Shown here piece by piece: positions 1 through 36,990 of a stretch of DNA of 36,990 bases. Source of the stretch: Desulfonatronovibrio sp. (GTDB lineage: Bacteria > Desulfobacterota > Desulfovibrionia > Desulfovibrionales > Desulfonatronovibrionaceae); assembly GCA_003557865.1 (NCBI GenBank), contig PWNK01000014.1, positions 1 to 36,990 on the forward strand, in the 5' to 3' direction. The notes under the pieces were generated by a model. That model had not been told where the DNA came from. It was given only the letters and a program-made list of their open reading frames with translations, and ran no database searches. A program made the translations under genes and the position numbers. Position 1 is the stretch's first letter, and every line of letters begins with the position of its first letter.

Positions 1-386
1 CCCACCGGTGCAAGAATTTTCTGGCCGTCGAAAAAGTAGGTAATTGAGAAATCTATAACCCGGTCTCTTTCCCTGGTGTGGGTCATATTAGCCACGGACA
101 TGTCGATACGACCCTGCTGGATAAAGGTTATCCTGGTGCGGTTGGTCACCTGAACCCTTTCCACCTCAACCCCAAGGCGTTTGGCCACCTCTTCGGCTAT
201 GTCGATGTCAAAGCCGACCCATTCATTTTGCTCATTAAAAAAAGCACCGGGAATGGAGTCGGTCATCATGCCCACCCGGACTACACCTGAATCCATGACC
301 CGGTCATATGTGGGTCCGGCCAGGGCCAACTGGGATGAAAGCATGACCGCGGCCAGGGAAAAGAGAAAAAACTTCCAAATACGCAT
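1..386 (-). CDS. Amino-acid ABC transporter substrate-binding protein (partial, 3' end outside window)
   Basis: Periplasmic solute-binding protein of the SBP_bac_3 family (glutamine, glutamate or aspartate type), which delivers a polar amino acid to an inner-membrane permease. Only the first ~128 residues are present; the gene runs off the left edge. The ATG at 386 is preceded by a strong ribosome site (AGGAGGT). Residues 1-23 form a signal peptide ending near ALAG. Then follow the family features GVVRVGM, GFDIDIAEEVAKRLG and an IDMSVANMTHTRERD stretch, which match lobe I of the family. It lies just downstream of an ABC ATPase on the same strand, so the two form one transporter operon; the permease is presumably beyond the edge. 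The exact substrate cannot be told from this fragment. Confidence 0.93.
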   Translation of the reverse strand, partial: MRIWKFFLFSLAAVMLSSQLALAGPTYDRVMDSGVVRVGMMTDSIPGAFFNEQNEWVGFDIDIAEEVAKRLGVEVERVQVTNRTRITFIQQGRIDMSVANMTHTRERDRVIDFSITYFFDGQKILAPV

Positions 387-454
387 TTTACTACCTCCTG
401 AATAAATGGTTGGAACAAGCACGACTCAAAACAGTAAAAACCAGAAAACAGAAA

Positions 455-1183
455 CTAATGCGAGAGAATTTTGCTCAGGAAGCTTTTGGCCCGGTCTGTC
501 TGGGGCTGGGTGAAAAACAGGGCCGGAGTGTTCTCTTCCACAAGCTTGCCTTCATCCATGAAAATCACCCTGTCGGCCACTTCCCGGGCGAATCCCATTT
601 CGTGGGTGACCACGATCATGGTCATGCCCTCCAGGGCCAGGTTTTTCATGACGTCCAGAACTTCATTGATCATTTCCGGGTCAAGGGCGGAAGTAGGTTC
701 ATCAAAGAGCATGATTTTGGGATTCATGGCCAGGCCTCTGGCAATGGCCACCCGTTGCTGCTGACCTCCGGAAAGCTGGGATGGATAATGGTGGGCCTTG
801 TCCGGAATGTTCACCTTTTCCAGAAGGGCCATGGCTTTTTCCAGGGCCGCCTTTGAAGACATTTTTCTGACGAGCATGGGAGCCAGGGTCACATTCTGGA
901 TTACGGTCATGTGGGGATAAAGATTGAACTGCTGAAAGACAAAGCCGATTTCCGCCCGGAGCCTGGTGAGGTTGATGTTGGGGGCCATGAGGTTGACCCC
1001 GTCGACGATGATCTCTCCTTTCTGGACAGGTTCAATTTTATTGATACAGCGGATAAGCGTGCTTTTGCCGGATCCTGAAGGGCCGCAGACTACTACGACT
1101 TCGCCTTTTTCTATCTGCAGATTAATGTCATTGAGGACGTAAAGACTTCCGAACCATTTGTGAACATGCTTAAACTGAATCAA
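455..1183 (-). CDS. Polar amino-acid ABC transporter ATP-binding protein (GlnQ/GltL type)
   Basis: Cytoplasmic ATPase that powers amino-acid uptake with the binding protein encoded next to it. The 242 residues are the normal length. Visible motifs are Walker [10 protein letters not shown] (about 34-42), signature LSGGQQQR (about 138), Walker [15 protein letters not shown] and the switch histidine in VVTHEMGFA. The start is TTG, reading [11 protein letters not shown] after it, with GGAGAG a few bases upstream; no better ATG exists in frame. The order ATPase then binding protein on the minus strand indicates one operon. The family is certain; the substrate (glutamine, glutamate or aspartate) is inferred from family resemblance only. 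Confidence 0.96.
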
Positions 1184-1238
1184 TTAGCTCTCCGGTATTG
1201 AACAGAACATGGGTGCTTCTCAAATGTTAAAAAGACCA

Positions 1239-1289
1239 GATCAGCTAACAGAGACCCTGTCCCAAGGTCAAGAAAAAATAAAGCTGATC
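1239..1289 (-). terminator. Possible weak terminator between FmdE/MoeA-like gene and ABC operon
   Basis: Arms GATCAGCT (1282-1289) and AGCTGATC (1239-1246) are perfect 8-bp complements, separated by 35 bases. Read on the minus strand they follow the stop of the FmdE/MoeA-like gene and are followed shortly by TCTTTTT. The long loop makes this a weak candidate. Confidence 0.3.
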
Positions 1290-2909
1290 TTATTTGCCAA
1301 AGGGGCACTTGGGGTAGGTACATGATTTACAGGTCAGGCAGAGTCCGCCTTCGGCAAACTGGGCCAGGTCGAGCCTGGTGATCCTGATCCCTGCCAGAAG
1401 TCTTGGCAGCAGCAGGTCAAAGCTGGTGGTTTTGAAATACAGGGCACAGGCCGGAACTCCGATTACGGCCACAGAGTCCAGCCTTGTAAGCATGGTCATG
1501 GCCCCGGGTAACACTGGGGCTCCGTAAAGCATGTCAGTGGCGCCCGCGTCTTCAATTCCTTTTCTTGTAATATCGTCGGGGTCCACAGACAGCCCCGCTG
1601 TGGTGACAATGATCTCAGCGCCTGAATCTACCAGGGCATGAACCGATTCCTTAATTTTATGGCGGTCATCAGGGCAGATAATGGTTTTGACTACTTGAGA
1701 GCCCAGTTTGTTGACCTTGTCAGTGATGATAGGTTCAAAGCGGTCCTTGATGATTCCCTCGTAAACCTCTGTTCCGGTAATGAGCAGGCCGACCTTTTTT
1801 TGGGGCAATGTCAAAACATCAAATAAAGGCCCTGCTTCAAGGACCTGCATGGCTTTCTGATAATTAGCCCTGGAAATATATAAGGGTATGGCCCTGGTGC
1901 CGGCTATTACAGTGTCCCTGTTGACCATGACATGATTTTGCCGGCTGGCACACATGACCTGGGGGACAAGGTTGAAAGCAAGCAGATTTTCCCGGTTGAC
2001 GCGCAGCAGCCCGTCCCTGGAGGCTTTGAGATCAAGCTTTCCTTCCCTAGGGGGCAGGTCAAATCTTACTCCCTGGCCTGCCATGGCCTGGGCAAAACTT
2101 TCTGCGGCATCGTCTTCATGAATCCATTTTTTCCCATCAGGCTTGTGATCTGAATATATGTTCTGCCGCCCAATCTGCTGCAGTCTGCACATGTCCCCGA
2201 CAGTGATTTCCTGGCCTCTTTTGATTACCGGACCCTTGAAACCGGCTTCAGGGTCAATTCCGGTCATGTCATGAACCGCCTTTTTGCCCACGGCCTTTTT
2301 CAGAGGAATTTTTTCCAGCACTGGAGCTTCATGGGACTCTGCCCGCTGAACATAAGGGCTCTCTCCGTGACATCCCCGGCAGGCAGCGCCGTCATCGCCG
2401 GGAAAGGGCTCCCTGCAGATGGGGCAGATGACTATTCTGGCCATTTTTTTGCCGGAAAGCCTGTTCAGGTCAACCTGAACTGTTTCAGCTGTAAACATAC
2501 CCTGACCCGCTTGTCTGATCTGGGACATGAGCAGATCAAAGCTCTGCTCCTTTTTGGGCTTGAGCTTGAGAAGCCAGGCGTGGACTTCAGGCCAGTTTTC
2601 CAGTTTTTTTAAATCGATAAAAACCCGAACGCCTTGACCGGTGTACTTGTCGTACAGGGTTAGGGCGTAGCGTCCCAGGTTGATTATCTTCAGCCAGCCA
2701 TTGCCGATGGTACACAGGGTCAGCAGCTGGACAGCGTCAGGAAGGCACTTGGGAGTCTCGGCAATGGCGTCAAATATGGTCTCAGGAGGCAGTTTTTCTC
2801 TGGCCATATCCACCATGATTCCCCCGATGATGATCCCTGGTGCCGGGCTCCCATGAAAATTTCTGACAACTTCAATAAACTCATCAAATTCATACTGTCC
2901 TATGCGCAT
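1290..2909 (-). CDS. FmdE-domain / molybdopterin-binding (MoeA-like) fusion protein
   Basis: A 539-residue protein combining an FmdE-like N-terminal domain (about 1-150, ending near TLCTIGNGWLKIINLG and TGQGVRVFID), a zinc-ribbon-like segment (about 160-185, CPIC then CRGC), and a MoeA/MogA-type molybdopterin-binding domain (about 330-515, TGTEVYEG and TTAGLSVDPDDITRKG). It ends with a cysteine cluster, CLTCKSC then CPFGK, that could bind a metal or an iron-sulfur centre. Likely role: handling of molybdenum or tungsten cofactor for oxidoreductases such as formate dehydrogenase (inference). Unusually, the HGHxCPG metal motif of typical FmdE proteins reads HGSPAPG here, so the second His and the Cys are missing. 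The ATG at 2909 has GGGGGA close upstream. The gene has a long leader with a promoter, a candidate riboswitch and an inserted repeat element. Confidence 0.85.
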   Translation of the reverse strand: MRIGQYEFDEFIEVVRNFHGSPAPGIIIGGIMVDMAREKLPPETIFDAIAETPKCLPDAVQLLTLCTIGNGWLKIINLGRYALTLYDKYTGQGVRVFIDLKKLENWPEVHAWLLKLKPKKEQSFDLLMSQIRQAGQGMFTAETVQVDLNRLSGKKMARIVICPICREPFPGDDGAACRGCHGESPYVQRAESHEAPVLEKIPLKKAVGKKAVHDMTGIDPEAGFKGPVIKRGQEITVGDMCRLQQIGRQNIYSDHKPDGKKWIHEDDAAESFAQAMAGQGVRFDLPPREGKLDLKASRDGLLRVNRENLLAFNLVPQVMCASRQNHVMVNRDTVIAGTRAIPLYISRANYQKAMQVLEAGPLFDVLTLPQKKVGLLITGTEVYEGIIKDRFEPIITDKVNKLGSQVVKTIICPDDRHKIKESVHALVDSGAEIIVTTAGLSVDPDDITRKGIEDAGATDMLYGAPVLPGAMTMLTRLDSVAVIGVPACALYFKTTSFDLLLPRLLAGIRITRLDLAQFAEGGLCLTCKSCTYPKCPFGK

Positions 2910-2941
2910 CGTTCCCCCTATATGATCATTCTGTAAAAATT

Positions 2942-3105
2942 TAATTGGCGTATCTGTTTAGCGCTTTTAAGGAATGCAGGGGACAGGCACTCCGGGACCC
3001 ACTTGAGCATCATTTTGCGCTTAAAATGTCTTATTTTTGAAACAAGCGGGTCCCGGAAGAGCCAGTCCCCGTGCGACATGCAAAGCTAAACAGATACTAA
3101 TTGGC
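2942..3105. mobile_element. MITE-like element (148 bp) with 8-bp target duplication
   Basis: The core at 2950-3097 begins GTATCTGTTTAGC and ends with the exact reverse complement GCTAAACAGATAC. It is flanked on both sides by the direct repeat TAATTGGC (2942-2949 and 3098-3105). Inside, GGGGACAGGCACTCCGGGACCC (left) pairs imperfectly with its counterpart on the right, so most of the element is a long hairpin. There is no room for a transposase. Perfect terminal repeats plus a duplication at the exact boundaries is the standard signature of a non-autonomous DDE-type element. It lies between the leader RNA and the start of the FmdE/MoeA-like gene. Confidence 0.85.
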
Positions 3106-3111
3106 AATAAT

Positions 3112-3250
3112 CATGGCTCAAGCCCCGTTGGAAAACCATCCCGGAAGCTGATGGCGGTTGAGCAGGTCCTGATCAGTGCCAGTATCCATTATCTAGTTTT
3201 CATCCGGAAACGGTTCTTTCTCCTTTTGGCGGGGCCCGGCTTATACTGGC
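3112..3250 (-). ncRNA. Structured 5' leader, candidate Moco/Tuco-type riboswitch
   Basis: Read on the minus strand, the leader of the FmdE/MoeA-like gene folds into an 8-bp closing stem, GCCAGTAT (3243-3250) with ATACTGGC (3178-3185). This encloses a purine-rich core with GGGCCCCGCC and GAAAGAACCG. A second module follows, with GCTCAA (3159-3164) pairing TTGAGC (3116-3121) and an inner CCATC/GATGG hairpin, which could be the expression platform. The downstream gene is a molybdopterin-type protein, and the Moco RNA motif is known upstream of molybdenum and tungsten cofactor genes. The structure is seen in the sequence; the riboswitch identity is inferred from context and partial resemblance. 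Confidence 0.45.
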
Positions 3251-3263
3251 AAATAAACAATAA

Positions 3264-3292
3264 ATAATAGCCATTTCTTTCAAAATGGGCAA
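3264..3292 (-). promoter_or_regulatory. Sigma70-type promoter for the FmdE/MoeA-like leader
   Basis: On the minus strand, TTGCCC (3287-3292) and TATTAT (3264-3269) are separated by exactly 17 bases. Transcription would start about 10 bases before the first stem of the structured leader, giving a 5' untranslated region of about 350 bases including the inserted element. Confidence 0.55.
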
Positions 3293-3431
3293 TCTGAAAT
3301 ATATTCAGGGGATCTGTTCAACTATTTATCAATACCCAAGGACTACATTTCTATAGTTGTGTTCTACAGTCGGCATACCTGCATTTAAAAAACAGCTTGT
3401 CAGAATATATGGCCCTGATTTACAAAAAGGA

Positions 3432-3914
3432 ATGCAGACCATTAATCAGTCGCTGGATTCGTGGCTTTCCCGCTTTGATCCTGACGGCAGCAGGTACCTG
3501 TTTTATGTCATCTGCAAGAACTGGGAGCGTATTGTTGGTCCGGAAATATCCGCCCTGGCCAAGCCAATGGGTCGGAGCAAAGCCACCCTTATCCTGGGCG
3601 CGGAGGACAGCATGGTTATCCAGGAGATTTCATTTCTTTCAACCCAGATTCTTGGAAGGATAAATGCCTTTTGCGGTTCTCCTTTTTTTGACAAGACACG
3701 TGTTGAATTGCTAAAGGGAAGGATTCCGCTGGATAGAAAGCTTGTGCATGAACCAGACTTGAAAACATCCCTGAAAAGACCTGAACGTATAGGAGGTTTG
3801 ATGGGAATGGCAGAAGAAGGCTCCGCTGTTGCCCGATGCTATGCCAGGTACGTGGAGTTTATGAAGCGGAACCGGGATGAAGCGCCTGGGATAAAATATA
3901 TTGACTCAAAATGA
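3432..3914 (+). CDS. DUF721/DciA-like protein
   Basis: A DUF721 (DciA-like) protein. DciA is known as the replicative-helicase loader or regulator in bacteria without DnaC. The core SLDSWLSRF, YVICKNWERIVGPEISALAKP, then LILGAEDSMVIQEISFLSTQILGRIN matches the family: a compact domain with the W..IVG..I..... signature. The open frame extends upstream to a TTG at 3357, but the extra 25 residues have no family resemblance. ATG 3432 is preferred although its purine tract (AAAAAGGA) directly touches the start, so the start is uncertain. It is followed 18 bases later by a small coiled-coil gene on the same strand. The C-terminal tail (about 115-160) is variable and basic. Confidence 0.8.
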   Translation: MQTINQSLDSWLSRFDPDGSRYLFYVICKNWERIVGPEISALAKPMGRSKATLILGAEDSMVIQEISFLSTQILGRINAFCGSPFFDKTRVELLKGRIPLDRKLVHEPDLKTSLKRPERIGGLMGMAEEGSAVARCYARYVEFMKRNRDEAPGIKYIDSK

Positions 3915-3932
3915 TTACAGGAGGAATATTAA

Positions 3933-4274
3933 ATGAGCGAAGAGATCAAGCTTGAACTGAAAAAGCCTTTGGACAAGATGACCGCCAAGGAACTTAGGCA
4001 GCTGGTCATTGAAAAAATTCCCCAGATTACTGGTGCATCCGGCATGGACAAGGAAACACTATTGGCCTCAATTAAAGAAGTCATGGGGATTACTGATGAG
4101 GAGGGTTCTCAAGACAAGGCCTACCAGGACCAGATCAGCAATCTCAAGAAAAAAATCAAGGAGCTTCAGGCCCAGAAACTTGATCTTCCAAAATCTGAAA
4201 AAAACCTGCGCCAGACCCTGCGCAAAAAAATCCATACCCTCAAGAAACGGACAAGACGCCTCAGCGCGCGCTAG
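3933..4274 (+). CDS. Small Rho-N-like, coiled-coil protein, function unknown
   Basis: A 113-residue protein with a perfect ribosome site (AGGAGGA) before its ATG. Residues 15-55 (MTAKELRQLVIEKIPQITG, then MDKETLLASIKEVMGI) resemble the small helical domain seen at the N-terminus of Rho factor, a SAP-like nucleic-acid binder. Residues 65-113 are a strongly charged coiled coil ending in a basic tail (KKRTRRLSAR). A nucleic-acid-associated role is plausible but inferred. It is co-transcribed with the DciA-like gene, and the unit closes with a clear terminator about 85 bases downstream. Confidence 0.8.
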   Translation: MSEEIKLELKKPLDKMTAKELRQLVIEKIPQITGASGMDKETLLASIKEVMGITDEEGSQDKAYQDQISNLKKKIKELQAQKLDLPKSEKNLRQTLRKKIHTLKKRTRRLSAR

Positions 4275-4358
4275 TCTCGGACTGTTTCAAATAACCGCTG
4301 GCGTGGGCTTAAGGGTCATGATGACTGAAGCCAGGTTCAGCTCCAGCAGAAATATATT

Positions 4359-4396
4359 GCCGCCCGGATAATCATCCATCAGGGCGGCATTTTTTT
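4359..4396 (+). terminator. Rho-independent terminator
   Basis: GCCGCCC (4359-4365) pairs with GGGCGGC (4382-4388), followed by a run of seven T. It closes the DciA-like unit and overlaps the 3' end of the converging HDOD gene. Confidence 0.85.
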
Positions 4397-5630
4397 ATCC
4401 AAAAAAAATCGCGGATATTTCTTTAAATTCCTGCTCAACGTCTGTCATAACATCCTTGAGGTTTTCAGGGCCAAGCTTGACCATTTTCAAGGAAGACGGG
4501 TTGAGGGCAGGCAGGATTATTGATCCTTTTTCCGCAAAGACAAGACCAATGGCCAAAAAGTCGGCAAGATGGATAATGGCTGCTTCCCTGGAGATCATTT
4601 TTCCCGTGTCGTGGTGACCTTTTATCTGGTCCCGGAGGAAGTCAGGAAGGCTCCAGGCTCCGGCAAGAAGTGATCCGGCACGGGCATGATCAAAGCCCAG
4701 AATTTCCTGTTCAGATTGATGGGCAGGGAGCAGGTTTGTCTGTGAGTTTATGATGACTTCTTTAGAGGCCTCAGGGAGCTTTTTGAATATGATTAGTTTG
4801 CCAATGTCGTGCAGCAAACCTCCCACAAATATTTTCTCCTTGGCAACCTCCGGCATGTCCTCCCCCAGACGCCTGGATATAATTCCCACTGCCAGAGAAT
4901 GTGTCCAAAAGGCTTTCATATCCACCAGATTTTCAGGGATGTCTTTGAAAGCGCTGATGGCAGAGATGCCCATGGCCAGGGTGGACAATTCATCAGCACC
5001 CACCAGAGCGATGGCCCGGGAAACAGAGTCAACCCTGGAGGGCATTCCAAAAAAGGGGCTGTTAACCATTCGCAGCAGCTTGGCGCAGACACTGACATCG
5101 CTGCTGATTACCCTGGCCAGGTAATCGGCATTGCTCAGGGGGCTGTTGATGGCTTGACTGATTTTAAAGTAAATATCGGGAAAGGATGAAAGCTGGACTT
5201 CATGTCTTATCAGCTCCTTGAGGCTGTAATCTCCAGCAAAAAATTCATCTTTGAACCGATGGTCACTCACAGGAAGGCTTGCTCCCTTTCTGGGGGGCTT
5301 CCAGCCATCCATGGCCTTGCCGCGCAGACGTTCGACCCCGAGCCTGTAAACCGCGCTAACCAGCGGATGCTGAAGGTCGTTGCGGGCAAATATGGGAGCA
5401 AGAAATCCCTCTATTTCCTCTGTAAGCATCCCCAGCACTTCACCCGGTTCAATGTGAATTCCCCTTTTTTCAGTGATATTCACCCTGGCAATCCCCCACC
5501 TTTTAAGGTAATCAATGTGCCTGTCAGTGAGAAGAGTTCCCCGGGGCAGGATAAGCCTTCCGTTAGGGGTGAGGATGTCCTGGGCCAGGGTCAAGCCTGG
5601 AACAAGGTCGGTCAAGTTTTTCATTGCCAT
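4395..5630 (-). CDS. HDOD-domain signalling protein with N-terminal accessory domain
   Basis: A 411-residue cytoplasmic protein. Residues 1-60 form a small beta-rich domain (DLVPGLTLAQDI, LILPRGTLLTDRHIDYLKRWG) of the kind seen before HD-GYP domains. Residues about 130-340 are an HDOD domain with SDVSVCAKLLRMVNSPFFG and a retained LLHDIGKL motif. HDOD proteins act as signalling or scaffold proteins in motility, stress and c-di-GMP networks; enzymatic activity is usually not shown. The ATG follows AGGTG. The gene is divergent from the TrmO-aldolase gene with fewer than 30 bases between starts. The same N-terminal domain occurs as a stand-alone gene at 23865-24248 next to another HDOD gene. Confidence 0.9.
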   Translation of the reverse strand: MAMKNLTDLVPGLTLAQDILTPNGRLILPRGTLLTDRHIDYLKRWGIARVNITEKRGIHIEPGEVLGMLTEEIEGFLAPIFARNDLQHPLVSAVYRLGVERLRGKAMDGWKPPRKGASLPVSDHRFKDEFFAGDYSLKELIRHEVQLSSFPDIYFKISQAINSPLSNADYLARVISSDVSVCAKLLRMVNSPFFGMPSRVDSVSRAIALVGADELSTLAMGISAISAFKDIPENLVDMKAFWTHSLAVGIISRRLGEDMPEVAKEKIFVGGLLHDIGKLIIFKKLPEASKEVIINSQTNLLPAHQSEQEILGFDHARAGSLLAGAWSLPDFLRDQIKGHHDTGKMISREAAIIHLADFLAIGLVFAEKGSIILPALNPSSLKMVKLGPENLKDVMTDVEQEFKEISAIFFG

Positions 5631-5656
5631 GAAAGCACCTGTTGGAACAAAATCTG

Positions 5657-6670
5657 ATGAAAAAAAAAGAATTCACCCTGCAGCCAATTGGTTATGTGGA
5701 GTCATCCTTCAAGAAACTTGAGGACTGCCCTCACCAGGGAGATCAAACCTGCCCTCCGGCCAGAATCCATATTGACCCGGCCTTTGCCAGTGGCCTTGAG
5801 AAACTGGAACCGGGCCGGGAGGTTATTGTCGTGTCTTTGCTGCACATGGCGCTAAGGGACAAGCTGCAGTGCAGGCCCAGAAATGATCCGGGCAGGCCGG
5901 TGCACGGTGTTTTTGCGACCAGGTCCCCTAATCGGCCCAACCCATTGGGCCTGCATCAGGTGAAAATTATCAGCCTGGATCAAAATGTCCTTCTTGTCCA
6001 TCCCCTGGAAGTCCTGGACAGGACACCGGTCATTGATATCCGGCCGGTTCTCGGGTCGGATGAAAGCTGTCATGAAATATTCAGGTTTTTTACTTTTGCC
6101 GAGGTCGATTATTTTATGCGCTGCAGCCGTCAGGCGTGGGCCAAAGGTCTGGTCAACGGACTGAATGGGAACTTCAGCATGAGGAAAGGAGAACTGGTCA
6201 TGATTACAGCTGCGGGCAGCGCCAAGGGCATGCTGGAGCGCGATGACCTGTGTGTAATTGATCTGGCCACGGAAAAAAAAATTTATGGTTTCAAAGAGCC
6301 GTCATCCGAAGCAGGAATGCACTGCGCCCTGTATAAAAATCAGCCCCGGGCAGGTGCTGTCGCTCATACTCATCCAGTGAACATTCTGACCCTGGACGGA
6401 CTAACAGGAGATGACCTTCTCAGAAACATTGACATGTTTGAAGCCAGGGCCGTGAAATCCCAGCTGGCCAGCGTGCCTGAGATGATCCCAGGCACCTGGA
6501 AGCTGGCAGATGCGGTGGGCTTGCAGGCCAGGCAGTACAAATGCATTATCATGCGTTCCCATGGGTTGACCTGCTGGGCAGAGACCCTTTCCCAGGCAGT
6601 TGCCCTGTGTGATGAACTGGAAGCCCTGGCTGCAGTGGAACTCAACACCCAGGTGCTGAGTTCCAGGTGA
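5657..6670 (+). CDS. TrmO-like tRNA methyltransferase fused to a class II aldolase/adducin domain
   Basis: Two unrelated enzyme domains in one reading frame. The N-terminal ~150 residues match TrmO/UPF0066 (TsaA family: QPIGYVES, GVFATRSPNRPNPLGLHQVKI, PVIDIRPVLG), which methylates N6 of t6A37 in tRNA using S-adenosylmethionine. The C-terminal ~185 residues match class II aldolase/adducin (GLVNGLNGNFSMR, HTHP zinc-ligand pair, SHGLTCW third histidine, and a glutamate in SSEAGMH in the catalytic position). The track opens at a TTG at 5642, but ATG 5657 with GGAA about ten bases upstream is preferred. No stop or frameshift lies at the junction. The biological link between the domains is unknown; the aldolase may act on a separate small sugar phosphate or on methylthioribulose phosphate (inference). 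Confidence 0.9.
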   Translation: MKKKEFTLQPIGYVESSFKKLEDCPHQGDQTCPPARIHIDPAFASGLEKLEPGREVIVVSLLHMALRDKLQCRPRNDPGRPVHGVFATRSPNRPNPLGLHQVKIISLDQNVLLVHPLEVLDRTPVIDIRPVLGSDESCHEIFRFFTFAEVDYFMRCSRQAWAKGLVNGLNGNFSMRKGELVMITAAGSAKGMLERDDLCVIDLATEKKIYGFKEPSSEAGMHCALYKNQPRAGAVAHTHPVNILTLDGLTGDDLLRNIDMFEARAVKSQLASVPEMIPGTWKLADAVGLQARQYKCIIMRSHGLTCWAETLSQAVALCDELEALAAVELNTQVLSSR

Positions 6671-6690
6671 AGTTTCAATAACCTGGGCAG

Positions 6691-6936
6691 TTAGGCTGAA
6701 AGCTTTGCTTTTTGATACTCATAAATGAAGGTGGCATAGCCTTCGTAATTATCAAAGCTGAGCTCCTGCTCTCCGAAATCCCCAAAAAGGGTCAGCCTGA
6801 AGTTCTTGACGCTGCCTGAGGCATTGATGTGCTCGGCTTTCTGTTTGATTTCGGTCAAGGGGATTTTTTTGCTGAAAAAAAGAAACTGGGGAACGGTGAT
6901 AACCTTGTTTTTATCGTCGAATCTGGCCTGACCCAT
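6691..6936 (-). CDS. Small conserved-looking protein, function unknown
   Basis: An 81-residue protein that I do not recognise. It has a good ribosome site (GGAGG, then ATG at 6936) and a balanced composition typical of a folded small domain, with alternating strands (VITVPQFLFFSKK, FRLTLFGDFG) and a C-terminal aromatic helix (YATFIYEYQKAKL). There is no signal peptide, membrane segment or metal motif. It converges on the TrmO-aldolase gene with a 20-base gap and lies downstream of purL on the same strand, but 150 bases separate them, so a shared transcript is uncertain. Confidence 0.75.
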   Translation of the reverse strand: MGQARFDDKNKVITVPQFLFFSKKIPLTEIKQKAEHINASGSVKNFRLTLFGDFGEQELSFDNYEGYATFIYEYQKAKLSA

Positions 6937-7086
6937 GCTTGCCTCCTGTCCGGTTAAATTGTTTGCGCTATTGATATCTCAAAAAACCTTGCTGATGGTC
7001 CTTTCCATTAATTCGTTTCTGTAGAATACCGGTTCTGATAGCCAGACCAGCCCGAACAACATTATCTTGCTCAAGTACTGCAGTCC

Positions 7087-10074
7087 TTACCAGTCAAGGG
7101 TTTTCATCCAGGCATCTGCCAGATCGCTCACCTGAGTTCTAAGAAGCAGGTCCCTGCCGGAATAAACCAAGAGTTCAGGCTCGGCTGTAGTATTTCCAAT
7201 TCGTGCCAGATGCGCGCCTCTGAAGAGAGCCTCAAAGTCATTCCTGCACTCAGGGCTGATGGTTACTAAAAATCGACTGGCTGATTCACTGTAAAACAGC
7301 TCCTCCCAGGACATGTCCTGCTGGGAAACTGAAACCTTTTTCAGGTCTATCATCCCTCCCAGCCTTCCGCCAATTGCCATTTCCGCAAGCGCTATCCCCA
7401 GCCCGCCGTCGGAAAGGTCGTGACATGCAGTAACCAGACCCTGTTTTATGGCTCTGTTCAGGGACAGATATCTCTGCCTGGCAGTTACCGGGTTTACCTG
7501 CGGCACTTCCCCGGCCCTGAGGCCCAGCTCGGAGTAGTATTCGCTTGCCCCAAGCTCCCTGGAGGTCAAACCCAGGATATAAATATCCTCTTCAGGGTGT
7601 TTGAAGTCAGAGGTAACGCAGTCGTTGACGTCTGCAATGACGCTGATTGCGGTGAAAAGGACAGTGGGAGGAATAGATATTCTCATTTCACCAGAGACAT
7701 AATCGTTTTTCATGGAATCCTTGCCTGAGACACAGGGAACTCCATAGGCCCGGCAAAAATGGGCCAGGGCTTCGTTGGCCCGGACCAGCTGGGCCAGCTT
7801 AAAACGTCCGTCGGGATTTCTGGAAGAAACAACCGGATCACACCAGCAGAAATTATCCACTCCAGCCATATGTGTAATGTCCCCGCCAACAGCCGCGTTG
7901 TTGCGCACAGCCTCGTCAATGGCGTTGGCCATCATCCAGTAGGTGTCATAGTCACTGAACTTGGGGCAGATTCCGTTTGAAATGACCAGACCCAGGCTTT
8001 TTTCCAGATCAGGTCTGACAACTGCCGCATCCCCGGGACCGTCGCTGAAGACCCCCACCAGGGGCTTGACCACGCTGCCTCCTTGGACCTCGTGGTCGTA
8101 TTGCCTGATGATGTATTCCCTGGAGCAAATATTGAGTCTTGAAAGCATGGTTTCCAGAAATTTAGCGGGATCTCCCTGCAGGCTTAGGCTGGGACTTTCG
8201 GTGGCAGGGAACTGCGGTCTTTCCCAGACTGCCTCAAGCCGCATCTGCGAGAGGCCGTTATGCAGGAAGTCCATATCCAGGCTGGCTACTACCTTTGACC
8301 CGTAACGGATTAAAAACCGCCCGCTGTCGGTAAACTTTCCCAGAACCCGGGCTTCAACATCCATCTCCATAGCCAAAGCAAGGAACTGATCAATGTTTTC
8401 CAGAGGCACGGCCAGGGTCATCCGCTCCTGAGCTTCGGAAAGCAGAATCTCCCATGGCTTGAGTCCGTCATACTTCAGGGGGGCCAGGCTCAAGTCCAGA
8501 TCACAGCCTCCCGGGTCTTCAGCCATCTCTCCCACAGAGGAGGATAAGCCTCCTGCACCGTTGTCGGTGATGGCGTTATAGAGTCCCCTGTCTCTGGCCC
8601 GCATGATAAAGTCATACATTTTGCGCTGGGTGATGGGATCCCCGATCTGGACAGCCGTAGCAGGAGAACCTTCATGCAGTTCTTCAGAGGAAAAGGTTGC
8701 TCCATGAATTCCGTCTTTTCCTATGCGCCCGCCGGTCATGACGATGAGATCTCCAGGCAGGGCTTTTTTTTCGTAGCCTGGCCGGCCATGGATCCGGGCC
8801 GGCATTGTGCCGATGGTGCCGCAAAAAACAAGTGGTTTGCCCAGATACCTTTGTTCAAAAACCACAGCCCCGTTTACTGTAGGGATGCCTGATTTATTCC
8901 CTCCATGCTCCACGCCTTCTCTTACTCCCTCCATAACCCGGCGCGGATGAAGCAGTCTCGGAGGAAGAGGGCTGTCATAAAAAGGGGAGGCAAAGCAGAA
9001 CACATCTGTATTGCATAACAGATTTGCGCCAAGGCCGGTGCCCATGGGATCACGGTTGACCCCGACTATTCCGGTCAGAGCTCCGCCGTATGGATCCAGG
9101 GCTGAAGGGCTGTTATGCGTCTCCACCTTGATGCAGACATCCATGTCCCGGTCAAAGCTGATGACCCCGGCATTGTCCTTGAATACTGAACGGCAGAAAT
9201 CTTCCCCTCCCTTATTTCTGCGGATATCTTCGGTGCTGCCGGCGATGTAGGTTTTGAAGAGGCTGTCAACAATGCTTTTTCTGCCGGTTTCCAGGTTATA
9301 ATAATGAATCAGGGCATTGAAAATTTTATGTTTGCAGTGTTCGGACCAGGTCTGGGCCAGACACTCCAGTTCAACATCTGTGGGATCAGCAGGAAGTCCA
9401 AGTTGAGTGCGAATTTCACTAGTCCCGGGACGGCGGTAATAGTCCCTGATGGTGTGCATTTCCTCAAGGCTCAGTGCAAGAACCATTTCCCTGCTCAAAC
9501 TTAGCAGGTCTTGATCATTGAGGGTGTCCAGACTGATACTTTCCACCAGATCGCTGGCCCTGCCGGTTACCATGGGTTCCACAAGCCTGAAGCCAGGTTC
9601 TTTGTCCCATTCTGAGCGGCTTTTTATTTCGAAACGCTGAATAAGTTCATTGGCCAGAAGGTCACGGGCGATGCGATCAACCTGATTTCTGCCCAGGCTG
9701 CCGTTTATGAGAAACTGCCTGCTGGTATAGACCCTGATCTGTTCTCCATCTTGGCCAAAAAAGGCACGCAGGGCCTGGGTGGCGGTCCTGCCTTCATTGT
9801 CGGTTACCCCAGGCCTGAAACCGACTTCAATGATCCAGTCGAAATCCTCAGCCGCTGGAGAGCAGGAAGGCTTATGTAGAACCGGATCAAACAGAATCTG
9901 ACTGGAAATAATTGCCTCCTGCTGCTCGGGGCTGATACCGGAAATGGTATAACAGCTCACTGTTCTAACCTGTTCAACAAGAATCCCCAGTTCGTCTCTG
10001 ATTTTTCGGGCAAACTTATTACCCAGGACGTCTTTTACCCTGGGCAGCAAAACAAGCTCAAGTTTAACCAGCAT
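7087..10074 (-). CDS. purL: Phosphoribosylformylglycinamidine synthase, PurS-PurL type
   Basis: Fourth step of purine synthesis: converts FGAR, ATP and glutamine-derived ammonia to FGAM. The 995 residues combine an N-terminal PurS-like segment (about 1-190, two repeats) with the PurL synthetase core: WSEHCKHK near 240, VETHNSPSALDPYGGA, GTGLGANLLCNTD, SGIPTVNGA and GKDSMKND. The C-terminal glutaminase domain found in the ~1300-residue enterobacterial enzyme is absent, so a separate PurQ must supply ammonia; it is not in the window. The ATG at 10074 has AGGAGC upstream. It lies 14 bases after an HDOD-GGDEF gene and is probably co-transcribed with it and the polyprenyl synthase gene. Confidence 0.96.
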   Translation of the reverse strand: MLVKLELVLLPRVKDVLGNKFARKIRDELGILVEQVRTVSCYTISGISPEQQEAIISSQILFDPVLHKPSCSPAAEDFDWIIEVGFRPGVTDNEGRTATQALRAFFGQDGEQIRVYTSRQFLINGSLGRNQVDRIARDLLANELIQRFEIKSRSEWDKEPGFRLVEPMVTGRASDLVESISLDTLNDQDLLSLSREMVLALSLEEMHTIRDYYRRPGTSEIRTQLGLPADPTDVELECLAQTWSEHCKHKIFNALIHYYNLETGRKSIVDSLFKTYIAGSTEDIRRNKGGEDFCRSVFKDNAGVISFDRDMDVCIKVETHNSPSALDPYGGALTGIVGVNRDPMGTGLGANLLCNTDVFCFASPFYDSPLPPRLLHPRRVMEGVREGVEHGGNKSGIPTVNGAVVFEQRYLGKPLVFCGTIGTMPARIHGRPGYEKKALPGDLIVMTGGRIGKDGIHGATFSSEELHEGSPATAVQIGDPITQRKMYDFIMRARDRGLYNAITDNGAGGLSSSVGEMAEDPGGCDLDLSLAPLKYDGLKPWEILLSEAQERMTLAVPLENIDQFLALAMEMDVEARVLGKFTDSGRFLIRYGSKVVASLDMDFLHNGLSQMRLEAVWERPQFPATESPSLSLQGDPAKFLETMLSRLNICSREYIIRQYDHEVQGGSVVKPLVGVFSDGPGDAAVVRPDLEKSLGLVISNGICPKFSDYDTYWMMANAIDEAVRNNAAVGGDITHMAGVDNFCWCDPVVSSRNPDGRFKLAQLVRANEALAHFCRAYGVPCVSGKDSMKNDYVSGEMRISIPPTVLFTAISVIADVNDCVTSDFKHPEEDIYILGLTSRELGASEYYSELGLRAGEVPQVNPVTARQRYLSLNRAIKQGLVTACHDLSDGGLGIALAEMAIGGRLGGMIDLKKVSVSQQDMSWEELFYSESASRFLVTISPECRNDFEALFRGAHLARIGNTTAEPELLVYSGRDLLLRTQVSDLADAWMKTLDW

Positions 10075-10088
10075 AATTCAGGTTGCTC

Positions 10089-12578
10089 CTAATTATCCGC
10101 AGCCCACAGATAGGCGTTTCCCCTGACTTTCTTGGCTCTGAACAGTGCCTTGTCAGCCCGGGACAGAAAGTTTTCCGTACTTTCTCCCTCAGCCATAATG
10201 GCTATGCCAATGCTGAAGTTCAGATCGTACTTGAATTGACTTTCAAAAGACCTGATCAGCCTCCGGGCAAGCTGCTCAAGGTTATTTCTGTCGGTTTCAG
10301 TAACCAGCAGGACAAATTCGTCTCCACCGAAGCGACAGGGATAGTCCATGCCTTTCCTGGAATTTTTGACCAGAAGCCTGGCAAAGCTCTTTAGAGCCTC
10401 ATCCCCCATCTGGTGTCCATGTTCGTCGTTGAATTCCTTGAACCGGTCCAGATCAACAAAGACCAGGCCGAGTCCAGTTCCTTTCCTCATGAAGCTCAGG
10501 GTTTCCCGTTCGAGGAAGATTGAAAACTGATGCCTGTTGTATACCTTGGTCAGGTAATCAAAGGTGGCCTGTTTTTTTATTTTTTCTTCCATCCTTCTAA
10601 TGGTTGTCAAATCCCTGCCCACAACCAGAAACTGGGGCGAAGAGGTTCCGCCCAGCCTGTTGAAAACCAGTTCCAGGGATTTACCCGAACTGCCGACGAT
10701 CATGTTCACTTCCACGGGCATATCGATTTTGCCCAGAATTTCAGGTCCCCAGCCAGTAGTCAGGGCGGAAGAGGGCTTGGCCATCTGAAAGAAGTTCTTT
10801 CCCAGAAGCTCCTGCCTGAATGAAGGTGAAGAAAAAACAATGGTTCCTTTTTCGTCAATGCTGAATACAGTGTCCTGCATGGAACTGATTATTCCCCGCA
10901 GATATTCACCCTGCCGCAGGATATCCTTCTCCAGGGTGGATATTTCCTTAACATCTTCCAACATGGCCATGATCTGTACGGCGCTGTCAATCCGGACCTT
11001 GTGGGCGGCCAGATGCCAGCATGGGGCACTGTCCTTTTCCAGGCGCTTCTCCAGAGGGCAGAACAGCTTGCTGTATTTTTCTTCTGCTGAGTTTAAAAAA
11101 CGCTCCCAGGAGTCGTCTCGATCCAGGGGAACCAGTTTCTGCATCATTGACCAGAAAGACTCGCCTTCAGGATCATGTTTCAGCTGGAAATACTCCTGGA
11201 AACGTTGATTGACCTGAAGAATTTTCCCATTGCTTGATATCCTGGCCACAGCCACCGGAATCAAGTCCATCAGCCTGGCCTTGGAAGTAGTGCTGAGGCT
11301 CCGGCCGTAATAATTTTCGAAATTGACAGCCAAAAAATTAGTGTAGAGATCCAGTTCAGAAAGTTCATCTTCATTGAGGTTCTGGACCAACTTGATAGAC
11401 CCGTGGTCTCCAAGATAGAAATAAATTCCCGAGCGGGGTATATTTTTCGAAGCTGGTTTTTCCCGGGGTTGAACCTGGATTCCATGTTCCCGGGTACAGG
11501 TAAATGCGGTTAACTCCTGAGTCAGGGGTGAAAGCAGGCTCAGTTCAAAGTCCCTGATCCCCCACAGCCAGTAAAGGTGTTTGACAATGGTCCTGACTAT
11601 TTCAAGAAGGTCTCCGTGAACTCCCTGAAGCTCCTGTGCGGCAAAGTACAGGTCCTGAATCCTGGACATGGGAAAATCGTGATAAAGGTTGACTGTATTA
11701 TCGGACGAAATGCCCAGGTGTTGACACAGAGCAAGAAATCTCCTGGAAATTGTCTGCCTGAGCTTTGAAAACTGATCTTCTTCAATCCCGAAAATGCTTT
11801 TGGCGATACTTCTGACCCTGAACAGGCGGTCAATGTTTTTCTCTTCCATTTCCACTTCAGACCAGTAGGTCCCCAGGATGAGCACCTGCCTGGCCGGATC
11901 GGAGTCCACAATACTGTCCAGGTCATGATGGTCGGCCAGCATGCTGCATTCATTCCTGGGAAATCCCCAGTAGTCCAGAAGCTCCATTGTCAGACGGGTA
12001 TGATTCAAGCCCCAGGCCTCTTCTTCCTCTTGGATCTGGTTTTCACCAAGAAAGACTATGCCCTGTCTATTTCTTCGGCAGAGCCGGGCAAAGCTTTTCA
12101 GTCTGGGATCGCTGGAGCAGCACAAAAGGAGCAGTGACAGATCCTTGACCAGGGCGCACAGGTATATGGAGTCCGACTTGTCCGGACAGACTTTTTTGGC
12201 CAGCAGTTCACTGGCGATGGCACTCCAGAGCATGGCTGACCAGTTCCGAAATGCAATGTGTTCACATTTTCCCATTTTCAGGGAAAGACTTTTTTTCAGA
12301 GTTACGGAAATGGCCATTTTCAGTATTTCAGAACTTCCCAGAACAATCATTGCCCTTTTTAATTCGGTCACTTTATGGCTCAGAGAATAATATGAGGAAT
12401 TGGCCAGAGAGAGGACGGTGACGGTCAGGCCAGGGTCTATGGAGACCAGCCTGGCCAGTTCTTCAAGATCAGGCTTGGGCTTGGACGCCTCCCGGATGAG
12501 GAGGGGCATAACCGGCGGGAATACCAGGTTGAGGCATTCCCTGAGGGGTTTGATAATGTTTTGACTGATTTCTTTCAT
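10089..12578 (-). CDS. HDOD-PAS-GGDEF protein (probable diguanylate cyclase)
   Basis: An 829-residue cytoplasmic signalling protein. Residues about 15-230 are an HDOD domain (VSIDPGLTVTVLSLANSSYYSL) whose HD position reads VKDLS rather than LHDIG, so the metal site is lost. A linker/GAF-like region follows, then two PAS-like segments (about 430-660, with ISSNGKILQVNQRFQEYF and ISSMQDTVFSIDEKGTIVF), and a C-terminal GGDEF domain (about 665-829) with intact RFGGDEF. The inhibitory I-site position reads KGMD instead of RxxD, so product inhibition may be weakened. It probably makes c-di-GMP in response to a PAS-sensed cue (inference). It starts four bases after the polyprenyl synthase stop, which implies translational coupling, and precedes purL. 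Confidence 0.92.
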   Translation of the reverse strand: MKEISQNIIKPLRECLNLVFPPVMPLLIREASKPKPDLEELARLVSIDPGLTVTVLSLANSSYYSLSHKVTELKRAMIVLGSSEILKMAISVTLKKSLSLKMGKCEHIAFRNWSAMLWSAIASELLAKKVCPDKSDSIYLCALVKDLSLLLLCCSSDPRLKSFARLCRRNRQGIVFLGENQIQEEEEAWGLNHTRLTMELLDYWGFPRNECSMLADHHDLDSIVDSDPARQVLILGTYWSEVEMEEKNIDRLFRVRSIAKSIFGIEEDQFSKLRQTISRRFLALCQHLGISSDNTVNLYHDFPMSRIQDLYFAAQELQGVHGDLLEIVRTIVKHLYWLWGIRDFELSLLSPLTQELTAFTCTREHGIQVQPREKPASKNIPRSGIYFYLGDHGSIKLVQNLNEDELSELDLYTNFLAVNFENYYGRSLSTTSKARLMDLIPVAVARISSNGKILQVNQRFQEYFQLKHDPEGESFWSMMQKLVPLDRDDSWERFLNSAEEKYSKLFCPLEKRLEKDSAPCWHLAAHKVRIDSAVQIMAMLEDVKEISTLEKDILRQGEYLRGIISSMQDTVFSIDEKGTIVFSSPSFRQELLGKNFFQMAKPSSALTTGWGPEILGKIDMPVEVNMIVGSSGKSLELVFNRLGGTSSPQFLVVGRDLTTIRRMEEKIKKQATFDYLTKVYNRHQFSIFLERETLSFMRKGTGLGLVFVDLDRFKEFNDEHGHQMGDEALKSFARLLVKNSRKGMDYPCRFGGDEFVLLVTETDRNNLEQLARRLIRSFESQFKYDLNFSIGIAIMAEGESTENFLSRADKALFRAKKVRGNAYLWAADN

Positions 12579-12581
12579 GAT

Positions 12582-13550
12582 TTAAAATTTTCTGGTTTTC
12601 ACCAGATCGACCATCTCCTGCATTAAATGCCTTTCAAAAGATTCCGGCAGGGTCATCAACGCATTCAGAGATTTTTTCAGATAAACATCTGCTTCCTGTC
12701 TTACCTGCTGAACCAGCCCCGCTTTCTGAACGCTGGAGATAATATCCAGTATCTGTTCCTCGTCCAGGCTGTCCCTGGCGATAGTCTGCAGAAGTTGACC
12801 TCTTTCAGTCTCGGACAACGTCTTTAAGAATAGAATCAGGGGGAGGGTAATTTTTCCTTCCCGGATATCATTGCCCTGGGGCTTTCCCAAAAGCTTTGAG
12901 TCCTCGGCAAAGTCCAGGGCGTCATCCACCAGCTGGAAGGCTATGCCCAGATTCATCCCGAAGGCTGAAGCCATGGAGAGAACATGAGGGGAAGCCTTGG
13001 CTGCCATTGCTCCGCAGGCGCATGCCGCCTGAATAAGATAAGCAGTTTTCCCTTTAATAATTTCCAGGTAGGCGGCTTCATCCATCTCCGGGTTCCGTAA
13101 GTTATCGATTTCTTCCACTTCTCCGGAGGCGGTTTTCAGAATGGCTTCTGCCACGCAAAAATTCATGGATGGAACATCATATCTGGCCACAATCATATTG
13201 GCCAGGGCAAGCAGGGCGTCCCCGGCAAGAACAGCGCGCTTGATTCCAAAGATCAGGTGGGCCGACTGCCTGCCCCTTCTGATATGAGCGTCATCCAGAA
13301 TATCGTCGTGGATGAGGGTTGCGGAATGCAGAAATTCCAGAGAACAGGCCAGTGGATATATATCGTCGCCTGTTCTGCCCAGACACCTGGACATGAGAAT
13401 GGTCAGCAGGGGCCTCAGTCTTTTCCCCCCGGCCTGGAGTACATGTTCTCCGACTTCTCTTACCAGAGGGTTGAGAGTTTCAAGCTCTTTGTGCAGAACA
13501 CGGTTGATGCTGGGAAGTTCTGTTGTAAGGAAATCTTTAAGTATGTTCAT
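12582..13550 (-). CDS. Polyprenyl diphosphate synthase (long-chain, menaquinone side chain)
   Basis: Trans-isoprenyl diphosphate synthase that extends an allylic diphosphate with IPP; here it most likely makes the menaquinone side chain. The 322 residues are typical. It has both aspartate-rich motifs: DDILDDAHIRRG (first) and LVDDALDFAED (second), plus GGKRLRP near the N-terminus. Chain length cannot be read with confidence. Its location between menaquinone genes (mqnB, mqnD, menG) upstream and a GGDEF/purL pair downstream supports a quinone role. The ATG at 13550 has only a weak AGG upstream. Confidence 0.92.
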   Translation of the reverse strand: MNILKDFLTTELPSINRVLHKELETLNPLVREVGEHVLQAGGKRLRPLLTILMSRCLGRTGDDIYPLACSLEFLHSATLIHDDILDDAHIRRGRQSAHLIFGIKRAVLAGDALLALANMIVARYDVPSMNFCVAEAILKTASGEVEEIDNLRNPEMDEAAYLEIIKGKTAYLIQAACACGAMAAKASPHVLSMASAFGMNLGIAFQLVDDALDFAEDSKLLGKPQGNDIREGKITLPLILFLKTLSETERGQLLQTIARDSLDEEQILDIISSVQKAGLVQQVRQEADVYLKKSLNALMTLPESFERHLMQEMVDLVKTRKF

Positions 13551-13844
13551 TAAGCCTGTTAGTTTGATTGTGCTGTCAACTATCTATCCCAATTAACTTG
13601 TTGCAGATCTTCTTCCGGAAAGCGGTATGAAATGTAACATCCTGGGTTCAGGCAATCTGGACCCGCACAAAAAAGATACCAGGAAAAACTTTTCTCATGC
13701 TTCGCAGGTAATTGATTGCCAGATAAAGGTTATTTTCAAGCCGCCTGGAACTAATTGAAAGGCATATTATTTTCCGGTCAGGCTTGAGCAGCGGTTAAAG
13801 CTCATCACAGATTTCAGATTCAGGGGGAAAAGACGCAACAAACA
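13551..13844. other. Intergenic region without a recognised gene
   Basis: 294 bases between the mqnD stop and the polyprenyl synthase start, both genes on the minus strand. I see no coding frame with a ribosome site. It probably holds the promoter of the polyprenyl synthase/GGDEF/purL unit, but no convincing -35/-10 pair was found. Confidence 0.5.
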
Positions 13845-14648
13845 TTATGACATTTGCCTGAGAAGGGAAAGGGCCTGTTTTCCGGTCTCTCCCATGTCAT
13901 GACTGAATTTGTTGACATAGGCCTGAATATGTCTGTTAATCACCTTCTCATCCAGTTCCCTGGCCAGGTTCCGGATCAAAGGCTGGATATCTTTGCGGCA
14001 TTTGGCGGCCATGGTCAGGCTTTGCCGGATTTTTGCCTCAGCCTGGCACTTAAGTCCATTGCCCAGATTCTTTCTGATAATGATCACCCCCAGGGGAAGA
14101 GGAAGTCCGGAGGATTTATCCTTCCACCAGGCCCCAAGGTCCAGCAGAATTTCCAGACCCAGCCGGTCATGCATAAGCGCAGTTTCGTGGATAAGCAGCC
14201 CGGAGTCAACCTCCCTGTTGATGACTGCTTCAGGGATCCGGTCAAAGGGCATGGGTGAGGCCTGAAAATCAGAGACCAGGGAGGCCCTGAGAAGTGTGAA
14301 TGCTGTGGTCATCATCCCCGGAACAGCTATTGTTCGGGGTTTTGACTTGACTCCCTTCAGGACCACCAGTTTGGGGCCGTGTCCCAGGCCAAAGGCCCCT
14401 CCTGAGCTGAGAATACTCCAGTCAGACTCAAGTTTAAGGGCCTGGGCTGCTGAAACCTTGATAATGTCACCAGCTCCTGAGGCGGCTTGCTCATTGAGGG
14501 TTTGTACGTCCTCCCAGATAAACCTGGTCCTGTGTCCGGGGATATCTCCGATCATGCCCAGGATCCAGGGTCCGAATATATACGAGTCGTTGGGACAGGG
14601 TGAAACCGCGGCCTGTAAAGTGTGTCTGCCTGAAGAATAATCAATCAA
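13845..14648 (-). CDS. mqnD: 1,4-dihydroxy-6-naphthoate synthase
   Basis: MqnD of the futalosine menaquinone pathway, which converts cyclic dehypoxanthine futalosine to 1,4-dihydroxy-6-naphthoate. Family marks are SPCPNDSYIFGPW near the start, DIIKVSAAQALKL, LSSGGAFGLGHGPKLV and the ligand-binding IPGMMTTAF-like segment (AVPGMMTTAFTLL). The track starts at 14714, which would overlap mqnB by 70 bases and add residues foreign to the family. I prefer the TTG at 14648: it has GGAGGAG upstream, its bases overlap the mqnB stop (TTGA), and it places SPCPND near residue 16 as usual. That gives 267 residues. It is translationally coupled to mqnB. Confidence 0.92.
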   Translation of the reverse strand: MIDYSSGRHTLQAAVSPCPNDSYIFGPWILGMIGDIPGHRTRFIWEDVQTLNEQAASGAGDIIKVSAAQALKLESDWSILSSGGAFGLGHGPKLVVLKGVKSKPRTIAVPGMMTTAFTLLRASLVSDFQASPMPFDRIPEAVINREVDSGLLIHETALMHDRLGLEILLDLGAWWKDKSSGLPLPLGVIIIRKNLGNGLKCQAEAKIRQSLTMAAKCRKDIQPLIRNLARELDEKVINRHIQAYVNKFSHDMGETGKQALSLLRQMS

Positions 14649-15349
14649 CCTGGGCTCCTCCAGAGACCTTGCCACACCTTTCTCAAACCGCCCATAGCTG
14701 ATTTCAGATCCCATTTATTCCGGTCTCTTGTTCCGGCCAGGTTGGATATGGTCCTGACTTCCAGAAAGGGGACTGACCTTAGATAACAGCAATAGGCAAG
14801 GGCGAAGCCCTCCATGTTCTCCGTGTCCGCCTGGAAAATTTTAACAATCCTTTGAACATGTTCGGGCCGGGAGCTTACTCCGGCCATGGTTATGCTGATA
14901 CCCTGGTGCCAGCCCGGATCAAGAGAGAGCCCCGCCTTTTCAGCTACGGCACCGGGATGGAGCTGAAGGCTGTTCCAGATAATCTCAGGGCCGCGGGCAT
15001 CAAGGGGAAAGCCCAGTTTTTCAGGTTGAGCTAAGCAATAATCATCTCTTAAACCGTATTCGGGCCAGATTTCCCTGTGAGCCAGGCAAACCGAACCCAG
15101 AGGCAGTTTCCGCAGATTGTAACTGCCTGCAATGCCGATGTTCACCACAGCGCTGACTTTTTGCCTGAGGGTGAAAAATCTCTCCAGGCTGATGGCCGCG
15201 TTGAGGGGTCCTACTCCACATGCCAGAACCCCGATTTTCTTCCCCCGGTATTTTTCTTCTCTGCCCTGATTCTGCAGCAGGTCGGCAGGCAGGCTGCCTC
15301 TGATCAGGTTTTCAAGCTCTTTTTCAGTAGCGGCGACAAAAAGGATCAA
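14645..15349 (-). CDS. mqnB: Futalosine hydrolase
   Basis: A nucleoside-phosphorylase-fold enzyme that removes hypoxanthine from futalosine in menaquinone synthesis. The 234 residues include FVAATEKEL at the N-terminus, GVGPLNAAI, VVNIGIAGSYN, an EIWPEYGLRDD stretch and the substrate-recognition ENMEGFALAYCC motif. The start is TTG at 15349 with GGAGA upstream; there is no in-frame ATG nearby. Its stop overlaps the mqnD start. It shares the strand with menG, but 506 bases and a gene on the other strand intervene, so a shared transcript with menG is not certain. Confidence 0.92.
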   Translation of the reverse strand: MILFVAATEKELENLIRGSLPADLLQNQGREEKYRGKKIGVLACGVGPLNAAISLERFFTLRQKVSAVVNIGIAGSYNLRKLPLGSVCLAHREIWPEYGLRDDYCLAQPEKLGFPLDARGPEIIWNSLQLHPGAVAEKAGLSLDPGWHQGISITMAGVSSRPEHVQRIVKIFQADTENMEGFALAYCCYLRSVPFLEVRTISNLAGTRDRNKWDLKSAMGGLRKVWQGLWRSPG

Positions 15350-15655
15350 GGTATCTCCGCAGTTCCAGCCAGGTGTCTTTAATGGGCGTTCAGGCCATTA
15401 CTCAGTGCTGCGCAGCAATCTGGGGAATCCACCCCCGCCTGCTTGCCAGGGAAGAAAAAACGGCCAGCCGGCATAAGGCAATGAGATTTTGAACCTGAAA
15501 TGGACATGAAATGCCAGCCGGATAAAAACCAAAGACCATAGAAAGTTGTGCTGCTGGTCTGAAAACGCAAAAACAAATCCAGGCTGTTTATTGCCGCAGG
15601 CCTGAGCCGGGCGTATATCCTGGACATTAGAGCCCAAAACGGATAATTTTAATGA
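15350..15655. other. Intergenic region without a recognised gene
   Basis: 306 bases between mqnB (-) and the DUF2065 gene (+), so it should hold divergent promoters. Two overlapping minus-strand frames of 79 and 82 codons are open here, but they lack ribosome sites and have no family resemblance. I see no convincing promoter, repeat or RNA structure. Confidence 0.5.
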
Positions 15656-15859
15656 ATGCAGTTTGATTTGTCCTTTTTTCTGTGCGCCCTTGGTCTGGCC
15701 TTTATTCTTGAAGGCCTGCCCTATTTTATCTGGGCTGAAAAGATGCCCGGGTTCCTGGAGAAAATGTCCAAACAGCCTCCATCTAACTTGAGACGACTTG
15801 GTTTTACCGCATTAATTCTCGGTGTCCTGGTCATCTATCTTGGAAGAAGTCTGTTTTAA
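15656..15859 (+). CDS. DUF2065 (YjeT-like) small membrane protein
   Basis: A 67-residue protein with two transmembrane helices, FFLCALGLAFILEGLPYFIW (about 6-26) and LGFTALILGVLVIYLGRSLF (about 48-67), joined by a loop containing AEKMPGFLEKM and LRRLG. Length and pattern match DUF2065/YjeT, a small inner-membrane family of unknown function often found near hfl genes in proteobacteria. The stop codons of this gene and menG overlap by three bases (convergent ends at 15856-15859), and no terminator lies between them. Confidence 0.82.
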   Translation: MQFDLSFFLCALGLAFILEGLPYFIWAEKMPGFLEKMSKQPPSNLRRLGFTALILGVLVIYLGRSLF

Positions 15860-16560
15860 CCGTCTTTATCCCCCACATGGATGTAGACTATGCCCCAGCT
15901 TAATGGGTAGTAAAACACCCTTGAAAAACCTGCTCGTTTCATTTCCATGGCCAGGTCGCGGGAGCGTGGAAAATCTTTGATTGTGTCAGCCAGATATTGA
16001 TAGGCCTGTTTGTCCCTGGAGATAACCCTGCCCAGCAGGGGGAGCACCTTGGTCAGATAAAAATTATAAATTCCTCCCAGGATCCTTTTTTTCCCGGTGC
16101 CGAATTCAAGAATGCAAAGCCTTCCGCCCGGCCTCAAGACCCTGAGGATCTCAGAGTAGGCCTTTGTTCTTGGAACAATATTTCTGATGCCAAAGGCTAT
16201 GGTCACTGAGTCTGCGCAATTGTCCGGGACCGGCAACTCCCTTCCGTCGGCCTGAACAGGGAAAAAGGCTGAATCTGCAGAAGAAATCTTGCCTCTGCCT
16301 CTGATGAGCATGGGCAGGGTGTAGTCCAGGGCCAGAACACGACTTTGGGGGTGGCAATCAAGTATTTCTCTGGTCACATCCAGAGTTCCGGCAGCCAGGT
16401 CGATAACCAGACCGTTGCCCCTGGTTCGAAGATGGTGCACAAGCCTTTTTCTCCAGTAGATATCCTGGCCCAGGCTTAAAAAACGGTTAAGGAAGTCATA
16501 CCAGGCGACAATGCCGGAAAAGTATCCGGACACCATCCTGCTGTGCCGGTCCCCGCTCAT
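15856..16560 (-). CDS. menG: Demethylmenaquinone methyltransferase (UbiE/MenG family)
   Basis: SAM-dependent C-methylation of demethylmenaquinone, the last step of menaquinone synthesis. The 234 residues contain the SAM-binding VIDLAAGTLDVTREI, ALDYTLPML, VTIAFGIRNI and RVLRPGGRLCILEFG, all diagnostic of UbiE/MenG. The presence of futalosine genes next door and the absence of any ubiquinone gene point to menaquinone as the substrate. The start codon overlaps the stop of a 63-codon gene (ATGA), so the two are translationally coupled. Confidence 0.94.
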   Translation of the reverse strand: MSGDRHSRMVSGYFSGIVAWYDFLNRFLSLGQDIYWRKRLVHHLRTRGNGLVIDLAAGTLDVTREILDCHPQSRVLALDYTLPMLIRGRGKISSADSAFFPVQADGRELPVPDNCADSVTIAFGIRNIVPRTKAYSEILRVLRPGGRLCILEFGTGKKRILGGIYNFYLTKVLPLLGRVISRDKQAYQYLADTIKDFPRSRDLAMEMKRAGFSRVFYYPLSWGIVYIHVGDKDG

Positions 16561-16748
16561 TCAGCATTCTCTTGAACAGGGCTCTCCTGATGCAGTGAAT
16601 CTTCACTGCTGACTATGGTCTTTAAAACTTCGAAATATATCTGGGAGAAAAATTCATGGCAGTTGCTGGGTGAAATGCGGCCGACTTCAATAAATTTGAC
16701 AACGATTTCCTTAGTCACCTGCAGGGCCTGTTTCTGGGCTTGGTCCAT
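16557..16748 (-). CDS. Small protein resembling the N-terminal part of MucR-type proteins
   Basis: A 63-residue acidic protein, coupled to menG by a four-base ATGA overlap. Its core, ALQVTKEIVVKFIEVGRISP then FFSQIYFEVLKTI, resembles the N-terminal helical part of MucR/Ros regulators (pattern LTaeIVsaFv...vp...lp.lI..vy..l), but the zinc finger is missing. The resemblance is from memory of the pattern and is tentative. The AGGAGAGC ribosome site before the ATG supports expression. Function unknown; the tight link with menG suggests a shared transcript rather than a shared role. Confidence 0.7.
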   Translation of the reverse strand: MDQAQKQALQVTKEIVVKFIEVGRISPSNCHEFFSQIYFEVLKTIVSSEDSLHQESPVQENAE

Positions 16749-16765
16749 GTGCTCTCCTCATGGTT

Positions 16766-16821
16766 AAAAAAACCGCCCGAATGGGGAAATGGCTTGACCA
16801 GACAAGACATTTTCGGGCGGT
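16766..16821 (-). terminator. Rho-independent terminator after the acidic coiled-coil gene
   Basis: ACCGCCCGAA (16772-16781) and TTCGGGCGGT (16812-16821) are perfect 10-bp complements. On the minus strand the stem is followed by seven T. The 30-base loop is long. It separates the 16947-18338 gene from the menG unit. Confidence 0.7.
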
Positions 16822-16946
16822 AAAAACGAAGAAAACCTTGAAGCCCTCCCCGTTTGTTCGGACCTTATCATTGAGCGTCATCCAAGTCGAGTTCAGGCTC
16901 ATGGGGAAAACCCGGGAAAGATCCCTTTTCCAGGGGTCCGCTCCGC

Positions 16947-18338
16947 TCAGTCTTCTGTGTTCATCATGGCGGCGATTTCTTCCCGGATGACCTGGGCCGC
17001 AGCTTGAGGGACTTTTTTCTGAATATGTTTTTCAAGTTCATCCTTGAGCTGTGCAGCCAGATTGTTAAGATCATCCCTGGTCACACTCATCTCTGCCATG
17101 GACCTTCTTTTTTCCAGATTTTCTGTCTCCAGTTCAGCAGCCTGTTCTTTAAGTCGGGCCATATCCTGACTGAGGACGTTCATCTTCTCCTGCATCTCCT
17201 CCCAGGGCTTGAGGAGGTTTTCCAGTTCTTCAGCCAGAGATTTTTTTTCCTCCAGCCAGGTCTGGGAAAGGTTTGTTATTCTTTCTTCCATGGCCAGGCT
17301 TATCTCCTGCTTCAGGGCATCAGCAGCAGGCAGAGCCAGTTCGGCCACTTTAGTTTCCAGCTCAGCTAACCTGCTTTCTAAGTCAGGGTCAATGCTGGAC
17401 TCAACAGCCTGAAGCCTTTCTGATATTTTATCCTGGATCAATTCACCGGTCCGGGTGGAGATTGACTTCGTAAGCTCATGAGCAAAGCCGGACTCCAGGC
17501 CTTTCTCCTCCAGTGCCTTGAGCACACTGGTCCTGAACTCTTCATCAGAGGGAGGGGTGACTGATTTTAGGCGGGTTTCCAATTTTTTTTGAAGATCATT
17601 ATTGAGTCCGTCGAGCATATTTTTTAGAAAACCAAGCTCTGAGCCCTGTTCTTCGAGAATATCCAGGGTCCTGCGGGGAAAGCCCTTTTCCATCTCGGCT
17701 ATTTTCTGGTCAAAAAGGTCCATCCGCTCTGAAAGCGATTCCAGCTGTTCAGCCAGACTGGCCACCGCGCTGGAGAATTCCTTTTTCTCACTTCCCGGGG
17801 GCGGCTCTTGTGTTGCATCCCGCTGAACCTGGTTCTTTGGATTTTCAACTTGGGGCTTTTCCAGTGCGTCTGGTTCAGCTTCAGTTTCCGGCTTGTCAAC
17901 AGATCTTTCCTGTTCCGCGTCCCTTTTGTCAGATTCTGAAGAATGGTCAGCATCTTCAGCATCCTTCATCAGCTGACGTGTACTCTCCTGCTCAGGGTCG
18001 GTTTCTCTGCTCTGGTGCGGATCATCCTCCTGGTCATCTCCCAGAAAATCCTTGAGAAAATCATCGTCCTGTTCATTTTGTGAATGGCCGGCAGCGGACT
18101 TCTCACGAGGCTCATCCTTGAAAAGATCATCAAAGTCATCGCCCTGAGAATCACTATCAGAGCTCAGGCTGTCAAAAAGATCACTCAAGTCCTCTTCCAG
18201 GTCAGAATCCTGTTCCGCCTGTTTTTTCCCGTGGGCATCTTGCGCATTGGAACCTGGAACCGTTCCCTCTTGGACCACTTCTGTCAGGTCAACAATTTCT
18301 TCGTCATCCAGCAGGTCTTTTTCTTTGTCTGAAGCCAT
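16947..18338 (-). CDS. Acidic, coiled-coil protein, function unknown
   Basis: A ~463-residue soluble protein with two parts. Residues 1-190 are highly acidic and low in complexity, with a recurring Asp/Glu-rich phenylalanine motif: DLSDLFDSL, DDFDDLFKDE, DDDFLKDFLGDD. Residues about 195-455 are predicted coiled coil, rich in Leu, Glu and Lys with heptad spacing. The extreme N-terminus has DEEIVDLTEVVQEG. No signal peptide or membrane segment is present. The track opens at GTG 18347, but ATG 18338 has AAGGTGG at good spacing. The acidic repeats look like short linear binding motifs for a partner (inference). I do not recognise a family. It is monocistronic, ending in a terminator. Confidence 0.8.
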   Translation of the reverse strand: MASDKEKDLLDDEEIVDLTEVVQEGTVPGSNAQDAHGKKQAEQDSDLEEDLSDLFDSLSSDSDSQGDDFDDLFKDEPREKSAAGHSQNEQDDDFLKDFLGDDQEDDPHQSRETDPEQESTRQLMKDAEDADHSSESDKRDAEQERSVDKPETEAEPDALEKPQVENPKNQVQRDATQEPPPGSEKKEFSSAVASLAEQLESLSERMDLFDQKIAEMEKGFPRRTLDILEEQGSELGFLKNMLDGLNNDLQKKLETRLKSVTPPSDEEFRTSVLKALEEKGLESGFAHELTKSISTRTGELIQDKISERLQAVESSIDPDLESRLAELETKVAELALPAADALKQEISLAMEERITNLSQTWLEEKKSLAEELENLLKPWEEMQEKMNVLSQDMARLKEQAAELETENLEKRRSMAEMSVTRDDLNNLAAQLKDELEKHIQKKVPQAAAQVIREEIAAMMNTED

Positions 18339-18460
18339 GGCTACCACCTTGATTCAAAGTATTGTCAAAAGCTGATAGCCGTCCAATACAAAAAAATGAA
18401 GGTGATTGTAAAGTAAAGGCAGGGAGAAAAACAGGTGAGGGGGGAACAGGTTTCCCGGAT

Positions 18461-18488
18461 AAAAAAGGGGGAAGCAATGACTTCCCCC
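18461..18488 (-). terminator. Rho-independent terminator of the cytochrome gene
   Basis: GGGGGAAG (18467-18474) and CTTCCCCC (18481-18488) form a perfect 8-bp stem with a six-base loop; on the minus strand it is followed by six T. It ends transcription 11 bases after the cytochrome stop codon. Confidence 0.88.
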
Positions 18489-18499
18489 GGGATAAGATT

Positions 18500-18973
18500 C
18501 TACTCTTCTCTGGGATGACAGTCAGGACAGGCTGTGGGGCCGGTGGGTTCTCCAGCTCTGGCCAGATCACGGTGACAACCGGTCATGCACAGGTCATGGT
18601 ATGCCTTGTAGAAATACCTGATGTCGCGGCGGTCCTGAGGTGTTTCGGCAACGGCCATGTCATCACATCCGGCATCCATACAGCCCTGCATTTTCATGGT
18701 CTCATCTTTTGGATTGCCTTCAGCGTCATGATGACAGTCGCCACAGGCAAAGGCTGCGTGGACACTGTGGGAGAAAGGAGCAGGGGCTTCCCTCATCTCG
18801 CCGTACTCCACAGGTGCATACAAAAGCCAATTGTCCGCAAATGTTCCATGGGCATAGGACATGTCCTGGTCCAGCTGTTTGTGCTGGCTGGTCAGGCCTG
18901 CGTACAGGCTGGGCAGTACAAGAAAGCCCAGGAAAAAGGCGCAAATAATTCCAACAACTACTAACTTTTTCAC
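18500..18973 (-). CDS. Class III (c3-type) multihaem cytochrome c with one altered haem site
   Basis: Periplasmic electron carrier of the cytochrome c3 family. The 157 residues start with a signal peptide or anchor (KKLVVVGIICAFFLGFLVLP). The c3 pattern follows: FSHSVHAAFACGDCHH (haem 1 and distal histidines), GCMDAGCDDM (haem 2 position), AYHDLCMTGCH (haem 3) and GPTACPDCH (haem 4). The second site keeps both cysteines in CX4C spacing but has Asp (GAT) where His (CAT) is expected, so only three canonical sites remain. The GTG start has AAGGAGGTG upstream. It is monocistronic with its own promoter and terminator. It probably shuttles electrons between periplasmic hydrogenase or formate dehydrogenase and a membrane complex (inference). 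Confidence 0.9.
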   Translation of the reverse strand: MKKLVVVGIICAFFLGFLVLPSLYAGLTSQHKQLDQDMSYAHGTFADNWLLYAPVEYGEMREAPAPFSHSVHAAFACGDCHHDAEGNPKDETMKMQGCMDAGCDDMAVAETPQDRRDIRYFYKAYHDLCMTGCHRDLARAGEPTGPTACPDCHPREE

Positions 18974-19028
18974 TGTTTTTCACCTCCTTAAAAATGCTTG
19001 TTAAAGAATGAACAATCTGTTTTATTCC

Positions 19029-19070
19029 TATCTAGGTCAGAACAAATGGTTCTGTCAAGTGGGTCCACTT
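19029..19070 (-). promoter_or_regulatory. Cytochrome promoter with two flanking dyads
   Basis: On the minus strand TTGACA (19053-19058) and TAGATA (19029-19034) are 18 bases apart. A perfect 6-bp dyad CAGAAC-AAATG-GTTCTG (19038-19054) fills the spacer, and a second dyad AAGTGG-GT-CCACTT (19057-19070) abuts the -35 box. Such an arrangement fits a regulated respiratory gene; the regulator is unknown. Confidence 0.45.
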
Positions 19071-19089
19071 CTTTTGTGAAAGGTATCGA

Positions 19090-20358
19090 TTAAAACCTTA
19101 CTTTGCGCGCCGCTTCCAGAGTTTTTTCCCATTCACCGGGTCCATGGGCAAAAGAATTGAACGCGCATTCAAAGCCTGACGGGGCAAGATATATTCCCTG
19201 CTGCCGCATCTGGTTGTAAAACTTTTTAAACAGATTCTGGTCACTTTTTTTGGCTGATGCAAAATCCGTAACCGGATCAGCGGAAAAAAACAGAGTGAAA
19301 ATGGAAGCAAGGGCATTCAGCTGAACAGGGATGCCTTTTTCTTCCAGAATTTTCTTGAGATTCTGTGCAAGTTCTGCTGTTTTGTTTTCCAGGGCCAGGT
19401 AGTCCATTGTCTGCAGGGTCTTGAGGGTCTGATATCCTGCTGTCATGGCCAGGGGGTTACCGGAAAGTGTGCCCGCCTGGTAAACATCTCCGCAGGGAGC
19501 GATTTTCTCCATGATTATTCTTTTGCCTCCGTATGCCCCCACGGGCAGCCCTCCTCCAATGATTTTTCCCAGACAGGTAATGTCAGGAACGATGCCGTAA
19601 TAGCCCTGGGCTCCAGAATAGGAAACTCTGAAACCGGTAATGACCTCGTCAAAGACCAGCAGAGCCCCGAAGTCATCGGCCAGTTTTCTGAGCCCTTCCA
19701 GAAAACCCTGTTCAGGGAGGACAAGTCCCATGTTGCCAGCAGCGGGTTCTACAAATATTGCGGCAATATCCTGGCCATGCTTTTCAAAGATCTCTTTAAC
19801 CTGATCCAGGCTGTTGTAATCAGCCAGAAGGGTGCCGGACACGACTTCCTGCGGCACTCCCGGGGTCCCGGGGATGCACAGGGTGGCTGCCCCGGAACCG
19901 GCGCTGGCCAAAAAAGGATCCACATGGCCGTGATAGCATCCGTTGAACTTGAGAACCATGGAACGACCGGTAAAACCTCTGGCCAGGCGCAGGGCGCTCA
20001 TGGTGGCCTCGGTACCGGAATTGACCATGCGCACCATGTCCACTCCGGGCAGGGCCTCCACAATCAGCCGGGCCAGGTCGATTTCCGGTCTGCATGGAGC
20101 GCCGAAGCTTGTACCCCTGTCCAGGGAGTCATGCAGGGCCCTGTTCACAGCCGGATGACAGTGCCCAAGGATCATGGGTCCCCAGGACATTACATAGTCA
20201 ATCAGTTCATGGCCGTCTTCCGAATAGATATATGGTCCCCCGGCCCTGGCAATAAAGAGAGGCTCAGCTCCCACCCCGGAGCATGTCCTGACGGGACTGT
20301 TCACTCCTCCGGGAATAATCTTTTTTGCCTGCTCAAAAAGCTCTCTGGAAATATTCAT
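19090..20358 (-). CDS. hemL: Glutamate-1-semialdehyde 2,1-aminomutase
   Basis: PLP enzyme converting glutamate-1-semialdehyde to 5-aminolevulinate, the first committed precursor of haem, sirohaem and corrinoids. The 422 residues are the usual length. It shows [14 protein letters not shown] at the N-terminus, [34 protein letters not shown] and the PLP-lysine motif [17 protein letters not shown]. The ATG follows GGAGAAG. It lies 111 bases downstream of ahbB on the same strand, a grouping that fits the sirohaem-dependent haem route of sulfate reducers. Confidence 0.97.
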
Positions 20359-20469
20359 ATCTTCTCCAAGCTTCTGGTTTCTGTGTAATGATCTGATTCA
20401 GCATCCAGTTTCTATTGAATTGAAAAGGCACTGCTCATTTTTCACTCTAAAAGGTAATATCCCAAGCAT

Positions 20470-20949
20470 TCAGAAATACTTCATGGAAGTTTTCTTTAGT
20501 TCCTCGTTGCTGAAAAGCAATTCGTGCTGGACAACCCCGGTTTCAGCCACAAGTTCTTCAACAACCCTCTGGCAGTCGTTTCTGGATCGTCCGTGGATCA
20601 TGGTGTACAGGTTATAGGGCCAGTCAAGACAATTTTTTCTCTGGTAGCAGTGAGTTATTTCAGGGCGCCTGGCCATGGCCCTGCCAACGGCCTCAATATC
20701 TTTTTCATTGTCCACGTACCATGCTACCATGGCGTTAAATCCGTATCCAGCCTGCTGATGCCGGAGAGTGGCCCCGAACCTGCGGATATATCCTTCTTTC
20801 TTGAGACGGCTCAGAAGGGCCAGGACTTCACTTTCTCCTGTTCCTGCCTGTGCCGCGATGTCGGCGAAGGGAGTCTGGGAATCAGGCAGGTCGGCCTGGA
20901 CTACGCGCAGGATCTTTTTTTCCTGTTCAGAAAAAGTGACTGGTGCCAT
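20470..20949 (-). CDS. ahbB: Siroheme decarboxylase subunit AhbB
   Basis: AhbA/AhbB convert sirohaem to 12,18-didecarboxysirohaem in the alternative haem pathway of sulfate reducers and archaea. The protein has the AsnC/Lrp-like fold of the family: a winged-helix part (about 5-60, ILRVVQADLPDSQTPFADIA, GYIRRFGATLRHQQAG) and an effector part with MVAWYVD, CYQRKNCLDWPYNLYTMIHG and a KKTSMKYF tail typical of AhbB rather than AhbA. The track start at 21057 lies upstream of a good promoter, so the internal ATG at 20949 (MAPVTFSEQE) is preferred; it has no strong ribosome site. AhbA is not in the window. Confidence 0.92.
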   Translation of the reverse strand: MAPVTFSEQEKKILRVVQADLPDSQTPFADIAAQAGTGESEVLALLSRLKKEGYIRRFGATLRHQQAGYGFNAMVAWYVDNEKDIEAVGRAMARRPEITHCYQRKNCLDWPYNLYTMIHGRSRNDCQRVVEELVAETGVVQHELLFSNEELKKTSMKYF

Positions 20950-21048
20950 TTTAACGCCATTTATTGCAGGATACTGGAAAGGCAGCGGTAATGGCTGCGG
21001 ACAATTTTCATATCTATTTATATATGTTAAGGTAATCGTTTCTTGGAG

Positions 21049-21079
21049 GTTATGCAACCCTGAATTGATCAGGTCAATT
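21049..21079 (-). promoter_or_regulatory. Promoter and dyad operator of the ahbB-hemL unit
   Basis: On the minus strand TTGACC (21072-21077) and CATAAC (21049-21054) are 17 bases apart. The -35 box lies within a perfect dyad AATTGA-TCAGG-TCAATT (21063-21079), so a repressor bound there would block the promoter. Transcription would begin near 21042, downstream of the track's proposed start and upstream of ATG 20949. Confidence 0.5.
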
Positions 21080-21086
21080 TTGGGCC

Positions 21087-21118
21087 TGTCCCGGGGGCTG
21101 TCCGGGCTTCCCGGGACA
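21087..21118 (-). promoter_or_regulatory. GC-rich hairpin between xerC and ahbB
   Basis: TGTCCCGGG (21087-21095) and CCCGGGACA (21110-21118) form a perfect 9-bp stem with a 14-base loop. No T-run follows on either strand, so it is not a standard terminator; it may end or attenuate xerC transcripts or stabilise their 3' end. Confidence 0.5.
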
Positions 21119-21181
21119 TATCAGCACTTGTGCTTCCGGCTTGAAAGCTGTCCTGGGAAGGCCTGCCATGTGCTGCTCAGA

Positions 21182-22105
21182 TTATTTTTTGCGGCCGGAC
21201 CTGGGATGGGCTTGGTCATAAACCCTGCTTACTTCATCCAGGTTTAAATGGGTGTATCTCTGGGTTGTTGAAATGCGGCTGTGTCCCAGCAGCTCCTGGA
21301 CGCTCCTCAGGTCAGCCCCCCCCTGGAGAAGATGGGTGGCAAAGCTGTGCCGCAGGCCATGGGGGGACAGGCCCTGAAGCAGGCCGGAGCTTCTGGCCAG
21401 CCTGTCGATTATCCTGGCTGCTTCCCGCCTGTTGAGTCTTTTGCCCCGCATGCCAAGAAAAAGGGCGCTTTCCCTGGGGTCTGGATTAAATGCCCGGCGC
21501 TGCAGGACATATTTTCTGATACGCTCGGATCCCGGCCCGGTTAAGGGAGTCAGGCGCTCTTTGCGTCCTTTTCCCATGACCCTGACCAGCTTCTGGCCAT
21601 GGTCCACATCGTCCAGGTTCAGGTTAACCGCCTCACTGACCCTCAGCCCTGAACCATAAAGAAGTTCGGCCAAAGCCATGTCACGCAGGGCCTTTGGCGA
21701 AGGTTCCAGGGACGCTTCCATCATGGCCAGGGCCTGGTCCACGTTGAGAAAGTCAGGATGTGGCCTGTCCTGCTTGGGGTTTTTGATCCCCAGGCAGGGG
21801 TCCTGGGTAATGTTTTTGTTTCTGAGAAGAAAGCCAAAGAAAGATCGAAGAGATGACAGCTTTCTGGACATGGATGACTTGGATAGCCCTGAGCTGTGCA
21901 GGTCGGCCAGGAATGAATGGATATCAGACCTGGTGATGTCCCCGGGATGGGCGCATGATTTTTTCCTGGACCGCAGGAAGTCTTGGAATTGCTCCAGGTC
22001 GGTTCCGTAAGCGGCTGACGTTGCCCGGGAGTAGCCTTTCTGGATGTCCAGGTAGGCCAGGAATGTCTGGATATGTTCAGGAAGATTTTCTGCGGTCCAG
22101 GACAT
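21182..22105 (-). CDS. xerC: Tyrosine recombinase XerC
   Basis: Site-specific recombinase that resolves chromosome dimers at dif with XerD. The 307 residues are standard. An N-terminal SAM-like domain (about 8-95) is followed by the catalytic domain with all expected residues: Arg in SGLRVSE, Lys in GKGRKER, His and Arg in HGLRHSFATHLL, His in LGHSRISTTQ and the nucleophilic Tyr in RYTHL. It overlaps the 3' end of the preceding receiver-GGDEF gene by 29 bases, so it is probably in the same transcript. No dif-like site was identified. Confidence 0.94.
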   Translation of the reverse strand: MSWTAENLPEHIQTFLAYLDIQKGYSRATSAAYGTDLEQFQDFLRSRKKSCAHPGDITRSDIHSFLADLHSSGLSKSSMSRKLSSLRSFFGFLLRNKNITQDPCLGIKNPKQDRPHPDFLNVDQALAMMEASLEPSPKALRDMALAELLYGSGLRVSEAVNLNLDDVDHGQKLVRVMGKGRKERLTPLTGPGSERIRKYVLQRRAFNPDPRESALFLGMRGKRLNRREAARIIDRLARSSGLLQGLSPHGLRHSFATHLLQGGADLRSVQELLGHSRISTTQRYTHLNLDEVSRVYDQAHPRSGRKK

Positions 22106-23009
22106 AGTTGCTGCCCGCTTTTTTCTTGGCGATTTTTTTAAGGTTCATTGCGATTTCAGATGCCTGGCCGTAGTGGCTCAATTCTCCGCCTTTATTGAAA
22201 ACAACGGCAATGGAAACGCTCATCATGGGGAAATCAACGATCCTGCCCTGTCTGTCGGTGGAGCGGATGAGCCCTCTGTGCCGGTCTTCCTGATCATAAA
22301 AGTTGGGCACTATGGCGTCAAAATTCCGGATAAGAATCCTGCAGGCGCTTTCAGCCTGATCCGGAGGAACCATGAATACAAAATCATCACCCCCGATATG
22401 GCCGACAAAGGACTCTATTCCGGAAAAGGCCCTGATGGTGTTAACAACTATTCTGGCGGTCATCATCAGGATTTCATCTCCCCTGGAAAACCCGTACTTA
22501 TCATTGTATGATTTGAAATTGTCCAGATCGGCATAGGCCAGGGCAAAATCCTGTTTTTTGTCCATCATGTCCTGAATTTTATGAATAATGGAGGTGTTGC
22601 CCGGAAGCTTGGTCAGGGGGTTGGCATCCAGTTCCCAGGCGGCCCTGGCCAGGACCAGATCGAGCCTCATGCTGGTCAGGAGGCTGTCCAGGGGCTTCAT
22701 CAGGAAATCATCAACCTCCAGTTCAGTCAGGTTAAGATCAGGGCCAAGATCATCCCTGTCCAGGCAGATGATTACCGGAATCTGGCGGTAGACATTTTCG
22801 CTCTTAAAGATGGTAATCAGTTCCCGGCTTTCAAGGTCAGGAAGCTTGGAATCCACTATGAGCAGGTCCGGCGGGTTGTTGAAGATGAGTTCAATGGCCC
22901 CGGCCCCGTGTTCAAATACAGTCCACTGGGCTTGGGGATAAGTATCCTTGAAGCTTTGATAAAGGCTTGAATTGCCTGAAATGAGGAAAAAATGCTTGCC
23001 TGTGTTCAT
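22077..23009 (-). CDS. Receiver-like / degenerate GGDEF protein
   Basis: A ~310-residue cytoplasmic signalling protein. Residues about 1-115 resemble a response-regulator receiver (FFLISGNSSLYQSF, DLLIVDSKLPD, then a PVIICLD strand and a DFLMKPLD segment with the conserved Lys-Pro). Residues about 135-305 are a GGDEF domain whose signature reads HIGGDDF, with Asp in place of the catalytic Glu; cyclase activity may be reduced or lost, leaving a c-di-GMP- or GTP-sensing role. The track start at 23093 would overlap the HDOD gene by 71 bases; ATG 23009 leaves a 13-base gap and begins right before the first receiver strand. Confidence 0.88.
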   Translation of the reverse strand: MNTGKHFFLISGNSSLYQSFKDTYPQAQWTVFEHGAGAIELIFNNPPDLLIVDSKLPDLESRELITIFKSENVYRQIPVIICLDRDDLGPDLNLTELEVDDFLMKPLDSLLTSMRLDLVLARAAWELDANPLTKLPGNTSIIHKIQDMMDKKQDFALAYADLDNFKSYNDKYGFSRGDEILMMTARIVVNTIRAFSGIESFVGHIGGDDFVFMVPPDQAESACRILIRNFDAIVPNFYDQEDRHRGLIRSTDRQGRIVDFPMMSVSIAVVFNKGGELSHYGQASEIAMNLKKIAKKKAGSNYVLDRRKSS

Positions 23010-23022
23010 GATAAGCTCGTGG

Positions 23023-23865
23023 CTAGTCCTGGTTGGGGGTAAATCCGCTGAGTTGGGAAAACTCCCTGTCCAGCTCATCCATAATGTTCTCAAGATGGGA
23101 CTGCTTGAGCTTCAGGACTTTGAACACATAGCCGTGGAGATAGCTGACATTATCGTCGCCGCCTGATCCTACCTGAAAGAGTCTGGTCATGAAGTTCCCC
23201 AGATGGACCACGCAGGCCACGTCGGGATGATGCTGGGCCGATTTGGGACGATGATGCCACACCAGACCTTCTCTGAGTTTTAAAGGAAGGTTCCAGTAGT
23301 CGGATATCCAGGCGTTGATCCGGTCATGGGAAAAACCCAGGATTTCTTTTTCCGCATCGTAATAAGAAATATCTTTTTCCTGGACCAGATCATCCAGTTC
23401 CTCCTTTATTTCCGGAAGCTGGACAATGGTAACCACTTTTCCAAGGTCATGCAGCAGGCCGGCTACTGAGTATTCTTCCGGATCCTTGAATCCGGCCTGC
23501 CGGGCAATGGCAGCGCTGGCCAGGGCGCAGCCAAGGCTGTGCTCCCAGAGTCCATGCATGGCCTCAGTCATGGCCTCAAAGACCGATGTGCTTATGATCA
23601 GTCCCTTGATGACATTGAATCCCAGAAGGACAAGGGCATGCTGAATGGTGCTGATGCGCCTGGGGAATCCGTAAATGGGGGAGTTGACCATCTTCAGGAC
23701 CTTGGCCGACAAAACCTGGTCCTGGGAAATGGCCTTGGCTATCTGGTCTGTTGAAGAGTCAGGATTCTCAACAAGCTCGGAGACCTCTTCCAGCACAGTG
23801 GGCAGGGTGGGCAGGTCTTTGACCGACAGGATGCGGTCCTTATTTTTTGAGTACAGATCCTGCAT
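23023..23865 (-). CDS. HDOD-domain signalling protein
   Basis: A 280-residue HDOD protein: DLPTLPTVLEEV at the N-terminus, ISQDQVLSAKVLKMVNSPIYGFPRRIS, and a retained HD site in GLLHDLGKVV with a later GLVWHHRPKSAQHHPDVACVVHLGN histidine-rich stretch that resembles true HD metal ligands. This suggests an intact metal site (inference). Its ATG overlaps the stop of the preceding small gene (TAATG), so the two are translationally coupled. A receiver-GGDEF gene follows at 13 bases. The three together look like one signalling module. Confidence 0.9.
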   Translation of the reverse strand: MQDLYSKNKDRILSVKDLPTLPTVLEEVSELVENPDSSTDQIAKAISQDQVLSAKVLKMVNSPIYGFPRRISTIQHALVLLGFNVIKGLIISTSVFEAMTEAMHGLWEHSLGCALASAAIARQAGFKDPEEYSVAGLLHDLGKVVTIVQLPEIKEELDDLVQEKDISYYDAEKEILGFSHDRINAWISDYWNLPLKLREGLVWHHRPKSAQHHPDVACVVHLGNFMTRLFQVGSGGDDNVSYLHGYVFKVLKLKQSHLENIMDELDREFSQLSGFTPNQD

Positions 23866-24248
23866 TATTTCTGCTCAGAAGCTGCCTGGGTGTTTCCGGG
23901 GGACTCATGGGTGGCTTTTGCGGCGTGTTCTGCTGTCGCCATCCTGCGCTTCAGGTATATTCTTATGAGCTCCTTAAGCTTATTCATCCAGGCATCTTCC
24001 CTGTATCTTCGAAAAAGATGGTCCAGGCCGTCAATTCTTTCCTGGAAGGACTTTGGAGCTGCCTGCCCCTCCATTTCCACAGGGTGACCCTCGACAGTTA
24101 CTGACTGCACACCCATGTTCTCGAGTTTTGCCAGCAGGCTGTCGCTGATTTCAGTGCCCGGGGCCACAAGCACCAGGCCGTTATCCCTTAAGACGGGCTT
24201 TTCCAGAACCATGCCTTTTCTGGCCAGACTCAGTGGTATTTTTTGCAA
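23865..24248 (-). CDS. Stand-alone small signalling domain, partner of the adjacent HDOD protein
   Basis: A 127-residue protein. Residues 1-58 (IPLSLARKGMVLEKPV, LVLVAPGTEISDSLLAKLENMG, VQSVTVEG) match the small beta-rich domain that precedes the HDOD domain in the protein at 4395-5630 and HD-GYP domains elsewhere. Residues 65-127 are helical and charged with an Ala/Glu-rich tail. The start is TTG at 24248 with GGAGGCGG upstream. Its stop overlaps the start of the HDOD gene (TAATG), indicating coupled, roughly equal synthesis. It probably forms a complex with that protein (inference). Confidence 0.85.
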   Translation of the reverse strand: MQKIPLSLARKGMVLEKPVLRDNGLVLVAPGTEISDSLLAKLENMGVQSVTVEGHPVEMEGQAAPKSFQERIDGLDHLFRRYREDAWMNKLKELIRIYLKRRMATAEHAAKATHESPGNTQAASEQK

Positions 24249-24384
24249 AACCGCCTCCCATGGCGCTGATGAACTTAGTCTGCTCCTGTTTGGCCCATGA
24301 AAGCCCTGGATAAATCGGGCTGGAGCAGGGGGTGATTATTGTTTTTGCATTTTTTCTGATAATTATTGCCGGTCTGATCGCAAC

Positions 24385-25569
24385 TTATTCGGCCTGTTTT
24401 TTAACCATTGACCTTTGACTCTCAGGCTGCCTGGTCAGGGAATAATACATCCCGGGCATTCTTTTGACCAGTCCTTTTATCTCCATGATGACCATGGTCT
24501 GGCTCACCTTCTGGCTGGGCCAGTTGAGAGTAAAGATCAGATCATCAATATGGACCTGCTCCTTCAGACAGAGGATTTGAGCAACTGCCTGCTCATCAGG
24601 GTCAAGATCCGGGGGAAGGGATGGCCTGGGTCCAGTTCTGATTTCCTCCTTGCGGTCTTTTACCCGGCCAGAAGGGGATATGAGCATGGGCGCGATTATT
24701 TCCAGGATATCCTCGGCGTTCTGGACAAGATGGGCTCCCTGCTTGATCAGGTGGTTGCAGCCGTCATAATTGTCCATGTTTACCGCACCGGGTACGGCAA
24801 AGACTTCCCGGTTCTGGTCCAGTGCCAGCTGTGCAGTGATCATGCTTCCGCTTTTAATGGCCGATTGAACCACCAGAACTCCCAGGGCGATACCGCTAAT
24901 TATCCGGTTGCGGTAGGGAAAGTTGCCGGGATCAGGCTTTGTTCCTGGAGAAAACTCGGTAAGGATCAGGCCGTGTTCAACAATTTTGCCCCATAAATCC
25001 TTGTTCATGGCCGGATAGATCAGGTCAATGCCGGTTCCCAGAACCGCTATGGTCCCACCGGCACTTTCCACAGCCGCCAGGTGGGCCTGCCTGTCAATTC
25101 CATATGCGAACCCGGAGACAATGGTCATTCCAGCGGCTGCAAGATCGCTGCAGATGGCTATGGCCATTTCCTGGCCGTATCTGGAACTCTGTCTTGATCC
25201 TACTGCAGCAAGGCTGCTGTTTTTCAGCAGGGAAACGTCTCCCCTGCAGTACATCATGGCCGGCGGTCCGCTGATTTCTTTAAGTCTTTCCGGGTAGTCA
25301 GGGTCATTCCAGAGGATGACCTTCAAATTTTTCCTGGTGATCAGTTCCAGTTCGTCATCAGCTTCTTTTGCCCATGACCAGGATAAAAACCCCTCCAGCT
25401 GGTCAACTCTAACCAGGCCTTTATTTTTCCAGCTCCGGCAGTCTTCCAGGGCCTGGGCCGGGGACTGGTAATGTTCCAGAATTTTTTTCCAGGTCCTTGG
25501 TCCCATGCCTTTGGCCTTAACCAGGGCCAGACAGGCGTACAGTTCATCATCTCTAGAAAAACCCGACAT
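24385..25569 (-). CDS. dprA: DNA-processing protein DprA
   Basis: DprA binds incoming single-stranded DNA and loads RecA during natural transformation; it is also widely conserved in non-competent species. The 394 residues include an N-terminal SAM/HhH-like part (ACLALVKAKGMGPRTWKKIL), the Rossmann core VGSRQSSRYGQEMA, IVSGFAYGIDRQAH, FPYRNRIISG and VFAVPGAVNMDNYDGCNHLI, and a C-terminal winged helix (about 325-380). It follows the lipoprotein gene by 8 bases, so they share a transcript. No other competence gene is visible here. Confidence 0.95.
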   Translation of the reverse strand: MSGFSRDDELYACLALVKAKGMGPRTWKKILEHYQSPAQALEDCRSWKNKGLVRVDQLEGFLSWSWAKEADDELELITRKNLKVILWNDPDYPERLKEISGPPAMMYCRGDVSLLKNSSLAAVGSRQSSRYGQEMAIAICSDLAAAGMTIVSGFAYGIDRQAHLAAVESAGGTIAVLGTGIDLIYPAMNKDLWGKIVEHGLILTEFSPGTKPDPGNFPYRNRIISGIALGVLVVQSAIKSGSMITAQLALDQNREVFAVPGAVNMDNYDGCNHLIKQGAHLVQNAEDILEIIAPMLISPSGRVKDRKEEIRTGPRPSLPPDLDPDEQAVAQILCLKEQVHIDDLIFTLNWPSQKVSQTMVIMEIKGLVKRMPGMYYSLTRQPESQRSMVKKQAE

Positions 25570-25577
25570 TTAAAAGC

Positions 25578-26351
25578 CTATACCTTCTGCCTGAGTTCCT
25601 CAATTTTGGGACCGGCTCTTCGGGCGGCAGGGGAGTCAGGGTAATCCTGGATCAATACCCCCAAATAAAACAGAGCGTTTCGGTAATCTTCCAGGTGTTC
25701 ATAGCAGTAGCCGATTTTAAGCAGGGCGTCAGGGGCCTTGAGATCATCAGGGAATTTATCCAGGACCTGCCGGAAGGCTATGATGGCCCGCGGGAAATTT
25801 CTTTCCATGTAATATGTTTCCGCTATCCAGTACCAGGCATTGGGAATAAGACCGCTCTCAGGGTAAGTCTGGATGAGTTCCCTGAGTTTGTTCCTGGCCA
25901 GCAGGGGCTGCTCGTCAAAATAACGGACCAGGGCCTGGTCATAGAGTTTCCGGGCCTCGTCCCGAGCAATTTCAGCCATCACCGGGACATGGGCATCCGG
26001 GTCAGGTCCCTGGAGCTGGCCGGGAATTGTTTGGAACTGGTCCCGAGGCTGCGGGCTTTCATGCCTGTATTCATACTCATGGGGTCCAGGACCGGGATGT
26101 CCAGCGCCTGGCTCCAGGCTGAACTCAAGATCCATCAGTCTCTGGGCGGTCTCGTTTCTCAGGGCCTCAACTCTGGCCTGCACCTCCTGGATGTCAGCCT
26201 TGAGCATGGCCAGAGATTCCTCCTGGTGCTCCAGGCGCTTTTGCAGCTGGTAAATTGAGTCTTCCTGCTGTGCGGATTGATTTACAGAGCCAGCTGCACA
26301 CCCGGCCAGGGCCAACAGGATGAAACCTGAAATTAAAGTTTTGAAGTTCAT
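25578..26351 (-). CDS. CpoB/YbgF-like TPR lipoprotein
   Basis: A 257-residue envelope lipoprotein. A signal peptide ends with lipobox LALAGC (Cys about 18). A coiled coil (about 30-80, DSIYQLQKRLEHQEESLAML) is followed by a Pro/Gly-rich linker with PGPGPHEYEYRHE, and three TPR-type repeats (about 140-255: LARNKLRELIQTYPES, FPRAIIAFRQVLDKFPDD, YRNALFYLGVLIQDYPDS). This matches the Tol-Pal-associated YbgF/CpoB layout, which coordinates outer-membrane constriction with peptidoglycan synthesis. No tol or pal gene is in the window. The role in this organism is inferred from the family. Confidence 0.86.
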   Translation of the reverse strand: MNFKTLISGFILLALAGCAAGSVNQSAQQEDSIYQLQKRLEHQEESLAMLKADIQEVQARVEALRNETAQRLMDLEFSLEPGAGHPGPGPHEYEYRHESPQPRDQFQTIPGQLQGPDPDAHVPVMAEIARDEARKLYDQALVRYFDEQPLLARNKLRELIQTYPESGLIPNAWYWIAETYYMERNFPRAIIAFRQVLDKFPDDLKAPDALLKIGYCYEHLEDYRNALFYLGVLIQDYPDSPAARRAGPKIEELRQKV

Positions 26352-26656
26352 CCCAAGCTCCTTAAACGGTCAAAGTTTATGGTCATGTATCCCTGAGAAC
26401 AGCCATTGCCGGATAAATTATCACTTTTCCGGGTCTTCAGGATGAGAATAACGACCCCTTGCGCATTATCAGCCCAAATCAAACATGCACTGCATAATGG
26501 ATTCAATTTAAAATGATACGTTATCACCAGGCAACTTTCAAGGTATTTGCACTTCAAGCGCGGTTATTATAATCTTGTCCTTCACGTTTTTTTAAGGCAG
26601 TATCACGCGCCTTGGCCTGTTAATCCAGGTGCCATGAACATGATTTCCGGGAGGAT
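26352..26656. other. Divergent intergenic region
   Basis: 305 bases between the lipoprotein gene (-) and the membrane protein gene (+). It holds a perfect TATAAT (26568-26573) for the plus strand and a dyad TGATA-CGT-TATCA near 26513. There is no gene. The region is richer in A and T than its neighbours. Confidence 0.6.
26547..26573 (+). promoter_or_regulatory. Candidate promoter of the membrane-protein gene
   Basis: TTGCAC (26547-26552) and consensus TATAAT (26568-26573), with a short 15-base spacer; shifting the -35 to TTTGCA gives 16. The start codon lies about 93 bases downstream. Confidence 0.4.
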
Positions 26657-26665
26657 TTGAAGGTT

Positions 26666-27601
26666 ATGGAATACTCTGTTTTTGACGGTCTGTTGTCAGC
26701 CCTGGCGGTGATGCTTCTGGGGAGCTCCTTTGCCATCCCGGCCCTGGCTGTTTTGAGCGAACTGACCGGCATGATCAGGCAAAAGGTGTTCATGGATAAA
26801 TTTGCGATGCAGGCTGCCAGGCTGGGTCTTGTTTTTGGATATTCAGTGCTTGGATGCGTTGCAGGGGCCTGGGCGGTATCTTTTCTATACTTTGAAGATT
26901 CAAGAGCCTGGATAACTTATGATCACTTCTGGGAATTCAGTCTTTACCTGAGCCTGCTGGCAGCCGGCCTGCTCAGTTTTTATTATTTTTCCTGGAACAG
27001 GCTCAGAAGATTCAAGGCTGTCCATCTTTCCTCGGGAATTCTGGGCGCAGTCTGCGTAAAGCTGTTTTTATCCCTGCTGTTCTGGGCAGTGTACCGGGAG
27101 CTGATGACTATCCCCGGGCTTATTCCTGAACCTGACTCGGTTTTTCTGCCCATCCTGACCCAGGTGTTTATTATTTCCCTTTCCGGGGGAGCCGCTTTGA
27201 TCCTGGCCTACCTTTTGATCATTCGAAACAGGGATGATCTGGGAAGGGACTATTACCGTTTCGCCCTGGGATTTGGGGCAAGGTGGGCCATTTTTTTCGC
27301 CATGATCTCTCCTTTGAGCTGCATCTGGCTGTTCCTGGTAATGGGAAGCTCCCTGGAATTTACCCACATTGCAGTTCCTGGAGCCGTTTACCTTGGGGCC
27401 TTATTTGCTTTTATTCTTGTTATGTTCAGGATTGCCAGAAGCAACCAGCCCATGAGGAACAAGGCCGCCATCATGCTTTGTCCGGTGCTGGTCTGGGTTA
27501 TCCTGGTTTTCAGGCTGGTTTCCTACCTTGAATTCTCCAACATGGTTTCTGAGGAACCTGTTGTGCATACCTTTGTCAGGCACTGGCCGCAGGTGTTCTG
27601 A
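26666..27601 (+). CDS. Polytopic membrane protein, function unknown
   Basis: A ~311-residue inner-membrane protein with about eight hydrophobic helices, for example LLSALAVMLLGSSFAIPALA, LGLVFGYSVLGCVAGAWAV, LYLSLLAAGLLSFYYFSW, VKLFLSLLFWAVY, FIISLSGGAALILAYLLII, WAIFFAMISPLSCIWLFLVM, YLGALFAFILVMF and MLCPVLVWVILVFRLVSYLEF. No soluble domain, signature motif or haem-binding motif stands out; a few buried histidines and charged residues do. I do not recognise a family. The track starts at TTG 26657; ATG 26666 has GAAGG and GGGAGG upstream. It converges with thyX, overlapping its 3' end by 26 bases. Confidence 0.75.
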   Translation: MEYSVFDGLLSALAVMLLGSSFAIPALAVLSELTGMIRQKVFMDKFAMQAARLGLVFGYSVLGCVAGAWAVSFLYFEDSRAWITYDHFWEFSLYLSLLAAGLLSFYYFSWNRLRRFKAVHLSSGILGAVCVKLFLSLLFWAVYRELMTIPGLIPEPDSVFLPILTQVFIISLSGGAALILAYLLIIRNRDDLGRDYYRFALGFGARWAIFFAMISPLSCIWLFLVMGSSLEFTHIAVPGAVYLGALFAFILVMFRIARSNQPMRNKAAIMLCPVLVWVILVFRLVSYLEFSNMVSEEPVVHTFVRHWPQVF

Positions 27602-28316
27602 GAGGTTTATGCCCGCAGGTGAACCTTTCTCCTTCTGGGCAGTAACCCAGCCGTTCACACCTTGGCCCGGCGTGATGGAAGATGACCGGCAGTTCGTCTT
27701 TAAGTATTTTGAGCATCTTCCAGGCCATTTTTCTTATTTCCCATTGAGCCCGCCGGCAGCAGCGCAGTTCGAAAAAGTGCAATAGGCTTCGGCAGTTCAT
27801 GGTTACCACGATTTTGGATTCCGAGGCCTGGGGTAAAACGAACCTGGCGTCCTCCCCGGCCTTATTGCCCCGGTCATGCTCCTGGAGTATGGCTTTAAGC
27901 TCCCTGTAGGCTCTGCCGGCCTCGAGCATGAACCGTTCAAATTTTTCCCTGGCTTGAGGAATACGGGCAATGGCCGGCGGCAGAACATATTCAAAATCGC
28001 TTTCATCGACATATCGCTGACTTTGCTGGGAGTAGGAAGCTATTCTGTGCCGCACCAGCTGGTGGGTCAAAGCCCTGGAGATTCCCTGAACCGCAAAGCT
28101 GTAACTGACGTGTTCCACTGGACTGTCATGTCCTGATTCCAGGACCTTGGCAATGAACCCGGCCTGTTTTTCAGGGCTGATCTCACCTTGCATCAGCCTG
28201 GGCCAAAGGTCTCCCACAAAGCCTGGAGAATAGCACTGCCTGAAGGCGGCGTAAATCAAGGGGATGGCATTAGGGGTTCCGGCAAGCAGCTTGACTTCCA
28301 GTCTGGCTTCAGCCAT
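27576..28316 (-). CDS. thyX: Flavin-dependent thymidylate synthase
   Basis: FAD-dependent enzyme making dTMP from dUMP with methylene-tetrahydrofolate. The 246 residues carry the ThyX signature RHRIASYSQQSQRY, a VEHVSYSFAV helix and NCRSLLHFFELRCCRRAQWEIR. The C-terminal part (CPEGERFTCGHKPL) has extra cysteines, which may be a local extension. It lies downstream of ruvB by 42 bases on the same strand. No thyA is seen. Confidence 0.96.
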   Translation of the reverse strand: MAEARLEVKLLAGTPNAIPLIYAAFRQCYSPGFVGDLWPRLMQGEISPEKQAGFIAKVLESGHDSPVEHVSYSFAVQGISRALTHQLVRHRIASYSQQSQRYVDESDFEYVLPPAIARIPQAREKFERFMLEAGRAYRELKAILQEHDRGNKAGEDARFVLPQASESKIVVTMNCRSLLHFFELRCCRRAQWEIRKMAWKMLKILKDELPVIFHHAGPRCERLGYCPEGERFTCGHKPLRTPAASA

Positions 28317-28358
28317 CTGATCATGTATCCTTTTCTGGTTTGGCAGGCAGGGATTAAT

Positions 28359-29351
28359 TTATTCAGCCTGGGGATTAACCGAGAGCAGACCCTGCCTGAT
28401 GATTTTCAGGTGTTTGTAAGCTCTGGCAGTAACCACCCTTCCCCTGGGGGTTCTTTTAAGAAAGCCGCACTGAATCAGATAGGGCTCGTAAATGTCTTCA
28501 AGGGTGCGCACTTCTTCAGAACAGGCCACGGCAAGGGTTTTAACCCCCACCGGTCCTCCTGAAAACTGATTGATTATGCATTCCAAAATGTTGCGGTCCA
28601 TCTGATCCAGACCAAGAGAGTCGACATCCATCCGTTTAAGAGCAGCTGCGGCAATGGCGGAGTCGATTCTTTTCTTTTTGGCCACCTGGGCAAAGTCGCG
28701 CACCCTGCGCAGGAGCCTGTTGGCAATGCGTGGGGTACCCCTGGATCTTTTGCCGATTTCCAGTGCTCCGTCATCAGAGACATCCAGGCTGGAAACCCTG
28801 GCTGAACGCAGGACAATGGCCGCCAGCTCCCGGGGAGAATAGAAATCCAGCCGGCAGATAACCCCGAATCTGTCCCGCAAAGGGGAGGTCAAGAGACCGA
28901 TCCTGGTTGTGGCTCCAACCAGGGTAAAGGGTTCCAGTTCAATCTTTACGGTCCTGGCCCCGGGACCCTGTCCGATTATCAGGTCCAGGCAGAAGTCCTC
29001 CATGGCCGGGTAGAGGATTTCTTCAACATTCGCTGGCATCCTGTGGATTTCATCAATGAACAGGAGATCGTTTTTACCCAGATTGGTGAGGATCGCGGCC
29101 AGGTCAGCGCTTCTTTCCAGAACAGGTCCGGATGTGGAGACAATGTTCACTCCCAGTTCTGAAGCCATGATCTGGGCCAGGGTTGTCTTCCCCAGCCCGG
29201 GATTTCCATACAATAGGGTATGGTCCAGATGCTGGCCCCGGGTTTTGGCCGCGTCCAGGTAGACCTTCAGGTTGGCCCGCAGGTCGTCCTGGCCGATAAA
29301 CTGGTCCAGGCTCTGGGGCCTGATTTTTTCTTCACTGAGTATTAAAGTCAT
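28359..29351 (-). CDS. ruvB: Holliday junction branch-migration ATPase RuvB
   Basis: Hexameric AAA+ motor that drives branch migration with RuvA. The 330 residues have Walker [10 protein letters not shown], Walker [11 protein letters not shown], sensor [18 protein letters not shown], and a C-terminal winged helix ([16 protein letters not shown]). The gene follows ruvA on the same strand with a 159-base gap. Confidence 0.97.
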
Positions 29352-29510
29352 CTTTTTCTCAGATGTATCTTTTCAGAGCTAATGCGGGTCCCGGGGCATA
29401 TGCATTCTATTCTTTGTCATCCGCCTCCTGCCAAAACTTATGCAGAAGCGTCTTCAAGTACCTGTAACCGGCGCTCCTGCGCGCTGCTCCTTTCAACAGG
29501 CCGGCGGCAT

Positions 29511-30113
29511 TTAAGTACTCTTTGCCTTTTCTTTGAGCACGGCCCTGATGGCCGAGCTTATATCCAGGTCCGGCTCGTTTTTCAGCACTTGATCCACAAT
29601 ATGCGACACTTCCACCGGGCTGTAGCCAAGGCTTGTCAGGCCCATGAGCACTTCTTCTCTCACCGGAGGAGCCGCAGCCCGTTCCGGGGATTTCATGCCC
29701 GCAGCTATGAAATTCAGCCTGTCCCTGAGGTCCATGAGTATTCTCCTGGCGGATTTGACCCCGATTCCAGGAACCTGGGAGAGCATGCGCTCGTCTTCAG
29801 CTGAAACAACGCTTTTCAACTGGTCCGGAGAGAAAATGCCCAGTATGGCCAGCGCTGTTTTGGGACCCAGCTTGGGAGTACTCAAAAGGATTCTGAAGGT
29901 TTCCCTTTCCTCCAAGCTTAAAAAGCCGTAGAGGTCAAGGGCATCTTCGCGGACCACAGTGCTGATGTAAAACCGCGCTTCTTCTCCCGTCCCGGGCATG
30001 GCCTGCAGGGTCCTGGGGGACAGATAAACCTCGTAGCCCAGTCCGGAAGGAGTTTGAACAATGCATGCTTTTTCACCGGTGTGAATAATTGTTCCGTGAA
30101 TATGGGCTATCAT
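29511..30113 (-). CDS. ruvA: Holliday junction DNA-binding protein RuvA
   Basis: Tetrameric junction-recognition protein. The 200 residues have the OB-fold N-terminus (MIAHIHGTI), helix-hairpin-helix pairs (LSTPKLGPKTALAILG, LSQVPGIGVKSARRIL) and a C-terminal UBA-like RuvB-binding domain (LTSLGYSPVEVSHIV). The ATG overlaps the ruvC stop by four bases (ATGA), so the genes are translationally coupled. Confidence 0.97.
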   Translation of the reverse strand: MIAHIHGTIIHTGEKACIVQTPSGLGYEVYLSPRTLQAMPGTGEEARFYISTVVREDALDLYGFLSLEERETFRILLSTPKLGPKTALAILGIFSPDQLKSVVSAEDERMLSQVPGIGVKSARRILMDLRDRLNFIAAGMKSPERAAAPPVREEVLMGLTSLGYSPVEVSHIVDQVLKNEPDLDISSAIRAVLKEKAKST

Positions 30114-30619
30114 TTGCAGCCTCTGAGTCCGGATGCCCTGCGCAGGTTTAAGTGGGTGACTGCCACGGCCAGGGCGTCGCTGGCATCCTTTGCCCAGCCG
30201 CCTCTGTTTCCCAGGAGTCTTGCCACCATAAAGGCCACCTGTTCCTTGGTGGCCCGTCCGACTCCCACGATGGACTTTTTTACCAGAGTCGGCTGGTATG
30301 AATATACCGGAAGATTGTTGTGCGCGCAGGCCACAATGACCGCCCCTCTGGCCTGGCCCAGTTTAAGGGCTGAAGAGGCGTTTTTGGCGGTGAAAATTTC
30401 TTCAACCGCGGCCTGGTGGGGGTGGAAAAGGCTGATCAGGGCCGATATTTCCGAAAAAATTACTGCCAGCCTCCTGCTCATGTCTTCAATTGAGTCCAGC
30501 CGGATGGTCCCGGCCTTGATCAAAGACAGGGTCCCTGAAAGTTCTCTGATTATGCCGTATCCTGTGCAGCGCGAACCGGGGTCCACCCCCAGGACAACTA
30601 TCTCTGATGAAGACTTCAC
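30110..30619 (-). CDS. ruvC: Holliday junction resolvase RuvC
   Basis: Endonuclease that cuts Holliday junctions. The 169 residues show the RNase H-like catalytic acidic residues: GVDPGSRCTGYG (first Asp), AAVEEIF (Glu) and KDASDALAVAVTH (C-terminal Asp pair). It follows yebC by 105 bases and is coupled to ruvA. Confidence 0.97.
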   Translation of the reverse strand: MKSSSEIVVLGVDPGSRCTGYGIIRELSGTLSLIKAGTIRLDSIEDMSRRLAVIFSEISALISLFHPHQAAVEEIFTAKNASSALKLGQARGAVIVACAHNNLPVYSYQPTLVKKSIVGVGRATKEQVAFMVARLLGNRGGWAKDASDALAVAVTHLNLRRASGLRGCK

Positions 30620-30724
30620 GTTTTTTTTTGCTAAAGCTTGCTGCGTCTCGGCCCTTCAGCGTTGGGCAATGTATTTTCAAAAGAACCTCAAGATCAGCCC
30701 TGAATCCGGGACCAAAAGCTTCGC

Positions 30725-31486
30725 TTAAGGCCGGTCCTGATCCTCAAGCTCTTTGATCAGTTCCAGAGGCAGCTCAAAGTTGGAATAGACATTCTGGACG
30801 TCATCATGGTCATCCAGGGCTTCATAGAGTTTGAGCAGCCTGCGTCCGGTTTCCAGGTCGACGTTAACCTTGTTTTGGGGAACCATGGTCACCTGCGCTT
30901 CCACATATTTCATCCCTGCCTGATCATAAGCGTTCCTGACCGCTGCAAAGTCTTCAGGCGCGCACAGGACCTGCCATACTTCCCCGTCATCCTGAATATC
31001 CTCCACTCCGAATTCAAGACCGGCTTCCAGGACTTCCTCTTCACTGTAGCTTTCCTTATCAAAGGACAGCACTCCCTTGTTGTCAAACATCCAGGCCACG
31101 CACCCGGACTCGCCCATGGATCCTCCACTCTTGCTCAGCAGGTGCCGGATTTCGGCAACGGTCCGGTTTTTGTTGTCCGTGGCCGTTTCAACAAGCATTG
31201 CAGCCCCCCCCGGTCCGTAACCTTCGTAGAAAACCTCGTCTATGTTGTCAGCAGCCAGTTCCCCGGTGCCCTTTTTAATGGCGGTTTCAATCTTGTCCTT
31301 GGGCAGGTTGACCGCCTTAGCTGAATCAATGGCCGATTTGAGCCGGTTGTTGACAGCAGGGTCGCCTCCGCCGGTCCTGGCGGCAAGAAAAATCTCCTTG
31401 GTAACCTTGGTGAAGATCTTGCCTTTTTTGGCGTCCTGCCTGCCTTTCCTGTGCTGGATATTATGCCATTTACTGTGACCCGCCAT
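30725..31486 (-). CDS. yebC: YebC/PmpR-family protein
   Basis: A 253-residue protein of the YebC family, which acts as a DNA-binding regulator or, in some bacteria, as a translation factor at poly-proline stretches. The N-terminal signature GHSKWHNIQHRKGRQDAKKG is complete, followed by GPGGAAMLVETATDNKNRT. It often precedes ruvC in bacteria, as here; the neighbour on the other side is rlmE, 16 bases upstream. Confidence 0.96.
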   Translation of the reverse strand: MAGHSKWHNIQHRKGRQDAKKGKIFTKVTKEIFLAARTGGGDPAVNNRLKSAIDSAKAVNLPKDKIETAIKKGTGELAADNIDEVFYEGYGPGGAAMLVETATDNKNRTVAEIRHLLSKSGGSMGESGCVAWMFDNKGVLSFDKESYSEEEVLEAGLEFGVEDIQDDGEVWQVLCAPEDFAAVRNAYDQAGMKYVEAQVTMVPQNKVNVDLETGRRLLKLYEALDDHDDVQNVYSNFELPLELIKELEDQDRP

Positions 31487-31502
31487 CTATTCCTCCATGT
31501 TG

Positions 31503-32108
31503 TTAGGCATGCTGAGCACCCTGAAAATCAAGGCCGACCAGAAAAATCTCGCTGCTTTCGGACCGGGAGCTTTTGGGCTTGAAATGCTTTACCCTGGTGA
31601 AAAGTTTTTTCATATCCTGCTGCAGCAGTTCAATGTCCGGTCCCTGAAGAATCTTGACTGCAAATCCCCCCCCGGATGCCAGGAACAGCCTGGCCATGTT
31701 CAGGGCTTCCATGGCCAGGTTGAATGATCTGGCCTGATCCGTGAACTTGACCCCGCTGGTCCTGGGGGCCATGTCGCTTAAGACCAGGTCAAAAGGGGCT
31801 CTGTCTCTGATTGTCATCCCGGCCCGGGAGCCGTGGTCGAAAATGTCCCCCTGGACAAAACTGACCTGTTCTGGAAAAGAAACAGCAGGCTCTTGAAGAT
31901 CCACGGCCAGGACCAGTCCTCTGGAACCGACCCTGTCCGCCAGGTATAGACTCCATGAACCCGGAGACGCGCCCAGGTCAAGGACATTCTGCCCCGGACG
32001 GATCAGACTGAATTTTTTGTCCATTTCCTTGAGCTTGTAAACCGATCTGGCGGGATAGTTGTCCTTTTTAGCCTGCTTGAAGAATTGATCCTGGTATTTT
32101 TTCATCAA
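31503..32108 (-). CDS. rlmE: 23S rRNA 2'-O-ribose methyltransferase RlmE (FtsJ/RrmJ)
   Basis: SAM-dependent methylation of U2552 in 23S rRNA during 50S assembly. The 201 residues carry the K-D-K-E tetrad context: KKDNYPARSVYKL (Lys), LVLSDMAPRTSG (Asp), GGFAVKILQG (Lys) and a late glutamate, plus the SAM motif VLDLGASPGSWS. It is the first gene of the rlmE-yebC-ruvCAB-thyX strand unit and is divergent from the glycosyltransferase gene with 60 bases between. Confidence 0.95.
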   Translation of the reverse strand: MMKKYQDQFFKQAKKDNYPARSVYKLKEMDKKFSLIRPGQNVLDLGASPGSWSLYLADRVGSRGLVLAVDLQEPAVSFPEQVSFVQGDIFDHGSRAGMTIRDRAPFDLVLSDMAPRTSGVKFTDQARSFNLAMEALNMARLFLASGGGFAVKILQGPDIELLQQDMKKLFTRVKHFKPKSSRSESSEIFLVGLDFQGAQHA

Positions 32109-32168
32109 GAGTGAATCAACTGATCAGGACATAAAGCCGCTGACCAATATGGTTGGAGATTACACATT

Positions 32169-33683
32169 ATGCATGAGCGCCCGCCTGCTGTAAAGATAAA
32201 ATCAGAGCTGGGCATGAGCGTTACCCTGGGTTCGGGCCCGGGCTGTTTTCAGCGTCTCAGGAACGGGTCCGGGCCGGTATTTCTGGGGCTGGGTCCAGAT
32301 CCAGCCCTTCTTGAGAAAATGTACCCCGGTCTTGAGCGTTTTTATTTCATTGAGTGCCCTGAGCTTGAAGACCAGATGGATGAATCCTGGAAGCAGAAGA
32401 TCAGCCATAAGTTTTCCAGAATTGACCCGGAGAAGCTTGGGCCTGAAGATGTAAGGGAAATGGGTTTTGTTCTTTACTCTCCGGGACTGAAATATTTTCC
32501 CGGCTTCTGGGCCCATGTTCTGGCAGGGATCAGAATGTCGCACACTGCCGGGAGCATTCCCCAGGACAAGCCTCAGGGGATGCTCATTTTCGGAACAGAG
32601 CGTTCCCTGCTGGTGCCAGAGCTTTGCTGGGAAGCAGAAAACCTGGGTCTCAGACCTGTGCTGGCTGACCCCGGCTCAGGACCTGAGGAGCTCATGGCCT
32701 TGCTCAAGCAATTCAGGCCGGTACTGGTTCTGAGCATCAATTTCCAGGGTCTGGACCAGCTGGGGGAAAATTTTGCTCTCCTGCGCAGGATGAATATCCC
32801 GGTTGCAGTGTGGATGGTGGACAATCCCTTTCATCTTCTGACCGCGGTCAAGGGCAGGTACTGGACCATGGCCGGGATATTTGTAACTGATCACTGGTTT
32901 GTCAGTCCCTTGAAAGAACTTGGCGCATCTCAGGTTCATCACCTGCCCCTGGCTGCAGGACCGGGCTTTTTCAGTTCAGTCAGAAGCAATCATCACGACC
33001 TCGGGGACAAGGTTGTTTTTGTGGGCCGCAGTTCCTTTCCGGGAAGCAGGTCTTTTTTTGCCGCGGCCGGCCGGCATCCCGGTCTTCAGGCAGAGGCTTC
33101 TGGTCTCCTGGAAAAGGGAAAGAGACCGGATTTTGCGTGGTGGAGCCAGAAAATCAAAGCCCCTTACTGGCCGGGAAACAGGGTCAGAGACATGGGGCGT
33201 GGAGCAGAGATTGCCGGTCTGGAATGGAAGAAGATGTGCCTGGAAAAACTGGAAGGCCGGTATCCGCTGGTGGTATACGGAGACAAGGCCTGGGAGCAGA
33301 TTCTCTCAAAACGGGTCAGTGTCCGGGCTGAGGTGGATTACTACGGACCCCTGGCTTCCATTTATTCTTCTTCCAGGTATATTCTCAATCTGACCAATAT
33401 GCATCTGCCCTGGGGTCTGACACAGCGTCATTTTGACGTTTGGGCGGCTAAAGGCTTCCTGGTCAGCGACAGGACCCGCGGCCTGGAAATTTTCCCCAGA
33501 GAGCTTGTCCGGGAAATTAGTTTTTCCAGCAGCAAAGGAATGCTTGAGGTTATGGCCAGACTGGACAATGATTCAGCTTTGAGCAAGAATCTTACATCCG
33601 AATTTGAAAAACTGATTAAAAAGGGGCACACTTACAGACAGAGACTGGAAGTTATTTTGGAGCTGACCGGAGTCAACAGCTGA
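32169..33683 (+). CDS. CgeB-like glycosyltransferase (DUF3880 plus GT-B C-terminal domain)
   Basis: A 504-residue cytoplasmic protein resembling the spore-maturation CgeB family of glycosyltransferases. Residues about 135-290 (MLIFGTERSLLVPELCWEAENLG, VLVLSINFQGLDQ, VAVWMVDNPFHLL) match DUF3880. Residues about 370-495 (VYGDKAWEQIL, YGPLASIYSSSRYILNLTNMHLPWGLTQRHFDVWAAKGFLVSDRT) form the GT-B C-terminal nucleotide-sugar domain. It probably transfers a sugar to a surface glycan or protein; substrate unknown. The start is ATG 32169; no strong ribosome site is seen. It stands alone with a YciI-like gene 24 bases downstream. Confidence 0.86.
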   Translation: MHERPPAVKIKSELGMSVTLGSGPGCFQRLRNGSGPVFLGLGPDPALLEKMYPGLERFYFIECPELEDQMDESWKQKISHKFSRIDPEKLGPEDVREMGFVLYSPGLKYFPGFWAHVLAGIRMSHTAGSIPQDKPQGMLIFGTERSLLVPELCWEAENLGLRPVLADPGSGPEELMALLKQFRPVLVLSINFQGLDQLGENFALLRRMNIPVAVWMVDNPFHLLTAVKGRYWTMAGIFVTDHWFVSPLKELGASQVHHLPLAAGPGFFSSVRSNHHDLGDKVVFVGRSSFPGSRSFFAAAGRHPGLQAEASGLLEKGKRPDFAWWSQKIKAPYWPGNRVRDMGRGAEIAGLEWKKMCLEKLEGRYPLVVYGDKAWEQILSKRVSVRAEVDYYGPLASIYSSSRYILNLTNMHLPWGLTQRHFDVWAAKGFLVSDRTRGLEIFPRELVREISFSSSKGMLEVMARLDNDSALSKNLTSEFEKLIKKGHTYRQRLEVILELTGVNS

Positions 33684-33706
33684 TTATCAGCCACAAGGAA
33701 GGTACA

Positions 33707-33982
33707 ATGATTGTATTTATTGGAAAAGACAAACCGGATGGACTGGAAACAAGGTCCGCCAACCGGGACAGGCACCTGGCAGCCATGAAAGAGCTAAACG
33801 ACAGGGGCATGATTCATTTTGCCGGCCCGTTTGTTGATGACAGCGGGAATATGTGCGGAAGCCTGATAATCTTTGATACCGACGATATCAGGGCGGTAGA
33901 GGATATCATGGCCAGAGACCCGTATGTGCTGGCTGGACTGTTTCAGGACAGTGAGATATCCAGGGTGAAAAAAGTGCTTTGA
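33707..33982 (+). CDS. YciI-like protein
   Basis: A 91-residue YciI-family protein (dimeric alpha-beta barrel). Typical features are RDRHLAAMKELNDRGMIHFAGPF with a central His-Asp-type pair, CGSLIIFDTDD, and a C-terminal DPYVLAGLFQDSEISRV. Family roles vary; some are hydrolases or dehalogenase-like, so no specific function is assigned. The ATG has AAGGT upstream. It is the last gene before the tRNA. Confidence 0.85.
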   Translation: MIVFIGKDKPDGLETRSANRDRHLAAMKELNDRGMIHFAGPFVDDSGNMCGSLIIFDTDDIRAVEDIMARDPYVLAGLFQDSEISRVKKVL

Positions 33983-34000
33983 GCACGGCCTTATTATCTC

Positions 34001-34027
34001 TTGCAATCTGGAACATCCGGGGATAAT
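34001..34027 (+). promoter_or_regulatory. Candidate tRNA promoter
   Basis: TTGCAA (34001-34006) and GATAAT (34022-34027) upstream of the tRNA, with a spacer of 15 bases. The tRNA starts 36 bases after the -10 box. Confidence 0.35.
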
Positions 34028-34062
34028 CTGGAAATCTTAGTGTCCTGCCTGAACGTTGAACT

Positions 34063-34138
34063 GGGGGCGTAGCTCAGCTGGGAGAGCGCAGCCTTCGCAA
34101 GGCTGAGGTAGTGGGTTCAAGTCCCATCGCCTCCACCA
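34063..34138 (+). tRNA. tRNA-Ala (anticodon CGC)
   Basis: A complete 76-base cloverleaf with encoded CCA. The acceptor stem GGGGGCG pairs with CGCCTCC and has the G3-U70 wobble that identifies alanine tRNAs. The anticodon loop TTCGCAA gives CGC, reading GCG codons. The T-arm has GTGGG/CCCAT with TTCAAGT. There is no intron or unusual feature. It is followed by AT-rich DNA and a lone VapC gene, a position typical of tRNA-linked insertions. Confidence 0.97.
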
Positions 34139-34173
34139 GAAACCTATATTAGACGGGCATTAACAGGTGGTCA

Positions 34174-34224
34174 ATATTTCTATTATACCATAAGTTACAC
34201 CATTAAAAAATGATATAGAAATAT
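34174..34224. other. AT-rich inverted repeat after the tRNA
   Basis: ATATTTCTAT (34174-34183) and ATAGAAATAT (34215-34224) are perfect 10-bp complements with a 31-base loop, followed by a short T-run. It could be a weak terminator or part of a degraded insertion. The rest of 34139-34338 shows no gene and is markedly AT-rich. Confidence 0.4.
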
Positions 34225-34338
34225 ATTTTTATCCTTCCGCAGACACTGCAAAAACTGGAATAAGTTATTCTTTCCTCAGCCTCACTTAAACAAAATCTTA
34301 TACCCTATACGCTGCCAAACCCCTCTCATTGCCCTTGT

Positions 34339-34362
34339 CGAGGCTGCTACGGCCTCGTTTTT
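34339..34362 (+). terminator. Rho-independent terminator just upstream of vapC
   Basis: CGAGGC (34339-34344) pairs with GCCTCG (34352-34357), loop TGCTACG, followed by five T. It lies 8 bases before the GTG start of vapC, where an antitoxin gene would normally end. Confidence 0.6.
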
Positions 34363-34370
34363 CCTGAGTT

Positions 34371-34763
34371 GTGCTTGACACCAATATTTGCATATACCTC
34401 ATAAAGAAGCGTCCTTTAGCAGCTCTTGAACGATTCAGGCAATATTCTCCAAAGGATGCGGCGATTTCTACAATTACCTTGCTTGAGCTTCAATATGGGA
34501 TTGAAAAGAGCCAATCCCGGAAGCGTTCAGAGCATGCTCTGGCCAAATTTATTTTGCCGCTGAATATCATTGATTTTGATCGTTCCAGTGCTGTGGAAGC
34601 CGCAATTATTCGTGTCCAACTGGAAAAGAAAGGAATGCCGATTGGACCTTATGATCTGCTCATGGCAGGTTTGGCCAGGTCACGGAATATGACACTGGTG
34701 ACCAACAATATCAAAGAATTTGATAGAGTTGATGATTTAGATGTTGAAAACTGGCTGGCTTAA
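34371..34763 (+). CDS. VapC-family PIN-domain toxin (orphan)
   Basis: A PIN-domain ribonuclease, the toxin of VapBC modules, which cleaves tRNA or rRNA. The 130 residues keep the acidic active site: LDTN (first Asp), LLELQYG (Glu), IGPYDLLMAG (Asp), and a C-terminal TNNIKEFDRV. The frame is closed by a TGA two codons before the GTG start, so the N-terminus lacks about three residues of the usual M-x-x-LDTN. No VapB-like gene precedes it; a terminator hairpin sits there instead. Codons and surrounding DNA are more AT-rich than the neighbours, which suggests acquisition beside the tRNA. It may be an intact orphan or a decaying remnant. Confidence 0.85.
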   Translation: MLDTNICIYLIKKRPLAALERFRQYSPKDAAISTITLLELQYGIEKSQSRKRSEHALAKFILPLNIIDFDRSSAVEAAIIRVQLEKKGMPIGPYDLLMAGLARSRNMTLVTNNIKEFDRVDDLDVENWLA

Positions 34764-34983
34764 CGTCCTCTCCTCCGCATGTGTCAGGATAGATGTCGCC
34801 TTGGATGAAATTCAGGGAGGGCCAAGAGAAGTCCCCTCGTTGGGCATCTCGCGAAAGGTATAGGGGCTGTTGCCACAGCTGCAAACGAGCCTGGTCCAGA
34901 GCCCCAAATTGCTGCAAGTAATTACAAAAAAAATCGTTACAGCCTTAAGGAACTGCAATTTATCCAACGGGTTTTGGTTGGGA
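34764..34983. other. Intergenic region with no recognised gene
   Basis: 220 bases between vapC and the hemerythrin gene. Two short minus-strand frames cross it, but neither has a ribosome site or a recognised family. It may be leftover DNA from the insertion next to the tRNA. The right part holds the hemerythrin terminator. Confidence 0.5.
34926..34958 (-). terminator. Probable terminator of the bacteriohemerythrin gene
   Basis: On the minus strand, TTGCAG and CTGTAA form a six-pair stem (one G-U pair) with a ten-base loop, followed by CGA and a run of eight T. Confidence 0.55.
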
Positions 34984-35454
34984 TCAATCCTGGGGATTAT
35001 TCTGGTCTTCTCCTGATTCAGTTTGGTTGTCTTCAATTTCCATCATTCTTCTCCTTTCTTTTTCCCGGATAAAATCCCTGATATCCATGTCAACTCTGAG
35101 AATATGGTTTAACAGCCACTCCCTGAGGAACTCCAGCAGCATCTGGGGGGTCACTGTGCGATGTTTGTAGATGTCGCGCTGGAATTTTTTGACCTTGTCC
35201 ACAAGCTCTTTATGGTCCTGCTGATGTTTGGCTAGTCCGGGATACCTGATTTCTTGCATAAAGGCCTCCTCATCATGGAAATGATAAACCGTGTATTCCC
35301 TGAGTTTTGTAAGCAGGGGGCGAACAGTTTCTTCACCTTCGCCTTGGTCAATCTTGGCCAGAAGTTCATTAACCAGGTCCACCATATGACGGTGCATATT
35401 ATCTATTCGACTGACGTCCAGATTAAGATTTTTATGCCAGGATATCTTTTTCAA
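34984..35454 (-). CDS. Bacteriohemerythrin
   Basis: A soluble diiron oxygen-binding protein of ~156 residues; in anaerobes it is thought to carry or sense oxygen. The four-helix pattern is complete: ISWHKNLNLDVSRIDNMHRHMVDLVN, YHFHDEEAFMQEIRYPGLAKHQQDHKELV and WLLNHILRVDMDIRDFI, which supply the His and acidic iron ligands. The tail is acidic and disordered (about 135-156). The track starts at ATG 35466, but that ATG is part of a perfect ribosome site (GGAGGG) for a TTG at 35454, which starts right before the first helix and is preferred here. It is probably monocistronic. Confidence 0.88.
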   Translation of the reverse strand: MKKISWHKNLNLDVSRIDNMHRHMVDLVNELLAKIDQGEGEETVRPLLTKLREYTVYHFHDEEAFMQEIRYPGLAKHQQDHKELVDKVKKFQRDIYKHRTVTPQMLLEFLREWLLNHILRVDMDIRDFIREKERRRMMEIEDNQTESGEDQNNPQD

Positions 35455-35466
35455 CTTACCCTCCAT

Positions 35467-35782
35467 AAAATTGACCGGGTACCAGCAAAGCCGGAAAATA
35501 ATGATTAATAATGCCGTAAGGCCTGATAAGTATTAAGGGAAAAGCAATTATTCACCATGGTGTAAGGTCAGCCCCTGTCCTGATTGATTTCTCTTCTGCT
35601 GGAAACCGGCGTGAGCCAAAATCATTAATATGTTCATATTGCCTGGAGACCTTATTAATTTACATGATTCCAGCTATCGTGCTTAGGGTCGTTCAGTCAG
35701 TCAGGAATGCGAAAAACCAAACAGGACAGGGTCGTTGCTAAAAGAAATATAGTGGAAAATAGACACGGGAAAAATCAGAAAA
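35467..35782. other. Intergenic region upstream of bacteriohemerythrin
   Basis: 316 bases with no gene. It contains the palindrome CACCATGGTG near 35555 and AT-rich stretches, and must hold the hemerythrin promoter, though no clear -35/-10 pair was found. Confidence 0.5.
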
Positions 35783-36685
35783 TCAACCCGCAGTCAAACG
35801 GTTTCTTCCAGATTGTTTGCTGTCGTACAGAAGCCCGTCAGCCCTCTTGATCAGGCTTTCAGCGGTATCGTCTTTTCTGATGATTGTGGCTCCAACTGAA
35901 ATTGTTACCTGCAGCTTCTGATTGTCATGAATAATATATGAATTTTCTATCAATCGGCAGACCCTGTTGCCTTGGGACACAAGGTTTTTTTCATCAATGT
36001 TGCGAATAATCCCCATAAACTCTTCACCGCCCCAGCGGCCATAAACATCAAAGGGTCTGGCGTTGGATACAAAAGTATCGGCCGCAAATTTTAGAACCCT
36101 GTCACCAATGTCATGTCCATAAGTGTCATTAACCTTTTTAAAATGATCAATATCTATGAGCAGGATGCCAAATGAAACATTAAACCGCTTGTTTTCTTCG
36201 AATCTGTTGGCAAGTTCTCTCTGGATAAAGTTTCTGTTTGCCAATTGAGTGAGATTGTCCAGCAGGGCCAGCTTTTCGAGCTCTTTTATCCGTAAATCAT
36301 TAGCAACCCGGCTTGAAATATCTGAAAACATTTCCACACCACCGATAATATTGCCCTGCTTATCGGTTATTGCCCTTACGCTTATGGATACAGGAACTCG
36401 ATGACCGTCCTTATGATGAAGAAAAACCTCGGCTTCCCGGAAATTTCCGTCGTCTATGGTTTCTGCAAGCGGGCAGTATCCTAAACAAAGGCTTTTTCCC
36501 TGGGCGTCAACGTGGGTCAGGATATTGTCGGAACATGATCTGCCCACAACTTCAGCTGCAGAGAACCCCGAAATATGCTCAGCGGCTTTGTTCCAGTAGG
36601 TAATAACCCGGTCCTGATCAACAAAGTAAATTCCCTCTCTGAGGCTATCAATGATTTTTCGGTAAGTGTTGATTTCCAGGCGCAT
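35783..36685 (-). CDS. PAS-GGDEF diguanylate cyclase
   Basis: A 300-residue cytoplasmic sensor. Residues about 5-125 form a PAS domain with its C-terminal cap (DSLREGIYFVDQDRVITYWN, GHRVPVSISVRAI). Residues about 140-300 form a GGDEF domain with an intact active site (RWGGEEF) and a complete inhibitory I-site (RPFD five residues before it). A CXXXC-type pair, LCLGYC, in the PAS region might bind a cofactor (inference). It should make c-di-GMP under feedback control. The ATG at 36685 has GGGAG upstream. There is no neighbour on the same transcript except possibly hemerythrin, 316 bases downstream. Confidence 0.93.
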   Translation of the reverse strand: MRLEINTYRKIIDSLREGIYFVDQDRVITYWNKAAEHISGFSAAEVVGRSCSDNILTHVDAQGKSLCLGYCPLAETIDDGNFREAEVFLHHKDGHRVPVSISVRAITDKQGNIIGGVEMFSDISSRVANDLRIKELEKLALLDNLTQLANRNFIQRELANRFEENKRFNVSFGILLIDIDHFKKVNDTYGHDIGDRVLKFAADTFVSNARPFDVYGRWGGEEFMGIIRNIDEKNLVSQGNRVCRLIENSYIIHDNQKLQVTISVGATIIRKDDTAESLIKRADGLLYDSKQSGRNRLTAG

Positions 36686-36755
36686 AATAATCTCCCAGGC
36701 TTTTTCAAATATAATTCTTCACTTGAGAGTCAAAAGTTAAAGGTCAAAGGTTCAC

Positions 36756-36787
36756 CCGGTTAAACCACGCTTAAGCGTGAATGCCGG
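36756..36787. promoter_or_regulatory. Palindromic site upstream of the PAS-GGDEF gene
   Basis: A perfect 14-bp palindrome CACGCTTAAGCGTG (36766-36779) sits between outer CCGG repeats (36756-36759 and 36784-36787). It lies about 80 bases upstream of the gene's start on the minus strand. It may be an operator or a transcript hairpin. Confidence 0.35.
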
Positions 36788-36892
36788 AGGCAGTGTTAAC
36801 TGTTTAAAAAATAAAGATAAAGAAATCAAAGACTTAAATTAGCCAAGAGTAACTTCTCAATAGTTCCCTGCAATGGAACCAAAAGAAAACAC

Positions 36893-36920
36893 CTGGACCC
36901 CGGCCTGCGCCGGGGTAACG
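36893..36920 (+). repeat. REP-like repeat, left copy
   Basis: A 28-base unit, CTGGACCCCGGC then CTGC then GCCGGGG and TAACG, itself a hairpin with a CCCCGGC/GCCGGGG stem. It matches the reverse complement of the right copy at 27 of 28 positions. Confidence 0.85.
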
Positions 36921-36953
36921 ACCGAGAGAACTCGCCAACGCGGCACTCCATTC

Positions 36954-36981
36954 CGTCACCCCGGCGCAGGCCGGGGTCCAG
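36954..36981 (-). repeat. REP-like repeat, right copy
   Basis: The inverted partner of the left copy, 33 bases away; the two together form a large cruciform-like structure. Paired, inverted REP-like units of this kind are common intergenic repeats in proteobacteria. Confidence 0.85.
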
Positions 36982-36990
36982 ACAACACGA

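Follow-up and report, generated by a model that had tools for sequence, protein, structure and literature searches.

Several families of MITEs are present in high copy numbers in bacteria. RUP, NEMIS, ERIC, and Nezha are listed among the bacterial MITEs (PMC3733652), and MITECca01 of Cardinium, which is derived from IS982, has 169 copies (PMC9769881). The element that we describe here resembles these families in being short and non-coding, in being bounded by terminal inverted repeats (TIRs), in being mostly intergenic, and in forming a large hairpin. It differs from MITECca01 and the other MITEs in its family of TIRs and in its host, and it is palindromic over nearly its full length. Furthermore, MITECca01 coexists with its parent IS, while the parent IS of the family described here was not found.

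TIMEs are non-autonomous elements that are derived from Tn3, and mosaic derivatives of TIMEs have been reported (PMC4133298). Our family is likewise non-autonomous and likewise looks mosaic, but TIMEs have 5-bp duplications and inverted repeats of ~38 bp, whereas here a palindromic core is common to elements with two types of ends and duplications. The element is a real and well-defined MITE; its mosaic structure is still thinly sampled.

The closest transposases to consider are those of the IS66 family, whose elements have 8-bp repeats and ends that start with GTAAGCG (PMC11946415). ISDge4, an active element from the ISBst12 group, has the TIR GTAACTGCTCAGCA and an 8-bp repeat (PMC12898284).

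A MITE with perfect ends

The window is the whole stretch of DNA that we analyzed (36,990 nucleotides from Desulfonatronovibrio sp.). The features in and around the MITE are (with the strand, where one applies):

1290–2909, minus strand: gene with an FmdE domain, a zinc finger, and a MoCF_biosynth (MoeA-like) domain (from Pfam)
2942–2949: left target site duplication TAATTGGC, outside the unit that is conserved among copies (from the sequence)
2950–2962, plus strand: left TIR GTATCTGTTTAGC (from the sequence, the TIR counts, and recovery of the inverted repeat)
2950–3097: MITE, 148 bp, non-coding, TIR subfamily GTATCTG, inner hairpin type A
2979–2990, plus strand: left arm of the core palindrome, GGGGACAGGCAC, common to MITEs with other types of ends
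2991–3057: inner hairpin type A, with arms at 2991–3005 and 3043–3057 (from compensatory changes in relatives)
3059–3070, minus strand: right arm of the core palindrome (GAGCCAGTCCCC on the plus strand)
3085–3097, minus strand: right TIR (GCTAAACAGATAC as the window reads; from recovery of the inverted repeat)
3098–3105: right target site duplication TAATTGGC (from the sequence)
3196–3232: solo end of a second dispersed MITE family, with TIR GTTTTCATCCGGAAACGG (6-bp duplications elsewhere)
3357–3914, plus strand: divergent DciA-like gene

Over 2942–3105, the window reads TAATTGGC, GTATCTGTTTAGC ... GCTAAACAGATAC, TAATTGGC. The TIRs form a perfect (13/13) inverted repeat, which was also recovered by an independent computation, and an exact 8-bp duplication borders the MITE on both sides. 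The initial annotation, which was made from the sequence alone, had reported a MITE with perfect 13-bp TIRs and an exact 8-bp duplication, and this was correct to the base. Because the copies from the same genome align over exactly positions 17–164 of a 180-bp query, which correspond to 2950–3097, the conserved unit ends with the TIRs, which leaves the 8-bp repeat as flanking DNA. The element in the window is a true MITE. Just inside the right TIR, the window copy has lost 2 bp of the usual AGCGC. When folded as DNA, the MITE reaches -39.5 kcal/mol, versus -19.0 ± 2.8 kcal/mol for shuffled sequences (z = -7.35).

Copies in this genome and its relatives

The genome that contains the window (G000; 1.8 Mb in 172 contigs, 86.6% complete) has 51 candidate copies of the MITE, and many of these are cut by the ends of contigs. 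The further copies that the initial annotation anticipated were found both by searching with the whole element (over 30 strong matches) and by searching with the 13-bp TIR (36 occurrences with one mismatch allowed, versus 0 for the reversed pattern). This genome has about 30–40 related copies, and its relatives have up to a few hundred. Numerous copies are also present in G003, G006, G009, and G012; the exact TIR occurs 86 times in G009, 143 times in G003, and 375 times in G006, and the reversed-pattern controls gave 0.

Matches were found in 8 of the 101 genomes searched, including the window's own. These genomes belong to two genera from one family, which we infer to be the Desulfonatronovibrionaceae. 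The plasmid and phage collections that we searched, and the viral contigs that we scanned for the exact TIR, contained no match. In the open-access literature that we searched, we found nothing about the transposable elements of this lineage. This MITE family, with its ISBst12/IS66-type ends, is apparently undescribed and is added here to the Desulfonatronovibrionaceae lineage. The location of MITE copies at many contig ends suggests that they help to fragment these assemblies.

The palindrome is maintained across the family. Among 14 diverse copies, 97.1% of the paired cells were kept, while slid versions of the pairing pair at most 45%. Also, 24 cells of the palindrome in these copies were changed on both sides, versus 8.8 in shuffles.

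Target duplications, empty sites, and age

We read 65 complete elements together with both of their flanks. The target duplication is 8/8 in 41 of them and at least 7/8 in 52. The sequence of the duplication varies from copy to copy. The MITEs avoid inserting into genes or open frames: just 5 of 51 junctions fall within an open frame of 150 codons or more, whereas 44% of positions drawn at random from these flanks do.

The initial annotation's reading of the element as an insertion is supported by empty sites for two other copies. (For these comparisons, the insert and one copy of the 8-bp duplication were left out and the flanks were then aligned.) The flanks of one copy from the window's own genome (L061) align, without a gap at the junction, to over 20 copies of another repeat that are uninterrupted. 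Those of a copy from G009 (L113) align in the same way to an uninterrupted repeat that is 96% identical. The window locus itself lacks an orthologous empty site because five congeners carry another gene there. We also noticed that the MITE has a further repeat as an insertion target (L149:2178–2313, the flanks of L113, L168, and L169). The ends of this repeat resemble GTAACC[AC]TTCAGG and its core is GGGGACTGTCCCC, and it may itself be a MITE family whose ends are of the GTAAC type.

The exact duplication in the window had been taken to imply a recent event. But relative to the consensus for its own genome, the window copy carries 6 substitutions and has lost 2 bp in one deletion. In G009, by contrast, 8 of 22 copies match the G009 consensus exactly. 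Given this divergence, the exact duplication is not enough to show that the insertion was recent. More broadly, an intact 8-bp duplication alone cannot date an insertion.

The likely mobilizer

The TIRs take the form GTATCTGTTTAGC in the window, which starts with GTATC, or GTAACAGTTTAGC in a subfamily that starts with GTAAC. (The end of the family is also written as GTAWCWGTTYAGC.) Together with the 8-bp duplications, these TIRs are consistent with the ISBst12 group of IS66, which makes this group the likely mobilizer in trans. Either form of the TIR matches 10 of the 13 terminal bases of ISDge4, a likeness that we noticed after the fact. Two ISBst12-like elements with 8/8 duplications, in L128 and in Thiomargarita (L224), have the TIRs GTAACTTCTCAATAG and GTAACTACTCAAGAACT (also given as GTAACTACTCAAG), respectively. 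So, the MITE has in common with this group the 8-bp duplication, 10 of the 13 terminal bases of ISDge4, and, in the GTAAC subfamily (the window copy has GTATC), the start of the TIR. Unlike a full IS, the MITE is ~150 bp, it has no transposase gene, and its partner was not found.

We propose that a DDE transposase, most likely from the ISBst12 group of IS66 and supplied in trans, would recognize the 13-bp ends GTAWCWGTTTAGC and would paste the MITE into 8-bp staggered cuts, mostly outside of genes. The family would have spread through soda-lake sulfate reducers (Desulfonatronovibrionaceae) as a high-copy, non-coding element, and at the window, a copy would have inserted into the region that separates the divergent dciA-like and fmdE/moeA-like genes. 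The family, its copies, ends, and duplications, its avoidance of open frames, and the empty sites at other loci are matters of observation, and from these we infer the family of the transposase and its supply in trans. Overall, we think it probable that this is a high-copy non-coding MITE family that is mobilized in trans, with an ISBst12/IS66-type DDE transposase as the best candidate.

Across the genomes that we examined and the loci that we read, we found no autonomous element that has the ends of the MITE. The initial annotation had expected a mobilizing transposase elsewhere in the genome, and a full transposon with the same ends was looked for; no locus that we read contains such a transposon, and the genome's assembly has no match to the IS66 transposase (PF03050). 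Because this assembly is 86.6% complete, the missing partner is not proof of absence. Because no autonomous partner was found, we do not file the MITE as a member of IS66, only as most likely mobilized by IS66. Alternatively, the mobilizer could be from another DDE family that also makes 8-bp duplications, which would accord with our not finding an IS66 element with the MITE's ends. However, this seems unlikely given that the TIRs start with GTAAC and match an ISBst12-group element at 10 of 13 bases.

Several candidates for the partner were rejected. In G006 (L128), an IS66 tnpC gene and a DruA-like gene lie between MITE ends that are 2.8 kb apart, which could be the parent transposon. But inner TIRs (22/22) and an 8/8 duplication (CAAAAACA) identify this as an IS66 element that is nested inside a copy of the MITE:

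L128:315–2936: IS66 (ISBst12-like) element, 2622 bp, whose second gene has a DruA domain (PF14236), nested in a MITE copy

The two multi-copy types of IS66 in G009 have different ends (GTAAGCG and GTGT). A 717-bp element in G003 (L153) has matching ends, but no transposase was seen in it and it looks like a chain of repeats. Finally, nearly all of the unpaired TIRs in G009 and G003 are from copies of the MITE with one end mutated or truncated.

As for the IS66 elements themselves, a transposase identical to that of L128 is present on a Desulfonatronovibrio contig (L223), and type B of the IS66 elements in G009 (L198) also has a gene that is similar in sequence to the DruA-domain protein.

The neighboring genes and the supposed riboswitch

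The gene with the FmdE and MoCF_biosynth domains starts at ATG 2909 (minus strand), and the MITE is located 40 bp upstream of this start codon. A plausible Shine-Dalgarno sequence (AGGGGG) precedes this ATG. The initial annotation placed the insertion in a structured leader, between a putative riboswitch and this gene. That a large hairpin sits in the gene's putative 5' region is supported. If transcribed, the leader with the MITE included would fold strongly as RNA (z = -4.1). The riboswitch did not hold up. Neither strand of the window has an Rfam match above the gathering score for any family, and a permissive Rfam search of 2900–3420 gave only eukaryotic or viral miRNA models, far below their thresholds, which are generic matches to hairpins. 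Also, on the gene's strand, 3106–3356 folds no better than shuffled sequences (z = -0.56).

The repeated part of this "riboswitch" (3196–3232) is instead the end of another MITE, and it recurs in most genomes of the MITE-bearing family. This second MITE family is about 150–190 bp with the TIR GTTTCCATCCGGAAA, and full copies (in L234–L257) have 6-bp duplications such as TATGTA, TATCTG, TAGATA, or TCATTA. Because the window carries only one end of this second family, the intergenic region comprises an intact MITE and a solo end of another. This case shows that the end of a MITE can pass for a riboswitch.

In five congeners, the fmdE/moeA-like gene is 80–84% identical at the protein level and is directly preceded by another gene, which the window lacks. 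This upstream gene (L174–L178) is about 600 nt and is on the same strand as the fmdE/moeA-like gene. In the window, the MITE and the MITE fragment occupy its place.

If the MITE is transcribed, it might possibly affect the fmdE/moeA-like gene by forming a strong hairpin. We considered that the MITE might have been domesticated as a regulatory hairpin and kept by selection in this leader, as its proximity to the start codon and the strong fold of the leader might suggest. G003 and G009 also have independent copies of the MITE close to the orthologous gene, ~860 bp upstream in G003 (L175) and downstream in G009 (L179). But no relative has the MITE at the same position, and the congeners have their other gene there. 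It is the whole family that is palindromic, not just the copy at this site. Furthermore, a scan for promoters gave one weak match, as expected by chance (the mean for shuffled sequences was 1.0), and a scan for terminators found none. Domestication is thus improbable. Rather than a new device for controlling genes, the MITE in the window appears to be an ordinary parasite that is moved by a transposase encoded elsewhere.

Cores shared between types of ends

Between the arms of the core, GGGGACAGGCAC and GAGCCAGTCCCC, lies an inner hairpin of one of several interchangeable types (A, B, C, or D). This core also occurs between entirely different ends (ACTACAGCGAAACTTA), as do some of the inner hairpins. 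In the copies with these ends that we read, TA is present at the same position outside both ends:

L162:856–997, L162:7738–7879, L262:1460–1607, L060:628–768, and L155:908–1054: third type of MITE, with ends ACTACAGCGAAACTTA, flanking TA on both sides, and the core of the window's MITE

TA flanking both ends is expected of an IS630/Tc1-type element. There is also an apparent hybrid (L091) with an end of the 8-bp type on one side and an end of the TA type on the other. So, the MITE family looks mosaic. We tentatively suggest, at somewhat short of an even chance, that the palindromic cores are interchangeable modules that pass between 8-bp-duplicating (IS66-like) and TA-duplicating (IS630/Tc1-like) families of MITEs. 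Exchange of modules through the shared hairpins is the simplest reading of these elements, of which few are of the TA type. If this is correct, then recombination through the hairpins that they share could give rise to new families of MITEs, and the exchange of cores would be a naturally replicated case of bacterial MITEs changing the transposase that they depend on.

The core also raises the idea that the window's MITE is a REP/BIME-like palindrome, with GGGGACAGGCAC...GAGCCAGTCCCC as the REP, that is moved by a RAYT (Y1 HUH) tyrosine transposase; RAYT-like Y1 transposases are present (one in the window's genome and many in G009) and the core does occur in elements with other ends, but this reading is disfavored and very improbable, as the core is not generally found beside the 20 RAYT loci that we read, the RAYT locus in the window's genome also lacks a flanking core, and neither clean 8-bp duplications nor 13-bp TIRs would be expected from HUH enzymes. 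The number of matches to Y1_Tnp (RAYT-like) varies between the genomes, with 31 in G009 and 1 in the window's genome.
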